Shown: piece after piece, positions 1 through 64,000 of the stretch | Position numbering within the stretch: position 1 is the first letter of the stretch | Layout: the number at the start of each line of letters is the position of its first letter | Assembly (NCBI GenBank): GCA_019912965.1 | Contig: JAIOHM010000232.1 | Coordinates: 1 to 64,000 of the forward strand | DNA: 64,000 nt | Reading direction: 5' to 3' | Origin: Anaerolineae bacterium | GTDB lineage: Bacteria > Chloroflexota > Anaerolineae > Aggregatilineales > Phototrophicaceae | Position numbers and translations under genes: made by a program | Notes under the pieces: model-generated | What the model was told of the DNA's origin: nothing | The model's database searches: none | Seen by the model: the letters and a program-made list of their open reading frames with translations, nothing else

Positions 1-22
1 CCCTCCTCGCGTGCGGGGAGGG
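1..22. repeat. GC-rich palindromic repeat, copy 1
   Basis: The 22 bases from CCCTCCTCGC to GCGGGGAGGG form an inverted repeat (CCCTCC/GGAGGG arms with a CGC/GCG inner stem). The identical 22-mer recurs at 27087..27108, and in both places a G-rich tail ending GGGGTAA follows. Looser relatives lie near 18575..18620 and 39045..39090. This is a REP-like dispersed element. A terminator role for a gene upstream of the window is possible but cannot be checked. Confidence 0.6.
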
Positions 23-86
23 ATTTAGGGTGGGGTAAGTGAGCATGGAATCCTTTAAGTTGTTACATAGGATTTAGGCTGTTAAT

Positions 87-1121
87 TTGAGTAATATTCT
101 GATTGATCTGGGGCATCCGGCGCATGTGCATTTGTTCCGCAATGCCGCGCGGTTGTGGATGTCACAGGGAAACCGGGTGCTGTTCACGGCGCTCGACCGC
201 GAAATCATCCTCGATCTGCTCAAGCGTTATGATCTGCCCTATCAGGTGACGTACAAGCGTTTGGGTACAAAGGGCGTTACCCCCAAAGAATTACTGCTGC
301 GTTCGTGGACGACATGGCAAATCGCGCGCGAATTCAAGGCGGATTTATTCCTCAGTTTTGGCAATCCAACGGTGGGCTTTCCGGCGTGGCTGATGCGAAA
401 GCCGTACATCGCGCTGACCGATACCGAGCAGGCCAAAGAGCAGCATCGTTTATTCAAACCGTTCGCCAGCGTGATCGCTACACCCGACGTGTTTTTTGTG
501 GATATGGGGCGCAAGCAGGTGCGTTATCCGGCTTATCATGAGCTGATGTACCTGCATCCCGATGCCTTCACCCCGGACATCAAAGCATTGGATTCAGTTG
601 GCCTGAAACCGGGCGATCCGTATTTTATGGTGCGGCTGAGCGCGTGGAAGGCCACCCACGACACCACCCAGCACGGCTTTACGCCCGATGAAAAACTTGA
701 ACTGCTGCGTGAACTTTCCGCGCGGGGCAAGGTGCTGCTGACCGCCGAAGCCGGAATCGACCCTGCCTATCGTCCCTATATCACCGAATTTCCGCCGGAA
801 AAAGCCCACGATTTATTGGCGTTTGCCACGCTGTATATTGGCGAGGGCATCACTATGCTGTCCGAAGCCTGCCAGTTGGGGACGCCCGCGATTTTGTGCA
901 ACACCATGAACCCCGGTTACACACTGGATTTGCAGGAACGCGGCCTGTGCTTTATCTATCACGATGGGCGCGGGGCGTTGGAGCAGATGCGAACGCTGTT
1001 GGGGCAGGCGGATTTGCGCACAAGCTGGACGGCGAAACGCGATGCCATGCTGCGCGACAAGATTAACCCGACGCCGTGGCTGGTGAATGTGGGTAATCAG
1101 CTTTTAGTGAATAGCAGTTAG
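87..1121 (+). CDS. DUF354 family protein (predicted glycosyltransferase-like)
   Basis: The 344-residue protein starts ILIDLGHPAHVHLFR, the N-terminal beta-strand and His-containing loop of the DUF354 family, which has a GT-B-like fold related to MurG and UDP-GlcNAc 2-epimerase. A C-terminal stretch near residues 250-275 (YIGEGITMLSEACQLGTPAI) matches the nucleotide-sugar-binding region of such enzymes. The length is normal for the family. The start codon is TTG, placed directly before the conserved strand. There is no signal peptide, so the protein is cytosolic. DUF354 genes often sit near surface polysaccharide genes, but none is visible here because the left side is cut. The substrate is unknown. 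Confidence 0.8.
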   Translation: MSNILIDLGHPAHVHLFRNAARLWMSQGNRVLFTALDREIILDLLKRYDLPYQVTYKRLGTKGVTPKELLLRSWTTWQIAREFKADLFLSFGNPTVGFPAWLMRKPYIALTDTEQAKEQHRLFKPFASVIATPDVFFVDMGRKQVRYPAYHELMYLHPDAFTPDIKALDSVGLKPGDPYFMVRLSAWKATHDTTQHGFTPDEKLELLRELSARGKVLLTAEAGIDPAYRPYITEFPPEKAHDLLAFATLYIGEGITMLSEACQLGTPAILCNTMNPGYTLDLQERGLCFIYHDGRGALEQMRTLLGQADLRTSWTAKRDAMLRDKINPTPWLVNVGNQLLVNSS

Positions 1122-1154
1122 CCATGGACATCCCCCTCAACGATAGCGCTCTGC

Positions 1155-1346
1155 ATGTGTCCTGACGACGATCCCGCGATGCTTTCAAATCCCCCATCTG
1201 ACCAGCCGCCTGAAACCCCGGATTTTGAACTGCGGTGGGAATGCCCGAACTGCGGTCAACATGTCTTTGGGGCAGAGCCGCCGGATTTATGCGACTTCTG
1301 CCAAGACTTCACCACATGGCGCTGCATCAAACCCGAACAAGAGTAG
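1155..1346 (+). CDS. Small zinc-ribbon protein (intact copy)
   Basis: A 63-residue protein with WECPNCGQH, then LCDFC and a final RCIKP. The two CxxC pairs form a rubredoxin/rubrerythrin-like zinc ribbon that could bind Zn or Fe. The N-terminal 20 residues are Pro/Asp-rich and probably disordered. ATG at 1155 is used; a second in-frame ATG at 1179 is also possible. It starts 34 bases after the DUF354 gene and may share its transcript. Two decayed copies of the same gene follow at 2262..2400 and 2906..3046, so this is the parent or the surviving copy. Function is unknown. Confidence 0.7.
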   Translation: MCPDDDPAMLSNPPSDQPPETPDFELRWECPNCGQHVFGAEPPDLCDFCQDFTTWRCIKPEQE

Positions 1347-1546
1347 AGCATGTTTGCAAACACCATGAACATGCGGCGCAGTATAACTGGCGGTCAGATC
1401 GGGTATAGGCGGAATGGGTTGCGCTCGCAAAGACCTATGGCACTGTCTTTCTATACTATGGGCCATGATTCCCATTATGAGATGCGCTAAACAATATATG
1501 TCTTGGACTAAGAGCGATGCCCGAACTTAGTATATCTGCTCTGCTT

Positions 1547-1996
1547 TTATCTGATTTCATATTCACTATAACAATAAATATTGTCTCGAAGCTGCTTAAT
1601 ATTATAAGCTGGAGGCCAGTAGTCCGAAGGGATTTTTCCTGAGGATGTGTATATGTACCCCTTTACCCCTTCAAGTGTACCGGGCCAACTTGGAGCCGTC
1701 GATACATAAAATATTCCTACTCCTTCTGAAGTCAAATCAGCTCTGACTATATAGGTGCGACCTTGCACTTCAAATCGAATGGAATTTGGCAGAGACGCAG
1801 AAGTAAAAAAATGCGATTCCCAATTCTGGGAATTTGCTTGTATCTCTTTATAAATCTCATCGTTTATTGTACAGAAACTATCATCCGACGGCGGTTGGAA
1901 TACTCGAAAGATCATATAGGCGCAGAGAGTGATTATGACTACAGCGACAACCGATACAAAGACTTTATATGACCTTAATATTTCAGACCTTTTCAT
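1547..1996 (-). CDS. Hypothetical single-pass membrane protein
   Basis: I do not recognise this 149-residue protein. It has a basic N-terminus (MKRSEILRSYK) followed by a hydrophobic segment at about residues 12-32, giving a signal anchor with a C-terminal domain of about 115 residues outside the membrane. That domain is rich in Tyr, Ser and Ile and has a few Cys. The DNA is clearly more AT-rich than its neighbours, which suggests recent acquisition. It lies between copies 1 and 2 of the duplicated zinc-ribbon gene, on the opposite strand. The ribosome-binding site is weak. Function is unknown. Confidence 0.55.
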   Translation of the reverse strand: MKRSEILRSYKVFVSVVAVVIITLCAYMIFRVFQPPSDDSFCTINDEIYKEIQANSQNWESHFFTSASLPNSIRFEVQGRTYIVRADLTSEGVGIFYVSTAPSWPGTLEGVKGYIYTSSGKIPSDYWPPAYNIKQLRDNIYCYSEYEIR

Positions 1997-2261
1997 AAAC
2001 TCTTGTCTCTTGCGACTCTAGCAGGAATGATTTCCAATGCTAAACCTTAGAAATCACTCCATATTCACTAGTTTGCGCCTCATTTGAACAACTGTAGAAG
2101 TTATCCTGTAATTCGTAGATTGGGGCGATCTGTGTACGACCAGTTCACCATAAACTGTAGTACTGCCCCCGCAGGTACAGTATAACCTATTGCCGTCGGT
2201 TGGTTCGTCTGTGAAGCGTTAGGGCGTCTAGCTGTCGCCAGTTACCCCAACTGGATAAGCT

Positions 2262-2400
2262 GCCCGAAACCCCGGATTTTGAACTGCGCTGGGAATGCCC
2301 GAACTGCGGTCAGCATGTCTTTGGGGCAGAGCCGCCGGATTTATGCGACTTCTGCCAGGACTTCACCACTTGGCGCTGCATCAAATCCGAAAAAGAGTAA
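2262..2400 (+). pseudogene. Zinc-ribbon gene, 5'-truncated copy 2
   Basis: From the codons for ETPDFELRWECPNCGQH to the stop, this copy nearly matches 1209..1346 and keeps both CxxC pairs. Its first codons are missing: the in-frame upstream sequence holds no ATG before a TGA near 2212. Translation could only begin at a weak codon such as CTG, so it is called a 5'-truncated pseudogene. The bases just upstream (about 2236..2261) resemble those upstream of copy 3 but not copy 1, so copies 2 and 3 come from the same duplication. Confidence 0.75.
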
Positions 2401-2473
2401 GGATGGTCACAGATGATGAGAATTCACCTCATCAAATGCAAGATTTGCTCCTCCAGTAACAGAGACTAACTCG

Positions 2474-2866
2474 CTAGAAGGCATATTCATCGGGCGAAAA
2501 GATATGCGCTCCTGTTGCTATAATTTTTACGGCGATAGGTTCAGACCCTGAAATGTATAATTTGTAACCATGATTAACGTTGATGACTCGGTTTTTTAGC
2601 TCAACAGTTGAAAATTTAGTAAATCCAGCAATATGTTGCAGGATATCTGCACATTCCTCCGTAGAGGCTATATGAAAATTTGCATTTGTCCAAGCAATAG
2701 GCCCTGCGTGGTATTTGACTTCAACAAACTCAACATAAAAAAATTCTTGAAAAGATGATTCATGTGTAAATCTTAAGGTCAAGGCAGAGTGAATAGGTAG
2801 GTAGCGTACAACTTCACACCAATAGTTACCCTCCAGTGGCAAGATATCTTCAAAAGGTTTAGGCAT
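2474..2866 (-). CDS. Hypothetical protein
   Basis: A 130-residue soluble-looking protein that I do not recognise. It has alternating hydrophobic patterns typical of a small beta-rich or alpha/beta domain, no membrane segment and one Cys near the N-terminus (NYWCEVV). A good AGGAG ribosome-binding site seven bases before the ATG supports translation. The coding DNA is more AT-rich than the chromosomal background. It sits between zinc-ribbon copies 2 and 3, mirroring the gene at 1547..1996. The arrangement recalls immunity-type or other cargo genes gathered by duplication, but nothing in the sequence shows this. Confidence 0.6.
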   Translation of the reverse strand: MPKPFEDILPLEGNYWCEVVRYLPIHSALTLRFTHESSFQEFFYVEFVEVKYHAGPIAWTNANFHIASTEECADILQHIAGFTKFSTVELKNRVINVNHGYKLYISGSEPIAVKIIATGAHIFSPDEYAF

Positions 2867-2905
2867 TTATGCACTCCTCTGTCAGTTATCCTAACCCGAT
2901 AAGTC

Positions 2906-3046
2906 GCCCGAAAATCGAGATTTTGAATTGCGCTGGGAATGCCCAACTGTGGTCAGCATGTCTTCGGGGCAGAGCCGCCGGATTTATGCGACTTCTGCTA
3001 GGATTTTACCACGTGGCGCTGCCGCTATTCCCAAAAAGATGAGTAA
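2906..3046 (+). pseudogene. Zinc-ribbon gene, frameshifted copy 3
   Basis: This copy aligns with 1209..1346 from the FELRWEC codons to the stop. One base is lost in the first CxxC (GCCCAACTG against GCCCGAACTG), and a TGC-CAG becomes TGC-TAG, giving an internal stop after the second CxxC. The tail diverges (GCTATTCCCAAAAAGATGAG). It has no start codon and cannot make the protein. It is the most decayed of the three copies. Confidence 0.8.
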
Positions 3047-3086
3047 ACGGCGGCTGCCTCGGTCACTCCCGCTGAATTGAAATAAT

Positions 3087-3145
3087 TGTAATATTACCTG
3101 TTCCTGCCTGTTTATCAGGTGTAGAATCGATTTTGGCAAAACGCG
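3087..3145 (+). repeat. 59-bp dispersed intergenic repeat, copy A
   Basis: About 52 of 59 bases match the reverse complement of 30154..30212. Shared blocks are ACCTGTTCC, CCTGTTTA-CAGG, ATCGATT and TGGCAAAACGCG. A small hairpin (CCTG...CAGG) lies in the middle. It ends two bases before the acetyltransferase stop codon. It could be a mobile REP-like element or a regulatory or terminator element. Confidence 0.75.
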
Positions 3146-3146
3146 G

Positions 3147-3659
3147 TCAAAATGATGGCTTCAAATACTTCATAAAATACAGCGCAGGCTCGTCATCAAT
3201 CACGATGGATTCGTTGTATTGCACAAAATGCCCCTGCGTGAAAATGCCGCGTCCATCTGGAATATAACCTCGCTTCATATACATGCGCTGCGCCGCGCCA
3301 TAATCCGCGAAAAGACCCACCCCAATCCCCACCACCGGAAACCGTTCCGCCACGCTTGCTTCAGCGGCGTCCATCAACCGCCCACCAATGCCCTGCCGCC
3401 TAAGCTCTGGCAGCACATTAAAATCAGCAATTTCAGGGATATTGGCCTCCCGAAACGGTGGATAACCCGACTGCCACAGCACCGTTACATACCCCGCGAA
3501 AGCCTCATCCACGAAGGCGACGAAAACGGTACGTAACCCGGATTCCTGTTCAGCGAGATAACGCGCATATTGGGACGCGGGTTTGTTCCAGCCGAGTTCA
3601 GCAAAGGCAGCAGCTATCGGCTGGATGTCGGGTTCAGTCAGTAAACGAATGGTGAGCAT
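3147..3659 (-). CDS. GNAT family N-acetyltransferase
   Basis: A 170-residue single-domain GNAT protein. Strands and motifs include IRLLTEPDIQPIAAAFAELGW at the N-terminus, FNVLPELRRQGIGGRLMDAA (motif A; the R-R-Q-G-I-G pyrophosphate loop binds acetyl-CoA) near residues 85-110, and a C-terminal YMKRGYIPDGRGI (motif B). The length is typical. The substrate cannot be read from the sequence. It starts 30 bases after the stop of the gene at 3690..4859 on the same strand, so the two may be cotranscribed. Confidence 0.85.
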   Translation of the reverse strand: MLTIRLLTEPDIQPIAAAFAELGWNKPASQYARYLAEQESGLRTVFVAFVDEAFAGYVTVLWQSGYPPFREANIPEIADFNVLPELRRQGIGGRLMDAAEASVAERFPVVGIGVGLFADYGAAQRMYMKRGYIPDGRGIFTQGHFVQYNESIVIDDEPALYFMKYLKPSF

Positions 3660-3689
3660 TGGTATAGCCCTTGTGGACGAAAATCAGCC

Positions 3690-4859
3690 TTATTGCAGGG
3701 CGAAAGCGAAAGATTGATCGCCCTGCGTCACCACCAGTGATAATGTGCTTTCACTTCGTGGAATGAGAAAACCAGCAAACCCCCATACCTGCCCACCTGC
3801 AAAAGCTTCCGGGCCAAAGGGTGGGTCGATTTGCAGCGTGGTTGGGATGGTATAGCTTGTGCCGGACGAACCCAAAATAGTTAAGTTGGTTGGTGCAGGG
3901 GCGCAGTTGGTCGCCGTGCTGCACATGAGCAGGATTTCGAGCAGCACCCAATCTTGATTGGCGGGTGGATTAGGCGCTGTGCCGCCGATTTCCTGAATGA
4001 AACTGCTGCCGGGGCGGGCAACTTGAATCACCTGCAATTCACCGACGCCAATGTTGCCAAAGGTTGCCAGTGGTACGGTGCTGCCGGGTGGGATCAAGGT
4101 GGCGGTGGGCTGGGGCGGCAGGGAAGTTGGCGATGGCAAGGGGGTATTGGTAGGTGGTTGTGTAGCGCGGCTGTTTGTATCGAGGGTGGGGCGGCCTCCG
4201 ACCAGTGTTACCAGGATTTCAGTTGCGGTCATCTCTATGATCGGCGCTGATGGCAGGGTGGCGGAGGGTGCCGTGATGATGGATTGTGGGACGCCGGACG
4301 CGGTTGTGGTCGGCTGGGTTATGGGTTCGGTCGGCAGTAGCGTAGGCTGCACAATCTCCGCCAACGTTGATGAAATGGTGAGTACAGGTGTAAGGACGAT
4401 TTCGGCGGCGGTTGGACTCGGCGGAGTCGAACTGCTTTCAACCGACGACTGAATTTCCGGCGTGGTTTCGGCGGCCGTGCTGGTTTCAGGAACAGTGTTC
4501 AAAGCGGCTAATGTGGGCATATTTTCACCATTAGCTGGTGCTTTATTCAACGAGAGTACAACAACGGCAGCAATGCCGATCAACCCAACAGCCAACAGCA
4601 CCAACAGCAGGCGGGAACGGTTGGGTGCTGCCCCCAGTTTTACGTAGCGTTCGTGAAAACGTTCATTGTCGGGGGCAAGTTTGGCAGCTTTGGCAATGGC
4701 GGCCTGTTTCCGGGTGGGCGTATTTTCAGCAAACGAGAGCAGATACCAGGCATAGGCAGCATCCGGGTTGGTTTTGACGTAAGCTCGAAGTGGTGGGCGG
4801 GCATCGTTGTAGCGGCGCTGCTGGATGAGTTGGCTCAATTCTCGAAGCTGATTATCCAT
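3690..4859 (-). CDS. TPR-like, single-pass membrane protein with Pro/Thr linker
   Basis: 389 residues. Residues 1-75 form two helical TPR-like repeats (LRELSQLIQQRRYNDARPPL, then AYAWYLLSFAENTPTRKQAA). A transmembrane segment follows at about 83-104 (LLLVLLAVGLIGIAAVV), then a low-complexity Thr/Pro/Ser region of about 150 residues. The C-terminal domain of about 130 residues holds paired Cys (MCSTATNCAPAP) and resembles DUF4352-type beta domains, though this match is weak. The helical part would be cytosolic and the C-terminal domain extracytoplasmic. It lies downstream of the subtilase but is separated from it by a strong hairpin. Function is unknown. Confidence 0.65.
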   Translation of the reverse strand: MDNQLRELSQLIQQRRYNDARPPLRAYVKTNPDAAYAWYLLSFAENTPTRKQAAIAKAAKLAPDNERFHERYVKLGAAPNRSRLLLVLLAVGLIGIAAVVVLSLNKAPANGENMPTLAALNTVPETSTAAETTPEIQSSVESSSTPPSPTAAEIVLTPVLTISSTLAEIVQPTLLPTEPITQPTTTASGVPQSIITAPSATLPSAPIIEMTATEILVTLVGGRPTLDTNSRATQPPTNTPLPSPTSLPPQPTATLIPPGSTVPLATFGNIGVGELQVIQVARPGSSFIQEIGGTAPNPPANQDWVLLEILLMCSTATNCAPAPTNLTILGSSGTSYTIPTTLQIDPPFGPEAFAGGQVWGFAGFLIPRSESTLSLVVTQGDQSFAFALQ

Positions 4860-4896
4860 TACAAGATGTCCTTGTTGGAGGTGTCTATCGTATGTC

Positions 4897-4925
4897 GTAG
4901 AGGAGGGTCTTAGACCCTCCTCTAC
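4897..4925 (-). terminator. Perfect 13-bp hairpin after the subtilase gene
   Basis: GTAGAGGAGGGTC and its exact complement flank a three-base loop. No long T-run follows. It lies between the subtilase stop (4975) and the next minus-strand gene start (4859), so it probably ends or limits transcription from the subtilase. It resembles other GTAGGGG...CCCCTAC hairpins at gene ends in this window. Confidence 0.6.
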
Positions 4926-4974
4926 ACAGATTATAACGTGGGGATGCGCGGGCGCGCACCCTCACCCGACAGTT

Positions 4975-7900
4975 TTACGGGAAGACGCGGATGGCGTCGA
5001 TATCCACATAGAAGACAGGCGGATAGTTGGTAGGTGGTAGATTATAGCCAAAACTGCTGCAATCGCTGTCGACGAATAACTGCACCTTATGCATACCGGG
5101 GTTAAGGTCATTGACGCTGAAGGCGAATGGACGGTAGCGGCCTGTAGATGCGCTGCTGCCGATATATAGTTCAATGCCGTCAAATATATTTGGACCCAGT
5201 GTGAATTGGTAGCGCACGTTATCGACGAATACTTCCATACAACCTTGAGCCGGGCCAACTGAGGTATAGACGACGAAACCCGTGCCATTCATGAAGAATT
5301 GGGCGCTGGCTCCATCCTGCTGACTGCGGCGCAGTGAACCACCTGCAGGTATGTAGCCACCCAGCGATTTCGCGCCGGGAGGGATGAAGTTGAAAGATGC
5401 GCTTGATGGGCCAACAGATGCGCCGGAGGCATTGCCCCAAATACCTGTATAGGTAATAGCAGCATCGGTTTGTTGTACCTGACCACGCGCGGCTGTCAGC
5501 AGGTTATAGGTTAGGGGCTGGATGAAGTCCAGTTCCATGTAGGTTGTAACGGCACTGGTACGCACGATTTCGGCGCGATGTATACCTGTGAAGAATACCT
5601 GACGACCGACGACTGCGGTGGGCGATGTATGGCTGCACCATGTCCGCAGGGAGTTGACCGGGTTATCGGCGTTGATGGTATCAACCAGCAGGCCATCGAC
5701 GAGGACATTGTAAGTGCCGCCGTTGAATTCAGCCAGATAGCCAATGCATAAGGCATTGCCTGTAAAGATGAAATCGACGCGGGCAGTGGGGTCAACCGTA
5801 TAACGTGTGCTATTGGCATATGCACCCGGCAGCGCATAGTTGTACCAGACACCTGTGTAACCGATAGTGGCAACCCGTTCATCGACCTTTGTAGCGATGG
5901 GTGCAGCCACCGAAGGCAGAACTGCATCGAATTCAAGGGTGCTGCCAGCCTGATTGGTGATCTGGATGACATGTTCGCTGGGGGACAAGTTGTTGATGAT
6001 GTAAGGAACTTTGACTCCTGTCGTACTGTTGTTGTTCATCACACCATAAAACACGCCATCAACGAACACATTGGCTGTGCCATAACTCGGAGCCATTGTC
6101 CGGTAGATAGTGATGGTGCTGCCTCTCGCGCGGAACGAGACATAAGCGCCATCGGCAGTGGTGTAAGTTACGGTATTGGCATTCGAACCGAGTGAGGTTG
6201 CCGTAAACCACTCTTGTGATAGCCCGGAATTGTAGTAGCGAATGCGGGTCAGATCACGGTCATCCGTCAGACCGATCACCGGATTACCGACGACGCTGTT
6301 ATAGATGCGGATACGATCCAGCGTGATACCACCCGGTGTGCCACCCGCTGCACGGCGGAGGGAGACAGTGTGGAGGCCGCTGTAACCAGCATAGACGATC
6401 TGTACCCTGTTGCCGGTTGTGATGGCTGCCCGGTTGGAAAGATTCTGCACGCCGCCGATAGTGGAGTTGAAGTCGATCTGTACATCATCAACGTAGACTT
6501 CCAAATCACCTTGCGTCGGGCCAATCACGCGATAGAGTTCAAAGGCATCGCCATTGAAAACGAAACTGGCAACAGCACTGTCGTCGGTAGTGCCCGCGTA
6601 GTTACCGCCGGAAGCACTCGGCAGCGCGAAGGTAGCCCACGTACCTGTGTAACTGATTTGCGGTGCGTTGTTCTGATGGTCAGTTGCCAGAAGCGCTACA
6701 CCTGACCGGACATTCAGAGCCAATACCTGATCGTTCCAGCCACTTCCAAAGCCGTCAACCACGATGTAGTAGGTTTGTCCAGCGGTCAATTGTGCGCCTA
6801 CCAGCGAGGTTGCACCAATGCCTGAGTCGTCGTTACAGGCGACTTGTGTCAGCGCACCGGGTGTATTCCCCAGGTACACGCCCAATACAGTATCGAAGCT
6901 CGATCCATGTGTATTGAACTGATAGTGACCAGAGACAGTGGGCTTGTACTTCCACCACAGCGTTTGACCGGGCGATTCACCACAAGTGACCGGATCACTA
7001 ATTTGCGAAGTGACGCTGCGGCTGTGGAACGGCTGAGTGATGCTATAGGGCACGGTTGCGATGTTGGTTGCGCTCTCGAAATTATCGTTGAGCTGTGGTA
7101 CCTTGCAGTTGGGCGAGTTGTAGAGCCACTTCATGGCAAAGTCGGCATCCACAACGCCGTAACCCATGAAGTCATCGTAGCCGGGGAGGTTTTCGGGCGT
7201 TCCCGCATTTTCATCCCGTGCACCGCAGATCAGGGCTTCCTTGACCGTCGCTGGGGTGGTTGCCACGCCGGAACTGACCAGCAAGGCCGCGATACCAGAG
7301 ACATGTGGCGCAGCCATTGATGTACCATTCAGGTACCCATAACGCGAGGGGGAGGACAGCGTGCCAACCGCCAACATGGTGCTGAGGATGTTCACACCGG
7401 GGGCGGAGATGGTCACAAGGTTATTGAAGGTAGAGAAGCTCGCTGTAGTCGCGTTGGAATCATGGGCAGCGACGCTGATAACACCCGGATAGGAAGCGGG
7501 ATAGTTGAGGATGTTGGTGCCACTGTTGCCTGCAGAGGCGATCACGATCACCCCACGCGTGATGGCGTAGTTGACAGCGGCGGCCATGCTGGTGGTGAAA
7601 GCCGTGCCACCCAAACTCATGTTGATGATCTTGGCTCCCTTGTCCACTGCGTAGACAATGCCGTTGGAGATCACGAAATTGTTACCAGCGTTGGCGTTGT
7701 TGAGCACTTTGACCGACAATATCTTGGCATTGTAGGCCACGCCCGCAACACCGATAGCATTATTGGTTTTGGCAGCAATCGTGCCTGCGACGTGGGTGCC
7801 ATGTCCGTAGTCATCTGCCGGGTTGTTGTCGTCATTGACGAAATCCCAGCCACCGAGGGCGGCTTGCCCAATCAGATCAGGGTGGGTGAAGTCCACACCA

Positions 7901-8943
7901 CTATCCAGCACGGCGACGATGACACCAAGTCCGCGCTTGGGTGAATGATCCCAGGCAACAGTTGTCCAAGTGCCACCTGGACCCGTTTTCAGCCCGTACA
8001 TACCGGCATCAGTGAACAATGCGTCATTGGGGATGAAGTCGCCAGTCGAGTCCTGGAAGCCAGTGAATTCGGCCAGTTCTTCGATGTTGACCAGTCCGGC
8101 GGCCTGCGCGACGGCGCTGCCAGAGACCATGCCCATTGCGGAGGTGGCTTCGCTTATGGCATCCGGGACGAGCACTTTCATCGCGCCAATTTGCGGAATG
8201 CGCTGGACTTCAGTCGCACCCAGTGAAGTGAGCAGCGCCTGAATTGCAGCTTCGTCGGCTGCCGGATTGTAGTTGATGACCAATTGTTTGGTCGGAATGC
8301 CAGCGGGGTCTGGGGTGGGTTCGAGGGTGGCTTGTGGTGCTGCCACGTTCATCACCAACCCAAGCAAAACCTGATTGCCAGTCGCATCAATAATGGTGAT
8401 GGTGAGCGTATCCGCGCCGACAAAATCAGCAGCGGCGGTGTAGGCGACTGTGACCAGTGTGTTGAAGGGAGCGTTTGCCTCAACCGGATCACTGGCGGTG
8501 ACGGTAACGACACCTGCCAATGCTGAAACGGTTACGCGCACGATACCTTCGTCATCCGATACCGAAAACGGAATCGTCAACTCGATTCCGGCAGTCGCAT
8601 CGAAAGCCATTCCAGCGGTGAGGCTGGCAACTGGCGGAATTGAAATGGGAGGCAGTGTGGGTTCGGTTGTGGCTTCAGGAGTTTGCTCAACGATTGGTTC
8701 TGTTGGCACTTCTGTAGGAACTTCCGTTGGAATGTCTGTAGGAACTTCCGTAGGAACGTCGGTCGGCACCTCGATTGGTGCGTCGGTCGGCGCCTCAGTT
8801 GGGACATCCGTTGGTGCTTCAGCGGTGGTCTCGGTTGGGATATCCGCTGGCGGTTCAGCCGGGGGCGGGTCTTGCGCGTAGGCGGCGCTCCCTAACCCCA
8901 GCATGAACATTAGTATTACAAATAACAATAAACGAGTTCGCAT
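4975..8943 (-). CDS. Secreted subtilisin-like serine protease (S8) with four C-terminal beta modules
   Basis: 1322 residues. A signal peptide ends at AAYAQD (about residue 24). Residues 25-100 are a low-complexity (P-T-E/D-x)n linker and 105-205 a beta-sandwich domain. After an inhibitor-like prodomain (about 215-265), the S8 catalytic domain carries Asp347 (VAVLDSGVD), His381 (GHGTHVAGT), Asn473 (SAGNSG) and Ser542 (GTSMAAPHVSG). Beyond about residue 625 there is a pre-peptidase-like domain and then four related modules of about 120-140 residues, each with a Y-T-G-x-W or similar start and a VFVD/VYVD core, resembling galactose-binding-like folds. It is probably an exported protease bound to surface or polymeric substrates. 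The start has a clear signal peptide. Confidence 0.92.
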   Translation of the reverse strand: MRTRLLLFVILMFMLGLGSAAYAQDPPPAEPPADIPTETTAEAPTDVPTEAPTDAPIEVPTDVPTEVPTDIPTEVPTEVPTEPIVEQTPEATTEPTLPPISIPPVASLTAGMAFDATAGIELTIPFSVSDDEGIVRVTVSALAGVVTVTASDPVEANAPFNTLVTVAYTAAADFVGADTLTITIIDATGNQVLLGLVMNVAAPQATLEPTPDPAGIPTKQLVINYNPAADEAAIQALLTSLGATEVQRIPQIGAMKVLVPDAISEATSAMGMVSGSAVAQAAGLVNIEELAEFTGFQDSTGDFIPNDALFTDAGMYGLKTGPGGTWTTVAWDHSPKRGLGVIVAVLDSGVDFTHPDLIGQAALGGWDFVNDDNNPADDYGHGTHVAGTIAAKTNNAIGVAGVAYNAKILSVKVLNNANAGNNFVISNGIVYAVDKGAKIINMSLGGTAFTTSMAAAVNYAITRGVIVIASAGNSGTNILNYPASYPGVISVAAHDSNATTASFSTFNNLVTISAPGVNILSTMLAVGTLSSPSRYGYLNGTSMAAPHVSGIAALLVSSGVATTPATVKEALICGARDENAGTPENLPGYDDFMGYGVVDADFAMKWLYNSPNCKVPQLNDNFESATNIATVPYSITQPFHSRSVTSQISDPVTCGESPGQTLWWKYKPTVSGHYQFNTHGSSFDTVLGVYLGNTPGALTQVACNDDSGIGATSLVGAQLTAGQTYYIVVDGFGSGWNDQVLALNVRSGVALLATDHQNNAPQISYTGTWATFALPSASGGNYAGTTDDSAVASFVFNGDAFELYRVIGPTQGDLEVYVDDVQIDFNSTIGGVQNLSNRAAITTGNRVQIVYAGYSGLHTVSLRRAAGGTPGGITLDRIRIYNSVVGNPVIGLTDDRDLTRIRYYNSGLSQEWFTATSLGSNANTVTYTTADGAYVSFRARGSTITIYRTMAPSYGTANVFVDGVFYGVMNNNSTTGVKVPYIINNLSPSEHVIQITNQAGSTLEFDAVLPSVAAPIATKVDERVATIGYTGVWYNYALPGAYANSTRYTVDPTARVDFIFTGNALCIGYLAEFNGGTYNVLVDGLLVDTINADNPVNSLRTWCSHTSPTAVVGRQVFFTGIHRAEIVRTSAVTTYMELDFIQPLTYNLLTAARGQVQQTDAAITYTGIWGNASGASVGPSSASFNFIPPGAKSLGGYIPAGGSLRRSQQDGASAQFFMNGTGFVVYTSVGPAQGCMEVFVDNVRYQFTLGPNIFDGIELYIGSSASTGRYRPFAFSVNDLNPGMHKVQLFVDSDCSSFGYNLPPTNYPPVFYVDIDAIRVFP

Positions 8944-9122
8944 ATTAAATCACTGACTCCTTCTGGTTTCAAAAACCATTGTTAATAAAAATTCTATCAT
9001 TATTTTCTCATCTTTGGTGTAAATTTTGTTGAGATATTGTGATGACGTTTAATTGATTTCAAACTTTCTCTGTTGATTTATTGTGAAAAGCGTAAAGGCC
9101 GTCAGTGGTTATATGAACCACC

Positions 9123-10325
9123 TTATAATTGTCTGGCTGCGGTTTTCAGTGCCTCGCGCAGTGCGTCAATTTCCAGCGCAATTCCGCCGCCCTGAGCAAA
9201 GTTAGGCTGCCCACCGCCGCGCCCGCCAAGCGCTGTCAGCGTCGATTTGAGCAGCGCGCCCATATCATTGGGTAGATTTTCGCTGCGGGCGAAAAATAAC
9301 ATGGCTTTTTCGCCCGCTGTCCCGATCAACGCGATCACGCCGGGGTGAGCGACCAGCCGCGCGGCCAGCAGTTTGAGTTCGCCAGCGTCGCGCCCTTCGA
9401 AAGCGGCGGTGATGACCTTGATCCCCTCCGCGCCAGATGGTGCATTGGTCAGCATTTCGGCGGCTTCATAATCAATAAGCTGATTGGCAGCCGTTTTCAG
9501 GGCGGCAGTCTGGGTGCGGTAATCCTTGCGCAAACGGGCGAGCATGACCGGGGCTTCGGTCACACGGCAGTCCAGATCGGCGGCGATGCGCTGGACGACC
9601 CGATTTTTCTCGCGCAAGTCTGCCAGTGCTCGTTTGCCGCAGCGGAATTCGACACGGATTTTGCCGCCACGTTTTTCCAGCTTCAGCACTTTAATGATGC
9701 CGATTTCACCCGTGCGGGAGACATGTGTGCCACCACAGGCCGTTATATCGAAGCCCTCAATGTCGATCACCCGCAGACCATCCGTCAGCAGGTGTTTGGG
9801 CAGACGACGGATGCGTACCCCTTCCTGATCGTCCATCTCGCGCAGGCGGGCCGTAACCGGGCGGTTTTCCCAGATGATCTGGTTGGCAAGTTCTTCGGCA
9901 GCATCGATCCGGGCATCGCTTAAACTGCTGGTTTCCAGATCAATCGTCACCGTATCCGGGCTGAGGTGAAAGCCAACGGTTTTGGCATCCGCCGTCTGTA
10001 CAAAAGCCTGTGTCAAAATATGCTGTCCGGTGTGGTGCTGCATGTGATCGAAGCGGCGCGCCCAATCCACCCCGCCGGAGACTTCCTCGTCTGTCAATTC
10101 GGCGTCCAGAATATGCAAAATAGCAGCATCAGTTTCGCGTACCGTCACATCCACAACCGGGACGCCATTTAAGGTGCCCATGTCATACGGCTGACCGCCA
10201 GAGGTGGGATAAAAATAAGTTTGATCGAGGATAACAACAGGGCGGTTATCCACTTGCAGCTGTTCAGTCACCCGTGCGGTGAAGGCGGTGGTGTACGAGT
10301 CGGTATAGTACAGGCGCTCGGTCAT
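9123..10325 (-). CDS. Alanyl-tRNA editing protein, AlaX-L type
   Basis: A 400-residue free-standing homologue of the AlaRS editing and C-terminal regions, expected to hydrolyse Ser-tRNA(Ala) or Gly-tRNA(Ala). The N-terminal beta-barrel has YFYPTSGGQPYD, the zinc-binding HHTGQH (near residue 96) and the second zinc motif CGGTH (near 195). The C-terminal half ends with a DHHA1-like domain (GGRGGGQPNFAQGGG near 370-385). There is no aminoacylation domain. The length fits the long AlaX class. The ATG at 10325 is preceded by GGAG. It is 41 bases from the receiver-domain gene, so they may be cotranscribed. Confidence 0.88.
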   Translation of the reverse strand: MTERLYYTDSYTTAFTARVTEQLQVDNRPVVILDQTYFYPTSGGQPYDMGTLNGVPVVDVTVRETDAAILHILDAELTDEEVSGGVDWARRFDHMQHHTGQHILTQAFVQTADAKTVGFHLSPDTVTIDLETSSLSDARIDAAEELANQIIWENRPVTARLREMDDQEGVRIRRLPKHLLTDGLRVIDIEGFDITACGGTHVSRTGEIGIIKVLKLEKRGGKIRVEFRCGKRALADLREKNRVVQRIAADLDCRVTEAPVMLARLRKDYRTQTAALKTAANQLIDYEAAEMLTNAPSGAEGIKVITAAFEGRDAGELKLLAARLVAHPGVIALIGTAGEKAMLFFARSENLPNDMGALLKSTLTALGGRGGGQPNFAQGGGIALEIDALREALKTAARQL

Positions 10326-10366
10326 GTGGTTTTCTCCAGATTGACAGGGGCGGGATGGCTCACGGC

Positions 10367-10723
10367 TTAAAGCATGGAACGAATGGCGGTAATCAGGGGG
10401 TCTACGGAATCAATTTTGCTGACGAAGGTATCTGCCCCGGCGTCCAACGCGGCCTGTTTAAATTCCGGGCGTCCACCGAGGACGATAATCCGCAGGTCGG
10501 GTTGATGCTGGCGCACTTCGGACAGGCGATCTTCCGGGGGCAAAGCGGGCAGACTCCAATCCAGCAGCAGCAGATCGGCATTGGCGGTTTCCAATGCGCG
10601 ATACAGGCTGAAGGCATCAGTGACTTCGGCTACGACTTCAGCGTTGAGTTCCCGCACCAGTTGCAGCAGAACGCGCAAGGCATAGCGTACGTCAGATTGA
10701 GAGTCGGCAAGCAGGACACGCAT
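10367..10723 (-). CDS. Single-domain response regulator (receiver only)
   Basis: 118 residues, nearly all of it one CheY-like receiver domain. MRVLLADSQSD supplies the acidic pocket, LLLDWSLPALPPEDR holds the phospho-acceptor Asp (about residue 56), and DTFVSKIDSVDPLI carries the conserved Lys (about 103). There is no output domain, so it would act by protein contact or as a phosphate sink. No kinase is adjacent; the nearest is 12667..13503, which has its own NarL-type partner. It could also be a degenerate member, because one residue of the usual acidic pair is Ser. Confidence 0.8.
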   Translation of the reverse strand: MRVLLADSQSDVRYALRVLLQLVRELNAEVVAEVTDAFSLYRALETANADLLLLDWSLPALPPEDRLSEVRQHQPDLRIIVLGGRPEFKQAALDAGADTFVSKIDSVDPLITAIRSML

Positions 10724-10867
10724 CAGTAGTTAAAAGTTAAAAATTGGAAGTGCAAAGTATAAACCCCCGCTTTTAAAATGGCGCAACTTGAGCGGCAGCC
10801 GTCAGTGTAAGTCGATTATCAGGTCTGAGTATCCGCAGGATGACGGAATCTTACATTAGTCAGATGG

Positions 10868-11500
10868 CTAATTTATGCTATGCTGCACTGCCAGCGCAAC
10901 GGCTTCGGTACGGCTGCTGACATCCAGCTTCGCCAGAATATTGCTGACGTGGGCTTTGACAGTCGAACGGCTGACAACAAGCTGCTGGGCAATTTCCACA
11001 TTGTTCAATCCTTTGACCATGCAGGCCAGCACCTCACGTTCGCGGTCAGTCAGATCGTGGCCGGGTTTGGGTGGCTGGGATTTCGCCTGAATAATGGCTT
11101 GCAGGGCTTCCTGTGCCAATGTGGGCTGTCCGGCGTGGGCGGCGCGGATGGCCTTTACCAGATCGTCGGCTGTGATGTTCTTGTACAGAAAACTGATTGC
11201 CCCAGCTTCCATCGCCTGCTGAATCAATTCCTGTTCCTTGAAGGATGTCAGCGCGATCACCTGTGCCAGCGGGCAGATTTCCCGCACCGCCTGAATGGCT
11301 GTCGGGCCGTTCATGACGGGCATCACCATATCCATCAGCACCACATCCGGGCAGCATTCGCGGGCAACGCGGATAGCCTCTGCGCCATCACCCGCTTCAC
11401 CAACCAGTTCCATATCGGCATGGATGTAGAGGAAAGCGGCTAACCCGCTGCGTACCATCTCATGGTCATCAACGATCAAGACACGAATCGGGGCAGACAT
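10868..11500 (-). CDS. NarL/FixJ-type response regulator
   Basis: 210 residues: a receiver domain (IRVLIVDDHEMVRSGLAAFL, phospho-Asp in VVLMDMVMPVMNG, Lys in FLYKNIT) followed by a LuxR-type helix-turn-helix (LTDREREVLACMVKGLNNVE and STVKAHVSNILAKLDVSSR). It is expected to bind DNA when phosphorylated. The histidine kinase at 12667..13503 on the same strand is of the matching NarX type and is the likely partner, although a dioxygenase gene lies between them. The length and domain order are standard. Confidence 0.92.
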   Translation of the reverse strand: MSAPIRVLIVDDHEMVRSGLAAFLYIHADMELVGEAGDGAEAIRVARECCPDVVLMDMVMPVMNGPTAIQAVREICPLAQVIALTSFKEQELIQQAMEAGAISFLYKNITADDLVKAIRAAHAGQPTLAQEALQAIIQAKSQPPKPGHDLTDREREVLACMVKGLNNVEIAQQLVVSRSTVKAHVSNILAKLDVSSRTEAVALAVQHSIN

Positions 11501-11584
11501 GGCCTCAATCCCTTCAGGCTGGCAATCCAGCGCGTATTCCGTGTGGGGCGAACCTCATATTCTAAATCTTGAAATTCACAATTG

Positions 11585-11625
11585 ATTTTACCCCTGTCCC
11601 CCATAAATAAGGGAAGGGGTAAAAT
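11585..11625 (-). terminator. Hairpin after the dioxygenase gene
   Basis: ATTTTACCCCT and AGGGGTAAAAT form a perfect 11-bp stem, with an inner TCCC/GGGA pairing. On the minus strand the U-rich arm end gives a terminator-like shape downstream of the dioxygenase stop (11673) and upstream of the response regulator start (11500). It may insulate the two genes. It also belongs to the family of ACCCCT...AGGGGT elements in the window. Confidence 0.55.
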
Positions 11626-11672
11626 GTCACTATTTTGTCCGCTTGGAAAATGTTTACAAGGAACGCTGGTGA

Positions 11673-12524
11673 TTAGCTGCCGGGTGTGGGCGTTGAAGTG
11701 GGGCGACCGGGGCGTCCACCAGACGGGGGTGCGCCGCCCCCACCAGACGACGACACCTGACTGGTATCCAGTGCGATATCGAAGGTTGCTGTGTAACCTT
11801 TTTCAGTTTCGGTTTCGTACTCGGTGAGTTCGAGCGTCATCACGCCATTTGTTCCCTGATAGATATTATCGTCGGCGTTCAGGGTGTCACGGTAGCCTTT
11901 GGCGGCGTACGGTGCTTCGGCATGAACCTTGTCCGTCAGTTCTTCGTCGAAGAAAAATTGGGATGTGAATTCATAGCCTGTATCGGAGTCGGGATCAGTA
12001 CGGATTTTGAAGTGGATATGAACCGCGCGGCTGGAATACCAACCCGGATAGATGGTCGTGAATTCGGCGTGTCCATCCGCATCGGCGATCTGGTAACCGC
12101 GCAGCCACATTTGATCGGAGGTATCAAAGCCGGGGTCGGAAACGCCTGAATAAGCGCCATCTGCGTCACAATGCCAGATGTCAACCTGTGCACCTGCCAG
12201 CGGGACGCAGCTTCCAGTGGTGGCATCCGATACCCGGAACAGGATGTGCAGGAGCGTTCCTTCTTTTATGCTCTCGTCAGACGGCTCGATGCGAATGTCT
12301 GAACGGTTAAGCTGGTCATCAACAAAGTATGGGCCTTCCGTCAGTTCGGGACGCACCACACACGCGGGAAGTGGTGTAGGGGTAGGGGTAGCGACCTGAT
12401 TAAATCCGAATTTGGCGAAACCCGTTCCCGCAATGGCGGCGGCGCTGGCTTTGCCCAACAGCGCAAGCACTTCCCGGCGGCTTAGGACGCGGCCTACTGG
12501 TTGGTCATCGTCGTGCAGTTCCAT
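11673..12524 (-). CDS. Tat-exported intradiol ring-cleavage dioxygenase-like protein
   Basis: 283 residues. A twin-arginine leader (SRREVLALLGKASAAAIAG, residues 15-33) is followed by a short Thr/Pro stretch and the dioxygenase domain. Fe(III) ligand candidates of the protocatechuate/catechol dioxygenase family are visible: Tyr in LTEGPYFVDD, Tyr in YPGWYSSR and the His pair in AVHIHFKI. The C-terminus is a Gly/Pro/Thr tail. Exported members of this family are common, and their substrates are mostly unknown. A strong GGAGGAGAGAG ribosome-binding site precedes the ATG. It lies between a response regulator and its likely kinase, which suggests they may regulate it. Confidence 0.88.
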   Translation of the reverse strand: MELHDDDQPVGRVLSRREVLALLGKASAAAIAGTGFAKFGFNQVATPTPTPLPACVVRPELTEGPYFVDDQLNRSDIRIEPSDESIKEGTLLHILFRVSDATTGSCVPLAGAQVDIWHCDADGAYSGVSDPGFDTSDQMWLRGYQIADADGHAEFTTIYPGWYSSRAVHIHFKIRTDPDSDTGYEFTSQFFFDEELTDKVHAEAPYAAKGYRDTLNADDNIYQGTNGVMTLELTEYETETEKGYTATFDIALDTSQVSSSGGGGAPPSGGRPGRPTSTPTPGS

Positions 12525-12666
12525 CTTCTCTCTCCTCCAATTGATTACAGGACTTTTACAGTCTGATTTGGTGTAAACGCTTTACCCAACGGGTTTACCT
12601 TAAGAAAAAATTGTGGAGAAAGTGCGAAGAAAAGGTTAATGCAAAATAAGCGGTTGACCGACCGCG

Positions 12667-13503
12667 TCAGCAGTCGCCGCACGGCCAGCGGACGGCAATG
12701 GTTGTGCCCTGTTCTGGAATACTTTCGATATTCAATGCAGCCTGAATCGAGGTAGCGCGTTCGTTCATAATGCGAATGCCGAAATGATCGGCAGGTACGC
12801 TGTTGAGGTTAAAACCCCGTCCATCATCCTGAATATGCAGGGCAACGCTATCTGGTTGGTAGGTCAGCCTTACCGTCAGATGTTCAGCGCGGGCGTGTTT
12901 AACAACATTGCTCAAAGCTTCCTGTGCGATTCGATACAGGTTGGTCTGCACATCCGGCAGCAGCACGGTTTCCCCTTCGACCGAGAGATTGACGATCAAA
13001 CGGGTGCGTCCGGTTGCTGCTTCGATCAACTGGCGTATCAGATCACAAAAAGGGGTTTCCACCAGCGCAGTCGGGCGCAGTTCAGTCAGCAAGGAACGGG
13101 TTTCCGCCAGCGCCCCGCGCGTAAGCCGCCGTAAATCCTCTAGTTTTTTCTCGCCCTCGGCTGGATTTTCGGCAAACAGGCGCGGCAGAATCTCGGCAAT
13201 CAATCCGGCGGAAAACAATGTTTGGGTTACGGCGTCATGCAAATCCCGTGCCAGTCGTTCACGTTCGGCGCTGGCAGCAGCCTGTTGAGCTTCATCGCGC
13301 AGGCGGGCATTTTCCCGTGCCATTGCCGCCTGATCTGCGAAAGCCAGCGCCAGTTCATTGTACCGTTCCCGGATGTCGTTCAGCTCGGCGGTCAGATGGA
13401 TAATTTGCTGATGAGCGCGGCGTTCCCGCCAGATAAAGACACCTGTTAATACACTCAGAAATGTAGTGATCCAGTGGATTCGTTGGTAGAAGCGTACAAA
13501 CAT
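12667..13503 (-). CDS. NarX-type histidine kinase (HisKA_3)
   Basis: 278 residues. A short hydrophobic stretch (WITTFLSVLTGVFIW, about 11-25) may anchor it. A coiled coil (30-85) leads to the HisKA_3 box ERLARDLHDAVTQTLFSAG with the phospho-acceptor His near residue 97. The HATPase_c domain follows, with EALSNVVKHARA (N box), DDGRGF (G1) and FGIRIMNERA (G2). There is no separate sensor domain, so the input is membrane, coiled coil or a partner protein. It should phosphorylate the NarL-type regulator at 10868..11500. The ATG is at 13503, and the divergent lacI promoter lies upstream. Confidence 0.9.
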   Translation of the reverse strand: MFVRFYQRIHWITTFLSVLTGVFIWRERRAHQQIIHLTAELNDIRERYNELALAFADQAAMARENARLRDEAQQAAASAERERLARDLHDAVTQTLFSAGLIAEILPRLFAENPAEGEKKLEDLRRLTRGALAETRSLLTELRPTALVETPFCDLIRQLIEAATGRTRLIVNLSVEGETVLLPDVQTNLYRIAQEALSNVVKHARAEHLTVRLTYQPDSVALHIQDDGRGFNLNSVPADHFGIRIMNERATSIQAALNIESIPEQGTTIAVRWPCGDC

Positions 13504-13576
13504 TACCCGTTATCTTTCATTGAATGATGATAATCGTAACGAAAAGAAAGACATTCCACCAATTTGCACAAATTCC

Positions 13577-13606
13577 TTGACAAAGGTCAAACAGGTGATG
13601 TACTCT
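13577..13606 (+). promoter_or_regulatory. Probable promoter of the lacI-type gene
   Basis: A perfect TTGACA box at 13577..13582 is followed after 18 bases by a weak -10 candidate TACTCT at 13601..13606. The operator palindrome begins 10 bases downstream, in the place expected for a repressor that blocks its own transcription. The -10 match is poor, so the exact start is uncertain. Confidence 0.45.
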
Positions 13607-13615
13607 CTGGTTAAG

Positions 13616-13635
13616 TTCTGGGAGCGCTCCCAGAA
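13616..13635. promoter_or_regulatory. LacI-family operator (perfect 20-bp palindrome)
   Basis: TTCTGGGAGCGCTCCCAGAA is its own reverse complement over all 20 bases and has the central GCGC typical of LacI-family operators. It lies 38 bases before the start of the LacI-type gene, so autoregulation is likely. A related site (16 of 20 identical) lies at 18667..18686 before the first glycoside hydrolase. Confidence 0.8.
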
Positions 13636-13673
13636 ATTGTTGCAGAGCGCTTCATCAGAACCAGGTGAGGGTT

Positions 13674-14735
13674 ATGAATCTTGAAGACATAGCCAAAAAG
13701 GCAGGGGTTTCACGGTCAACCGTGAGCCGTGTCATCAATAAAGAACCCTATGTCAGCGAGAAGACTCGCCAGCGGGTGTTGGCGGTCATTGAGCAAGAAG
13801 GGTTCAGCCCTAACCCTGCGGCCCGCGCTCTGGTCACGCAGCGCACCTTTATTATTGGTGTGGTCATTCCTGGAAATATCGACGTTTTCTTTACGGACAA
13901 TTCATATTATCCCATGCTCCTTCAGGGGATTGCGGTCGCGGCCCATGAGCGCGATTTTGCCCTCCTGCTCTGGTTGGGGCAGTCGCACGACGACCGCGAC
14001 CATTTTACCCGTAAGGTGCTGGGCAACCGTCAGATGGACGGTTTGGTGATTGCATCCCTGCAATCCGACCATCCCCTGATTGTTAGTTTGCCGGATTTTA
14101 AAGTCCCATTGGTTACGGTTGACCGACCGGAAATGTTTTACGAACAGATCAGCTATGTAACGGTTGATAATGTTCGGGCGGCAATTGAGGCCGTCAGCCA
14201 CCTCATCAGTCTGGGACGACGGCGCATCGCACATATTACAGGACATTTGACCATTACCGATGGCCAGGATCGGCTGCTCGGCTATCGTCGGGCGCTGGAA
14301 CAAGCTGGCATCCCTTTTGATCCCCTGCTGGTTCATGAAGGGAATTTCAGTTACGAGCAAGGATACGAGGGCATGAAGCGCCTGTTGGCCAGCCAGCCCG
14401 ATGCCTTGTTCGCTGCCGGGGATACGATTGCGATGGGTGCATTACAGGCCTTGCGTGAAGCCGGGCTGCGTGTGCCGGAAGATGTGGCAATCGTTGGGTT
14501 CGACGATCTGGACGAAGCATTCGAGTCGAAACCACCCCTCACCACAGTTCGCCAACCTGTTCAGCAGAAAGGCGCGCAGGCTGCGCATCTGCTGATTGAT
14601 TTGATCGAAGGCAAGCGCGTGGGGCCGCATCATGTGTTACTCCCGACTGAATTAATCGTTCGGCAGTCAACCATTTCGGCACATCCACCGTTCCAAACCC
14701 AATATAAAGGAGGTGAGGTACAACAGCAGGTATAA
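13674..14735 (+). CDS. LacI-family transcriptional regulator
   Basis: 353 residues from the ATG at 13674. This start is chosen because AGGTGA lies five bases upstream and the helix-turn-helix (LEDIAKKAGVSRSTVSRVIN) must be at the N-terminus; a GTG at 13665 is in frame but less likely. The hinge helix (NPAARALVTQRT) and the type-I periplasmic-binding-protein fold follow, ending with the usual VAIVGFDDL and PPLTTVRQP motifs. It probably represses the downstream transport and hydrolase genes and itself through the palindrome at 13616..13635, released by a sugar derived from the glycan. The effector is not readable. Confidence 0.93.
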   Translation: MNLEDIAKKAGVSRSTVSRVINKEPYVSEKTRQRVLAVIEQEGFSPNPAARALVTQRTFIIGVVIPGNIDVFFTDNSYYPMLLQGIAVAAHERDFALLLWLGQSHDDRDHFTRKVLGNRQMDGLVIASLQSDHPLIVSLPDFKVPLVTVDRPEMFYEQISYVTVDNVRAAIEAVSHLISLGRRRIAHITGHLTITDGQDRLLGYRRALEQAGIPFDPLLVHEGNFSYEQGYEGMKRLLASQPDALFAAGDTIAMGALQALREAGLRVPEDVAIVGFDDLDEAFESKPPLTTVRQPVQQKGAQAAHLLIDLIEGKRVGPHHVLLPTELIVRQSTISAHPPFQTQYKGGEVQQQV

Positions 14736-14802
14736 AGAATACTCTGTTCCAATTAATCTCGTTCCGATAGTGTGTTAGCAATATAGAGGAAAAGAGAAAG
14801 CT

Positions 14803-16197
14803 ATGTCTAGAAAGTCATTTTACGCAATCGCTTTGATTGCAATTCTGGCGCTCGTATTGGGAGTACTCCCGGTCGCCGCCCAGGATAAAATTGTTGTTAC
14901 TTGGTTTGTCGGTCTCGGTACCGGCAGCCAGGCTGAACAGATCGAAGTCCAGAATCAAGTTGTGGCCGACTTCAACGCCAGCCAGAGCGAAATTGAACTG
15001 GTCATCAACATTGCCGCCAGCAACGAAACCGCGCGCGATACCCTCAGCACCCTGATTGCTGCCGGTACCCCGCCCGACATTGTTGGCCCGGTGGGCGTCG
15101 GTGGTTCGAATGCCTATGTTGAACAATGGGCAGACCTCACACCACTGGTGGAATCCTCTGGTTTCGATCTGAGTGTGTTTGATCCGGCGCTGGTTGACCT
15201 GTACCGGACAGCCGATGGTCAACTGCTCGGTATCCCGTTTGCCACCTTCCCGTCAATCCTGTACTTCAATCGTGGTCTGTTCGATGAAGCAGGTCTGAAC
15301 TATCCTCCGCAGCAATTCGACGCACCTTACGTCATGCCCGATGGCACGGAAGTCGAGTGGACTTACGACACCGTTCGCGAAATCGCCAAGATTCTGACGG
15401 TTGATGCCAATGGTGCCGACGCCACCAGCCCCGATTTCGATGCCAGCAATATCGTGCAGTTCGGTCTGAATTTCCAGTGGGCACGTACCCGCTTGATCTG
15501 GACAGATCTGCAACCAGAAGTGTTCTATGATTTCGAAACTGGTGTTGCGACAATTCCCGAATCATGGCGTACTGCGACCCAGTGGTGGAGTGATCTGGTC
15601 TGGGAAGACCACAGCATCCCCACCACCGCCTATGATGGCAGCGAACTGCTCGCCACTGGTAATGCCTTCTCGTCGGGCAACCTCGGTATGGCCGTCACTC
15701 CACTGTGGTACACCTGCTGCTTAGACAACAGCGTTGGTAACTTCGAGTGGGACCTGGCCGTTGTACCGAAATCGCTGGATGGTGAATACCATGTCGCAAC
15801 CGATGCGGACACCTTCCGTCTGCTCAAGGGCAGCGCCAATCCAGAAGCCGCCTTCACCGTCCTCAGCTACCTGCTGACCGAAGCTGTTCCGAGCCTCTCG
15901 GCTGTTTACGGCGCGTTCCCGGCTCACCCCGATTACCAGCAGGCAGACATCGACAAGAAGACCGAACGCTATCCGTGGGACATCAACTGGCAGGTAGCCG
16001 TTGACAGCCTGGCCTACAACAATGCCGGCCCAGTACACCACGAAGCGGACTTCCCGAACTGGCAGAAGGGTCACGACCGTATCGATGCATTCCAGAACTT
16101 GCTGTTGGGCGAAACCGGCGCAGAGATTGATCTCGCCGCTGAACTCGACAAGCTGGAAGCCGACGTGAATTCGATCATTGACGAAGTCACTGGCTAA
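14803..16197 (+). CDS. ABC transporter solute-binding protein (family 1, sugar)
   Basis: 464 residues. The signal peptide ends near residue 27 (VLPVAAQD), and there is no lipobox Cys. The mature protein has the family-1 fold: TWFVGLGTGSQAEQIE, then AAGTPPDIVG and the later GNLGMAVTPLW and TFRLLKGSANPEAA. Many Trp and Tyr residues suit oligosaccharide binding. The gene heads the transport operon, with a GAGGAAAAGAG ribosome-binding site. A hairpin after it (16260..16282) separates it from the permeases. The ligand is inferred from the GH16/GH1 neighbours to be a beta-glucan oligosaccharide. Confidence 0.92.
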   Translation: MSRKSFYAIALIAILALVLGVLPVAAQDKIVVTWFVGLGTGSQAEQIEVQNQVVADFNASQSEIELVINIAASNETARDTLSTLIAAGTPPDIVGPVGVGGSNAYVEQWADLTPLVESSGFDLSVFDPALVDLYRTADGQLLGIPFATFPSILYFNRGLFDEAGLNYPPQQFDAPYVMPDGTEVEWTYDTVREIAKILTVDANGADATSPDFDASNIVQFGLNFQWARTRLIWTDLQPEVFYDFETGVATIPESWRTATQWWSDLVWEDHSIPTTAYDGSELLATGNAFSSGNLGMAVTPLWYTCCLDNSVGNFEWDLAVVPKSLDGEYHVATDADTFRLLKGSANPEAAFTVLSYLLTEAVPSLSAVYGAFPAHPDYQQADIDKKTERYPWDINWQVAVDSLAYNNAGPVHHEADFPNWQKGHDRIDAFQNLLLGETGAEIDLAAELDKLEADVNSIIDEVTG

Positions 16198-16259
16198 TTG
16201 TGACTGATGGGTTTGCCCCTGCTCACGAAAGCGAACAGGGGTAAGCCAATGTAGTGATT

Positions 16260-16282
16260 GGGGAGGGGCGTCGCTCCTCCCC
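16260..16282 (+). terminator. Intercistronic hairpin between binding protein and permease
   Basis: GGGGAGGGGC and GCTCCTCCCC pair over 10 bp, including one G-U, around a three-base loop, with no T-run. A second smaller stem (GCCCCTG...CAGGGGT) lies just before it. Such hairpins after a binding-protein gene typically protect its mRNA or thin out readthrough, giving more binding protein than permease. Confidence 0.5.
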
Positions 16283-16399
16283 AACGAAAATTACAGTTTG
16301 TACTTATTGACCAAGAAATTAATTGTAAGCGCGTTTTGAAAATTATAATTTTCTCTATTGACGTGTATAGCTTGTTCGAATAGATGAGGAGTAGGTGTT

Positions 16400-17368
16400 A
16401 TGACAGCCGCTGATCAATCTCGTGCTGTTCCTGTAGTAGAGGGGCGACCTGCTGAAGTCCCCCAAAAGCGTAGTTTGGCTCAACAACAGCGCCTGTGGGG
16501 GTGGATTTTTCTCTCGCCATGGATATTTGGGTTTACGGTGTTCACGGCGGCCCCCATTGTCTTCTCCTTCATCTTAACCTTTACCGACTTTAATCTCGGA
16601 CGTCCTGATGAAGCCCAATTCGTTGGCCTCAGGAACTGGAGTTTATTGTTTAGTGACCCGCTGGCGATCACCGCGCTGACTGTCACCATTCGCTTTGCGC
16701 TGATTGCCGTTCCAGTTGGCATTCTCCTGCCGTTGGGATTGGCGGCACTGCTGAATTCCAAACAATTATTTGGCAAGCGTGTTTGGCGGCTCCTGTTTTA
16801 TATGCCCTATATGGTTCCGGCAGTCTCCGGCATCTTCATCTGGCAAAGTTTCCTGAATGGTCAGACCGGTTGGCTGAATCGCTTGCTCCGGTTAGTCGGT
16901 ATTGTTGACCCGCCCAACTGGTTGCAAGACGCGAATTGGATCACAACAGCCTTTGTGCTGATGGGCGTGTGGGGCATCGGTAATGCGATGCTGACCATGC
17001 TGGCGACGATGCAGGGTGTACCAACTGAATTGTACGAAGCCGCTGATGTGGACGGCGCAAACGGTTGGACGAAATTCCGCAAGATCACCCTGCCGATGAT
17101 CTCACCCGTGATTTTCTACAATCTGGTGCTGAGTGTCATTGGCTTGATGCAATATTTCGTCGTTCCCTACATTGTGACACGTGGCACAGGGCAGCCCGGT
17201 CAATCGGCCTATTTCTTCAATATGCACTTGTATAAGACGGCCTTCACCTTCTTCGACATGGGTTACGGCGCAACCCAGGCGTGGCTGATCTTTATCATCG
17301 CTCTTGTGCTGACTATCGTTCTATTTGTAACATCCAAACGCTGGGTGTATTACGCAAGCGGAGAATAA
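16400..17368 (+). CDS. ABC sugar transporter permease (MalF-like)
   Basis: 322 residues with six predicted membrane segments. The cytosolic EAA loop that docks the ATPase reads TELYEAADVDGANGWTKFRK. The N-terminal 30 residues are polar. It belongs to the binding-protein-dependent permease family of the carbohydrate uptake 1 type. GAGGAG precedes the ATG. The stop is three bases before the next permease, so the two are translationally linked. No ATPase gene is in the operon, so a shared MsmX/UgpC-like ATPase encoded elsewhere is assumed. Confidence 0.93.
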   Translation: MTAADQSRAVPVVEGRPAEVPQKRSLAQQQRLWGWIFLSPWIFGFTVFTAAPIVFSFILTFTDFNLGRPDEAQFVGLRNWSLLFSDPLAITALTVTIRFALIAVPVGILLPLGLAALLNSKQLFGKRVWRLLFYMPYMVPAVSGIFIWQSFLNGQTGWLNRLLRLVGIVDPPNWLQDANWITTAFVLMGVWGIGNAMLTMLATMQGVPTELYEAADVDGANGWTKFRKITLPMISPVIFYNLVLSVIGLMQYFVVPYIVTRGTGQPGQSAYFFNMHLYKTAFTFFDMGYGATQAWLIFIIALVLTIVLFVTSKRWVYYASGE

Positions 17369-17371
17369 CCA

Positions 17372-18451
17372 ATGGCTGCTGTAACCCATTCAAAAGCTGT
17401 TAACACATCACCCTTTTACAGTATTCAGCTCCGCAAGTTCGGCGTGACCGCAATTGTCACGATGCTCGCACTTGTCATCGCGATTACCTACCTCCTGCCA
17501 TTCGGTAACATGGCACTGCTGGCGGTAAAAAACCGCGATCAGATCGTCGCCAGTTCCGATGGCCCGGTCTGGCCGATGGAGCCAGAGAAGTTCACCTATC
17601 AGGACAAAACCTACGATGTCTACAATGTCCCATTCGAAGACGGGACGCGGGAATTAGCCCTAGTCACGAAGGGCCGCCAATCGAGCGAGTTCATTGACCC
17701 GGCCAACCCGGATGCCGGGGTCGTTACCTGGGAAGGCAGTTGGCGTACTCTGGAACAGGTTTCCACCGTTGTACCCCACTTTGAAAACTTTAACACCGCA
17801 TGGGATATGATTAACTTCCCGCGCTTGTTTGGTAACACACTGGGTATCGCCCTGATCGGAATGGTCGGCACGCTTTTGTCAAGCATCTGCGTGGCGTATG
17901 CTTTCGCCCGCTTCCCGATACCGGGCAAAAATATCCTTTTCATCATTCTGATCGGCACGATCATCCTTCCCAGTCAAGTCACCCTGATCCCAACCTACGC
18001 CTTCTTCGCCAAAATTGGCTGGATCAATTCGTGGCTGCCGCTGACGGTGCCGCACTTCTTCGCCAATGCCTACAACGTGTTCCTGCTGCGGCAATTCTTC
18101 CTGACACTGCCGCGTGAACTGGACGAAGCCGCCATGATCGACGGGGCGACACCCTTCCAGGTGCTGACAAAGGTCATCATTCCGCAGTCGTGGCCGGCGA
18201 TTATTTCGGTGGGGCTGTTCCACTTCATCTTCGCGTGGAATGACTATTTTGGCCCACTGCTTTACCTGCTGGGCAGACCGGATCTGCAACCCATTTCGGT
18301 CGGCGTACAGGTATTCAACTTCCAGTATGGCGCGCGCCCGGAACTGGTACAGGCCACTTCGCTCATGGCGATGGTGCTGCCGCTGGTGATCTTCTTCTTC
18401 GCACAGAAAATCTTCATGCGCGGTGTAGTGGTCACAGGCGTCGAGAAATAG
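17372..18451 (+). CDS. ABC sugar transporter permease (MalG-like)
   Basis: 359 residues. After the first membrane segment (about 22-48) there is an unusually long extracytoplasmic loop of about 95 residues before the remaining five segments. The EAA loop is RELDEAAMIDGATPFQVLTK. MalG-type permeases are usually 270-300 residues, and the excess is this loop. It pairs with the preceding MalF-like subunit. The gene ends in ...GVEK, typical of the family. An imperfect GTAGGGGCGTC hairpin follows at about 18471..18500. Confidence 0.92.
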   Translation: MAAVTHSKAVNTSPFYSIQLRKFGVTAIVTMLALVIAITYLLPFGNMALLAVKNRDQIVASSDGPVWPMEPEKFTYQDKTYDVYNVPFEDGTRELALVTKGRQSSEFIDPANPDAGVVTWEGSWRTLEQVSTVVPHFENFNTAWDMINFPRLFGNTLGIALIGMVGTLLSSICVAYAFARFPIPGKNILFIILIGTIILPSQVTLIPTYAFFAKIGWINSWLPLTVPHFFANAYNVFLLRQFFLTLPRELDEAAMIDGATPFQVLTKVIIPQSWPAIISVGLFHFIFAWNDYFGPLLYLLGRPDLQPISVGVQVFNFQYGARPELVQATSLMAMVLPLVIFFFAQKIFMRGVVVTGVEK

Positions 18452-18666
18452 TTAAATTGCAAAGTTAAATGTAGGGGCGTCCGACCCAGACACCTCTACA
18501 AAAAACAACAGCGGATAACGATAAGCTCAATTACTATCCAGCCTCCTTGAAGGGGAGGAAACCGTGTCATCCCTTTTCTCCACCACCCCCTCTTTTGCTG
18601 AAGCGGGAGGGGGCTGGGGATGGGAAAAGCCGAGGCGTAAAACGATGTGTCCCCGGCAACCTGTTC

Positions 18667-18686
18667 TCCTGAAAGCGCTCCCGGAA
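18667..18686. promoter_or_regulatory. Candidate LacI operator before the first glycoside hydrolase
   Basis: TCCTGAAAGCGCTCCCGGAA matches the lacI palindrome at 13616..13635 in 16 of 20 positions and keeps the central GCGC and most of the right half. It lies 42 bases before the ATG at 18729. This supports control of the hydrolase genes by the local LacI protein and argues against a start as far upstream as 18564. Confidence 0.55.
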
Positions 18687-18728
18687 AATCTTCGTAAAGC
18701 TGTTACCCCAATTTTATCAGGTGGAATA

Positions 18729-20066
18729 ATGAAAATTTCAATTGCAAAAACATTGTTACGGATGATGTTACTGTTGGTTTTGCTGGCCGTGTTTGGCGCT
18801 GTCGTGGCGCAGGACGCCGTGCTGACCGTCGATGCAGCACAGGACGAGGGCGCAATTAGTCCCTTTGTCTATGGCGCGAATTATGGCCCGCCCGCCGCTG
18901 TGTCGCTGGATTTGCTCGATGAGGCGCAAAATTCTGGCATTCGTTATTTCCGCATTCCAGCAGGGCGCTGGGGTGACGATAACGATCTGACCACCATTTT
19001 CATCGATACCTACTACAATCAGGCCGTCCAATGGGACGCGGAACTTGCCATTAGTATGCGGATGCAGGGTTCAGGTGGCACAGTAGAAAAAGCCGCTGAA
19101 CTCGTGCGCTATACAATGGAAAAGGGCTATAACGTCCGCTATTGGGCAATCGGCAACGAACCCAATTTGATTGATTTCTACGAAGGCGGCGAAAGCAATA
19201 CCGATTTCTCCCAGTTCAGAATGGAAGAATACAACCGCGATTGGCGCGAAATGGCCGAGGCAATGCTGGCGGTCAACCCTGATCTGGTGTTGGTCGGCCC
19301 GGATGTCAGCCAGTTCCCACCGACCCGCGAAGGCGATCCTTACAACAACCCCCTGCGCGAATGGGTGCGCGAATTCCTCCGCGCCAACGGTGATTTAGTC
19401 GATATTGTCGCGGTTCATCGTTACCCCTTCCCGGTCAACAATCAGGCCACCACCATCGAACAAGCACGGCTCAACCCGCCTGAATGGGATGTGCTGGTTG
19501 AGAATCTGCGTGAAGTCATCCGCGATGTCATGGGCAAGGATATGCCCATCGCCATCACCGAAGCCAATTCGCATTGGTCAAACAGCGGCAACGGCGAAGC
19601 CAGCCCGGATTCGTTCTACAACGCCATCTGGTGGGGTGATGTATTAGGTCGCTTGATTGCCCAAAAAGTCGAAATTGTCGGTTACTTTGCCTTCCAATCA
19701 TCGGGTTCGAACGGCGCGTTCGGCTTGCTGGAACGCTACGAAGTCCGCCCGACCTATTACACCTATCAGCTTTATAAACAATTCGGTTCGCAGTTGGTGC
19801 ATTCTGAATCTGCCGATAATGATGTGCGGATTTACGCCGCCAAACGGGACGATGGAACATTGACCCTGCTTGTGATTAATCTGGGGCCGGACGAAGCCAC
19901 GCGCACGTTGTCTTTAAGCGGCTTCACCCCCTCTGGTGACGCTGAAGTCTGGCTTTTCGACAGCGAACACAACGCCGAACAGATTGACTCGCAAACACTT
20001 GCTGACGGCGGCAGCCTGACTGTACCGGGGCAGTCCATTACCCTGTACGTCCTGCCGGGGGCATAG
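18729..20066 (+). CDS. Secreted clan GH-A glycoside hydrolase
   Basis: 445 residues from ATG 18729, whose product has a proper signal peptide (MKISIAKTLLRMMLLLVLLA, cleavage near VVAQD). The open frame extends up to 18564, but that part reads as intergenic repeat. The (beta/alpha)8 barrel shows RYWAIGNEPNL with the acid/base Glu and PIAITEANSHWS with the nucleophile Glu, the clan GH-A pair. The C-terminal 80 residues form a small beta domain. It resembles GH39, GH44 and GH51-type enzymes, but I cannot fix the family. In this locus it probably cuts a plant, algal or fungal polysaccharide outside the cell. Confidence 0.82.
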   Translation: MKISIAKTLLRMMLLLVLLAVFGAVVAQDAVLTVDAAQDEGAISPFVYGANYGPPAAVSLDLLDEAQNSGIRYFRIPAGRWGDDNDLTTIFIDTYYNQAVQWDAELAISMRMQGSGGTVEKAAELVRYTMEKGYNVRYWAIGNEPNLIDFYEGGESNTDFSQFRMEEYNRDWREMAEAMLAVNPDLVLVGPDVSQFPPTREGDPYNNPLREWVREFLRANGDLVDIVAVHRYPFPVNNQATTIEQARLNPPEWDVLVENLREVIRDVMGKDMPIAITEANSHWSNSGNGEASPDSFYNAIWWGDVLGRLIAQKVEIVGYFAFQSSGSNGAFGLLERYEVRPTYYTYQLYKQFGSQLVHSESADNDVRIYAAKRDDGTLTLLVINLGPDEATRTLSLSGFTPSGDAEVWLFDSEHNAEQIDSQTLADGGSLTVPGQSITLYVLPGA

Positions 20067-20095
20067 TACACCGCAACCTTAAGTTGCAGGGTTGT

Positions 20096-20119
20096 AGGGG
20101 TGCAACATGTTGCGCCCCT
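20096..20119 (+). terminator. Hairpin after the GH-A gene
   Basis: AGGGGTGCAAC and GTTGCGCCCCT pair over 11 bp, including one G-U. It is one of the GTAGGGG...CCCCTRC elements found at gene ends in the window. There is no clear T-run, so its effect is probably partial. Confidence 0.45.
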
Positions 20120-20161
20120 GCCGAAATACCCATCATCTTAATCTTGTCGAGGCAATAGACT

Positions 20162-21160
20162 ATGAAGCAAATTTTCAGCTTGGCAATAATCCTGCTGATG
20201 TTATCGGGTATGGTGGGGGCACAGGACGAAACGCCTGCCCCCATATGGCCGAGCCAGTATTACGCGCCATACGTGTATCCCGGCACTTTCCCGCTGGCAG
20301 TGACAGCGGAAAATACGGGCATTCGTTTCTACACACTGGCCTTCATTCTGGCGGCGGATAGCTGTCAGCCTGCGTGGGGTGGTGCTGCCCTGCTCAAGAA
20401 TATGACCTATCTCAAGCCGGACATCGACAAACTGCGGGCATTAGGTGGCGATGTGATGGTGTCCTTCGGCGGGGCAGGTGGCGACGAATTGGCGCTGGTT
20501 TGCCCGAATGTCGAAAGCCTGACCGAGCAGTATCAGATGGTGATCGACGCTTACAGTATAACCCATCTGGATTTCGACATCGAAGGCGACGAAATCCGTG
20601 ACCCCGAATCGATTGAACGCCGCTCGCTGGCGATTGCTGCCCTGCAAGCAACTGCTGCTGAATCCGATACGTCGCTTTCCGTTTCGTTCACGCTCCCCGT
20701 ACTGCCCACCGGATTGACCGAAGAGGGTGTCGCCCTGCTGCAATCCGCCATCGATAACGGTGTGGTGATTGACGGCGTGAACATCATGACGATGAACTTT
20801 GGCGAGAATTTCCCGCCGGACAAAATGGGCGATAACACCATTCAGGCCGCGCAAAGCCTGTTCAGCCAGCTTCAGGAATTGTACCCGGATGCGAAAGACG
20901 CCGACCTGTGGCGCATGATCGGTCTGACGCCCATGATTGGTCTGAATGATAGCCATCCCGAAGTCTTTACGCTGGAAGATGCCGCCGCCGTTACAGCTTT
21001 CGCGCAGGAACAGGGGATTGGCCGGATTTCGATGTGGTCGCTGGGGCGCGATGAAGAATGTGTCAGCCAGCAGCGCATCATCTCGGATAGTTGCAGCGGC
21101 CTTGTACATGATGAGTTTGCTTTTTCGGCGGTGTTTACACCGTTCACCAGTGCGGAATAA
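20162..21160 (+). CDS. Secreted GH18 chitinase-like protein
   Basis: 332 residues. A signal peptide ends near residue 20 (GMVGAQD). The GH18 barrel is marked by DVMVSFGGAGG (the SxGG substrate motif, about residue 95) and ITHLDFDIEGDE (DxDxE with the catalytic Glu, about residue 140). MTMNFGE and MIGLTPMIGLND fit later barrel strands. It could act on chitin or another GlcNAc polymer. It lies between the GH-A gene and the membrane protein 21169..22437, only eight bases from the latter, so they are probably cotranslated. Confidence 0.88.
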   Translation: MKQIFSLAIILLMLSGMVGAQDETPAPIWPSQYYAPYVYPGTFPLAVTAENTGIRFYTLAFILAADSCQPAWGGAALLKNMTYLKPDIDKLRALGGDVMVSFGGAGGDELALVCPNVESLTEQYQMVIDAYSITHLDFDIEGDEIRDPESIERRSLAIAALQATAAESDTSLSVSFTLPVLPTGLTEEGVALLQSAIDNGVVIDGVNIMTMNFGENFPPDKMGDNTIQAAQSLFSQLQELYPDAKDADLWRMIGLTPMIGLNDSHPEVFTLEDAAAVTAFAQEQGIGRISMWSLGRDEECVSQQRIISDSCSGLVHDEFAFSAVFTPFTSAE

Positions 21161-21168
21161 GGTTTTTG

Positions 21169-22437
21169 ATGCTCAAAGATTCGTCGCTGCGTAACCTTGT
21201 ACTCTTATGGCTACTGTGGTCATTGATTGTAGTCGGATTTCAGGCGATTGCTGATTGGCGTTACCAGCCAGATCGCCCCGACCGCGCATTGGATTGGACG
21301 CCGGATTGGACAGCCCGCGCCAGCCACCGGGGCAATATTTATTTGACCGAGCCGTTTATGAATCAGCAGATTTCAATGGACTCGGAATATTATCTCTCCA
21401 TCGCGGTCGCGGGTTATGATGACCCGGTAGGCCGCACCACCAATCCGATCCCCGGACATGGCGAAATCCCGCTGAATTATGCTTTCTTCCCGCTGTACCC
21501 GCTGGTGACGCGCGTGATGGCTGTTCCACTAAGTATCTTCGGTCAAAGTCCGGTGGGGACGGCGGCGCTGGCCGGGGTGCTGATTTCGCTGTTGGGGACG
21601 TTAGCCGCTGTAATCGCGCTCTACGATCTGGTGAAAGACCAGATGGGCGATGAGGGCGGCTGGCGGACAGCCTTTTATTTTCTGATTTTCCCGACCAGTT
21701 TTTTTCTGGCGCAGGTATACACCGAGGGTTTGTTTCTGGGGCTGGCGTTCAGCAGTTTAGCGTTGATCCGCCGCAAACACCTTTTGCTGGCATCCGTGCT
21801 GGCGGGGTTAGCCGTCCTGACCAAAGCCATCGGCCTCGGATTGCTCGCGCCGTTGGGCTTGGTCTGGTTAGGTGAAGCGTGGACGTGGTGGCAGGGGCGG
21901 AATAATCCTACTCCCGAAAACAGCCAAAAACGCGAAACCGTCGCCCTGCAAACCCTCATCATTCACGGCTTATACTTGCTGATTCCGCTGGCAGCTTATC
22001 TCATTTGGCATCTGACGTTGGGTGACAAAGCTTTTTTGGTGGAAGATAATTGGTTTGGGCGTGGCCTGTTCAATTTTGAAGATTTTTCGAGCGGCGTGGG
22101 TCGCATGATGGAGAGCTTCCGCGACGGGGACAATACCCAGATGATGATGTACTACGCGATGGAAATCGTGAGCGTGGTATTGTCGGTGGTGGCATGTTTG
22201 TTTGTAGTGCGGCGTTACCCCGGCATTGCGCTGTTTAGCCTTTTGGCATTGATCGTCCCGGTTACCGGGTCTGCCCCGCAGAGCATCATCCGTTATGTGC
22301 TGGCAATCCCGGCGGTATTCATCTTTTTGGCAACGTTGGGGAAGAATCGTGCCTTTGATCGCGCGTGGACAACCTTTAGTTTGCTCCTGATGGGAATGCA
22401 AACCGCGCTGTTCACCTTTGATATGTGGGTCGCGTAA
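21169..22437 (+). CDS. PIG-V-like mannosyltransferase / GT-C membrane protein
   Basis: 422 residues from the ATG at 21169 (a TTG at 21166 is in frame just before). About ten membrane segments are visible. The first extracytoplasmic loop has QISMDSEYYLSIAVAGYDDP, with acidic residues in the place of the catalytic loop of GT-C enzymes, and YAFFPLYPLVTR follows, a signature of PIG-V-like proteins. These transfer mannose or other sugars from lipid-linked donors. Its place in a glycan-degradation locus is unusual. It may be a neighbour by chance or modify a surface glycan. Confidence 0.72.
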   Translation: MLKDSSLRNLVLLWLLWSLIVVGFQAIADWRYQPDRPDRALDWTPDWTARASHRGNIYLTEPFMNQQISMDSEYYLSIAVAGYDDPVGRTTNPIPGHGEIPLNYAFFPLYPLVTRVMAVPLSIFGQSPVGTAALAGVLISLLGTLAAVIALYDLVKDQMGDEGGWRTAFYFLIFPTSFFLAQVYTEGLFLGLAFSSLALIRRKHLLLASVLAGLAVLTKAIGLGLLAPLGLVWLGEAWTWWQGRNNPTPENSQKRETVALQTLIIHGLYLLIPLAAYLIWHLTLGDKAFLVEDNWFGRGLFNFEDFSSGVGRMMESFRDGDNTQMMMYYAMEIVSVVLSVVACLFVVRRYPGIALFSLLALIVPVTGSAPQSIIRYVLAIPAVFIFLATLGKNRAFDRAWTTFSLLLMGMQTALFTFDMWVA

Positions 22438-22514
22438 ATATAAGAGAAACTGGAGATTATCGATCAACAATGGGGTTAGACCCATTGCTTAAAAACAGTA
22501 TTTTGGAGTTGAAC

Positions 22515-24008
22515 ATGCGAAAAATAGTTTTGCTGAGTCTAATGGTTATGTTCATCGGGCTGTTGAGCGTTCAGGCACAGGATGCTGAACCGGTCGTCAT
22601 CAGCGATTTTGAAAACGGGTTGCCTTTCGCGGTTGATGGCTATAACAACGGATTGGGTTATGTCCCGTGGGGCAATGTTTTTGAAAATGTGACGCTTTCG
22701 GCGCGGCAGGTGCTGCCGTATGGCGAGTTGGGTTTGCCGGAACGTGAAACCGAACACAACAACGTTCTCGCCGTGAATTATGACATTACGGGGTGGGGTG
22801 GTTTCACCTTCGCCATCAATGATGGTCAGGACTGGACGAGCCAGGATTGGTCGGCCTATAACGCCTTCCGTTTCTGGTTCTATGGCAGCGGTACTGGTTC
22901 ACAGGTGCAGATTGATCTGTTCGATAATCGCGCTGCGGGTTCGACGAGCGATACGGCTGAACGCTGGTACTTCCGTATTGATGACACTGTGGTCGGTTGG
23001 CAGCAGTTCACCATTCCCTTCGCCTTATTCCAGCGCCGGACGGATTTCCAACCCGGCGGCGCGCCCAATGATGGTCTGGGATTGACCGAAGTTTCCGGCT
23101 ATGCCTTCGGTTTCCCGCCCAGCGACGGCCCGCAGATTGCCTACATTGATGAAGTGGAACTGGTCACAATCGAGGATACCTCCGCCCTGATTGTGGAAGG
23201 CCCGGCGCAGGAAGATACCGCAACTTCCTTGCCGGAAGTGACATGGGATTCGCGCGAATGGACGCTGGCATGGTCAGACGAATTTGAAGGCGAAGGCGGA
23301 ACACCCATCAACGACGAAAACTGGACATGTCAGATTGGCGGTGATGGGTGGGGCAACAACGAACACGAGTATTACACCGACCGCGTAGAGAATGTCTCGC
23401 TGGATGGTGAAGGCAATCTGGCTATCGTCGCGCGGCAGGAAACGCTGCCCAACACCACTTGCTGGTATGGGGAATGCCAATATACTTCCGCCCGCTGCAT
23501 CACTGAAGATAAAGTTGAATTCACCTATGGCCGCGTGGAAGCCCGCATTCAAGTGCCGTTTGGTCAGGGCATCTGGCCTGCATTCTGGATGCTGGGCGCG
23601 GATTTCCGTGAGGCAGGCTGGCCGAATTCTGGCGAAATTGACGTGATGGAAATTATCGGCAAAGAACCGCGAACCCTCTACGGCACGGTGCATGGGCCGG
23701 GGTACTCTGGCGGCAACGGCATCGGCAGTTCCATTACGATGGATACGGAATTTACCAATGATTTCCATGTATTCGCCATTGATTGGGATCCCGAAGTGAT
23801 TCGCTGGTATGTGGATGGCACGCTGTTCCATACCGTGACGCCTGATGATTTGCGTGGGCGCGAATGGGTATACGACCACGATTTCTTCCTGCTGCTGAAT
23901 CTGGCAGTCGGCGGCATTTGGCCGGGCTACCCGGACGACACCACCACCTTCCCGCAAATGCTGAAGGTGGATTATGTACGTGTTTATGAATTAGCCGATG
24001 GCGGCTGA
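22515..24008 (+). CDS. Secreted GH16 endo-beta-glucanase (laminarinase-like) with N-terminal CBM-like domain
   Basis: 497 residues from ATG 22515, which starts the signal peptide (MRKIVLLSLMVMFIG, cleavage near SVQAQD); an earlier in-frame start at 22425 would bury it. Residues 25-210 resemble a CBM11/CIA30-type beta-sandwich. The GH16 domain fills the rest, with SGEIDVMEIIG giving the ExDxxE catalytic site, and IWPAFWMLG and HVFAIDWDPEVIRWYVDG as family motifs. This form without the beta-bulge loss fits laminarinases acting on beta-1,3-glucan. It would feed oligosaccharides to the ABC system and GH1 enzyme. Confidence 0.92.
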   Translation: MRKIVLLSLMVMFIGLLSVQAQDAEPVVISDFENGLPFAVDGYNNGLGYVPWGNVFENVTLSARQVLPYGELGLPERETEHNNVLAVNYDITGWGGFTFAINDGQDWTSQDWSAYNAFRFWFYGSGTGSQVQIDLFDNRAAGSTSDTAERWYFRIDDTVVGWQQFTIPFALFQRRTDFQPGGAPNDGLGLTEVSGYAFGFPPSDGPQIAYIDEVELVTIEDTSALIVEGPAQEDTATSLPEVTWDSREWTLAWSDEFEGEGGTPINDENWTCQIGGDGWGNNEHEYYTDRVENVSLDGEGNLAIVARQETLPNTTCWYGECQYTSARCITEDKVEFTYGRVEARIQVPFGQGIWPAFWMLGADFREAGWPNSGEIDVMEIIGKEPRTLYGTVHGPGYSGGNGIGSSITMDTEFTNDFHVFAIDWDPEVIRWYVDGTLFHTVTPDDLRGREWVYDHDFFLLLNLAVGGIWPGYPDDTTTFPQMLKVDYVRVYELADGG

Positions 24009-24028
24009 TAAAAAGATTCAAAGATTTG

Positions 24029-24055
24029 TAGGGGTGACCGGCCCGGTCGCCCCTA
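24029..24055 (+). terminator. Hairpin between GH16 and GH1
   Basis: TAGGGGTGACCG and CGGTCGCCCCTA pair over 12 bp, with one G-U, around GCC. It is a clear member of the dispersed GTAGGGGCGACC... hairpin family. It separates the secreted GH16 gene from the cytosolic GH1 gene and may give partial termination. Confidence 0.5.
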
Positions 24056-24103
24056 TAAATTACGAATGACTAATGTCTAATGACAACCAAGTAAGAGGCT
24101 ATT

Positions 24104-25438
24104 ATGGGTTTTCCGAGTGATTTTCTATGGGGCGCTGCGACCGCCAGCTATCAGATCGAAGGGGCGGCGCAGACGCATGGACGCGGAGAGTGCATCTGGA
24201 CGCGCTTTTCGCATACCCCCGGCAAAGTGCAAAATGGCGATACCGGGGACGCCGCCTGTGAGCATTATTTCCGCTATCAGGAGGATGTGGCCTTGATGCG
24301 GGAATTGGGCTTGCAAGCCTACCGTTTCTCGATTTCATGGCCGCGCGTGATTCCAGCGGGTACAGGCAAGATCAACACCGCTGGATTGGATTTCTATGAT
24401 CGTCTGACGGATGAACTGCTCAAGGCAGGCATTCAGCCGTGGGCGACCCTCTACCATTGGGATTTGCCGCAGGTCTTGGAAGACAAGGGCGGTTGGACGA
24501 ATCCCGATGTGGTGAAGCAGTTCGCAGATTACACCGACCTGATGACGCGCCAGTTGGGTGACCGTATTCACGGCTGGATTACGCTCAACGAGCCGTGGTG
24601 CAGCGCCTTCTTGGGTTACATGATGGGCGTACATGCCCCCGGTTTGAAAGACGATGCCGCCGCATATAAAGCCGCCCATTATCTGCTGCTGGCACACGGC
24701 GAAGCCATGCCCATCATCCGCCGGAATGCACCCCAAGCGAAGGCGGGCATCACGCTCAATCTTTCGCCCCATGTCCCGGCGACGGACAGCGAAGAAGATG
24801 CGAAGTTAGCGCAGTTGGGCGATGGTTTTGGCAACCGCTGGTTCCTTGATCCGCTGTTCAAAGGCGTTTATCCTGCGGATATGGTTGAGATTGCGCGTCC
24901 GGCGTTGGAGGGCATCGACCTTGCCGCCGTAAAAGTTGCCGCCGCGCCCAACGATTTCCTCGGCATCAATTACTACATGCGCTTTATGGTCACCAGCGAC
25001 CCCACCGCCCCCGGTGGACGCCGCGAACAGTTCCCACCGGATGCCAAATTCACCGAAATGGGCTGGGAAATTTACCCGCAGGGCATGGCCGATATGCTGC
25101 TGCGCGTCCATAAAGAATATGGCCCGATTGACCTGTACATCACCGAAAACGGCGCAGCCTTCCCCGACCCCGCCCCAACCAATGGCGTGGTGGAAGACTC
25201 GCAGCGCGTCGATTTCCTGAAAGGTTATCTGGCTGCCGCTGAATCCGCGATTGCAGCAGGCGCACCGTTGAAAGGCTATTTCGTCTGGAGTCTGCTGGAT
25301 AACTTTGAATGGGCATTGGGCTACAGCCGTCGCTTTGGCGTCGTCCATGTAGACTTCAAGACGCAGCAGCGCACGCTCAAGCGCAGCGCCCTCTACTACC
25401 GCGACCTGATCGCCGCATCCGTCGCCCAACCTGCTTAA
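24104..25438 (+). CDS. GH1 beta-glucosidase
   Basis: 444 residues, a standard full-length GH1 enzyme. The N-terminus is FPSDFLWGAATASYQIEGA. WITLNEPWC holds the acid/base Glu (about residue 167) and LYITENGAAF the nucleophile Glu (about 350). NFEWALGYSRRFG near the end binds the glucosyl unit. There is no signal peptide, so it is cytosolic and probably hydrolyses imported beta-gluco-oligosaccharides to glucose. It ends the glycan locus with a strong intrinsic terminator. Confidence 0.95.
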   Translation: MGFPSDFLWGAATASYQIEGAAQTHGRGECIWTRFSHTPGKVQNGDTGDAACEHYFRYQEDVALMRELGLQAYRFSISWPRVIPAGTGKINTAGLDFYDRLTDELLKAGIQPWATLYHWDLPQVLEDKGGWTNPDVVKQFADYTDLMTRQLGDRIHGWITLNEPWCSAFLGYMMGVHAPGLKDDAAAYKAAHYLLLAHGEAMPIIRRNAPQAKAGITLNLSPHVPATDSEEDAKLAQLGDGFGNRWFLDPLFKGVYPADMVEIARPALEGIDLAAVKVAAAPNDFLGINYYMRFMVTSDPTAPGGRREQFPPDAKFTEMGWEIYPQGMADMLLRVHKEYGPIDLYITENGAAFPDPAPTNGVVEDSQRVDFLKGYLAAAESAIAAGAPLKGYFVWSLLDNFEWALGYSRRFGVVHVDFKTQQRTLKRSALYYRDLIAASVAQPA

Positions 25439-25456
25439 CAACCATCTGTTCCACCA

Positions 25457-25487
25457 ACGGGGTAGGGTAACACCTGCCCCGTTTTTA
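25457..25487 (+). terminator. Intrinsic terminator of the GH1 gene
   Basis: ACGGGGTAGG and CCTGCCCCGT pair over 10 bp (one G-U) around GTAACA, followed directly by TTTTATTT. It lies 19 bases after the GH1 stop and before the convergent gene, and is the best intrinsic terminator in the window. Confidence 0.8.
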
Positions 25488-25488
25488 T

Positions 25489-25944
25489 TTACATCCTTTT
25501 CAATCCCCACCGTGTCCGCAGATGGCGATACATAAAAAAGAATCGCAGCGGCAAACCATCAAACATCAGCCGCGTGAATATACCCATCAGCCCCGGTTTA
25601 TGTTCCAGCGTCACCTGATCGACCAGTTCCACGCCGTCCGGTACTTCCGTAAAAACATGCTCATGTTCCCAATGCGCCAGCGGGCCGGAAACCATCCGAT
25701 CTTTGAACGAAGTTGGCGTTGGGCCGGGTTCGTGCTGTGCGACCCACCGCAGCGGCAGCGGCCCGATCCACATACGGAAATCCACCGTTCCCTCGGTCAG
25801 CGACTTCAGACGATTATCAATCATCTGGATAAAAATCGGCGGCGGTGTTAGCTTGCCAAACGCATTCGGCTGCGCGTGAAAATCCCAAAGCTGCTGGGCT
25901 GTCCCCGGCATAATCGAGCGAAACTCAACGGTTTTTCGTCCCAT
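25489..25944 (-). CDS. SRPBCC/START-like ligand-binding protein
   Basis: 151 residues with the helix-grip pattern of the SRPBCC superfamily: FRSIMPGTAQQLWDFHAQP at the N-terminus, then FRMWIGPLPLRWVAQHEPG and HEHVFTEVPDGVELVDQVTL on the strands. Relatives include CDP-paratose 2-epimerase-associated and coenzyme-Q-binding proteins. The C-terminus is a long helix rich in Arg and Phe. No enzyme activity can be assigned. It is convergent with the GH1 gene and shares the terminator region. Confidence 0.75.
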   Translation of the reverse strand: MGRKTVEFRSIMPGTAQQLWDFHAQPNAFGKLTPPPIFIQMIDNRLKSLTEGTVDFRMWIGPLPLRWVAQHEPGPTPTSFKDRMVSGPLAHWEHEHVFTEVPDGVELVDQVTLEHKPGLMGIFTRLMFDGLPLRFFFMYRHLRTRWGLKRM

Positions 25945-26165
25945 GAAAGGTTACTTCCTGTTTATTAAAACAAACGTCACTGAAACAACTTTAATCATAA
26001 AGCCTTAGACCATCACTCAAAAATGGTAAGGCGAAAGTGAAATATATCCAATGCAGGCAATCGCTTTTGCCTTTACCTTTTTCATGAACCCCTCAGAAGT
26101 GGGGGGACACTTGAAATAAAAAACATACTATTTTGGAATATATACAAATTGTTAGGGGGAATTAT

Positions 26166-26369
26166 ATGGCACACTACGAACTTAAATTATGTTGGGATTG
26201 CCGGGGATCAGGGGAAAAACGGGTCTTGGGTTTTAAGCGCGAATGCCCAAGCTGTAAGGGTCAGGGTTTTATCCCAACGGCCACCTACACGCTGGAAGAT
26301 ACCCAGCCTGTCCAGGCGGTTCAGGAAGAACCCGCTTCCAACCGCCGGGACAGCCGCCGCCAGCGATGA
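26166..26369 (+). CDS. Small DnaJ-type zinc-finger protein
   Basis: 67 residues from the ATG at 26166, with AGGGGGA seven bases upstream; the open frame extends to 26133 but lacks this site. CWDCRGSGEK and CPSCKGQGF are two CxxCxGxG motifs like those of the DnaJ Cys-rich domain, so it should bind one zinc. The C-terminal 25 residues are polar and Arg-rich. It could be a small chaperone cofactor or RNA-binding protein. It stands alone between convergent genes. Confidence 0.7.
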   Translation: MAHYELKLCWDCRGSGEKRVLGFKRECPSCKGQGFIPTATYTLEDTQPVQAVQEEPASNRRDSRRQR

Positions 26370-26391
26370 AACCCATTTTGACGGGCGTTTG

Positions 26392-26418
26392 AAAGGCACT
26401 CAACTGGGTGCTTTTTTT
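26392..26418 (+). terminator. Terminator after the small zinc-finger gene
   Basis: AAAGGCACTC and GGGTGCTTTT form a 10-bp stem with G-U pairs around AACT and end in a run of seven T. It lies 23 bases after the stop codon and just before the convergent acetyltransferase. Confidence 0.7.
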
Positions 26419-26430
26419 GTGCAATTTTTG

Positions 26431-26946
26431 TCATTGCTCGGAGAGATCAAGTTTCATGAATACCTCATGCGCCATCATCTCTGGCGGGAGTTCAAAGTAA
26501 GGCGCGGTCACTTCAAAACCCAGCGATTGATAAAGTGTCTGCGCTTCCTTCAAAATATCGACCGTACTCAAAAGCATCGTCGTGTAGCCGATCTTGTGGG
26601 CTTCTTCGATCAGCGATTCAACCAATGCCCTGCCAACCTTCTTGCCCCGGAATTGCGGTCGTATCCATAACCGTTTGACCTCGCAAACCCCATCGCTGAG
26701 TTTGTAGAAAGCCACGCACCCCGCAGCTTGGCCGTCATACTGTGCCAGCAGCAGCCGTCCTTCCGGGGGTGCATATTTTCCCGGCAGGCCTGCCATTTCT
26801 TCTGCATACCCGCTCAAAGGCGGCGCATCGTTCAAATCCGGCAAATAATTGTCCACATCCCTGCGTAGAAACTCGAAATATTCCGCGAACAACGCCTGTG
26901 TATCGCGGATTTGCTCATCAGTTACCACCTGCACAATGCGAATCAT
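26431..26946 (-). CDS. GNAT family N-acetyltransferase
   Basis: 171 residues. VKRLWIRPQFRGKKVGRALVE (motif A, Q/R-x-x-G-x-G/A, about residues 92-112) binds acetyl-CoA. Strands GCVAFYKL and LLSTVDILKEAQTLYQSLGF complete the fold (the latter is motif B). It resembles the group of GNAT proteins that carry a long N-terminal helix (VTDEQIRDTQALFAEYFEF). The substrate is unknown. It is convergent with the zinc-finger gene. Confidence 0.88.
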   Translation of the reverse strand: MIRIVQVVTDEQIRDTQALFAEYFEFLRRDVDNYLPDLNDAPPLSGYAEEMAGLPGKYAPPEGRLLLAQYDGQAAGCVAFYKLSDGVCEVKRLWIRPQFRGKKVGRALVESLIEEAHKIGYTTMLLSTVDILKEAQTLYQSLGFEVTAPYFELPPEMMAHEVFMKLDLSEQ

Positions 26947-27086
26947 TCACCCGCTCCCCACCCATCCAATCACCGTTGTATTATCGCATATCCCAGACTA
27001 CCTGCGCTCATCTTATCCTCTACAGTTTATCATCCAACCCTTTTAACGAAGCCATTTTTCAAGCCGAAATTGTATGGGTGCGGACT

Positions 27087-27108
27087 CCCTCCTCGCGTGC
27101 GGGGAGGG
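27087..27108. repeat. GC-rich palindromic repeat, copy 2
   Basis: Identical to bases 1..22 and followed by a similar G-rich tail ending in GGGGTAA. It lies in the 314-base gap between the divergent acetyltransferase and ribulokinase genes. The remainder of that gap holds the ribulokinase promoter and nothing else I can name. Confidence 0.6.
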
Positions 27109-27186
27109 CTGGGGAGGGGTAAAAGCAAATTTATCTCCATTTCCAAAAACTGTTGGAGCGCGAACTGATTTTTTCTTCCTGGCCTA

Positions 27187-27215
27187 TTGTGAGCGTTCAC
27201 AACCCATGTTATAAC
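27187..27215 (+). promoter_or_regulatory. Ribulokinase promoter with overlapping lac-like operator
   Basis: A -35 candidate TTGTGA (27187..27192), a 17-base spacer and -10 TATAAC (27210..27215) precede the kinase ATG by 45 bases. TTGTGAGCGTTCACAA (27187..27202) is a near-perfect inverted repeat overlapping the -35 box. It differs at one base from the core of the symmetric lac operator. A LacI/GalR-type repressor is the likely ligand. Confidence 0.65.
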
Positions 27216-27260
27216 TGAGGCTGCTTTGCAAAATTCAAAAATCATTAGGATTGCATACTT

Positions 27261-28913
27261 ATGTACACAATAGGCGTTGATTTTGGAACCGAGTCCGGGC
27301 GCGCGGTGCTGGTCGATACCCGCGATGGACGCGAAGTGGCGACGGCTGTTCATGCCTATCCCGATGGCGTCATTGACCAAAAGTTACCCGGTAGCGACAA
27401 ACCCCTCCCCCCGGATTGGGCGCTGCAAAACCCCTTCGATTACATTGATGTTCTCAAAAAGACCATTCCGGCAGTGCTCAAGCAGAGTGGCATCAAACCG
27501 GAGGAAGTCGCCGGAATCGCCATCGACTTCACCGCCTGCACCATGATGCCCGCCAAAGCCGATGGCACACCCCTCTGCGGCTTGCCCGAACTGCGTAATC
27601 ATCCCCACGCATGGGTGAAACTCTGGAAGCACCACGCCGCCCAGCCGCAGGCTGACCAGATTAACGAAACCGCCCGCCGGATGGGGCAGGGCTGGCTTGA
27701 TCGTTACGGCGGCAAGATTTCTTCGGAATGGTTCTTCAGCAAAGCCTTACAGATTTTGCAGGAAGCCCCGGATATCTACCGCGCCGCCGACCGTTTGCTG
27801 GAAGCCTCCGATTGGGTCATCTGGCAGTTGTCCGGTAACGAAATTCGCAGCGCCTGTACCGCTGGCTATAAGGCGATGGTGCAGGACGAAGGTTATCCCG
27901 TCCGTGAATATTTCGCCGCGCTCCATCCCGATTTTGCGGATGTCGTGGATACCAAAATGACGCGGACGTTTGGGCAGTTGGGCGCGAAGGCGGGCGGATT
28001 AACCGCGCAGGCAGCCGAATGGACAGGACTCCGCGAAGGCACGCCCGTAGCCGTCGCTAACGTCGATGCCCATGTGACCTACCCGGCGGTGAAAGCCGTC
28101 AAGCCCGGCACGATGGTCATGATTATGGGCACATCCACCTGCCACATGCTGCTAGGCGACCAATTGCAGACCGTCGAAGGCATGTGCGGCGTCGTGCGCG
28201 ATGGCATCATCCCCGGTTATTACGGCTACGAAGCCGGACAAAGTGGCGTGGGTGATATTTTCGCGTGGTTCGTCAATCACGCCGTCCCGCCGGAATATCA
28301 CGAAGCGGCGCAGGCAGCCGGCATGGATTTACACGCCTACTTGGAACACGAAGCCGCCAAACAGAAACCCGGCGAACACGGCCTTATCGCCCTCGATTGG
28401 TGGAACGGCAATCGCTCCACGCTGGTGGACGCTGATCTGACTGGCTTATTGGTCGGTGCGACATTGGCGACCCGTGCCCCCGATATTTACCGCGCCTTGA
28501 TCGAATCCACCGCTTACGGAACGCGCGTCATCATCGAAGCCTTCGAGGGACAGGGTGTTCCGGTGACGGAATTGGTTGCGGCGGGTGGACTGCCAGAGAA
28601 AAATAAACTCCTCGTGCAGATTTACGCTGATGTGACCGGACGTTCACTGCGCTTGGCGGGTTCGCCACAAGCCCCTGCCCTCGGTTCAGCCATGCACGCC
28701 GCTGTTGCCGCCGGACTTTACCCGAACATCGAAGCCGCCGCCGATAAAATGGGCAAGCTCAAGGCTGAGGTGGTGCATCCGATAGCCGAAAATACCGCCG
28801 TTTATGACCAGTTGTACGCCGACTATCGTGTGCTGTATGACTATTTTGGACGGGGCGCGAACGATGTCATGAAGCGCCTGAAGGCCACCCGCCGCGCCGT
28901 TCGTGGTGAATAA
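27261..28913 (+). CDS. araB: Ribulokinase (FGGY carbohydrate kinase)
   Basis: 550 residues, the usual ribulokinase length. The N-terminus is TIGVDFGTESGRAVLVD (phosphate 1 motif); VAGIAIDFTACTM follows and ASDWVIWQLSGNEIRSACTAGYK lies mid-protein. The ATP-binding C-terminal half has MVMIMGTSTCHMLL and LVAAGGLPEKNKLLVQIYAD. It phosphorylates ribulose, expected to be L-ribulose made from L-arabinose. No araA or araD genes are adjacent, so it is encoded alone under a LacI-type site. A strong hairpin follows the gene. Confidence 0.9.
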   Translation: MYTIGVDFGTESGRAVLVDTRDGREVATAVHAYPDGVIDQKLPGSDKPLPPDWALQNPFDYIDVLKKTIPAVLKQSGIKPEEVAGIAIDFTACTMMPAKADGTPLCGLPELRNHPHAWVKLWKHHAAQPQADQINETARRMGQGWLDRYGGKISSEWFFSKALQILQEAPDIYRAADRLLEASDWVIWQLSGNEIRSACTAGYKAMVQDEGYPVREYFAALHPDFADVVDTKMTRTFGQLGAKAGGLTAQAAEWTGLREGTPVAVANVDAHVTYPAVKAVKPGTMVMIMGTSTCHMLLGDQLQTVEGMCGVVRDGIIPGYYGYEAGQSGVGDIFAWFVNHAVPPEYHEAAQAAGMDLHAYLEHEAAKQKPGEHGLIALDWWNGNRSTLVDADLTGLLVGATLATRAPDIYRALIESTAYGTRVIIEAFEGQGVPVTELVAAGGLPEKNKLLVQIYADVTGRSLRLAGSPQAPALGSAMHAAVAAGLYPNIEAAADKMGKLKAEVVHPIAENTAVYDQLYADYRVLYDYFGRGANDVMKRLKATRRAVRGE

Positions 28914-28923
28914 TGCGTTTCCT

Positions 28924-28955
28924 GTTGGGGCGTCCATCATTTTGGACGCCCCAAC
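28924..28955. terminator. Bidirectional hairpin between convergent genes
   Basis: GTTGGGGCGTCCA and its exact complement form a perfect 13-bp stem with a TCATTT loop. It sits in the 47-base gap between the ribulokinase stop and the stop of the convergent secreted protein, so it can serve both. Confidence 0.7.
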
Positions 28956-28960
28956 ATCAT

Positions 28961-30043
28961 CTACTCACCCGCAAACTGATACAGTCGCAAACGGCTGTAA
29001 TTAAAAAGGCACGGAGTCCCACCGCCAGCCCCTTCACCCTGATACGAATGCAGAGTCATAAAACCGGAGTTATCCGGCAGCCACGCCACCCCCGCCAGAG
29101 GCAGATTGCCGCTGCTCTGATAATTCAGATCGCTTATATCATTCCCTGTGTTCAGGCATTCGGTCAGTGGCTTGGGGTCTTCGGAGAATCGCACGGCTGG
29201 ACTGCTGATGCCCGTTTCCAGATTCAGCAGGCTCAATTCGGTATCGCCCACCTGTAATGCTGCATACTGCCCATCCGGGTTGGGGTAGAGGAAGGGACTC
29301 GGCACAGGGAAGCTGGTGAGCAGTTCCCCATCCGGCAGGCTGTAGACATCCAGCGTCGAAGCATAATTCTCGACATCATCGAAGTCATCCAGTTTTGCGG
29401 CATACAACCGCGTCCCATCCGCCGAAAACGATGGGAAAATGTTGAAATCTTCCACTTCAATCGCCATCAATTCCGTCTCGGTCTGCAAATCAATCAGGTG
29501 TAGACTGGTTTCCCCGATTACCGCCCCCAACGTATGATCGTGATTGTAAACCGTCGTTTCCGGGTATTCCGTAAACTGGCGGAACAAGGCGTTCAGCGAG
29601 TCGTTGGTCTTCAAAGTCGCTTCCCCGTTCTCCAGCGAAACCAGCAGCGTCAAACTGTCATAAGTCTCCATCGCGTAGTAGCGGATGCTCAAATCGCCAT
29701 CCGGGGTAAACGCCAGCGGATTCACATACCAGTCCACAAAACCATCTTTCAGCGGCGTCAGGACATCGGCAAAATCGTTCGTCTCGTCATTGACGGGTGT
29801 CCCATCCGCGACTTGGAATCCGCGCAGCCGGAAATTACGGCCAGAGCAGCTATCCATCAATACCCAGATGACCGTCTGATCCGGGGCAAGCGTCGCGCTC
29901 ACCGGACAATCGAATCCAATGTCGTACTCCACCGTCAGGCTTAAGTTTGCGTCTTGTGCGTGGCTGTACAGCGCGGTGCTGCCGAACAAAATCATCATGA
30001 CCGCGATGAGGGATAAGGATTTTAGGGATGGCTTTTGGGACAT
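28961..30043 (-). CDS. Secreted beta-propeller-like protein
   Basis: 360 residues. The signal peptide (about 1-29) ends at YSHAQDA. The rest has repeated strand patterns of a WD40/TolB-like propeller: ADGTRLYAAKLDDFDD, NPDGQYAALQVGDTELSLLNL and LPDNSGFMTLHSYQGEG. Several Cys (DCPVSA, DSCSG, CLNTG, PCLFNY) could form disulfides outside the membrane. No catalytic motif is visible. It probably binds a ligand or protein at the cell surface. It is similar in style to 54886..56694 but shorter. Confidence 0.65.
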   Translation of the reverse strand: MSQKPSLKSLSLIAVMMILFGSTALYSHAQDANLSLTVEYDIGFDCPVSATLAPDQTVIWVLMDSCSGRNFRLRGFQVADGTPVNDETNDFADVLTPLKDGFVDWYVNPLAFTPDGDLSIRYYAMETYDSLTLLVSLENGEATLKTNDSLNALFRQFTEYPETTVYNHDHTLGAVIGETSLHLIDLQTETELMAIEVEDFNIFPSFSADGTRLYAAKLDDFDDVENYASTLDVYSLPDGELLTSFPVPSPFLYPNPDGQYAALQVGDTELSLLNLETGISSPAVRFSEDPKPLTECLNTGNDISDLNYQSSGNLPLAGVAWLPDNSGFMTLHSYQGEGAGGGTPCLFNYSRLRLYQFAGE

Positions 30044-30153
30044 AACCGCCTCGTTTGATAAACCGTTGGTATGTCCATTTTATGCAGACCGCCGCCCATG
30101 ACCAAATGACTTTTGTAGGGGCATCTATCCTCATGTACAGGTCTTTTTGAGCG

Positions 30154-30212
30154 CGCGTTTTGCCATAATCGATCCTACGCCTGTTAAACAGGTGGGAACA
30201 GGTAAAATTACA
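30154..30212 (-). repeat. 59-bp dispersed intergenic repeat, copy B
   Basis: The reverse complement matches 3087..3145 in about 52 of 59 bases. It lies in the 229-base gap between the secreted propeller gene start and the chrA stop, in the orientation of chrA transcription. It contains the same CCTGTTTA-CAGG mini-hairpin. No other feature is seen in the gap. Confidence 0.75.
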
Positions 30213-30272
30213 TTCCAGATTTCAGGTCGTTTCTGAACGATTTTGCAACCGCGATTTAACCACAGATTTCAC

Positions 30273-31505
30273 CTATATCCCGGATACCAATAGCCCAGCA
30301 GCAGCCGCGCCGATGACGACAATGGGGACATTCAGCTTTGATTTCCAGCGAAATAAAATCACTAATCCGATTGTGAAGATCACCAGCGCAGGCCAATCGG
30401 TGATGGCAACACGCAGCAGCCCCAGCGTGGTCGCTGCAATCAACCCGACGACGCCCGCCGTCACGCCATCCAGAAAGCTGTGCAGGGCAGTGTTAGCAAT
30501 CAGCCGTTCCATCAGATTGTGTCCGAGGAGCGTGAAAGCAAATGCAGGCAGGAAAATGCCAAGCGTCACCGCCACCGCGCCAGCCAGTCCACCACCGAGA
30601 TAACCCACAAACGTCCCGAAAATCACCAACGGCGCGGGCAGGATTCCCGAAAGCGCCAGCCCATCCAAAAACTGGGCGTTACTCATCCACCCGCCTGTTA
30701 TTACCGCGTCGTGTTGCAAATACGGAATGACCGTGTACGCCCCGCCGAACGTGAGCAGTCCAGCGCGCAGCCCGGAGCCAAACAGACTTCCTATGGATGC
30801 CGCCTCACTCGCATTTGCAGATGCCGTAACGGACACGGCGTTTGGAGTATTGAGTGCGGTTAAACCCCACAAAACAATCCCGATCAGGGCTATTGTTCCC
30901 AGAACAGCCGCCAGCCTCATGCGTTGGTGTTTGACCAGCCCATAAATTACGCCAGCGAGTGCCAGTGTCACCACAAAATTGACGCCGACGAATTGTGCTG
31001 AAAATCCAAGTATGGCGATGCCCCACAGCGGACGATCATGCAGCGCGTGTCCGCCAATGCGATGCACCGCCCGCACAATCAGCGCCCCAACCACCGCCTG
31101 CATTCCGTAAAAAGCGCCCGCGAACAGCGCCGATTGAATGCCATAGGTCATATAAAACCATGACAGCAGGAGCATCAAGACGAATCCGGGCAGCATAAAC
31201 CCCAAACCCGCCAGTAGTCCGCCAATGTGTCCGCGCGCCTGCATCCCGAAATACACACACAGTTCATGCGCTTCCGGCCCCGGCAAAACCTGATAAACCG
31301 CCAGCACCCGGTTAAACCGTTCGCTGCTGACCCACCGTTCTTCATCCACCAGTTCTTGCCGGAGCATCGCAATCTGGGCAACTGGCCCGCCCCATGCTAA
31401 CGCGCCGAAACGCAGAAAGCGCAGAAATAATCGGCTGTACGATTCGCGGGGTGGGGCGGTTTCAACCGCGACGGGCGATGCGTTCTGGATGGCATCAGCC
31501 GTCAT
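30273..31505 (-). CDS. chrA: Chromate transporter ChrA
   Basis: 410 residues from the ATG at 31505, which overlaps the upstream stop as ATGA; the open frame extends further but there it is shadow sequence. The two CHR domains are visible: FLRFGALAWGGPVAQIAML with QVLPGPEAHELCVYFG in the first, and FGSGLRAGLLTFGGAYTVIPYLQ with LALSGILPAPLVIFGTFVG in the second. There are about 10-12 membrane segments. It exports chromate in exchange or with proton drive. It is the last gene of the chromate operon 30273..34581. Confidence 0.93.
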   Translation of the reverse strand: MTADAIQNASPVAVETAPPRESYSRLFLRFLRFGALAWGGPVAQIAMLRQELVDEERWVSSERFNRVLAVYQVLPGPEAHELCVYFGMQARGHIGGLLAGLGFMLPGFVLMLLLSWFYMTYGIQSALFAGAFYGMQAVVGALIVRAVHRIGGHALHDRPLWGIAILGFSAQFVGVNFVVTLALAGVIYGLVKHQRMRLAAVLGTIALIGIVLWGLTALNTPNAVSVTASANASEAASIGSLFGSGLRAGLLTFGGAYTVIPYLQHDAVITGGWMSNAQFLDGLALSGILPAPLVIFGTFVGYLGGGLAGAVAVTLGIFLPAFAFTLLGHNLMERLIANTALHSFLDGVTAGVVGLIAATTLGLLRVAITDWPALVIFTIGLVILFRWKSKLNVPIVVIGAAAAGLLVSGI

Positions 31506-31903
31506 GATTGCACGCGCAGTTCGGTAATCAACTGCTCTACGCGGGCCCGGATGAGGACGCGGGCTTGTTCCGGCATCTGGCTGACCATCGGCACATCCAG
31601 CCACCATTCAATATTTTCTGGCGCGATGTTCAGTGCTTCGGCGGTGCAGCCCATTGAGATGATGTGCGCCGCGTTTTGTAAATCCTCTGCGGTGACACGG
31701 CGCGGCACAACCCCCGAAACGTCCAGCCCTTCCTGTGCCAGCATCTCCCGCACCACAGGCGAAACCGTTTCGGACGGTTCTGTCCCCGCCGAGTCTGCCT
31801 CAAACGGAAGCCCTTCTTGCACTGCAAATTGGTTGAAGTAGGCGGCAGCAATCACGCTCTTGGCGGCATTGTGGGGGCAGAGAAAGAGAATTTTCTGATT
31901 CAT
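31502..31903 (-). CDS. LMW protein-tyrosine-phosphatase / ArsC-like protein with altered P-loop
   Basis: 133 residues from the ATG at 31903, chosen for its AAGGAGA site and because it overlaps the upstream stop as ATGA. KILFLCPHNAAKSVIAAAYF has the fold and place of the LMW phosphatase P-loop, but C-x5-R is replaced by C-x5-K (Cys9...Lys15). DVPMVSQMPEQARV sits where the Asp-Pro general acid is expected, but the Asp is followed by Val. Members of this family occur in arsenate and chromate operons. With the Arg missing, a classical phosphatase mechanism is doubtful. It may bind or reduce an oxyanion differently. Confidence 0.8.
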   Translation of the reverse strand: MNQKILFLCPHNAAKSVIAAAYFNQFAVQEGLPFEADSAGTEPSETVSPVVREMLAQEGLDVSGVVPRRVTAEDLQNAAHIISMGCTAEALNIAPENIEWWLDVPMVSQMPEQARVLIRARVEQLITELRVQS

Positions 31904-32352
31904 GATACGGTCTCCTTTTTGCTCACGCGCTCCTGACAAGCCGCATACAGGCAGTCATATACCCCGAAGCCAAATTCCAGCCGTTTTTCCAACGACCAAT
32001 CCAGCAAATGCCAGCCGTTAGCGATCTGGCGCACACCTTCACCCTCCGGTGCAGCATCCCGGTCTTGCGTATCAGCCGCGCGGACGATCTTCGCCAATTC
32101 CAGCAGCGCCGGGTCAGTCAGCTTATACACGCGGATGAACGATTCAAAAGACGAACTGCCCTCATAATGCCCCAATTCCACACCGGACACATCATAAGGC
32201 AGCGCCCCTTCGCGCTCCGCCGTCGCCATCACCTGATCGGCGGGTACAAACAGCAGTTCGGCGGCGGGGTCGATAAATTTCCTGATGAGCCACGGGCAGG
32301 CGACCCGATCAACTTTCGGTTTCTCGCGCGTAACAAATTTCGCAGACATCAT
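31900..32352 (-). CDS. ChrB C-terminal-domain protein, paralogue 2
   Basis: 150 residues matching the C-terminal half of chromate-resistance protein ChrB: VDRVACPWLIRKFIDPAAELLF, then ELGHYEGSSSFESFI and a final ANGWHLLDWSLEKR. The Cys in ACPWLI and the conserved His residues could bind metal or chromate. Its start overlaps the previous stop (ATGA at 32349..32352) and its stop overlaps the next start (ATGA at 31900..31903). It is the second of two adjacent ChrB-C paralogues. Confidence 0.88.
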   Translation of the reverse strand: MMSAKFVTREKPKVDRVACPWLIRKFIDPAAELLFVPADQVMATAEREGALPYDVSGVELGHYEGSSSFESFIRVYKLTDPALLELAKIVRAADTQDRDAAPEGEGVRQIANGWHLLDWSLEKRLEFGFGVYDCLYAACQERVSKKETVS

Positions 32353-32789
32353 TGCTTCTCCTGATTGAGTGCTTGATTTTCAGAAGCCAATTGGGCATAC
32401 AGCGCGTCGTACAGCAAACGCCCCCGTTCCAACGCTGTGTGATCGTCCGGGCTGATGCGGCGGATTCCCTGACACAACACATCCAGCCCCGCCGCTGCTG
32501 GCTCGACCATCACCTCTTGAATCACATCCGCCTCGTCAATGATGCTGGCGATTCGGCGCAAAACCGGGTCATCCAGTTTGTATTCCCGCAGCATCGTATG
32601 GAAAGTACAGTGACCGTGATGATGGGTCAGCCGCACACCCGGAATATCGAAAGGTTCATAACCTTCCGGGGGCGGCGTTTGCCCCGCCGGAATAAAACTG
32701 AACTCGGCGTTTGGGTCGATAAACCGCAAAATCAACCAGCCGCAGCCCATCCGATCAACACCAATGTTTTCCCACGTTACCCATTTCAT
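32349..32789 (-). CDS. ChrB C-terminal-domain protein, paralogue 1
   Basis: 146 residues with the same family pattern: VDRMGCGWLILRFIDPNAEFSF, RLTHHHGHCTFHTMLREY and a following ADVIQEVMVEPAAAGLDVL. Compared with its neighbour it has an extra His cluster (THHHGHC), a probable metal or oxyanion site. The proteins share the D-R-x-x-C-x-W-L-I core but are clearly diverged. It is joined to both neighbours by ATGA overlaps. In many bacteria this domain is fused to ChrB-N, which here is a separate gene upstream. Confidence 0.88.
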   Translation of the reverse strand: MKWVTWENIGVDRMGCGWLILRFIDPNAEFSFIPAGQTPPPEGYEPFDIPGVRLTHHHGHCTFHTMLREYKLDDPVLRRIASIIDEADVIQEVMVEPAAAGLDVLCQGIRRISPDDHTALERGRLLYDALYAQLASENQALNQEKQ

Positions 32790-33220
32790 GAGCCTGATCC
32801 TCTACTTTCAAGCAGTATTTCTCGCACCTGTTCCCCCAATGGCGATTGAAAATAATCCTGCCGTTTAACCTGTTGATAGCGTTTCGATAAGGCCGGGAGG
32901 TCTGCATCCGGCTGGTTCAGATCAGCCAATATTTCACGATAACTGCTATCCACCTGTTCCATAAACTGCTTTTCGAGTTCGATGTCCTGCCCGGTGAATA
33001 CCTGCTGCGCCTCCCAAAGCGTCGCTTCGCCGCCTTCCATCTGTTTGACTTCGGTGGTCAGCCATTGCAATTTTTCGCGCGTCTGGGGTGTGGCGGGCAG
33101 CACCCACGCCATATCATGCAGCGCTATCGCCCCCAAGCCCTTCAGCTTGCGCCACACATACACCCGCCGCGCCGAGGGTTCATTCGGAACTTTATACGTG
33201 AACAATAACCAGGTTGTCAT
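32786..33220 (-). CDS. ChrB N-terminal-domain protein
   Basis: 144 residues matching the N-terminal part of ChrB: TWLLFTYKVPNEPSARRVYVWRKLKGLGA, then DMAWVLPATPQTREKLQWL. This region is PaaX-like, with a winged-helix flavour, and is thought to take part in chromate-responsive control. The C-terminal 50 residues are a charged helix (LSKRYQQVKRQDYF). It follows the MFS gene by 20 bases and overlaps ChrB-C by four (ATGA at 32786..32789). It may be the operon's regulator. Confidence 0.85.
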   Translation of the reverse strand: MTTWLLFTYKVPNEPSARRVYVWRKLKGLGAIALHDMAWVLPATPQTREKLQWLTTEVKQMEGGEATLWEAQQVFTGQDIELEKQFMEQVDSSYREILADLNQPDADLPALSKRYQQVKRQDYFQSPLGEQVREILLESRGSGS

Positions 33221-33240
33221 CTAATTTGCTCGTCAATACT

Positions 33241-34581
33241 TTAGGCCAGTGATGGTTTTTGCTCGACAGCATCTGCATCCGGCAGCGTGTTTTCGATATG
33301 ATACAGTGCCGGAATCGCATAACTGGCAATCGGGAAAATCACCCCAACGATAGCAGTGAGCAAAATCAGCAGCGATATGCCCGCCCCCGGCCCTATGCCG
33401 ACTAATCCGCCGAAAATAGGCGCAAGGCTGCCATTGACCGCCATCGAGGGTTCAAACAAACGGTCGCTCAACGGGCCGGAGATCAACACCGCCAGAGGGA
33501 AAGTGAGCTGCCCGGTGAAGCGTCGTGCCGCGAAAACCCGTCCCTGCACATCCGGGGGCGTTTTCGCCTGCCAGATCGCTTGATTAGAAGCGTTCGCCAC
33601 TGCGATGAAGAACAACACCACAAACCCGCCAATCGACCAGACGACCACCTCTTGTCCAAGTCCCAATAAAGCGCGTCCCACAGCAATCAGGATGATGCCC
33701 CCAAGTACGCCATGAATCCGCTGCTTCGGGCCGCCCCAAATGCTCATCACCAAACCACCAACCACCCCACCTGCCGCCATGACTGAAGCGACGATGCCCA
33801 ACGCAACTTCGTCGTTGCCCGTCCGCGCCAGCACCAGCGGTGTGCGTAAAACGGTGCTCATCCCCAACATCAGATTAACCATCAAAAAGTTCGCTTGTAA
33901 GCCCAACAAACCGGGACGCTCCAGCATAAAGCGAAAACCGTAAGAGATTTCTTTCCAAAATCCCCGTCCGGCTTTTTTGCCCGTCTCGGAAAGTGCAGGC
34001 TGCGGAATCGGGATCAGCAGCAGGGTGATAATCGCCACACCGAAGCTCAAAATATCAATCAGCATGATGCCTTCCAGCTTCACAATCCCGATCAGCATTG
34101 CCGCCAGCAGCGGTGCTAGCACCCGTGAACCATCGTCGGCTAACGCAAGCATGGCACTGGTACGGGCATAATGTTTCTTATCAACCATCAGCGAGATGGT
34201 GGAAGAATAAGCCGGAAATTGGAAAGCCTCGAACACGCTGGACAATGCCGCTATCGCGTACAGATGCCAAATTTGCAGCGCATCACCCCGCAGCAGGACA
34301 AAGATGATGATGGTCAACAACCCCGTTGCAAAGTCACTCGCCATCATCATCACTTTACGATTCCAACGATCCACCAGTACGCCCGCAATCGGGCTGAACA
34401 AAACGCGCGGTAAGGTCGAAAAGAAAATCATGGTGGTAAAGGTGGTCGCCAACCCCGTTTGCTCATATAGCCAAATCCCCACCGCAAACCGCGTCAACGC
34501 TGACCCAATCAGCGAGACAAACTGCCCTGTCCAAATAATGCTAAAGGCTGGCATTCCTGTGATCTGTATCTTAAACATCAT
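33241..34581 (-). CDS. MFS efflux transporter
   Basis: 446 residues with about 12 membrane segments. The N-terminus (FSIIWTGQFVSLIGSALTRF) and LFSPIAGVLVDRWNRKVMMM (the MFS motif A loop between helices 2 and 3) place it in the macrolide-efflux/EntS-like group. It is the first gene of the set of six that ends with chrA, 20 bases before ChrB-N, so cotranscription is likely. The role may be drug or metal-complex efflux. Two operator-like repeats lie just upstream of the start. Two ATG codons (34581, 34578) are possible. Confidence 0.9.
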   Translation of the reverse strand: MMFKIQITGMPAFSIIWTGQFVSLIGSALTRFAVGIWLYEQTGLATTFTTMIFFSTLPRVLFSPIAGVLVDRWNRKVMMMASDFATGLLTIIIFVLLRGDALQIWHLYAIAALSSVFEAFQFPAYSSTISLMVDKKHYARTSAMLALADDGSRVLAPLLAAMLIGIVKLEGIMLIDILSFGVAIITLLLIPIPQPALSETGKKAGRGFWKEISYGFRFMLERPGLLGLQANFLMVNLMLGMSTVLRTPLVLARTGNDEVALGIVASVMAAGGVVGGLVMSIWGGPKQRIHGVLGGIILIAVGRALLGLGQEVVVWSIGGFVVLFFIAVANASNQAIWQAKTPPDVQGRVFAARRFTGQLTFPLAVLISGPLSDRLFEPSMAVNGSLAPIFGGLVGIGPGAGISLLILLTAIVGVIFPIASYAIPALYHIENTLPDADAVEQKPSLA

Positions 34582-34598
34582 GTTTAGGCCTAAATAAA

Positions 34599-34631
34599 TG
34601 TAACCGCAGTTACAATGTAACTATGGTTACA
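34599..34631. promoter_or_regulatory. Tandem operator-like inverted repeats before the MFS-chr operon
   Basis: Two 16-bp sites with the same TGTAAC-N4-GTTACA design lie at 34599..34614 and 34616..34631, one base apart, so their centres are 17 bp apart. A separate palindrome TTTAGGCCTAAA lies at 34583..34594. They lie 18-50 bases upstream of the MFS start, which suits a dimeric repressor of the TetR or PadR kind. No such regulator gene is next to them. Confidence 0.65.
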
Positions 34632-34808
34632 AAATAGCACGAAACAGACTCCGATGTCAACAGGCGGTTGTCATGAATAAATTCACGACTGCCGTTGATG
34701 ACATTCTTTCAATAACCCCACTCAAGCGGAAAATCCCAGAATTATGGGATGGCTTGCCGGGTTTGTTCAGATGCAAAATGGCTTTAAACAGAGCGAGAGG
34801 AAACCACG

Positions 34809-35093
34809 ATGATACTCCTGCACATTGAACATTCGGTCGTTCATTTTGATAACTGGAAAGCATCCTTCGATAATTTCGCCGAACTCAGACAGAAGTCCGG
34901 TGTGCGCCGTTACCACGTACTGCGCCCCGTAGACAATCCCAATTATGCTATTATCGATCTTGAATTCGATGAGTTAAGTCAGGCGGAATCGCTTCTGGCA
35001 TCCGTGCAAGAGGTGTGGAAGCGCGTCGGCGGAACGCTCATTAACAATCCGCAGTGGCGTTTCTCCGAAGTGGTCGAAACCAAAGTTTTGTAG
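34809..35093 (+). CDS. Small alpha/beta-barrel (ABM-like) protein
   Basis: 94 residues with the ferredoxin-like pattern of the dimeric alpha-beta barrel superfamily (antibiotic biosynthesis monooxygenase-like): ILLHIEHSVVHFDNWKASFDNF, then YHVLRPVDNPNYAIIDLEF and AESLLASVQEVWKRVG. It is a stand-alone protein, expected to form dimers. GAGAGG precedes the ATG. A LuxR-type regulator follows 28 bases later and is probably cotranscribed. The activity is not assignable. Confidence 0.65.
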   Translation: MILLHIEHSVVHFDNWKASFDNFAELRQKSGVRRYHVLRPVDNPNYAIIDLEFDELSQAESLLASVQEVWKRVGGTLINNPQWRFSEVVETKVL

Positions 35094-35121
35094 GTATTCG
35101 GAGTCGTGCCGAGACAGGCAG

Positions 35122-36213
35122 ATGATGAAAGCAGAATACACCAAACAGGAAATGATCCGGTTGTGCCACAGCGGGCTGGACTCCCGAAGTCTGCGCGTCG
35201 AACTGCTCAAACGCCTGCGAATGGTCATCCCATTCGATTATGTGTACTTCTCCACCACCGACCCGGCAACCCAGTTGAGCACCAGTTCGGTGCTGCTGGA
35301 GGAGCCGCCTTCATGGTGTATGTCCGTGTTTCTTGAAAATGAGTTTCTGCAAGCCGATTTCAACAAATTCAGCGAGATGCTTCGGAATCAGGAGTCTGCC
35401 GCTGTCCTCAGTCAGTCGACCCGGCACGAAATGCATCGCAGCCAACGCTATCGGGATATGCTAACCCCACTGGGGATGGGCGATGAACTGCGCGCCATCT
35501 TTGTCACTGATGCGGCCTGTTGGGGAACACTCTGTTTGCACCGGGAACAGGCCGAGTCGGGGTACACCGCCGCCGAGGCTGCTTATCTGGCGCAGCTCAC
35601 GCCGCATATTGCGGAGGGCTTGCGTAAAGCACTGCTGCCGGGCGATTCCGCTATGAAAAAAGTGCCGAATGAGCCGGGTGTGCTGATCCTCACAGATGAT
35701 CTTTCCATCGTAGCGGCGACCCCGGCTGCCGAACACTGGTTGACGGAACTTCGAGAAGCAGAACGCGCAGACCGTCATGCTTTACCGCTGCCTGTGCGAA
35801 GTGTGGTCGCTAAATTGAAAGCCATCGAGTCTGGAATGGCATCAGGCTCAACCCCCAAAGTACGTCTGCACACGCGCTCAGGTCATTGGCTCGTGCTGTA
35901 CGTTTCCCGCTTGAGCAATTCTGCGCAAATCACCGTGATTTTTGAGATTGCCCAACCAGCCGATATCGCGCCGCTGATGATGCAGGCTTATCAGCTCACG
36001 AAACGCGAAGGGGAGATCACCCAATGCGTGCTGCTGGGATGGTCAACTACGGAAATTGGGGCACGACTGCATATTTCGTCGAATACGGTACAGGATCATC
36101 TGAAGGCGATCTTCGATAAAGTGGACGTTAGCAGCCGGGGCGAACTGGCGGCGCGCATCTTCACACAGCAGTACCAACCCCATTTTCAGGCGATACATCC
36201 GGGCAGGTCATAA
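35122..36213 (+). CDS. LuxR-type transcriptional regulator with N-terminal sensor
   Basis: 363 residues. Residues 1-170 look like a GAF-type sensor (RLRMVIPFDYVYFSTTDPAT...), the middle region like a PAS-like domain (PGVLILTDDLSIVAATPAAEHWL), and the C-terminal 65 residues are a LuxR helix-turn-helix (LTKREGEITQCVLLGWSTTE, then NTVQDHLKAIFDKVDVSSR). It lacks a receiver domain, so it senses a ligand directly. Its target may be the small gene just upstream. After its stop there is no gene for about 1 kb. Confidence 0.85.
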   Translation: MMKAEYTKQEMIRLCHSGLDSRSLRVELLKRLRMVIPFDYVYFSTTDPATQLSTSSVLLEEPPSWCMSVFLENEFLQADFNKFSEMLRNQESAAVLSQSTRHEMHRSQRYRDMLTPLGMGDELRAIFVTDAACWGTLCLHREQAESGYTAAEAAYLAQLTPHIAEGLRKALLPGDSAMKKVPNEPGVLILTDDLSIVAATPAAEHWLTELREAERADRHALPLPVRSVVAKLKAIESGMASGSTPKVRLHTRSGHWLVLYVSRLSNSAQITVIFEIAQPADIAPLMMQAYQLTKREGEITQCVLLGWSTTEIGARLHISSNTVQDHLKAIFDKVDVSSRGELAARIFTQQYQPHFQAIHPGRS

Positions 36214-36955
36214 CCGTTAATGACCCGATACACTCTGCTTATCAGGTGATTGTTACGCGGATTAGGACGCCTCACACTATTCGACGTGTCCCGTAGGGGG
36301 CACCAGGTTGCGCCCTTTAGAGGGAGGGGACGCTTTTCTAACCATTATCGAACTTGTGTTCTGATCTGTTTCGTTTTATAATGAATGGTGTGAGCGTAAC
36401 ATACTACGCCCTGTGCAGCTTCCCAAAATGCGAAATATGCACAACAATCTGTCTCGCATTTGCCGCATTTTTCGCATATTATCAACTTATACGTGTCGTC
36501 CAAACCCATCCCAACCTCGACGACAAATCCCCAGTGGCGGCCAAAACTATCTCGTCACCGCGCCGCCGCCATTCGCGTAAACTGACCTGTATTTTCTGGC
36601 AACTGGCAACTTAAACCGACTAACAACTCCTCTGACATTGACGACATCTGCGACATTGCGCGCAAACCCGTTTTCGCAATCGCAATCGCCGCAAACCATC
36701 CCTTATGGGTTTAACTGAAAACCGGAACGACCTGCTTTTTTCTGGAAACTGGAAACGCGTAACTGGCAGCCCATCTTGACTATCGACCAGCGACTAACGA
36801 CTATTGACTATCCTGACATTGACGACATTGACGACATCTGCGACATCGCCCTGTATTGACTGAAAACTGAAAACCGATAACTGACAACTAAAAACCACAG
36901 TGGCGGCCAAACCCTTTTTCGCCACGCCGCCGCCACTTCCGTCTCAAAGATTCCC
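36214..36955. repeat. Gene-free repeat island, left part
   Basis: No convincing gene. It holds dispersed repeats that recur at 38744..39116: a TCGCATTTGCCGC...CAAACCCATCCC block (36453..36511), a CCGCCGCCACTTCCGTCTC block ending at 36960, TGAAAACCGATAACTGACAAC (36869..36889), and (GACATTGAC)n tracts at 36633..36665 and 36814..36850, with 1 and 2 units. A frame of 86 codons (36354..36614) has no ribosome-binding site and runs through the repeats. The element 36961..38738 is inserted at the right edge. Confidence 0.65.
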
Positions 36956-36960
36956 AAATT
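36956..36960 (+). repeat. Target-site duplication AAATT, left
   Basis: AAATT directly precedes the left terminal repeat and recurs directly after the right one at 38739..38743. The related uninterrupted sequence at about 38850..38870 reads ...CACAAATTGCACAAAAT..., with one AAATT, which is the expected empty site. Confidence 0.7.
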
Positions 36961-37066
36961 CAGTGAATCACGGATTGCAGTGACACGAACACGGAAATGG
37001 CAATGGGCGGCGGATAGAAACGCTCGACGGCCCGCACGAGCAGCTTGCGAAAGGTGGCAAAGCGGT
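36960..37066 (-). pseudogene. Transposase 3' remnant, left end
   Basis: On the minus strand this reads RFATFRKLLVRAVERFYPPP and ends in a TGA that overlaps the terminal repeat. The right-end remnant reads RFDRFRKLLTRAIELLFPPL in the same place. Only about 35 C-terminal codons survive. The homology stops where the 152-bp inverted repeat begins, at about 37064. Confidence 0.7.
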
Positions 37067-37215
37067 CAGTTCATAGCAAAGATGTTGTTGGTGAACCTAT
37101 TGAAATAGGTTGAAATAGCAAACTTTTAGAGCAAAAATCTCCTAGAGTTCGCTTCAAAAGACGTTTTCGAGTTCAGATTCGAGTTCACCAACAGCATCTT
37201 TGCTATCAACTGACC
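37064..37215. repeat. 152-bp unit with 33-bp inverted ends
   Basis: 37064..37096 and the reverse complement of 37183..37215 match in 31 of 33 bases (left end GGTCAGTTCATAGCAAAGAT). The centre contains a small hairpin, AACCTAT-TGAA-ATAGGTT. It lies between the left transposase remnant and the GNAT ribosome-binding site. It could be a nested MITE, a junction left by an inversion, or a structured leader of the GNAT mRNA. Confidence 0.75.
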
Positions 37216-37235
37216 TAAGAAGGAACAAACAATTC

Positions 37236-38183
37236 ATGCAGATTCGCCTATCCACCCCCGATGATTATCCGGCAGTGGGCGAGCTTTACGCGGCCCTTTA
37301 TCCCGATCAAACCATTACCGCCGCCACGCTGATCGAAGCCGATCAACAGCGCAGCCCAGAGTATCAGATGAAACGATGGGTTGCCGTCAGGGATCAGAGG
37401 ATCGTTGGCGTGGGCAGTTACTTCCAGCGCGAATGGTTTTACCATCCGCAAACATTCCGTATCAGCGTGCTGGTGCACCCTGACCACCGGAAACAAGGAA
37501 TCGGTTCGGCACTGTATGCCCGGATTCGGGACGGATTGCAGCCGCTCAACCCACTCGCGCTGATCGTCGACACTTACGAGAATTTCCCTGAAAACATCCG
37601 CTTTTTGGAAAAGCGGGGCTTCGAGATTTTTATCCGTGACCGTGAACTTCGGCTGGACGTCGCCATGTTCGATTGCGCGGTTTATGGTGACTATCTGGGG
37701 CGATTACAGGCGCTGGGTATCGAACTGAGGTCGGTCACTGAATTGGCTGATGACCCCCAGCGCAATCAAAAGCTGTATGCACTCGATCAACGCCTCACCG
37801 CGGATGCGCCCCAGGCGGAGTACGCGCCGGAGCGCAGTCTGGCCGAGTATGTTGATGATGCCATTACGGGAAGCCGTGCGTTGCCGGATGGTTTAATGGT
37901 GGCGGTGCATGAAGATGATTACATTGGATTCACCCAGGTTATACTATTGGATGAGCAGACTCTCTACCAACTCCTGACCGGCGTCCGGCGTGAGTATCGG
38001 CGTAAAGGAATTGCTCTGGCGCTGAAGCTGCGCTCGATTGCCCACGCCAAAGCCAACCAGATAAAAACCATCATCACCAACAACGATCCGTCCAACTTGC
38101 CGATGCTGAGGTTAAATGAGCGATTGGGATTTAGGCCGCAACCCGACCGGCTCTTTTTCAGAAAAGAACTGCGGCGGGAATAA
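37236..38183 (+). CDS. Two-domain GNAT acetyltransferase (passenger gene)
   Basis: 315 residues from the ATG at 37236, with AAGAAGGAAC upstream; the open frame begins at 37200 inside the inverted repeat. The first GNAT domain has RISVLVHPDHRKQGIGSALYAR (motif A, about residues 74-95). The second, in the C-terminal half, has LLTGVRREYRRKGIALALKLR. The tandem fold is like that of mycothiol-synthase-type and related acetyltransferases. The gene is complete and sits inside an IS-derived element, so it may have been captured and moved with it. The substrate is unknown. Confidence 0.85.
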   Translation: MQIRLSTPDDYPAVGELYAALYPDQTITAATLIEADQQRSPEYQMKRWVAVRDQRIVGVGSYFQREWFYHPQTFRISVLVHPDHRKQGIGSALYARIRDGLQPLNPLALIVDTYENFPENIRFLEKRGFEIFIRDRELRLDVAMFDCAVYGDYLGRLQALGIELRSVTELADDPQRNQKLYALDQRLTADAPQAEYAPERSLAEYVDDAITGSRALPDGLMVAVHEDDYIGFTQVILLDEQTLYQLLTGVRREYRRKGIALALKLRSIAHAKANQIKTIITNNDPSNLPMLRLNERLGFRPQPDRLFFRKELRRE

Positions 38184-38320
38184 CCACCCGGCATAAAAAG
38201 CGATGGGCAAACACACTGGATAGTCGCCAATTTTGATTCTGGTGTATGACCCCGGCAATCTTAACAGCGGTACGTGGCGGACGGTGGCGGGGAGTTATTG
38301 AAGATGGGGGTTAGAGGTGA

Positions 38321-38731
38321 GTGCTGAACGCGGTTGGCACTGGTGGACACGCGCGTCCGGACAAAAGTGGACGTAAGCGCCGCAGGTGGTTGGCGTTCGT
38401 GCTGGTCAACCTCACATGGACAACCCAGCAGGTTTACCAGAAGTATCGTCGCCGCTTTGGGGTAGAGTGTTCCTACCGCTTGCTCCGCCAAGTCAAGGTG
38501 CTGACCAACTCGCGCAATCCCGCCTTGCGCTTCTTCCTGCTTGGCTTGGTGACGCAGAATGTCTGGGTCAAGTTGCGCTGGCTGTGTACACGGCGTCCCG
38601 GCAAGGGCAGGTACAGGCTCATTCCAACCTTGCTCCGCTTTGACCGTTTTCGCAAGTTGCTGACTCGCGCGATTGAACTGCTTTTTCCACCCTTGAGGAC
38701 GGTTCTCGTTTATGCGCTACCTAATCCGTGA
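38321..38731 (+). pseudogene. Transposase C-terminal remnant, right end
   Basis: About 130 codons with YQKYRRRFGVECSYRLLRQV, carrying the final Glu region typical of DDE transposases, then SRNPALRFFLLGLVTQNVWV. This matches the C-terminal half of ISH3-like/ISNCY DDE transposases. The N-terminal half with the first two catalytic Asp residues is missing. The TGA stop (38729..38731) overlaps the right terminal repeat, as at the left end. The gap 38184..38320 shows no further recognisable feature. Confidence 0.75.
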
Positions 38732-38738
38732 TTCACTG

Positions 38739-38743
38739 AAATT
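38739..38743 (+). repeat. Target-site duplication AAATT, right
   Basis: AAATT follows the right terminal repeat directly and matches 36956..36960. Together with the outer repeats it marks the exact borders of the inserted element. Confidence 0.7.
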
Positions 38744-39116
38744 GCACAAAATCCTTCGCCGCCTGTGTCGCATTTGCCGCTTTTCTCGCATCTTATGAAT
38801 CGATACTTGTCGCCCAAACCCATCCCGCCGCCGCCACTTCCGTCTCAAAGATTCACAAATTGCACAAAATTCCTGTGCAGAATGTGAAGAAATTGCAGAA
38901 ATTTGCGAATCTTATCAATGTATACGTGTCCGACAAACTCATCCCGACGACGACGACGACACCGACGACATAAAATGTCGCAAAATCCGTGTACGACATT
39001 GACGACATTGACGACATTGACGACATCTGCGACATTGCGCGCAAAAGTTCCCCTCTCTGTTACTACGGAGAGGGGCTAGGGGTGAGGTAAATTGACTGAA
39101 AACCGATAACTGACAA
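38744..39116. repeat. Gene-free repeat island, right part
   Basis: No gene. The TCGCATTTGCCGC...CAAACCCATCCC block occurs at about 38768..38825 and in a diverged form at 38896..38947. CCGCCGCCACTTCCGTCTC recurs at 38829..38847 and leads into the uninterrupted CACAAATTGCACAAAAT sequence. The (GACATTGAC)n tract at 38995..39040 has three to four units. A G/C palindrome (CCCCTCTCTG...GAGAGGGG) lies at about 39049..39075. TGAAAACCGATAACTGACAAC recurs at 39097..39117, at the kinase stop. Confidence 0.65.
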
Positions 39117-42041
39117 CTATTCCGCCGCCGCTAACGGAATCACCATCGTGAACGTGCTGCCCTTGCCCACCGTGCTTTCGACCCCAATGCGCCCGCCATG
39201 TGCCTCGGCGATTTTCTTCACGAATGCCAGCCCCAAACCGACCCCACCCCGGCCAGCCGTGCGCGCTTTATCCCCTTTATAAAATCGCTCGAAAATATGG
39301 GGCAAATCCTCGGCATCAATGCCAATGCCCGTATCGGCCACCGAAATATGCACCTGCTCGCCTTCCAGCTTGGTTGTCACCGTGATTTCCCCTCCATCCG
39401 GGGTGTACTGAAGGCTGTTCTGAATCAGCTTTTTGATCGCCCGGTACAGCATATCCGAGTCCGCTTTGAAGACCGGAATGGTGGCATCCGGCACAAAGTT
39501 GAGAATACAATTTTTGTCACCGGAAATTTTTTCCAGAAACGTGACGGCGTTCCTGACCACATCATTCACATAAAGCGGGATGAACCGAAATTCCACCATT
39601 TCTTCATCCACTTTGGACATTTCCACCATATCCTCGACCATCGTTGAAAGATGGGCGATTTCCTGCTCCACCACATCGATATGATGGATGAGCTTATCGG
39701 GTTGATCTACTTTACGCCGGATCAGATAGGTGCTGGTGTTCAATACCGAAAGCGGTGTCCGTAAATCGTGCGAGACAGCGTTCAGGAAATGTTTTAAGGC
39801 TTCGACCGTCCGCGCCTGCGAAGCCACTTCCAGCGCCCGTTCTTCCGCCTGAAGATGGGATGAAATGTCGGTCAATGTCCCGGAGACGCCCAGCGGTGTG
39901 CCATCAATATCATTCAGCGGCCAAACACGCACTTCCATCCACACGGTATGCCCATCCCGATGGAGATAACGCAGCCGCCGCCGCGAATAATCCAGTTGAT
40001 GGTTGACCAGTTGTTTAAAACGCTGACCGCTTTCGGCTGCATCATCCGGGTGGATGAACGCCCTAAACGACTGCCCCAAACTGCTTTCGACTGGATAGCC
40101 TGTGGTATCTTCCCACGCGGGATTGAGGAATGTCCAGCGGCCATCGGTATCAAGCTGAAAGATCACATCATGGATGTTATCCACCACTGTTTGATAGCGG
40201 AGTTTACCTTCCTCAAGGTAGGTATAAAGCTGGGCGCGTTCCAGCGCGAGGCTGATGTGTTCACCCATTGCAATCAGCAGGCGCAGATCATCTTTAGTGA
40301 GCACTTTATCCGGGCTTTCGATCATATATACACCCGCCACATCATTACCGTTGAACAGGGGGACACAGACCATTGACCGGGTGCTGCCGATGACTTCTAT
40401 GAAATCAGGGTCGTCACTGGCATTAACCACTAATGCAGGCTCACGGTTGCGGACGACGCGCCCGGAAACGGCTGTCGAAATCGGGATTTCGCGGATGACC
40501 TGATCGTAACCAACATAGTGCTGAAGGACGAGGGTTTCCCCGTGCAGCAGATACAGGCTGGTATGGGTGTAGCCAAATTTTTCCGCAATGGTTTCGACGA
40601 TGATACGGATGAGGGCGTCAATATTCATCTCGCGCCCGATGATGGTGCGGACTTCACTTAGCAAAGCCAGTTCTCGCCTTTGCCGTTCCGCCTCTGCCAA
40701 CAAGTCCCGGAGGCGATTTTCGCTCTCCTTCAGGTTTTTTTCAGATTCCTTGCGTTCAGTGATGTTGCGGCTGATGTAAACCCGCCCGGTTGATTCTACA
40801 TCTCCATCATGTGCTGCGCTGCCCAAAACCTCTATCCAGATGTATTGCCCATCACTACAACGAAAGCGATATTGGTTGAGCGAATCCTGGTTTTTTTCGC
40901 GGGCGGTTTTGTGTGCCCCCATAAGCGATTCAACATCATCCGGGTGAACGAGTGCCAGCCAATCATACATGGATCGGCCTGTCCAGTCTTTCACGCGGTA
41001 GCCTGTCATTTTCTCCAGCGACCGGCTGATGTATTCGATCACACCATTTCGGGTGTAGATTACCAGATCAAGAATGCTATGGTTGATGAGTTGCAAGCGT
41101 TGTTCGCTGGACTGAAGCGCTGCTTCGACCTGTTTCAGTGGGGTGATGTCGCTGAAGGTACAAATGACTTCCTGAACACTGCCGTCCGGGTTGAGCATGG
41201 GTTCAGCGTTCACCAGCAGCCAGACACGACTTGCGGTGGTCGGACGGTAAACGCCCATCACCACATTCCGCATAGGCTGGCGGGTAGCGATGGCCTGCGG
41301 GACAGGATGGGTTTCGCCGGGGAAGGGGGAACCGTCTTCATGGATAACATTCCAATCGGGGTCAAAAGAGGTTTTCCCAAGCAGTTGATCTTCGGTCAGG
41401 CCGAGTAATTCAAGGGCTTTGGGATTGCTCAGGAGCATTTCTGCCTTTGGCCCCTGAAGCAGAATCCCGGTTGGAATATGGGTGATTAACTTGCGAAAAC
41501 GTGCTTCAGACTGGTTTAATTGTTCGATTCTGGCCTTGCGTTGGCTAATGTCCCGTATGACGCTCTGGATGTATAACGGTTTTCCACTGTTATCGCGGAT
41601 GAGATTTACATTGATCTCGGTTGGGATTTCACGACCGTCTTTATGACGGAAGGTGCGTTCGTAGATCGGCAGGTTTTCGCCAGCCAGAAGGGCTTCCAAA
41701 ATGCCTTTGCTCAGGTCGTGTTCGCGCTCGACGACTACATCGCGGAATCCGAGTTTGGAGAGTTTATCGTGGTCATAGCCCAACATGGAGGAGGCCTGTT
41801 GGTTGATATGTTGGTGTCCCCCTACCAAATCCAGCAGAAACACCGCATCGTTGTTTTGCTCAAACAGCGCATCAAAGCGGGTTTGAGCGTTGTCGCGCTG
41901 GTCATAAACACTGCTCATTGCATCGAGCAATTTCCCCCATGCTTGGGCGTCAGGCGGGCTGTGTTCGTTCAATCCCAGTGCCACGAGTTGGGACTGCAAT
42001 GCCGGGTGAATTGCCATCAAAAACCTCGAAAACATTTCCAT
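39117..42041 (-). CDS. Multi-PAS, GAF sensor histidine kinase
   Basis: 974 residues and no membrane segment, so cytosolic. The order is an N-terminal helical region (1-55), PAS 1-3 (about 55-430, e.g. [20 protein letters not shown]), GAF (about 455-600, [17 protein letters not shown]), PAS 4 (about 610-735), HisKA with [15 protein letters not shown] (phospho-His near 755) and HATPase_c with [30 protein letters not shown] and [11 protein letters not shown]. There is no receiver domain, and no response regulator is adjacent, so the partner lies elsewhere. It is divergent from typA with a 121-base shared promoter region. Candidate ligands are small molecules or redox signals. Confidence 0.93.
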
Positions 42042-42162
42042 ATGTAATAATTGTAACCCAATTTATGTTTATACATGGTGTTCTGCCTATCGTTTCTTAA
42101 TCTTCTTCTGCTACAATGATCGTTACACACAAATATGGAAACAACAGCCGATAGGACTGAAA

Positions 42163-44013
42163 GTGACACAGGTACGCAGTGACATTCGTAACGTGGCGAT
42201 TATTGCCCACGTCGATCACGGTAAGACAACATTAGTAGATGGGATGTTGAAGCAGTCGAAGGTCTTCCGCGAGACGGCCAACGTAGGCGAACGCATCATG
42301 GATTCGAACGCACTGGAACGGGAACGCGGCATCACCATTCTGTCGAAGAACACGGCTGTCACCTGGCGTGATACCAAGATTAACATTGTGGATACCCCCG
42401 GCCATGCCGATTTTGGTGGCGAGGTTGAGCGCGTTCTGAATATGGTGGATGGTGCGCTCCTGTTGATTGACGCGGTAGAAGGGCCGATGCCCCAGACGCG
42501 CTTCGTTCTGCGGAAGGCACTCGGTCTGGGCCTGCGCGTGATTGTGGTCATCAATAAGGTTGACCGCCCCTTCGCCCGCCCGGATGAAGCGCTGAACGAA
42601 ACCTTCGATCTGTTCATCGAATTGGGCGCGAGCGATTATCAGGCAGAATTTCCGGTCGTCTACGCCATCGGTTTAGTGGGCAAAGCGGGTTATGCGCCTG
42701 CCGGGTTGCAGAGCGACCTGACGCCCCTCTTCGAGACGATTGTGAAGGAAATTCCTGCACCGGAAGTCGATGTGGACGGCCCGGCTACCCTGCTGGTGAC
42801 GACACTGGAATATGACAACTATAAAGGACAGCTTGGCGTCGGGCGTTTGCACTCCGGCAAGCTGAAAAAAGGGCAGCCTGTCGTGCGGATCACACCGCAG
42901 GGTGTGCGAAGCAGTGGTCGGATTGAATATCTGTTCACCTATCATAACCTTGCCAAGCAGGAAATCGACGAAGTCCTCGCTGGGGACATTCTGGCGTTTG
43001 GCGGTCTGCCTGAACTAGGCATCAGCGATACGATTGCCGACCCCAGCGTGACCGAGATGTTGCCACCCATCAGCGTGGAAGAACCCACGGTGCGGATGAC
43101 CTTCGGCGTGAATACTTCACCGCTGGCCGGACGCGAAGGCAAAACCGGTTGGGGAACATCCCGCCGTCTGCGCCAGCGTCTTTATGATGAGACTCGCAGT
43201 AATGTGGCTTTGCGTGTGGCCGACAGCGACACGCCGGATAAGTTCATTGTCAGCGGACGCGGCGAACTGCATCTGGGCATTTTGATCGAAACCATGCGCC
43301 GTGAGGGGTATGAATTCGAGGTCAGCAAGCCGGAAGTCATCTTCCGCGAAGACCCGGAAACTGAAGAAACGCTCGAACCTATCGAGGAAGTGCATATCGA
43401 AGTGGCCGATCATCTGGTCGGCACAGTGGTCGAAATGCTGGGTGGGCGGCGTGGTTTGATGACCGACATCCGCAGCGAGAACGGCACGACCTACATGACC
43501 TATATTGTGCCCACACGCGGTATGCTGGGCTTCCGCCCCAATTTCCTGCGTGCGACCAGCGGCATGGGGCAGGTTCACAGTTTACATCATGGCTACCAAC
43601 CGCTTGCGGGCGATATTCCGGGGCGTCAGTTCGGCAGTCTGATCGCGATGGAAGGCGGCGTTTCGACCGCTTACGCGATGGTCAGCGTCCAGCAGCGCGG
43701 CAGCTTCTTCATCAGCGCGGGCGTGGATATTTACGAAGGTATGGTGGTGGGTGAACACATCCGCCCCGGCGATCTGGATTTGAACGTGGCGAAGGAAAAA
43801 CATCTGACGAACCACCGTGCCAAGCCCAGCGAAACCACATCGGGACTCACCCCGCCGCGCGATTTGAGTTTGGACGACTGGATCGAGTTCATGGCGGAAG
43901 ACGAACTGCTGGAGGTTACGCCGATCAACCTGCGCCTCCGCAAGCGTATCCTGAACAGCGAAGAACGGCTGAAGGATCGCAAGCGCCGTGAAAAGATGAT
44001 GGAAAACGCCTGA
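42163..44013 (+). CDS. typA: Translational GTPase TypA/BipA
   Basis: 616 residues, the standard length. The G1 motif is [14 protein letters not shown], with [15 protein letters not shown] (G3), [14 protein letters not shown] (G4) and an RGITI switch (G2). The elongation-factor-like domains follow: domain [22 protein letters not shown] (III/V), and a basic C-terminus ([20 protein letters not shown]) that binds the ribosome. It acts in 50S assembly and growth under stress. The start is GTG at 42163, with AGGA eight bases upstream. A TACAAT -10-like box lies at 42112..42117. Confidence 0.97.
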
Positions 44014-44022
44014 TTGTAGACT

Positions 44023-44044
44023 GGGGCGTCCTGCGGGATGCCCC
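44023..44044 (+). terminator. Hairpin after typA
   Basis: GGGGCGTCC and GGATGCCCC pair over nine bases (one G-U) around TGCG, ten bases after the typA stop. It belongs to the GGGGCG... family of gene-end hairpins. The following T-rich bases are short (ATCTTAT), so termination is probably partial. Confidence 0.5.
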
Positions 44045-44069
44045 ATCTTATAACAGGAGGAGGTCACAA

Positions 44070-44630
44070 ATGGTTATTCAAACGCGCATGTCGGTCGAGA
44101 TGTTTGATGAGTTTATTCGGCAACCAGAGAACATCGACCGCGAATTTGAATACATCGGTGGGGAGGTTGTCGAAGTGGTCTCGAATCCAAAATCGTCAAA
44201 GACAGCCGGACTGATTCTGATCGCTTTCGGCATCTACCTGCGGGAGAATGATATTGGTCATGTAACAGGCGCGGATGGGGGGTATCAGGTTTCCGGCGAA
44301 CGCTACATCCCTGATGTGGCATTTATCAGTTATGCCCGCCAACCTGAGCTTTCGTACACCGATGGTTACAATCCAAACCCGCCTGATCTGGCTGTAGAAG
44401 TTATTTCTCCCGGCAACACCGATGATGAAATCACCCTAAAAGTCACCAACTACCTTTTAGCTGGAACGGTGGTATGGTTGGTGCGCGTGAAAACCCAAAC
44501 CGTTCAAGTCTATCTGCCGGGACAACGTCCACAGGTAGTCGATATTGATGGTGTTTTGGATGGTGGAACTATTCTCCCCGGTTTCAGGCTGCCTGTAAAA
44601 GATATTTTCCCGCTCTCGCGCACAGCCTAA
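44070..44630 (+). CDS. Uma2 family protein (PD-(D/E)XK-like, DUF820)
   Basis: 186 residues with the family hallmarks: EFIRQPENIDREFEYIGGEV, then YIPDVAFISYAR (PD motif), DLAVEVISPGNTDDE (the E-x-V core) and TVVWLVRVKTQTVQVY. Uma2 proteins have a restriction-endonuclease-like fold and are hugely expanded in Chloroflexota and Cyanobacteria. No biochemical role is proven for most. A strong AGGAGG lies before the ATG. It is on the same strand as typA, 56 bases after it. Confidence 0.9.
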   Translation: MVIQTRMSVEMFDEFIRQPENIDREFEYIGGEVVEVVSNPKSSKTAGLILIAFGIYLRENDIGHVTGADGGYQVSGERYIPDVAFISYARQPELSYTDGYNPNPPDLAVEVISPGNTDDEITLKVTNYLLAGTVVWLVRVKTQTVQVYLPGQRPQVVDIDGVLDGGTILPGFRLPVKDIFPLSRTA

Positions 44631-44637
44631 ATGAGCA

Positions 44638-44661
44638 AGGGCGACCGGGTCGGACGCCCCT
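44638..44661. terminator. Hairpin between convergent genes
   Basis: AGGGCG and CGCCCCT pair at the ends of AGGGCGACCGGGTCGGACGC-type sequence, with one bulge. It lies in the 46-base gap between the Uma2 stop and the methyltransferase stop, a place suited to a shared terminator. Confidence 0.45.
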
Positions 44662-44676
44662 ACCGAAAAATATGGG

Positions 44677-45417
44677 CTACTGCTTGCGGGCGCGGATGCC
44701 CATGAATAATGGGAATTCGTTATTGGCACGTTCTTCTGCGCGATTATCCCCCTGCTGATAAGTCGTGATTTCATCTAAACGGTCAACCAGCAAGCCACAT
44801 TCGGCCAGTGTATTGATGTAGGTACTCACGGGTCGGTGAAAGCTGATGGTCGTGCCGTGTTTATGCTGTTTCATGGGGATATTGAGGGGCGTTAAATAGC
44901 GGTCAATCCGGCGATATTGGAGGCGGCGTTCGCTCTCGTAACCCCATCCACTCTGGCGCGGGATGCGAAAGCACGGATGCGTCATCACAATCGCCACCAC
45001 CCCACCACCCCGCAGGGCATAAGCTGCGTTTTTCAGCACATCGTTTAACGGACTCATGTCCTGTATGCTGAGTAAGTAGGCACAGGCATCGAAAGCCACT
45101 TCGCTAAAATGGTGAGATAAATGACGCGCATCGCCTTCGATAAAACGCCCATATGCCCCATGATAATTTTTGGCTTTCTGAACGAATTTACGGCTGATTT
45201 CGATTCCAGTGTAGTGCGCACCGGCAGCGTGAACTGACTTCGCTAGTACGCCCGTCCCTGCGCCAATATCCAGAATATGCTGACCGGGTTGTGGGGCTAA
45301 CAGATCAAGCATAGCTGGAATCGCTACATGGCGGTGATGCTCACTGCCATCTTTGCCGACCCAACCATCATACCAATCCGCGACGGCATTCCAGCCGGAG
45401 GGGTTTTTATTTGCCAT
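44677..45417 (-). CDS. SAM-dependent methyltransferase (class I)
   Basis: 246 residues. The SAM-binding motif I is HILDIGAGTGVLAKSV (about 50-65), with YTGIEISRKFV as motif II, RFIEGDARHL after it and a later ALRGGGVVAIVMTHPCF (motif IV region). The N-terminus (WNAVADWYDGWVGKDGS) is typical of methyltransferases of the type 11/25 group. The C-terminus carries a substrate-lid region. The substrate is unknown. The 275 bases upstream contain a GTGTTATG-N8-CATAACAC inverted repeat (45579..45602) that may be an operator. Confidence 0.87.
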   Translation of the reverse strand: MANKNPSGWNAVADWYDGWVGKDGSEHHRHVAIPAMLDLLAPQPGQHILDIGAGTGVLAKSVHAAGAHYTGIEISRKFVQKAKNYHGAYGRFIEGDARHLSHHFSEVAFDACAYLLSIQDMSPLNDVLKNAAYALRGGGVVAIVMTHPCFRIPRQSGWGYESERRLQYRRIDRYLTPLNIPMKQHKHGTTISFHRPVSTYINTLAECGLLVDRLDEITTYQQGDNRAEERANNEFPLFMGIRARKQ

Positions 45418-45578
45418 GTTCGGAGTGTTCTTTCACACAATGCGCTGGTTGAACGATGTCTGTGCATAACAGACGCGCAGGTGGATGCAAAGGGGCATCC
45501 CCAATGCTGAATCGCCAACTTACTTTTTGAAGCGGGGTTCAGCTTATTGTGAGGCGGATGTCCAGATACGGATCATCC

Positions 45579-45602
45579 GTGTTATGAACACGAACATAAC
45601 AC
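45579..45602. promoter_or_regulatory. Inverted repeat upstream of the methyltransferase gene
   Basis: GTGTTATG and CATAACAC are perfect complements around an eight-base loop (AACACGAA). It lies 162 bases upstream of the methyltransferase start on the minus strand, in a gene-free gap of 275 bases. It may be a repressor site or RNA hairpin. A tiny minus-strand frame starts inside it. Confidence 0.35.
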
Positions 45603-45692
45603 TCTCCTGAAGTAGAAGTCGCCAGTTTAGCACATGCTGACAGGTGTGTCAAAGGGTCAGGAGAGTTAGAAAAATCATCGTTTACGTCCCCA

Positions 45693-46163
45693 TTATGTCA
45701 CCAACGCGGGGTCGATACGGACGAACACCGAGTCACCTACGGCTGTGACCACTTGACCATCACTGAGTTCACAGATGACGCGGGTTTTCCGCCCAATTTC
45801 GCCTTCGACCCATGCACGCAGATGTAGGGATATGTCCATTGCGGTTGGCTTCAGATATTTGACGCTGAGTGAACCAGTCACGGACATAATCACGGGCTGC
45901 GTGCCGGGGTCGCGGCCTTCGGCTTTGTAGCCAAAAGCCATCGCCGTCCAGTTGGAGTGGCAGTCGATGAGCGAAGCGATAATTCCGCCATAGAGCGCAC
46001 CCCGCAGGCCGGATGTAAATTTGGCCTGTGGGGTGAAGGTGGCTACCACGAACTGACCATCCTCTGACCAGTAACTTTTGAGGTGTAAGCCATCCGGATT
46101 GGATGCGCCACAACCGTAACACATACCCTGCGGCCAGCAGATGTCTTGAAGTGCCTGTTCCAT
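45693..46163 (-). CDS. PaaI-family thioesterase (hotdog fold)
   Basis: 156 residues. MCYGCGASNPDGLHLKSYW is the N-terminal Cys-rich signature common to this group, and GLRGALYGGIIASLIDCHSNW holds the catalytic-loop region (the G-G-x-x-x-x-x-x-D helix) of hotdog thioesterases. LSVKYLKPTAMDISLHLRAWV gives the long strand. It hydrolyses acyl-CoA or a similar thioester. Its substrate is unknown. It is 64 bases downstream of the VOC gene on the same strand. Confidence 0.85.
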   Translation of the reverse strand: MEQALQDICWPQGMCYGCGASNPDGLHLKSYWSEDGQFVVATFTPQAKFTSGLRGALYGGIIASLIDCHSNWTAMAFGYKAEGRDPGTQPVIMSVTGSLSVKYLKPTAMDISLHLRAWVEGEIGRKTRVICELSDGQVVTAVGDSVFVRIDPALVT

Positions 46164-46226
46164 TGTTTCATCCCGTTTTCAGTAAACCGCACAATAAGTC
46201 AGTTTACCTGTAAACGCGATAAAAAC

Positions 46227-46661
46227 TCAACTGGCTTGCGGCCAGGCGGCTTCCAGAAACAGGCCATTGTTATCGGTGAACATGAAGTTCCGCAGCCTGC
46301 CAATAGTGTTGACCTCACTCATCTGGACATCGAAGTTTTTCAACCGTTCGCGCAGGACGAGGGCGGCTTCTTCATCCGGGAGGGCGAAGGCGATATGTTG
46401 GAGGACACCGTTGATAAAGTGAAAACGTTCCGCCAGCATTTCCGGCTCGGCTAACAGATTGGCCTGTGGATATTCAAAATAGTGCAGTCCCCATGTTTCG
46501 GTATCGCCCGGTTTGATGAAGCAGTGGCGTCCGCGCTGGGGTGTGGCGGGGAGGATTTCGCCAATTTGCATCCCTAAAGCATTCCGATAAAAATGGATAG
46601 TCGCGTCCAGATCGGGTGTGACGAGGGCGATGTGATGAAATCCGTTCCAAGGGGTATCCAT
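46227..46661 (-). CDS. VOC family (glyoxalase/dioxygenase-like) protein
   Basis: 144 residues with two beta-alpha-beta-beta-beta modules. GFHHIALVTPDLDATIHFYRNALGM starts the first (the His is a metal ligand), and LQHIAFALPDEEAALVLRERL starts the second (His). NGLFLEAAW near the end supplies the Glu ligand. It may be a dioxygenase, isomerase or resistance protein, and the family is too broad to choose. The spacing to the thioesterase suggests a joint transcript. Confidence 0.85.
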   Translation of the reverse strand: MDTPWNGFHHIALVTPDLDATIHFYRNALGMQIGEILPATPQRGRHCFIKPGDTETWGLHYFEYPQANLLAEPEMLAERFHFINGVLQHIAFALPDEEAALVLRERLKNFDVQMSEVNTIGRLRNFMFTDNNGLFLEAAWPQAS

Positions 46662-46855
46662 AATGTTGTTCCTTTCCTGAGTGAATTACATTCTGGATTC
46701 TAGGGGGGTGGCGATCCGGTGTATTGTAAAAATCCGGCATCTGTCCCATGCCATCAGGGAGCAGTCGCTTGAAGTTAAGAAATGCGTTACGCTAAATTGC
46801 CAGAGTGGAACAAATTGTATCAAGACGGTGAAAGCCGTAGGAAGGAATTACACGG

Positions 46856-47662
46856 ATGAAACCCGATTTCGGAGATACATTTAGTAATGCAAAATCCTAC
46901 GAAGCCTATGTTGGTCGATGGAGTCGTTTAGTTGCACATCCGTTTATCGGCTGGTTGGATGCTGCTCCCGGAGGCGACTGGCTTGATGTTGGGGTCGGGA
47001 CAGGTATTCTTACCCACGTCATTTTGCAGGAAGCGTCCCCGGCAAAAGTCGTTGGCATTGATTTGTCAGCAGAATACATCGACTTCGCCCGCCAGCGTAT
47101 TCACGATGACCGCGCTGAGTTCAAAGTGGGCGATGCAGCCAATGTCGCCTCTGAATCGCCACAATTCGATGTTTCGGTGGCTGGTCTTGTTTTGAACTTC
47201 GTGCCATCGCCCCAGGAAGCAGCCAAAAGCATGACGCAGGCAGTCCGGGACGGCGGGATAGTGGCTGCATACGTTTGGGACTACAGTGGTCAAATGGAAA
47301 TGATGCGCCACTTCTGGGATGCCGCGATTAAAGTTGACCCTTCGGCCAGTGAAATGGATGCCGGCCAACGCTTTACGATTTGCGAACCCAACAACCTGCG
47401 CGCCTTATTTGAGTCGATGGATTTAAAAGGGGTTGAAGTGATTCCGATTGATGTTCAAACTCAATTTAAGGATTTCGATGACTACTGGCTGCCTTTTCTG
47501 GGGGCACAAGGTTCGGTTTCCAAATATCTGCGCGGGTTAAATGATGAAATGCGAACCGCGCTCCGCGACCAACTGCAAAGACAACTCCCTACCAGCGATG
47601 ACGGCGGAATCTCACTGGTTGCGCGAGCGTGGGCGGTAAAGGGGAAGAAATCTATTTCCTGA
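46856..47662 (+). CDS. SAM-dependent methyltransferase (class I)
   Basis: 268 residues. Motif I is WLDVGVGTGILTHVIL (about 42-57), followed by VVGIDLSAEYIDFARQRI, FKVGDAANVASESP and FDVSVAGLVLNFVPSP. It is of the type 11 (UbiE-like) kind. Its C-terminus includes FDDYWLPFLGAQGSVSKYLRG, a substrate lid. Its stop overlaps the convergent AraC gene by 11 bases. The 194 bases upstream hold no clear signals beyond GGAAGGAATT before the ATG. Confidence 0.88.
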   Translation: MKPDFGDTFSNAKSYEAYVGRWSRLVAHPFIGWLDAAPGGDWLDVGVGTGILTHVILQEASPAKVVGIDLSAEYIDFARQRIHDDRAEFKVGDAANVASESPQFDVSVAGLVLNFVPSPQEAAKSMTQAVRDGGIVAAYVWDYSGQMEMMRHFWDAAIKVDPSASEMDAGQRFTICEPNNLRALFESMDLKGVEVIPIDVQTQFKDFDDYWLPFLGAQGSVSKYLRGLNDEMRTALRDQLQRQLPTSDDGGISLVARAWAVKGKKSIS

Positions 47663-48446
47663 GGTGTTCTGCCCAGCGGCCTAATCCATCAGCCGCGAAT
47701 GTGCCGGGTGTTTGGGCAGCGAAGCCTTTGAAGTCGTGGATGAAGTGCGCTTGATCGGTATAGCCGAATTCGTGGGCTAAAACGGTGGGTTGGATTGAAG
47801 GATTCATCACCCATGCATTACGGATAGACTCGAAGCGAATCAAACGGGCGAGGGTTTTGGGCGAAAGGCCTGTGAAATGTTTGAAGCGGCGCTCAAACTG
47901 GCGTGGCGAAAGATGGGCATGGGCAATCAATTCGCTCATCCGCACCTTGCCATTCGTCCGGTAAAGCTGTTCTCCTGCCCTTTGAATGATGGATAAGTCA
48001 GGATTGGGGTGATGGGGCAGGGATTTCACAAACTGCTGAAGCGTTTGTACAGCTTCAGCCTGTCCCTTTCGATGAAAAGTGGTTTGGAGGGTTTGGGCGA
48101 AGTCGTTCCAGATTCCATCGAGGCCAATGATCTGGCTGGGGGATTTGGGTAGGTCAATCCGGTTTTGCCATGCATACAAGCGGACGCCAAGCAGTTGAAC
48201 GTCTCCGGTCGCGCGTAATTTGAGGGGTTTTTGTTGAAGCCGGGAGAGCATGACGGTTGGGAGTTGGGTTTGTGTACCGTCGGCGGTTTCCAGAAGCAGC
48301 GGTGCGCCATAATTGATGACCAATTCGAGATACGAGTCGGGCAGTATGGCGTTTTGGTTATAGGCATGTTGATCGGCTTCGAGCGTCCAGAAGCAGGCGA
48401 CATTAGGGGTCAGGGTAGGCTGTGGAGCGAATTCGGTGTGGGGCAT
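47652..48446 (-). CDS. AraC-family transcriptional regulator
   Basis: 264 residues. The N-terminal 150 residues (VACFWTLEADQHAYNQNAIL, then YLELVINYGAPLLLETADGT) are the DUF6597-like ligand domain of this subgroup. The C-terminal AraC domain has two helix-turn-helices: MSELIAHAHLSPRQFERRFK and the following GLSPKTLARLIRFESIRNA, with LAHEFGYTDQAHFIHDFK at the end. The ligand and targets are unknown. It is convergent with the methyltransferase. It may control the VOC gene upstream of it, or itself. Confidence 0.9.
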   Translation of the reverse strand: MPHTEFAPQPTLTPNVACFWTLEADQHAYNQNAILPDSYLELVINYGAPLLLETADGTQTQLPTVMLSRLQQKPLKLRATGDVQLLGVRLYAWQNRIDLPKSPSQIIGLDGIWNDFAQTLQTTFHRKGQAEAVQTLQQFVKSLPHHPNPDLSIIQRAGEQLYRTNGKVRMSELIAHAHLSPRQFERRFKHFTGLSPKTLARLIRFESIRNAWVMNPSIQPTVLAHEFGYTDQAHFIHDFKGFAAQTPGTFAADGLGRWAEHLRK

Positions 48447-48464
48447 GGATAGATATTTTCTCGC

Positions 48465-48488
48465 AGGGGCGTAACCTGTTACGCCCCT
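48465..48488 (-). terminator. Hairpin after the VOC gene
   Basis: AGGGGCGTAAC and GTTACGCCCCT are exact complements separated by only two bases, so the loop opens somewhat. It lies between the VOC stop (48501) and the AraC start (48446). It is a member of the GGGGCG gene-end hairpins. Confidence 0.5.
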
Positions 48489-48500
48489 ACCCGGCTTTAT

Positions 48501-48896
48501 TTACTGAACCAGCGGATGTTTGAGTTCCCAAATATTGCCTTCGGGGTCTTTAAAGTAGGCGGCACGAATTCCCCAAGACTGGCTGACCGGGGCTTTGGTA
48601 AATTCAACACCTTTGGCTTTAAGGGTTTCGTAGGCTTCATCCACGTTATCGACATTGGCGCACAGCAGTATGCGATCCACTTTCCCAGTTTGGGGTTCAA
48701 ATGCATCCAGCGGGACATTGACCATTTCAGCAGCTTCCGAGATGTGAAGCAGCGCGAAGTCTTGGTCGTCCATCTTAAAGGCGACAAATTTGGGTTCGAG
48801 TTGGGCAACTTCCAGGCTAAGAGTATCTCGATAAAAGGCCAGCGATTTCTCAAAATCTTGCACGAACAAGACGGTTGAATTGATCTTGCGAAACAT
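48501..48896 (-). CDS. VOC family protein
   Basis: 131 residues from the ATG at 48896, with TAGGAG nine bases upstream; the open frame extends to 49025 but has no site there. FRKINSTVLFVQDFEKSLAF and YRDTLSLEVAQ start the first module, and RILLCANVDNVDEAYETLKA the second. FKDPEGNIWELKHP carries the C-terminal Glu metal ligand. The first-strand position that is usually His is Ser/Thr, so the metal site may be incomplete. It is probably a small-molecule binding or isomerase protein. Confidence 0.85.
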   Translation of the reverse strand: MFRKINSTVLFVQDFEKSLAFYRDTLSLEVAQLEPKFVAFKMDDQDFALLHISEAAEMVNVPLDAFEPQTGKVDRILLCANVDNVDEAYETLKAKGVEFTKAPVSQSWGIRAAYFKDPEGNIWELKHPLVQ

Positions 48897-49043
48897 GGCA
48901 AAAACTCCTATGTTGTGTGTACGCATTTTGCACAATGAACGTTTCGCAGCGGATGCGCCGGGTGTTTCCGCTGCGAAGGTGTGGTTGGACTGCCGCTGCA
49001 ATACGCGCAGTAGAAGCATGGGCAAGGATTATGAGCGCGAGAG

Positions 49044-49739
49044 CTAGGTGCGGTGATTCGACTGTTCCTTGATAGTTTGGGGCGTAAACCGTTTCCAATG
49101 ACCTTCGGAAACCACTTCAACTGCTCCATCGATCACTTTGAGGGCGGTCTGATCGTCAATCGCGTACCCCGGCACTTGCATCCCGGCAGCCCATCTTTCG
49201 GCATGGGTCATGGAATTGTCCGGCAGCATCTCATGATCCAGGTGCGGAAACATCGCAAAATCGACCAGTCCCAGCGTTTCATCGCCACCTGTGGGCGGAG
49301 TCCAACCGACGAAGCTTTCTCCGATCCGAGGAGCCATTATCATGCTCCCGGCGCTCAGGCCGACGTAGACCGCGCGCAGCGACGGCAAGCGGTCTGCCAG
49401 CCCGGACTGCCGCATCCAGTAGCAGAGATAGAGCGGGTCGCCGCCATTCACCAGCAGAACGTCGGCTTCTTGAACCATGGGAACCCAGTGCTTTTCATCA
49501 ATGCTGGGCAGTGCAGTCAGCTCCAGCACGCCTAATGACTTCCACCCCAATTCGCACATGGTGCATTCATCGTTTCCGCTGATGAACCGCCATGCCAGGG
49601 CAGCACCGCCGGGTAGGGCGTATGATGCGGTGGGAATGCAGAGGGCGCTGGACTCGGCAACTGGTTTACCCAGTAGATCAACCAGCGCGTTATGGATGCT
49701 GGTGTTTTTGATGCCAGCGGAAGTAAGCAGAAATTTCAT
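49044..49739 (-). CDS. Peptidase E-like (S51) protein
   Basis: 231 residues. AVYVGLSAGSMIMAPRIGES holds the nucleophile Ser in G-x-S-A-G (about residue 130). VLLVNGGDPLYLCYWMRQSG and HEMLPDNSMTHAERWAA match family regions, including the His. Peptidase E cleaves Asp-Xaa dipeptides, and relatives include cyanophycinase. There is no signal peptide, so it is cytosolic. It lies 148 bases upstream of the VOC gene on the same strand, and the gap holds no other gene. Confidence 0.88.
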   Translation of the reverse strand: MKFLLTSAGIKNTSIHNALVDLLGKPVAESSALCIPTASYALPGGAALAWRFISGNDECTMCELGWKSLGVLELTALPSIDEKHWVPMVQEADVLLVNGGDPLYLCYWMRQSGLADRLPSLRAVYVGLSAGSMIMAPRIGESFVGWTPPTGGDETLGLVDFAMFPHLDHEMLPDNSMTHAERWAAGMQVPGYAIDDQTALKVIDGAVEVVSEGHWKRFTPQTIKEQSNHRT

Positions 49740-49843
49740 GATCCCTCTCCTTGACGATGGTAATCCTCTTACAAAGCAAAAATTTCTCTAAGCTCACGCT
49801 CTTGGCGAGGCAGAATTACTGTCCTGCATTCCAAAACACAGTT

Positions 49844-50152
49844 TTAGAGAAAGGCAACTTCCTCGCGGATTTTTCTGACAACGGTGGGCATGGCGCTGAA
49901 GAATTCGGTATAGGCGGCGCTGACTTCATCTTTGGAGTCACGCAAGAGGCGGTCGAGGGCTGCGTAATTTTCCAGCCAGAAAATCCACAGCGAGGACGGG
50001 CCAGCGCCCAAGCCACCGCTGCCTGCGACAATTTCTTTTATCCAGCTTTTGCCTTGCACCACATCATGCAGTTTACGCGCTTTGCGGCCATAGGATTCTT
50101 CAAACGGGGTCGGCCAATCGAATTCAACAATGAGGTAAATGCCTGTGGTCAC
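49844..50152 (-). CDS. Hypothetical dimeric alpha/beta-barrel-like protein
   Basis: 102 residues if the GTG at 50152 is used, which has GGAG six bases upstream and starts at the first strand (TTGIYLIVEFDWPTPFEESY). An ATG at 50215 in the same frame would add 21 residues. The pattern of strand, helix (RKARKLHDVVQ), strand (SSLWIFWLENYAALDRLL) and helix (DSKDEVSAAYTEFF) fits the EthD/NIPSNAP class of ferredoxin-like folds. No activity can be assigned. It stands alone between peptidase E and a divergent gene. Confidence 0.6.
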   Translation of the reverse strand: MTTGIYLIVEFDWPTPFEESYGRKARKLHDVVQGKSWIKEIVAGSGGLGAGPSSLWIFWLENYAALDRLLRDSKDEVSAAYTEFFSAMPTVVRKIREEVAFL

Positions 50153-50268
50153 GTGGTCTCCGACAGTGGGTAGAAAATACATTCCAGTATAGAACATAAA
50201 TTCGTGTTGTGTCAAGCAGGATGTGCGCTACAATCCGCGCGGGATTATTTGCGAAAAAGAGCAGGGAC

Positions 50269-50720
50269 ATGAGCGAGACGAATATCACGGAGGTGCTGAA
50301 CCTCATCAATGTGGTTGTGGCAGGTGTCATCAGCGCGGATGGCTACGGGCCGATCAGCATGATTCGGGAATTGGGCGCGGTGAACGCGAATTTTTTCATG
50401 CTGCGCGGGAACAATATGCCGCCAGCCCGACGATTCAAGCGGTATTGGATTTGTCGGCATCCGAGGCCTATGTTCAGGAAGGCGAGAAAGTTGATCTGGG
50501 GCATTTCGATCATCAGGCCGCATTGGAACGCTCTGGACATCTGGATGAACTGCTGGCAGGTGTGGCAGACGCGGGACAGGTGAAGCAGTTCCTTTATGAT
50601 CTGGCGGTGCATGTGGCGGAGGCAGCCGGGCCGGGAGTCTTCGGGCGTGGCAAACCAATCAGCCCGCAGGAAGGCATGTACTTAAAATTGTTGAAAGAAA
50701 AATTAGGGCTTTATCAATAA
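50269..50720 (+). pseudogene. Hypothetical protein gene split by a -1 frameshift
   Basis: Codons from ATG 50269 (SETNITEVLNLINVVVAGVI...) are sensible until NANFF at about 50397. They then become Arg-rich and stop at 50583. In the -1 frame the sequence continues as HAAREQYAASPTIQAVLDLS and ends AEAAGPGVFGRGKP...LGLYQ at 50720, for about 150 residues in all. The junction is T-TTT-TTC at 50391..50397, a canonical slippery heptamer and also a T-run. It is either a base-calling or genuine deletion, or programmed frameshifting. The protein family is not recognised. It is nine bases from the hydrolase gene. Confidence 0.7.
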
Positions 50721-50729
50721 GGAGCAGGG

Positions 50730-51533
50730 ATGCCGCACAACACGGTCAACGGGATGCAGATGTACTATGAATTACATGGGCAGGAAGGCAAAGAAGTCGT
50801 TTTATTTTTACACGGTTTAGGGTCTAGCACGCAGGATTGGGAGCTGCAAACGCCATACTTCACGCGCGAGTATCGGGTGCTGCTGGTGGATATTCGCGGG
50901 CATGGACGCAGCGGCAAACCCGCCGGGCCGTACAGCGTGCGGCAGTTCGCGCAGGATATGGTGACGCTGCTCGATCAACTGAAGATTGATAAGGCGCATA
51001 CGGTGGGGTTATCGATGGGCGGGATGATCGCGTTCCAAATGGCGGCGGATTATCCAGACCGCCTGTTGACGATGACAATTGCCAACAGCGGCCCTGCGGT
51101 AGTCGCACGAACGCTCAAAGAGAAGTTCGCTATCTGGATGCGATTCTTTATCGTGCGGCTGTTGGGGATGCAGAAGATGGGCGAAACGCTCGCCAAGCGG
51201 TTGTTCGTCCGGCCTGAAGAAGAAGCCCTGCGACAGACCTTCATCAAGCGGTGGACGGAAAATGATCCGCGTGCCTATATGGATGCGATGCGCGGTATCG
51301 TTGGCTGGACTGTGGAAGACCAGATTGGCAATATAAATGTCCCAACGCTGGTGCTGGCGTCTGATCAGGATTATACGCCCGTCGCGGCGAAAGAGGCTTA
51401 TGTCGTAAAGATGCCGAATGCCACGCTGAAAATTCTCCCAGACTCACATCATGCGGTGGCGGCTGAGCGCCCGGAAGTCTTCAACGAAGCGGTTTACGGA
51501 TTTATCCATTCCGTCATCGCGCCAGCACGCTAA
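50730..51533 (+). CDS. Alpha/beta-hydrolase
   Basis: 267 residues. The oxyanion loop is LFLHGLGSSTQDW, the nucleophile elbow is VGLSMGGMIA (Ser near residue 97), and the acid is in LVLASDQDYTPV (Asp near 213) with SHHAVAAERP as the His region (near 240). It fits the 3-oxoadipate enol-lactonase/haloperoxidase-like group, with a small cap. GGAGCAGGG precedes the ATG. It follows the frameshifted gene by nine bases and probably shares a transcript with it. Confidence 0.9.
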   Translation: MPHNTVNGMQMYYELHGQEGKEVVLFLHGLGSSTQDWELQTPYFTREYRVLLVDIRGHGRSGKPAGPYSVRQFAQDMVTLLDQLKIDKAHTVGLSMGGMIAFQMAADYPDRLLTMTIANSGPAVVARTLKEKFAIWMRFFIVRLLGMQKMGETLAKRLFVRPEEEALRQTFIKRWTENDPRAYMDAMRGIVGWTVEDQIGNINVPTLVLASDQDYTPVAAKEAYVVKMPNATLKILPDSHHAVAAERPEVFNEAVYGFIHSVIAPAR

Positions 51534-51630
51534 ACAAGGAACTACTTCTACCTCTGTAAACCCGGTTAAGGCTAAAATAAATATATTGCTTTCGTAATTT
51601 GCAAAATAGAATAGGGATAGGTATATTCAC

Positions 51631-51660
51631 TTGCAAGCTCGATTGAATTTGAAATATAAA
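51631..51660 (+). promoter_or_regulatory. Candidate promoter of the 51696-59637 gene set
   Basis: TTGCAA (51631..51636) and TATAAA (51655..51660) are separated by 18 bases, in an AT-rich gap between the hydrolase gene and the TTG start at 51696. This would place the start of transcription about 30 bases before the gene. No similar boxes are seen before the next three genes, which supports one transcript. Confidence 0.4.
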
Positions 51661-51695
51661 TAATACTGTACACATCCAATAAGGGAGCAAGTACC

Positions 51696-53783
51696 TTGTT
51701 GACACACAAACGATTGATATTCGTCTGCATTATGTTTCTGTGTGTATTCATGGTGAAATCTCTCTTGGCTGCACAGGGTACTGATCTCTCTGGAACAGGC
51801 TCGGCAGCCAGTAATACCGATTCTTTGGGCGACCTTGAATTTAGCTTCGGCTATCCAGAGGGTTGGCGCATCGTTGAACTGGATAGTATTCCGCGCGGAG
51901 GGGCAGCATTATCGCTTATACAGCGCGACGCGCTTGGCCTAGAGTCGCCAGTTGCCTTATTGACGATTTCGTTAATTGAGTCGCCCCGCGCACTGGATGT
52001 ATTTTCCATGTCAGGGGTCTTGACATTCGGTTTGGCACGGGAGACACAGCCCAGTCAAGGTTTCGTTCTTGCAGAGCGTGATGCGGCTGCGCTGCGTGGT
52101 ATCGTTGCGGTTGGCGATGTAGAGCGCGAAACACTTGCCGTAGTTATTCAAGTAGGGCCTGAATTATTCGCGCTTGGTCAAGTAGTCAGTAATGGACCGT
52201 CGTTAGATGAACTGGAACCCGTGGTTCAGGAGATTTTAGCTTCGGTCAAAGCAGATTTACCAGAAGAACAGCCAACGGCGACCAGCACCCCGATTCCACT
52301 GCCTACTGAACCACCCAAAGCCTGCCCATGGATTGCGACGGCAGCGGTTGCGCGCGTGAGAGTCGTTAATGCCGAAGAAGCCGGCACGGGTCGTGATTTT
52401 GGCACAGACGGCGATCAAATCGTCCTTACGATGGCGATTGGGCCAGCCTTGCCCAATCAACAAGTTGATCCGGGAATTTTTGGCACCTTCCTCTTTGAGT
52501 GGACGGCTAACCTTCAGGGCGGCGATATACGTGATGAAGTGGGGACTTTAAGCCGAGATATTTGTGATGAAGATTTTGGACTGGTGGTCAGTATTGTTGA
52601 AGATGACTCTACCCCATTCGGCCCAGTGCTAACCTCTATTGGCGAACGGGTATTCCTCCCACTGGTCACGGCTGGACAGCCTGTTGAATATCGGTCAGAG
52701 GTGATTGAAGTATTCCAAGGTGAATCCCAGGATGGGGGATATGAGTATCAACTTGCCCTCCGCATCACTATTCAAACTCAGGAAGGAATCACCACCGCTG
52801 ATTTGACCCCAACTCCTACACCTTCCAATACGTACACGCCCGCCCCAACCAACACGCCAACGTCTACCCGTACACCGACGGCGACTTTCACCCTGACCCC
52901 AACGGATACCCTAACGCCATCGAATACACCAACCAATACTGATACGCCAACCAGTACGTCAACCCCAACTCAAACCTATACACCAACGGTAACGCTTACA
53001 CCATCCGTCACGCTCACACCGAGCAAAACCTTTACACCGACCATTACACCGACGCCATCGCGGACGTACACCCCGTCAGCGACTTTTACGCCCAGCCGCA
53101 CGCCAACATCGACGGCTACGCCGACAAATACGCCTACACCAACGAATACCGCAACGCCTACCAAGACCTTTACACCTTCCCTTACTCCTACTCCAACGTC
53201 AACCTTCACGCAGACCATGACGCCAACGGTCACACCGACAGAAACGGTAACGTCCACCCCAACGCCGCTTATTTGTCCGGGGGCTTTGCCAGCACGCTTG
53301 CAGCCCGGTATGGAAGCCCGTGTCATTCCGGGCGGGAATCGTAACCGTGTGCGGACGGATCCAACCTTAAACGGGGTGGAGCTAGGACGGATAGATCCCG
53401 GTGAACGTTTCTTTATTATGGATGGCCCGGTATGTGCTGATGGCTTTACGTGGTATTTAGTCGATTACTTTAACTTGGTCGGTTGGACTGCGGAAAGTGA
53501 TGCCACTGACTATTGGCTGGAACCCATCACGGTGCCGCCGACGGTTGAAGTTGGCGAGGATGCCTGCATTGTGACCGCCAATGGACAGGTCAACCAACGG
53601 AATGGTCCCGGCACTGGCTTCGACCAGGTTGGAACGTTGGTCAATGGGGATACGCGCGTTGTGATTGGTCGGGCAGTTAGCACTGCTGGATTCAATTGGT
53701 GGAAACTTGAGGATGATACTTGGGTTCGTGAGGACACGGTGACGATCTCTGGTATATGTTCCGGCATACCTGAGGTGCAATAG
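51696..53783 (+). CDS. Secreted protein with Thr/Pro-rich linker and two SH3-like domains
   Basis: 695 residues. It starts at TTG with AAGGGAG eight bases upstream, and the signal peptide ends near residue 27 (SLLAAQG). Residues 40-185 form an alpha/beta domain of unknown type ([18 protein letters not shown]), followed by a second domain (about 205-360) and then about 150 residues of T-P-T/S repeats (370-525). The C-terminus has an SH3b-like domain ([17 protein letters not shown]...[13 protein letters not shown]) and another ([15 protein letters not shown]...[12 protein letters not shown]). The first SH3-like domain is homologous to one in 56734..59637. It likely spans or binds the cell envelope. 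Confidence 0.8.
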
Positions 53784-53787
53784 AAGC

Positions 53788-54870
53788 ATGGGCAAGCAGA
53801 ATGTGTTCATCAGTTATTCACATGCAGACCGCAACATGGCGGTGCAGATTGCGTCACTATTGTCAAAAGAGGGTTTGAACATCTGGATTGATGTCGAGGA
53901 TATTCCTCCCGGTGAAAATTGGCGTAATGCGATTGAAGATGGATTAAAAACCGCCGAAGTGATGCTGCTGCTGGTTAGCCCAGAGTCGATGGCTTCTGCC
54001 GAAGTGCAAGGGGAGTGGAATTACTTTCTTGACGAGAAAAAACCCATCATCCCAATTCTGCTTCGGCCAACCGAGATTCCATCGCGTCTGCGGCTCATTC
54101 AGTGGATAGATTTTTCACAGGGAAGCGGCAGCTTGCTTGAAAATTATGCTCGCCTGCATGACCGCTTGAAAGGAGAGGCGGTCACGCTTCGGGATAACAA
54201 TCGTCAGGCTTTTCCGGCTGGGCAGAATCCATCAGCACATTTACCGCCAAGTCATGACGGGGGCGCGAATCGCACTCAGATCATCATCGCCTTGATTGGA
54301 GCAGCGGCGGTAGTCGTTGCAGCCGTGATTGGTTTACTACCCATACTCCTAAATCGCCCGGACACTTCTTTGCCAACTACTACGGTAGCCGCTGTAATTA
54401 GCACGGCGACAGTTGACCCTGCCGGGACAGCGGTAACACCACAACCCACTGCACTTCCCGCAGCAACCAGCACCCCTTCCGTGCCTCGTGGGACATTTGA
54501 CATCACCCTCATTTACAACCAATCGGACAGTTTCATAGTGCAAGCCAATAAACCTAGCAGTTTTGATGGACTTGTATTGCGAACAACTAGCGAAGAGTCC
54601 GTGTTGACTGCCTTTTTTACAGATTTAGCCCCCGTCGGATTTGTACTTCAGTCAGGGGAATGTTTGGTATTTGTCCGTACTGGCGAATCGCCTCCGCCAC
54701 CTCGTGCGTGCCAAAAATCCTACGAATATGAGATGGTGTCGGCAGAAACCTTCTGGTATGACAATCAACGTAATCGGGCGCGCGACCTCGCATTGGTATT
54801 GGACGAGAATATTTTAGGCATTTGTTCCGCACAGGGTGGTGCAGGCGTTTGTGATTTCACTGAACCGTAA
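53788..54870 (+). CDS. TIR-domain transmembrane protein with four-Cys ectodomain
   Basis: 360 residues. The TIR_2-type domain (about 3-135) has NVFISYSHADR (strand A and box 1), IWIDVEDIPPGENWRNAIED and VMLLLVSPESMASAEVQGEW, whose Glu76 is in the place of the catalytic Glu of TIR NADases. A single membrane segment lies at about 163-187, then a Thr/Pro linker to about 235 and a C-terminal domain of about 120 residues with four Cys (GECLVF, RACQKS, GICSAQ, GVCDF) and an ETFWYD motif. The TIR part is cytosolic and the rest outside. It starts four bases after the previous stop. The same C-terminal domain ends the next gene's product. Confidence 0.87.
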   Translation: MGKQNVFISYSHADRNMAVQIASLLSKEGLNIWIDVEDIPPGENWRNAIEDGLKTAEVMLLLVSPESMASAEVQGEWNYFLDEKKPIIPILLRPTEIPSRLRLIQWIDFSQGSGSLLENYARLHDRLKGEAVTLRDNNRQAFPAGQNPSAHLPPSHDGGANRTQIIIALIGAAAVVVAAVIGLLPILLNRPDTSLPTTTVAAVISTATVDPAGTAVTPQPTALPAATSTPSVPRGTFDITLIYNQSDSFIVQANKPSSFDGLVLRTTSEESVLTAFFTDLAPVGFVLQSGECLVFVRTGESPPPPRACQKSYEYEMVSAETFWYDNQRNRARDLALVLDENILGICSAQGGAGVCDFTEP

Positions 54871-54885
54871 TGGGAGATAAAAGCT

Positions 54886-56694
54886 ATGCGGTATGGATGG
54901 CGGATGAGTCTGTTGGTCTTCGTGATGATTGCAGCCCAGTCTGTTCTGCTTGCACAGGACAGAAGCACGTTCATCGCCTTTGTAGGCAAGCGCGGGGAAA
55001 ACGAAGACATATTTCTCACTACGCAGGATAACAGCATTACCTATAACCTGACCAACGCCCGTTCACGAGATTGGCATCCCACGTGGGCGCACGATGGTGC
55101 AAGAATCGCGTTCAGCACTGACCGTGATGGCAATAATGAAATCTATATGATGGAGGCTAATGGGCAGAATCCTCGCAACCTCACGGTCAATCCGGCCAGT
55201 GATACTTCGCCGGATTGGTCTCCAACATTGGATGAGATCGTTTTTGTCTCTGATCGGGACGGCGGTTTTGATTTGTATGTGCTGAACATTGCTGATGGCA
55301 CAACTCGCCGCTTGACGACGGATGCTCAACCTAAGAGCGACCCTGACTGGTCGCCTGATGGCACACGCATTGTGTATTGGGAATTGGTTGGGGACGCCGC
55401 ACAGTTAAATGCGATTGATGCCGACACAGGGGAGATTACACCTCTGTTGGCGGAAGGACAGAATCAGTGGCCTGCTTGGTCGCCAAGCGGAACACAGATT
55501 GCTTTCTTTAGTTCCATCGGAGAAGGCAGTGCGGCTGTCCGTTTGTTGGATCTCGCCAGCGATGGAGTCACTGATTTGCTTAGCTTTGACTTTAACAGCG
55601 CCCGACCAGACTGGTCGCCGGATGGAAATCAGCTTGCCTTCATGAGTGATCGTGACGGCAATTTCAATATCTACATTGCTTCTGCGGATGGCTTAACGCT
55701 CACCCGTTTGACCAGCAATGCTGAGGATGATACCTCCCCTGCTTGGCAGCCTCAGCCCGCTGATTTGGACTTCAGCAATACGGCGCTCGGTCAAGGGGTC
55801 AATGTCGTTCAGGGAACAATTGATCCGGCATTGCAAGCGGCACTTGGGCCGGGTGATGCAACCATCTATGCACCAGAAGTGGCGAACCCGGCAGACATCA
55901 TCACGGTACGCTTACAACTAGACCCACAAGTAGCGGAGGGCGCACCTCAGCCAACGCCTGATTTGCCTGCACGAGATCCGCAAGCAGTGGAGGTTTACCG
56001 CTTTATGGGTGCTCGCCTGAGTCTCTTCGGCGGCGATTTGGGGGAAAGGTTTGATGTCTATCCCAATCCAACGGCGTATGTCATCCAGGTACAAGAGAAT
56101 GGTGAGAATTATTGGGAATGGATGCTCGCGGCGACTGGCGATGAAGCCCTCGGAACAAATCGCTTTATCATAGAGCTTTACTTGCCCGCTTTTGAACAGA
56201 ATGGCGCTGTTATCGAAACGCGCATCGCGACCCTTAATTTCCAAATCGAGGTTGGGGCTGAGGAAGTCACACCGCCAGAGCATGTTCGATCAGCAATTGT
56301 GCCCGAAACGCCTGAAATCGGTGTTGCGGTTGAGTATAGTGGGCAAGAAGCATTGTCCATCATTTTTCTGGATACAGTGGACACAAGCTCACTGGTGATC
56401 GTCGGACGCCGACAGCCATTTATAGTAAACCAGGATTTTGATGCCCTGAATTTGAGGGATGGACAGTCCGCCCCCGGACAATGTTTTTCCTATATTTTGA
56501 CAAGTGCTACCCCGGTACTTTCGCGGGACTGTCAAAATGAGGCTGAGGGAATGGTAGCGGATATCGAATTGGCGCAGAGTGACGTATTCTGGTTTAACCG
56601 CATTAATGGTGGTATTCAGGATGTGACTATTCAGTTCAACGGCAAAACCTATGTTTGTCCCGCGGAACTTGCGCCGCTGCGTTGTGAATTCTAG
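54886..56694 (+). CDS. Secreted TolB-like beta-propeller protein with four-Cys C-terminal domain
   Basis: 602 residues. The signal peptide ends near residue 24 (SVLLAQDR). Residues 30-290 are six WD40/TolB-type blades, each with a W-S/A-P-D-G-x-x-I-A/V-F core and D-R-D-G-x-x-x-I/L-Y (for example SPDGNQLAFMSDRDGNFNIY). A middle domain (about 300-480) is unassigned. The C-terminal 125 residues match the domain of the TIR protein: PGQCFSYIL, SRDCQNEA, SDVFWFNR and the end YVCPAELAPLRCEF. GGGAGA precedes the ATG, and the gap to the TIR gene is 15 bases. No catalytic site is visible. Confidence 0.82.
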   Translation: MRYGWRMSLLVFVMIAAQSVLLAQDRSTFIAFVGKRGENEDIFLTTQDNSITYNLTNARSRDWHPTWAHDGARIAFSTDRDGNNEIYMMEANGQNPRNLTVNPASDTSPDWSPTLDEIVFVSDRDGGFDLYVLNIADGTTRRLTTDAQPKSDPDWSPDGTRIVYWELVGDAAQLNAIDADTGEITPLLAEGQNQWPAWSPSGTQIAFFSSIGEGSAAVRLLDLASDGVTDLLSFDFNSARPDWSPDGNQLAFMSDRDGNFNIYIASADGLTLTRLTSNAEDDTSPAWQPQPADLDFSNTALGQGVNVVQGTIDPALQAALGPGDATIYAPEVANPADIITVRLQLDPQVAEGAPQPTPDLPARDPQAVEVYRFMGARLSLFGGDLGERFDVYPNPTAYVIQVQENGENYWEWMLAATGDEALGTNRFIIELYLPAFEQNGAVIETRIATLNFQIEVGAEEVTPPEHVRSAIVPETPEIGVAVEYSGQEALSIIFLDTVDTSSLVIVGRRQPFIVNQDFDALNLRDGQSAPGQCFSYILTSATPVLSRDCQNEAEGMVADIELAQSDVFWFNRINGGIQDVTIQFNGKTYVCPAELAPLRCEF

Positions 56695-56733
56695 TTGAGC
56701 AAACACCTGAGTGAGTCGATGAAGGATATGATA

Positions 56734-59637
56734 ATGCTCAAATGGATGCGCTGGATAGGGATGCTTTTACTGGGGCTGTTGGTCGTCAGCTTGGGGGCAG
56801 CCTTGACCGCTGCCCAAACCAGTCCTGTTGAGGAATTGCAGATCGCTTTTGTCTCCAATAGACAGGGTAATGAAGACATTTTCATTATGTCTGTGAATGG
56901 GGAAGGTGAACGCGCGGGGCGCTTAACCGATAGCGCCGCACGGGATTGGGATCCCGCTTGGTCGCCAGATGGCGCACAGATCATTTTTAACAGCGACCGC
57001 GATGGCCGAGACACACTCTACATTATGAATGCGGATGGGAGAGACGAGCGTCCGTTGTTCTCCGGCGAAACCTTCAATGATTACGAGGCGTCGTTCTCGC
57101 CTGATGGTTCGCAAATTGTATTTGTGTCTGATCGAGGCGGAATTGGTCGGGATATTTACACGGCCAATGTCGATGGCACCAATATCCAGCCCATTACAAC
57201 CGATGGACGAATCAAGGGTACACCAACCTTTTCACCCGATGGTTTGGAAATCCTGTTTTGGGATCAGACCAATGATGGCAGTATTAATGTCTATCGCTAT
57301 ACCATTGCTGATGGCGAGATTCTTCTCGTGACGGACGGCCAAACCAGTGGTTCGCCAGTCTGGTCGCCGTTGGGCGATGCGATCTTTTTTGATAGTGATC
57401 GGGGTGATGGCTTCTGGGCTGTCTATCGGGCTGCACCGGATGGGGCATCACCGGAACGGATGACGGACAGCGGTGTAAATAGTGGACGGTCTACTATTTC
57501 GCCCGATGGTCAGCAGATCGCGTTTGTGACTGACCGCGATCAAAGCGACGATATTTACCGCGTGAATATTGACGGTAGGGGTCTGACCCGCTTGACAATA
57601 AATGATGCTTCCGATCACAGTCCAGCGTGGCAGCCTGCTATTCCACCAAATGTCGTGGAGATTGCTGTACTGCCGACTCCTATTCCAGCTTCCGATGCAT
57701 TGGGGCCGCCTACTGTAGGACAAAGTGCCAGTGGTGTAGAAACGGTGCCCATTACGCTTGAGCGGCTCAAGCTGGAGTATGGTATTCAGGCTTGGCACGA
57801 TAACAACTGGTTAGGTGCGGGGCAGCGCGTCGGTGTGATTGACACGGCGTTCGGCGGTCTGGATACCTTTATGGAGACAACTGGGGATGTGCTGCTGCCA
57901 CCGGATGTTCTTTTAAGTGATTACAGCAACAGCAACGATGCACATGGCACTGAGGTTTTGGAGATCATCCATACCATCGTGCCCAACGCTGATCTCTACG
58001 CTTGCCAGTATAAGGCCTCACTTGAGGAATTGACTGTGTGCCGCGACTGGATGGTGCGGAATGGGGTAAAGGTTATTAATCACTCGGTCGGCTTGCCTAT
58101 ACTACCGCTGAATGGCAAGAGTGCATGGGCCAATTTGGTGAACGATACTTATGCCCAAAGCGTTTTATGGGTGAATTCTGCCGGGAATTTCAATCAAGGT
58201 TACTATACCGATAACTTTCAGGATGGTGATGATCCTGATAGCGCACATGATTTCATTGTTGGTAATCAATTGGGGGATATGTCAGTTGACCTGCAAGGAC
58301 AGCGTTACTCTGGCAATGTACTCCTGAGTTGGATCGAGCCAACCGAGATAACGAATGAATTCGGTGAGATCGTATCTGTGCTTGACCCAATGCAGCGTAT
58401 CGACCTCGACCTGGAAATTGTGGACGCTGCTGGAAACCCCGTTGGCCCACAGGGAGCGGGGCAGCAGCGCCAAACAGAGAACTTGGATGTCCCCACCTTC
58501 GAGCGCATTCAGCTTGCTGAGGTTGCGACCCCTTTTAGTATTCGGGTGGTAAATGCCGGACGCGACTTTGAAGAACGGGTCGAGTTTTCGATCTTTGTCG
58601 AATTTGCCCCACTGGAACTGCGCGCTGATAAAGGTTCAACCATTGCCCCGGCGGATGCAGTCCGTTCCTTAACAGTCGGTGCGGTCAACGGTAATCGCCA
58701 GTTGGGTGCCTACAGTTCACGCGGGTTGGAAATTGGTGCGTATACCAAACCTGATCTTTCTGCTCCGGGTGAAATCGTTCTTGCAAATGGAACCCCTTTC
58801 ATCGGTACATCGGCTGCTGCGCCAGTTATTTCTGGTGTGGCGGCGCTGCTTCTGGAACGAAACGCCGATTGGACAATTGATGAATTGTATGAGGCGCTGG
58901 CAGAAAGATATGTGGTTAACCAAAACAATCTGGAATTCGGCGCGGGTATCCTACAACTTGGCCCACCGGGTATCAGCCGTCAAAATGGTCAGGTACTTAT
59001 CATCCCGCCAAAGACTGTGTTTCCTCAGCCTGAAGAAATCTTTGTTGATGAAGGATACCAATGTCCGGGGGCTATCCCACCGCGCATGAAGCTTGATATG
59101 CCCGGTTATGTCAACTATGATCTTGGCTTGGCAATTCGTCAGCAACCGGGCGGCAGCGAGCTTGATCGGCTCAATCTCGGTCAGCTATTCACCGTTATTG
59201 GTGGGCCTGTTTGCCTAAGTCAATTGAACTGGTGGGAAGTTGAGCTGGATACTGGCGCGATTGGTTGGGTTGGGGAAGGTGAAGATTATTATCTCATTGC
59301 CCCGGTCGTCTTGGAGAGCGCAGAACTCCCACAGGAATATGATCCAACATGCCCAAATGCGCTTGAAACACAACTGACAATCGGTGGTCGTGGTCGTACC
59401 AGCACGGGTGGCACACTCTTCTTCTTCCGTTCAGAAGGTGCACGCAACCAAATGGATCCGGTGGGTGGTGGCGAACTGGTACATATTCTGGGTGGCCCAC
59501 TTTGCGAGGGCAGGAATAATGATGTGCTGCGTTGGTATGTTCGCATTGTCGAAGGTAACCGTCTAGGACAAGAAGGATGGTTAGCTGAAGGCGATACAGA
59601 TACTCGCACTATTGACCCTGTTGTGGAGCAAGAATAG
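56734..59637 (+). CDS. Secreted propeller-subtilase (S8) with SH3-like tail
   Basis: 967 residues from ATG 56734 (AAGGA seven bases upstream; earlier in-frame starts at 56695 and 56719 are less likely). The signal peptide ends near residue 28 (ALTAAQT). Residues 33-310 are TolB-like propeller blades (WSPDGAQIIFNSDRDG). The S8 domain has Asp370 (VGVIDTAFGG), His404 (DAHGTEVLE) and Ser693 (FIGTSAAAPVISG), with a long insertion between His and Ser. The C-terminus carries two SH3-like domains, the first (CPGAIPPRMKLDMPGYV) homologous to 51696..53783. All three catalytic residues are present, so it is probably active. It starts 40 bases after the previous gene. Confidence 0.9.
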   Translation: MLKWMRWIGMLLLGLLVVSLGAALTAAQTSPVEELQIAFVSNRQGNEDIFIMSVNGEGERAGRLTDSAARDWDPAWSPDGAQIIFNSDRDGRDTLYIMNADGRDERPLFSGETFNDYEASFSPDGSQIVFVSDRGGIGRDIYTANVDGTNIQPITTDGRIKGTPTFSPDGLEILFWDQTNDGSINVYRYTIADGEILLVTDGQTSGSPVWSPLGDAIFFDSDRGDGFWAVYRAAPDGASPERMTDSGVNSGRSTISPDGQQIAFVTDRDQSDDIYRVNIDGRGLTRLTINDASDHSPAWQPAIPPNVVEIAVLPTPIPASDALGPPTVGQSASGVETVPITLERLKLEYGIQAWHDNNWLGAGQRVGVIDTAFGGLDTFMETTGDVLLPPDVLLSDYSNSNDAHGTEVLEIIHTIVPNADLYACQYKASLEELTVCRDWMVRNGVKVINHSVGLPILPLNGKSAWANLVNDTYAQSVLWVNSAGNFNQGYYTDNFQDGDDPDSAHDFIVGNQLGDMSVDLQGQRYSGNVLLSWIEPTEITNEFGEIVSVLDPMQRIDLDLEIVDAAGNPVGPQGAGQQRQTENLDVPTFERIQLAEVATPFSIRVVNAGRDFEERVEFSIFVEFAPLELRADKGSTIAPADAVRSLTVGAVNGNRQLGAYSSRGLEIGAYTKPDLSAPGEIVLANGTPFIGTSAAAPVISGVAALLLERNADWTIDELYEALAERYVVNQNNLEFGAGILQLGPPGISRQNGQVLIIPPKTVFPQPEEIFVDEGYQCPGAIPPRMKLDMPGYVNYDLGLAIRQQPGGSELDRLNLGQLFTVIGGPVCLSQLNWWEVELDTGAIGWVGEGEDYYLIAPVVLESAELPQEYDPTCPNALETQLTIGGRGRTSTGGTLFFFRSEGARNQMDPVGGGELVHILGGPLCEGRNNDVLRWYVRIVEGNRLGQEGWLAEGDTDTRTIDPVVEQE

Positions 59638-59707
59638 GATTTTTTGATCGGTTTCTTCTACTCTACATTAGCCAGAACAGGCTGGTACATGGTCTAGCTT
59701 GAAATTG

Positions 59708-59736
59708 GGGGCGCAGGGCAAGAACTGCGCCCCTTT
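59708..59736 (+). terminator. Terminator after the propeller-subtilase gene
   Basis: GGGGCGCAG and CTGCGCCCC pair over nine bases around GGCAAGAA and are followed by TTT. It lies 71 bases after the stop and probably ends the transcript that begins before 51696. Confidence 0.6.
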
Positions 59737-59983
59737 ATGTTGTGTAGCGATTCTCATAAAAGGCCGAAATTTGACACAGCCCCGGAAAACGCCAAAACGC
59801 TGTCATCCAGCGCGATCCAGCGCGATTCGGGGTGTCGAAAATGGGGGTGGTGAAATCAAAGCGCTTTCCAGAATCACCGTTTTGGGTTGTTAAACGGTAA
59901 TGCCCGAAAAGTTGTACAGGTCGATATCAAAAAGTTGTGTAAAAACGCGATCTGAGCTAATTTTGAGGTGAAGTCCAACGACC
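59737..59983 (+). other. Gap before the CRISPR array, possible leader
   Basis: No gene is seen. A 10-base direct repeat (CCAGCGCGAT twice) lies at 59807..59826. The last 100 bases before the first repeat (about 59884..59983) are relatively AT-rich and could be the CRISPR leader, given that the repeats end in ATTGAAAC and read left to right. No promoter is clear. Confidence 0.35.
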
Positions 59984-60171
59984 CTCTGATGAGTGGTGAA
60001 CCCCTCCGGGGGATTGAAACAAGTTTAATCCCTTTACTGCGGCGATTGGTTCCGTACCTCTGATGAGTGGTGAACCCCTCCGGGGGATTGAAACATTTTC
60101 TTTTCCACGACTTCATCTTGCATAGCAAACTTATCTCTGATGAGTGGTGAACCCCTCCGGGGGATTGAAAC
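59984..60171 (+). CRISPR. Minimal CRISPR array: three 37-bp repeats, two spacers
   Basis: Three identical 37-bp repeats lie at 59984..60020, 60058..60094 and 60135..60171. They begin CTCTGATGAG, contain a CCCC-TCC-GGGG hairpin and end GGATTGAAAC, the 3' end typical of type I and III repeats. The spacers are 37 bp (60021..60057) and 40 bp (60095..60134) and differ from each other. There is no degenerate last repeat. No cas gene lies in the window, so the array is either orphan or served by distant cas genes. The amidase starts 95 bases later. Confidence 0.92.
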
Positions 60172-60265
60172 TTTCCATCAATTTTGCCCTCATCTCTCTT
60201 GCGATTTCTCTACGGAGTGATGGATTTATCCATTCAGTCACAGCACACTAAACAAGGAACACCAT

Positions 60266-61828
60266 ATGGGCAACGGGCAAAATCAACCGAGCGAATATGA
60301 GGCGCGGCAGTTCAATACACCCATTTATGTCGGCAAGCGGGCGCTGGATTTTTCACCCTTTCAGGCTGCGCTGGCAACCTTCACCCCGGAACGGGCGGCG
60401 GCGATTGCCAATGTGTTGGGCAAGGCCACGATTTCGGATGCTCAGCGGCAGTTTGAAGCGGGCGAACTCACGGCGGAAACGCTGACGCTGTATTACCTGT
60501 ATCGCATTCAGCAGTTTGATGCCGATAAGCTCAACAGCGTTCTGGAACTGAACCCGGATGCGCTGACGATTGCGCGGCGGTTGGACAAAGAACGGGCGCG
60601 CGGTCAGGTTCGAGGGGCGATGCACGGCATTCCGGTGCTGCTCAAAGACAATATTGCGACTCATGACCGGATGCATAACACAGCAGGCGCGGCGGCATTG
60701 GTCGATGCTCAGGCGGCGCGAGATGCGTTCATCACGGTGCGTTTGCGGGAGGCTGGGGCGGTCATTCTGGGCAAGGCGGCCATGTCCGAGTGGGCGTATT
60801 ACATGACCACAACCGGAACTTCCGGCTTCAGCGCGTTGGGCGGGCAGGTGAAAAATCCTTACGGTGCGTTCGATGTGTCAGGGTCGAGTTCGGGGTCAGC
60901 GGTAGCGGCTGCGGCACATCTGGCGATGGTCACAGTCGGCACCGAAACCACCGGATCGATCATCGCGCCTGCTTCGCAAAATTCGATTGCGGCGCTCAAA
61001 CCGAGCGTGGGATTGGTCAGCCGCGACCAGATCATCCCGATTTCGCCAGCGATGGATACGGCAGGGCCAATGGGGCGGACGGTGACGGATGTGGCGATTT
61101 TGATGAACACGCTGACTGCGCGTGACCCGAACGATCCGGCTTCAGCAAGTGCGGCGGCGTTATTTGGGACAGATTTTACGGCATATTTGAATCCAGATGG
61201 GTTGCGCGGGCGGCGGGTTGGTCTGCTGCGCTTTGTGGAGGATGAGCCGTGGGACGAGGCGCTTTATGCACAGGCCATCGAATTGTTGAAGGCAGGGGGC
61301 GCGGAAGTTCTCGAAATTGGGTCGATTGCCAAAGAGGATTTCGCGCTGGTGGATACCCGCAGCGTGGTGTTTCCCTATGATTTCCGGCATGGTTTAGATG
61401 CGTATCTGAAGGCTAATCCACAGGGCGCACCGGAGTCGCTGGCGGCGGTGATCGCGTTCAATGAAACTGACCCCGCGAACCGCGTACCGTTCGGGATGGA
61501 TTTGCTGACCGGGGCACAGGCGAATACTTCGACACAGGCGGAACGGGATGAAGCCTTAGCCAAAGCACAGTCCGCCGCGCGGGGCTACATTCAGGATAAG
61601 CTGGCGGCGCACAATCTGGATTTTCTGGTGAGCTTCAATAACTATTTGGCCGCCTTTTATGCGCCGCCGGGACTGCCTGCGTTGGGCGTTCCGGGGTTGT
61701 ACCGGGAAAATGGTGAACCTGTGGGCATCACGTTCGTCGGCGATTATGGCACGGATGCCCAGTTGATCGCGGCGGGCTATGCGTTGGAACAAGTGCTAAG
61801 CGGACGACGCGAACCGGTGATTGGTTAA
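60266..61828 (+). CDS. Amidase (amidase-signature family)
   Basis: 520 residues. The catalytic Ser-cisSer-Lys triad is visible: Lys in PVLLKDNIAT (about residue 130), cis-Ser in the DVSGSSSGSAVA stretch and nucleophile Ser in GTETTGSIIAPAS (about 235). The Gly/Ser-rich signature is intact. An N-terminal region (10-75) precedes the domain, and there is no signal peptide. It hydrolyses amide bonds of an unknown small substrate. It resembles the amidases annotated as GatA-like, but GatB/GatC are not adjacent, so it is not called gatA. AAGGAA precedes the ATG. The TIR gene follows after nine bases. Confidence 0.92.
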   Translation: MGNGQNQPSEYEARQFNTPIYVGKRALDFSPFQAALATFTPERAAAIANVLGKATISDAQRQFEAGELTAETLTLYYLYRIQQFDADKLNSVLELNPDALTIARRLDKERARGQVRGAMHGIPVLLKDNIATHDRMHNTAGAAALVDAQAARDAFITVRLREAGAVILGKAAMSEWAYYMTTTGTSGFSALGGQVKNPYGAFDVSGSSSGSAVAAAAHLAMVTVGTETTGSIIAPASQNSIAALKPSVGLVSRDQIIPISPAMDTAGPMGRTVTDVAILMNTLTARDPNDPASASAAALFGTDFTAYLNPDGLRGRRVGLLRFVEDEPWDEALYAQAIELLKAGGAEVLEIGSIAKEDFALVDTRSVVFPYDFRHGLDAYLKANPQGAPESLAAVIAFNETDPANRVPFGMDLLTGAQANTSTQAERDEALAKAQSAARGYIQDKLAAHNLDFLVSFNNYLAAFYAPPGLPALGVPGLYRENGEPVGITFVGDYGTDAQLIAAGYALEQVLSGRREPVIG

Positions 61829-61837
61829 AAGCAATTT

Positions 61838-64000
61838 ATGCCCACTTTTTTTATGAGCTACGCGCGCAAAGATTTAAATCTGGTCTACGAGATTTATTTT
61901 GCTCTGCGGGATGATCCCCGTTTCAAGCTGTGGTTTGATATTGAAGACATTCGCCCTACTCTGTATTGGGAAGATGAAATCAAACGTGGGCTGGATTCAT
62001 GTGATGCAGTCATTTTGATTGCATCGCGGTTTTCACTTTCATCCCTGTTTGTGGCGCGTGAGTGGCAGTATGCACTGGAGCAGGGCAAGCCCGTTTATGC
62101 ATGGGTGATTGATGACTGCGCGGATGCCGAATTGGCAAAACTGCCACACGTGACGCTGCTGGATTTACGGGATGATCCATTTGATGTTCCACACTGGAAA
62201 GCGGCGGTTGAGGGTTGGCTAGACGATAGCCCTCCGACGACACCTGTGGCGGATTTCAGGCGTCCAAAACTGCCCGCTTACGTCCGCACCTTCACACGGC
62301 GCGTTGGAATTGCTCAACTGGTTTTTAGCATTTTGGCATTCAGCATCCTGGGTTTGTTTGCGCCCGCGCATGAACCGATTGTAACGCTGCTTGGCTTGCC
62401 GTTATTGATAGCAGATGCTTGTTTGGGGTTATGGTTTTTGGGACGTTTACGCCGCCGTTTGCTGGTGTCGCGCTCATGGGTAAGCTGGTTTCTCGTCGTG
62501 TGTATGGGTAAGTGGTTTCTCACTTTCTATTTGGAACTTTATACGACGCTGCCTGTTCCCGATATTTGGGGTGGGAATACCATCATCGGCATCTTTATAG
62601 TGGTCTTTTTGCTATTTAGCGTATTCAACCGTCTATGGCTTGGAGACTACGAATTTGGATACCGCAATCCCGCTAACGAACAAACGCTGCGACAGCAGTT
62701 CGCACAAGCGCAATATCTCCTGCCCATCTATCACTGGTTGCAATTTCCGCGTTATCGACGTTCCAAACTGCGGGGTTGGCTGCCCGCTTATGCCAGCAGC
62801 ATCATCACCCGGAATGGCTTTGCAAAGGACGACAGTTTCTTCAAAAACCATCAGCTTCGTCCACGTCCATCCCATCAGGTGATGCGGGTGGCTGTGCTGC
62901 ATTCAGCCGCAGATGCTCCTTTTGCCAATTGGTTAGCTGATGTGCTGGATTACCCTGTTAGACCCACTTGTCACCTCCTTGAGCAATCGCTCGATGCCAA
63001 TGGGTTTGATGATTCTGATGTGCTTTTAGCGTTGATTTCTCCATTTTCACTCAATACTTTAGAGGAGATGATTGCGAAACGCGGTTGGGGTAGAAATCAG
63101 TTATGGGTGAACATGTTGTTCCGTGACACGGATATTCCAGACAAATCCCCACTGTCAGCATCCCAGTGGATTGATGCTCGCCGCAACTATTGGGAAGCGG
63201 TTGAGATGCTGCGTAAACGACTGCGCGGGGAAAATTTTTACACCGCGACCGGAGATGTGCCGCCGCGCAGCTTCGGACTGCTTTTGAATCCGATGATGTG
63301 GGTTTTATACTGGCCTGTCCTGATGATAGGTTTGGTGTGGATGCTGTTTTTAGCCTTCGCACCGTTGGTTTCCCTGCTTGTCCCGCTGATTGACCCCGTG
63401 CGTTTGTACAGCGTTCAAGTAGCAGCGGTGTATGTACCATTAATTGCTGTGTACAGCCTGCTATTTCTGACGTTTATGGTCAGCACGATACGTGGGCGAC
63501 CTGCTTCTGTCGAACTCACCGCAGCATTATCGGCTTTGTATCTCATCCCAATTACCCTCATAAATGTGTTCCAAATTGCAGCGGTGGGATGGCTTACGAT
63601 TGGCGGATTTTTATACCTGATGCATAAGAGCCGCCACGATATTTTGAAGCGTCCGGCGCGGTACGGCCTCGATGATTTAGTGATCTCTGCTTTGATTGCG
63701 CGTCCGAATCTGCGGTTTGAGCGCCGCCGTTTTGGGCTGCATGTTGTGGCGACTGTGCTGCTGATAGGCACAATTTTGTTATGTGAAGCCGGAATCGCGC
63801 GTGATCCGCTTGGGCGTTACAAACCGGATTGGTATAACAGCGTTATCCCCAATACAACAGGTGTGGAAATACGCGGGCTGTTGGCTGGAACGGAAATCGT
63901 TCAAACCGAGATTGGCGGCCTGAGCATTCCCAATCCATCCCATCAGTTTGCCAACACCCAGCGAATACACCTGCTGCTCATCCTAAGGCAAATTGCTGAG
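61838..64000 (+). CDS. TIR-transmembrane protein with second TIR-like domain (runs off the window end)
   Basis: The frame is open for 721 codons from ATG 61838 to the last base and has no stop, so the gene is partial. Residues 3-135 are a TIR domain (FFMSYARKDLNLVYEIYF, WFDIEDIRPTLYWEDEIKRG, VAREWQYALEQGKP), with Glu75 in the catalytic place. Three or four membrane segments follow (about 155-265). A cytosolic domain (about 340-460) begins VMRVAVLHSAADAPFANWLA and contains DSDVLLALISPFSL, a diverged TIR-like fold without the Glu. More membrane segments (about 490-600) precede a further segment near 640 and a presumed extracytoplasmic end. It starts nine bases after the amidase. Confidence 0.82.
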   Translation, partial: MPTFFMSYARKDLNLVYEIYFALRDDPRFKLWFDIEDIRPTLYWEDEIKRGLDSCDAVILIASRFSLSSLFVAREWQYALEQGKPVYAWVIDDCADAELAKLPHVTLLDLRDDPFDVPHWKAAVEGWLDDSPPTTPVADFRRPKLPAYVRTFTRRVGIAQLVFSILAFSILGLFAPAHEPIVTLLGLPLLIADACLGLWFLGRLRRRLLVSRSWVSWFLVVCMGKWFLTFYLELYTTLPVPDIWGGNTIIGIFIVVFLLFSVFNRLWLGDYEFGYRNPANEQTLRQQFAQAQYLLPIYHWLQFPRYRRSKLRGWLPAYASSIITRNGFAKDDSFFKNHQLRPRPSHQVMRVAVLHSAADAPFANWLADVLDYPVRPTCHLLEQSLDANGFDDSDVLLALISPFSLNTLEEMIAKRGWGRNQLWVNMLFRDTDIPDKSPLSASQWIDARRNYWEAVEMLRKRLRGENFYTATGDVPPRSFGLLLNPMMWVLYWPVLMIGLVWMLFLAFAPLVSLLVPLIDPVRLYSVQVAAVYVPLIAVYSLLFLTFMVSTIRGRPASVELTAALSALYLIPITLINVFQIAAVGWLTIGGFLYLMHKSRHDILKRPARYGLDDLVISALIARPNLRFERRRFGLHVVATVLLIGTILLCEAGIARDPLGRYKPDWYNSVIPNTTGVEIRGLLAGTEIVQTEIGGLSIPNPSHQFANTQRIHLLLILRQIAE

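Follow-up and report, generated by a model that had tools for sequence, protein, structure and literature searches.

Bacterial TIR domains have mostly been studied as cytosolic defence enzymes. In the 7.8 Mb Anaerolineae genome considered here (GCA_019912965.1; 5% estimated contamination), 128 TIR_2 domains exceed the Pfam cut-off, and other family members sampled carry 3 to 64. Such an abundance in one genome raises the question of their use. One of these domains lies in the window analysed here (64,000 nucleotides of contig JAIOHM010000232.1), in a protein that appears to cross the membrane and is encoded among genes for secreted proteins. The explanation that fits best as a whole model, and that we hold to be probable, is that these four genes constitute a single unit encoding a bacterial TIR receptor and its extracellular accessory proteins. 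The features are as follows.

51696-53783, forward strand: gene 1, open reading frame for a secreted protein with a signal-like N-terminal helix
about 53283-53780, forward strand: C-terminal SH3-like domains of gene 1 (SH3_3)
53788-54870, forward strand: gene 2, TIR receptor-like protein of 360 aa, predicted N-in/C-out single-pass
53788-54162, forward strand: TIR domain of gene 2, residues 1-125 (Pfam), with putative catalytic Glu76
54274-54357, forward strand: single transmembrane helix of gene 2, residues about 163-190 (hydropathy scan, sequence)
54490-54867, forward strand: four-Cys ectodomain of gene 2, residues 235-360 (Cys292, 308, 346, 355; A1/A6 profiles)
54886-56694, forward strand: gene 3, secreted PD40 propeller with a C-terminal four-Cys domain
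about 54958-55785, forward strand: PD40 propeller of gene 3 (Pfam), followed by a middle region without domain assignment
56311-56691, forward strand: four-Cys domain of gene 3, the second in the operon (Cys533, 549, 591, 600; profile)
56734-59637, forward strand: gene 4, secreted protein with PD40 propeller, S8 subtilase and SH3-like domains
about 59101-59634, forward strand: C-terminal SH3-like domains of gene 4 (BLASTP, weak SH3_3)
59707-59734, forward strand: intrinsic-terminator-like hairpin, 10 pairs (8 GC) with a T-rich tail

The initial annotation described four co-directional genes separated by 4, 15 and 39 bases, and open reading frame analysis of 51696-59637 returns exactly these. 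The longest open reading frame of gene 4 opens at a TTG at 56695, and the ATG at 56734 is preceded by an AAGGAT-like ribosome site. A terminator had also been proposed and is plausible, as the hairpin after gene 4 is the richest in GC pairs among those found in 50500-61000. The candidate promoter upstream of gene 1 is not evidence because its 9/12 match belongs to a regional total of 12 matches, compared to 9.6+/-3.1 in shuffles. Pfam domains bear out the product types that had been read from the translations (SH3-like, TIR-membrane-ectodomain, propeller and propeller-subtilase). Downstream, past an amidase gene, 61838-64000 (continuing to 64225; L055:1838-4222) encodes a second TIR protein with an N-terminal TIR_2 domain, several hydrophobic stretches and, by eye, a mid-protein TIR-like stretch. 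On the reverse strand, 4978-8943 encodes a very large protein of 1322 aa that opens with a signal-like segment and has N-terminal repeats rich in Pro, Thr and Glu.

Three of the four products are secreted proteins built from a small set of domains, and the pairwise sharing of SH3-like, propeller and four-Cys domains that had been noticed from the translations was recovered by Pfam, BLASTP and HMM searches. Gene 1 has an uncharacterised N-terminal region, a Thr/Pro/Ser-rich linker (residues 371-523) and SH3-like domains (SH3_3, E 2.7e-7); gene 4 has a weak SH3_3 match (E 0.006), and BLASTP between G007 homologues and window proteins aligns the SH3-like domains of genes 1 and 4 at 35-36% identity over 86-89 aa (E 4e-8 to 6e-8). 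The propellers of genes 3 and 4 belong to the same Pfam family (PD40, E 3.8e-31 and 5.3e-28, respectively) and are 38-39% identical by BLASTP between G007 and window copies; the NCBIfam TolB model scores 206 and 165 bits, below its cut-off of 343. The subtilase of gene 4 (Peptidase_S8, E 1e-21) has a complete Asp370/His404/Ser693 triad with oxyanion Asn481, all conserved in G007 and G010. The four-Cys domains of genes 2 and 3 are retrieved by one HMM with E values of 1.6e-46 and 1.2e-44.

Gene 2 is predicted from its sequence to be a single-pass receptor with its TIR domain inside and its ectodomain outside. The TIR_2 assignment is secure (E 7.9e-31, 107.5 bits compared to a curated cut-off of 28), and gene 2 has no Pfam Pkinase match. 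Glu76, which the initial annotation had singled out, occupies the position that we take to be that of the catalytic Glu of TIR NADases; it is invariant in 11/11 related proteins with the same TIR-transmembrane-four-Cys architecture, which is no proof of NADase activity because a Glu is common in TIR_2 domains. Relative to the G007 homologue, the TIR domain is the best conserved part (72% identity), followed by the ectodomain (58%) and linker (40%). The gene 2 and gene 3 proteins have exactly four Cys each, all of which lie inside the four-Cys domain, as expected if this domain lies outside the membrane and forms disulfides.

The four-Cys ectodomain represents an unnamed family with a strict signature. 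It falls outside all Pfam families, and sequence comparison links it to no solved chain. All 50 aligned copies, which are 17-59% identical to the window's, retain the four Cys and an FW pair, although this strictness is partly selection because all 50 copies were collected with a profile containing those residues. In the 7.76 Mb window genome, the A1 profile finds no copy besides those of genes 2 and 3 at E<=1e-3, and a broader profile finds a third, weaker one. An eight-copy profile detects the domain in 24/98 genomes of the family; at E<=1e-8, a search of 396 genomes of the class returned matches in members of the family only, and a 50-copy profile detects it in 70/154 genomes of the order. 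An AlphaFold2 model of the gene 2 ectodomain (window copy, four sequences) has pLDDT 81.7 and pTM 0.76. The top 10 Foldseek matches to this model are all lamin tail Ig-like domains, and VIA-align places 12 lamins on top (Z 7.6-5.1) with the first non-lamin at Z 4.8. The best lamin match, at Z 7.6, is below 8 (3.5 A over 103 residues, TM about 0.49), and the Lamin tail domain (LTD) profile matches none of the 50 copies at E<=1. The ectodomain is predicted to have a lamin-tail-like Ig fold, a resemblance of fold without sequence support for homology. The gene 3 copy has no independent model because prediction of residues 292-602 failed (pLDDT 40.9).

The proteins that carry this ectodomain provide the best evidence, from sequence comparison, that gene 2 would be a receptor with enzymatic output. 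In 15 of the 50 proteins that host it, the ectodomain follows a cytosolic domain and an internal transmembrane helix; most others are secreted. The cytosolic domain is TIR in 11, DUF4062 in one (L138) and MinD/ParA-like in three, a count of orthologues of which one (L128) was domain-scanned. Of 20 further loci read with the wider profile, nine encode a kinase-like N-terminus and a transmembrane helix followed by an ectodomain with all four Cys; all six kinase-like N-termini tested match Pkinase (E<=1.2e-44), and other hosts in this set are secreted CAP proteins. A preprint reports DUF4062 to be a family of TIR-like NADases that share a conserved catalytic Glu (PMC13174449); domains of two NADase types thus take the same place relative to this ectodomain. 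Chiefly because the ectodomain also stands behind kinases and DUF4062, gene 2 can be read as a receptor with TIR output, a reading independent of the reasoning in the initial annotation. TIR enzymes seem, on these architectures, to have been plugged into bacterial receptors.

Individual hosts illustrate the variety of these proteins. The DUF4062 protein (L138:7227-10010, reverse strand) has the order DUF4062, transmembrane helix, SH3 and four-Cys. Three orthologous-looking proteins (L128:6803-9466, reverse strand; L130:4779-7571; L131:6541-9213) have a transmembrane helix and a four-Cys domain near the C-terminus, with a MinD/ParA-like ATPase N-terminus in L128. A 2401 aa protein (L298:6455-13657, reverse strand) has a cyclase-like start (by eye), one transmembrane helix and three tandem four-Cys domains. 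At L118:4596-6146, a kinase-like sequence fused to a LuxR-type response regulator (by eye) adjoins a TIR-TM-FGE-like gene and a secreted four-Cys protein.

The quartet occurs in the same order in 3/17 genomes of the genus: the window genome (G000), G007 (G007:C609, L050; the contig ends within gene 4) and G010 (G010:C222 continued on C252, L051 and L273; the contig border truncates gene 1, and gene 4 lies in two parts, one on each contig). The proteins encoded by L156, a public Anaerolineae MAG contig, are those of G007:C609. Identities to G007 for genes 1-4 are 75.6, 57.7, 65.5 and 79.3%, with 87.2% for uvrC, and those to G010 are 36-50% (50% for the C-terminal fragment of gene 1, 36% for gene 3), with 82% for uvrC. 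One flank was compared in each relative, upstream in G007 and downstream in G010, and both differ from the window's, so the four genes look like the unit. A profile scan of contigs with a gene 4 alignment yielded one true relative, L156, the rest being mainly PD40 propellers, and a class-level search for a wider spread of the operon returned propeller or subtilase matches separately. Gene order across relatives had been proposed as a test of the arrangement, and the outcome is divided: the order is kept in three genomes, and 8/11 TIR-TM-4Cys loci are without propeller and subtilase genes. Six of those eight have other secreted partners; the G009 gene (L052) stands alone and the G002 gene (L117) has no clear secreted partner. 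Secreted partners are therefore usual, and the propeller-subtilase pair is particular to the window operon.

In four genera, a total of six TIR-TM-4Cys genes are transcribed divergently from uvrC. Behind each of them come genes for secreted proteins that all belong to one family, some with SH3 domains. This recurrent placement points to loci that are resident and vertically inherited. In the window genome, the corresponding place beside uvrC holds a TIR-TM-FGE gene (L267:2850-4370). Across L053, L116, L123, L136, L149, L150 and L267, the uvrC-divergent TIR-TM gene is kept in four genera with either a four-Cys or an FGE ectodomain.

From these architectures we infer a working scheme that covers topology, oligomer-driven activation, NADase output, partner binding and proteolytic control. 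The gene 2 protein would be anchored in the cytoplasmic membrane, its N-terminal TIR domain facing the cytosol and its lamin-tail-like Ig-type domain, stabilised by disulfides, facing outwards. Other members of the ectodomain family belong to secreted proteins or to transmembrane Hanks kinases, and the TIR domain would accordingly take the kinase's role. Binding outside would alter receptor association, and TIR-TIR association would turn on an NAD+-processing enzyme that cleaves NAD+; the quartet has no gene for a cADPR-type effector. The gene 3 product, a propeller with an ectodomain of this type, probably binds either the receptor itself or the partner that the receptor meets outside. The SH3-like modules of genes 1 and 4 likely anchor these proteins at the wall or on each other. 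The gene 4 subtilase may act as an on- or off-switch by cleaving the gene 1 product, the gene 3 product or the ectodomain.

The initial annotation had read the locus as an envelope-sensing system in which outside events, possibly proteolysis, reach a cytosolic TIR effector. The sensing part stands well with a single-pass TIR protein that has an outer domain and secreted partners in an order kept in three genomes, and the term receptor gains from the presence of the ectodomain on kinase and DUF4062 membrane proteins. Proteolysis as a general trigger does not stand because the 8/11 related loci that have neither propeller nor subtilase show that it cannot be class-wide; it is possible as a special feature of the window operon, where it depends on co-occurrence in three related genomes. 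More broadly, a Chloroflexota order may have joined interchangeable outputs (Ser/Thr kinase, TIR NADase and DUF4062 NADase) to one four-Cys lamin-tail-like sensor and so made receptors, of which the one here would be controlled by a subtilase and a sensor-bearing propeller; we offer this tentatively and with more doubt than conviction. If true, the system would parallel in layout the protease-gated signalling of Toll/IL-1R, with NAD+ chemistry as its means of acting across a membrane. Encoding of a protease with a receptor recalls Toll-Spaetzle.

Other readings of the quartet must be weighed against a receptor with accessory proteins. The strongest is abortive defence against phages or predators, in which a membrane TIR protein would sense phage adsorption, DNA entry or envelope damage through its ectodomain and secreted partners and kill by NAD+ depletion. 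The bacterial TIR and TIR-like NADases that have been characterised serve as effectors against phages (PMC12578639, PMC13174449, PMC12847820), the TIR protein evolves faster than uvrC (57.7 vs 87.2%, G000 vs G007), the compared flanks are not conserved and the genome is rich in TIR_2 domains. However, the location of related loci beside uvrC in four genera is unlike that of mobile islands, known TIR defence rarely involves secreted accessory proteins, and no defence genes occur among the window genes scanned (the quartet and two flanking genes). PADLOC returns TIR matches without a system, and the NCBIfam model ThcB4 reaches 36.9 where its cut-off is 220; membership in a known defence system was rejected on these domain-level matches. 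We regard defence as unlikely. Developmental or cell-cell signalling is a less probable reading, in which, in relatives that form filaments or aggregates, the TIR receptor would report contact with neighbours or the state of the matrix and lead to regulated death or differentiation. It accords with the occurrence of the ectodomain throughout the order, both in receptor kinases and in secreted proteins with a CAP domain, and with comparative genomic work that links TIR and other effector domains to multicellular bacteria (PMC7159879, PMC10907252). A similarly low probability attaches to a TIR domain that is only a scaffold and recruits other TIR proteins without enzymatic output: TIR domains also serve as scaffolds (PMC8494770, PMC7075850) and the 128 TIR_2 domains offer many potential partners, but invariance of Glu76 and replacement of TIR by a reported NADase family in the same architecture argue for an enzyme. 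Chance inclusion of a TIR gene in a secreted carbohydrate- or protein-processing cluster is very improbable. The lineage has many PD40, subtilase and SH3 proteins encoded elsewhere than in the operon, but three genomes keep the same order (36-80% identity), the flanks that were compared differ, and genes 2 and 3 have an ectodomain in common.

The receptor with accessory proteins, our preferred reading, can be compared with several known systems. Hanks-type Ser/Thr receptor kinases of the same order (for example L279, L286 and L293) have the same layout of N-terminal cytosolic signalling domain, single transmembrane helix and C-terminal four-Cys ectodomain, but with a kinase domain where gene 2 has TIR; the neighbours of these kinase loci are known from short stretches. 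Thoeris ThsB and other TIR defence NADases have the TIR fold and a putative catalytic Glu in common with gene 2, whereas none of the four genes here is ThsA-like and gene 2 has a membrane anchor, an ectodomain and secreted partners. Swarozyc/DUF4062 NADases are of TIR-like NADase type, and L138 has DUF4062 on the same transmembrane-ectodomain arrangement; the consulted part of the source describes Swarozyc as a phage-portal-sensing complex and mentions no membrane, and gene 2 has TIR_2 rather than DUF4062 (PMC13174449). Ternary, VMAP and DGR-diversified conflict systems of multicellular bacteria use TIR, FGE/CLec, WD40 and S8-peptidase parts (PMC7159879, PMC10907252), but the quartet has no vWA, MoxR or STAND domain and its partners are secreted. 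Animal IL-1R/Toll-like receptors also combine a cytosolic TIR domain, a single transmembrane helix and an Ig-like outer domain (IL-1R, PMC7075850). Their ectodomain is N-terminal and their TIR domain C-terminal, whereas this order is reversed in gene 2 (TIR 1-125, ectodomain 235-360), whose outer domain is lamin-tail-like with two likely disulfides and for which no adaptor is known. The likeness to animal receptors is one of layout, not descent. A literature search with incomplete coverage found no description of bacterial membrane TIR receptors or of TIR expansion in Chloroflexota. A TIR domain in a kinase's place behind a common sensor would make receptor-style bacterial TIR signalling testable, and the operon supplies a protease-receptor-partner set for reconstitution. 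TIR signalling and single-pass receptors are already known separately; TIR output, a four-Cys sensor and a co-encoded subtilase appear to be a new combination of known parts.
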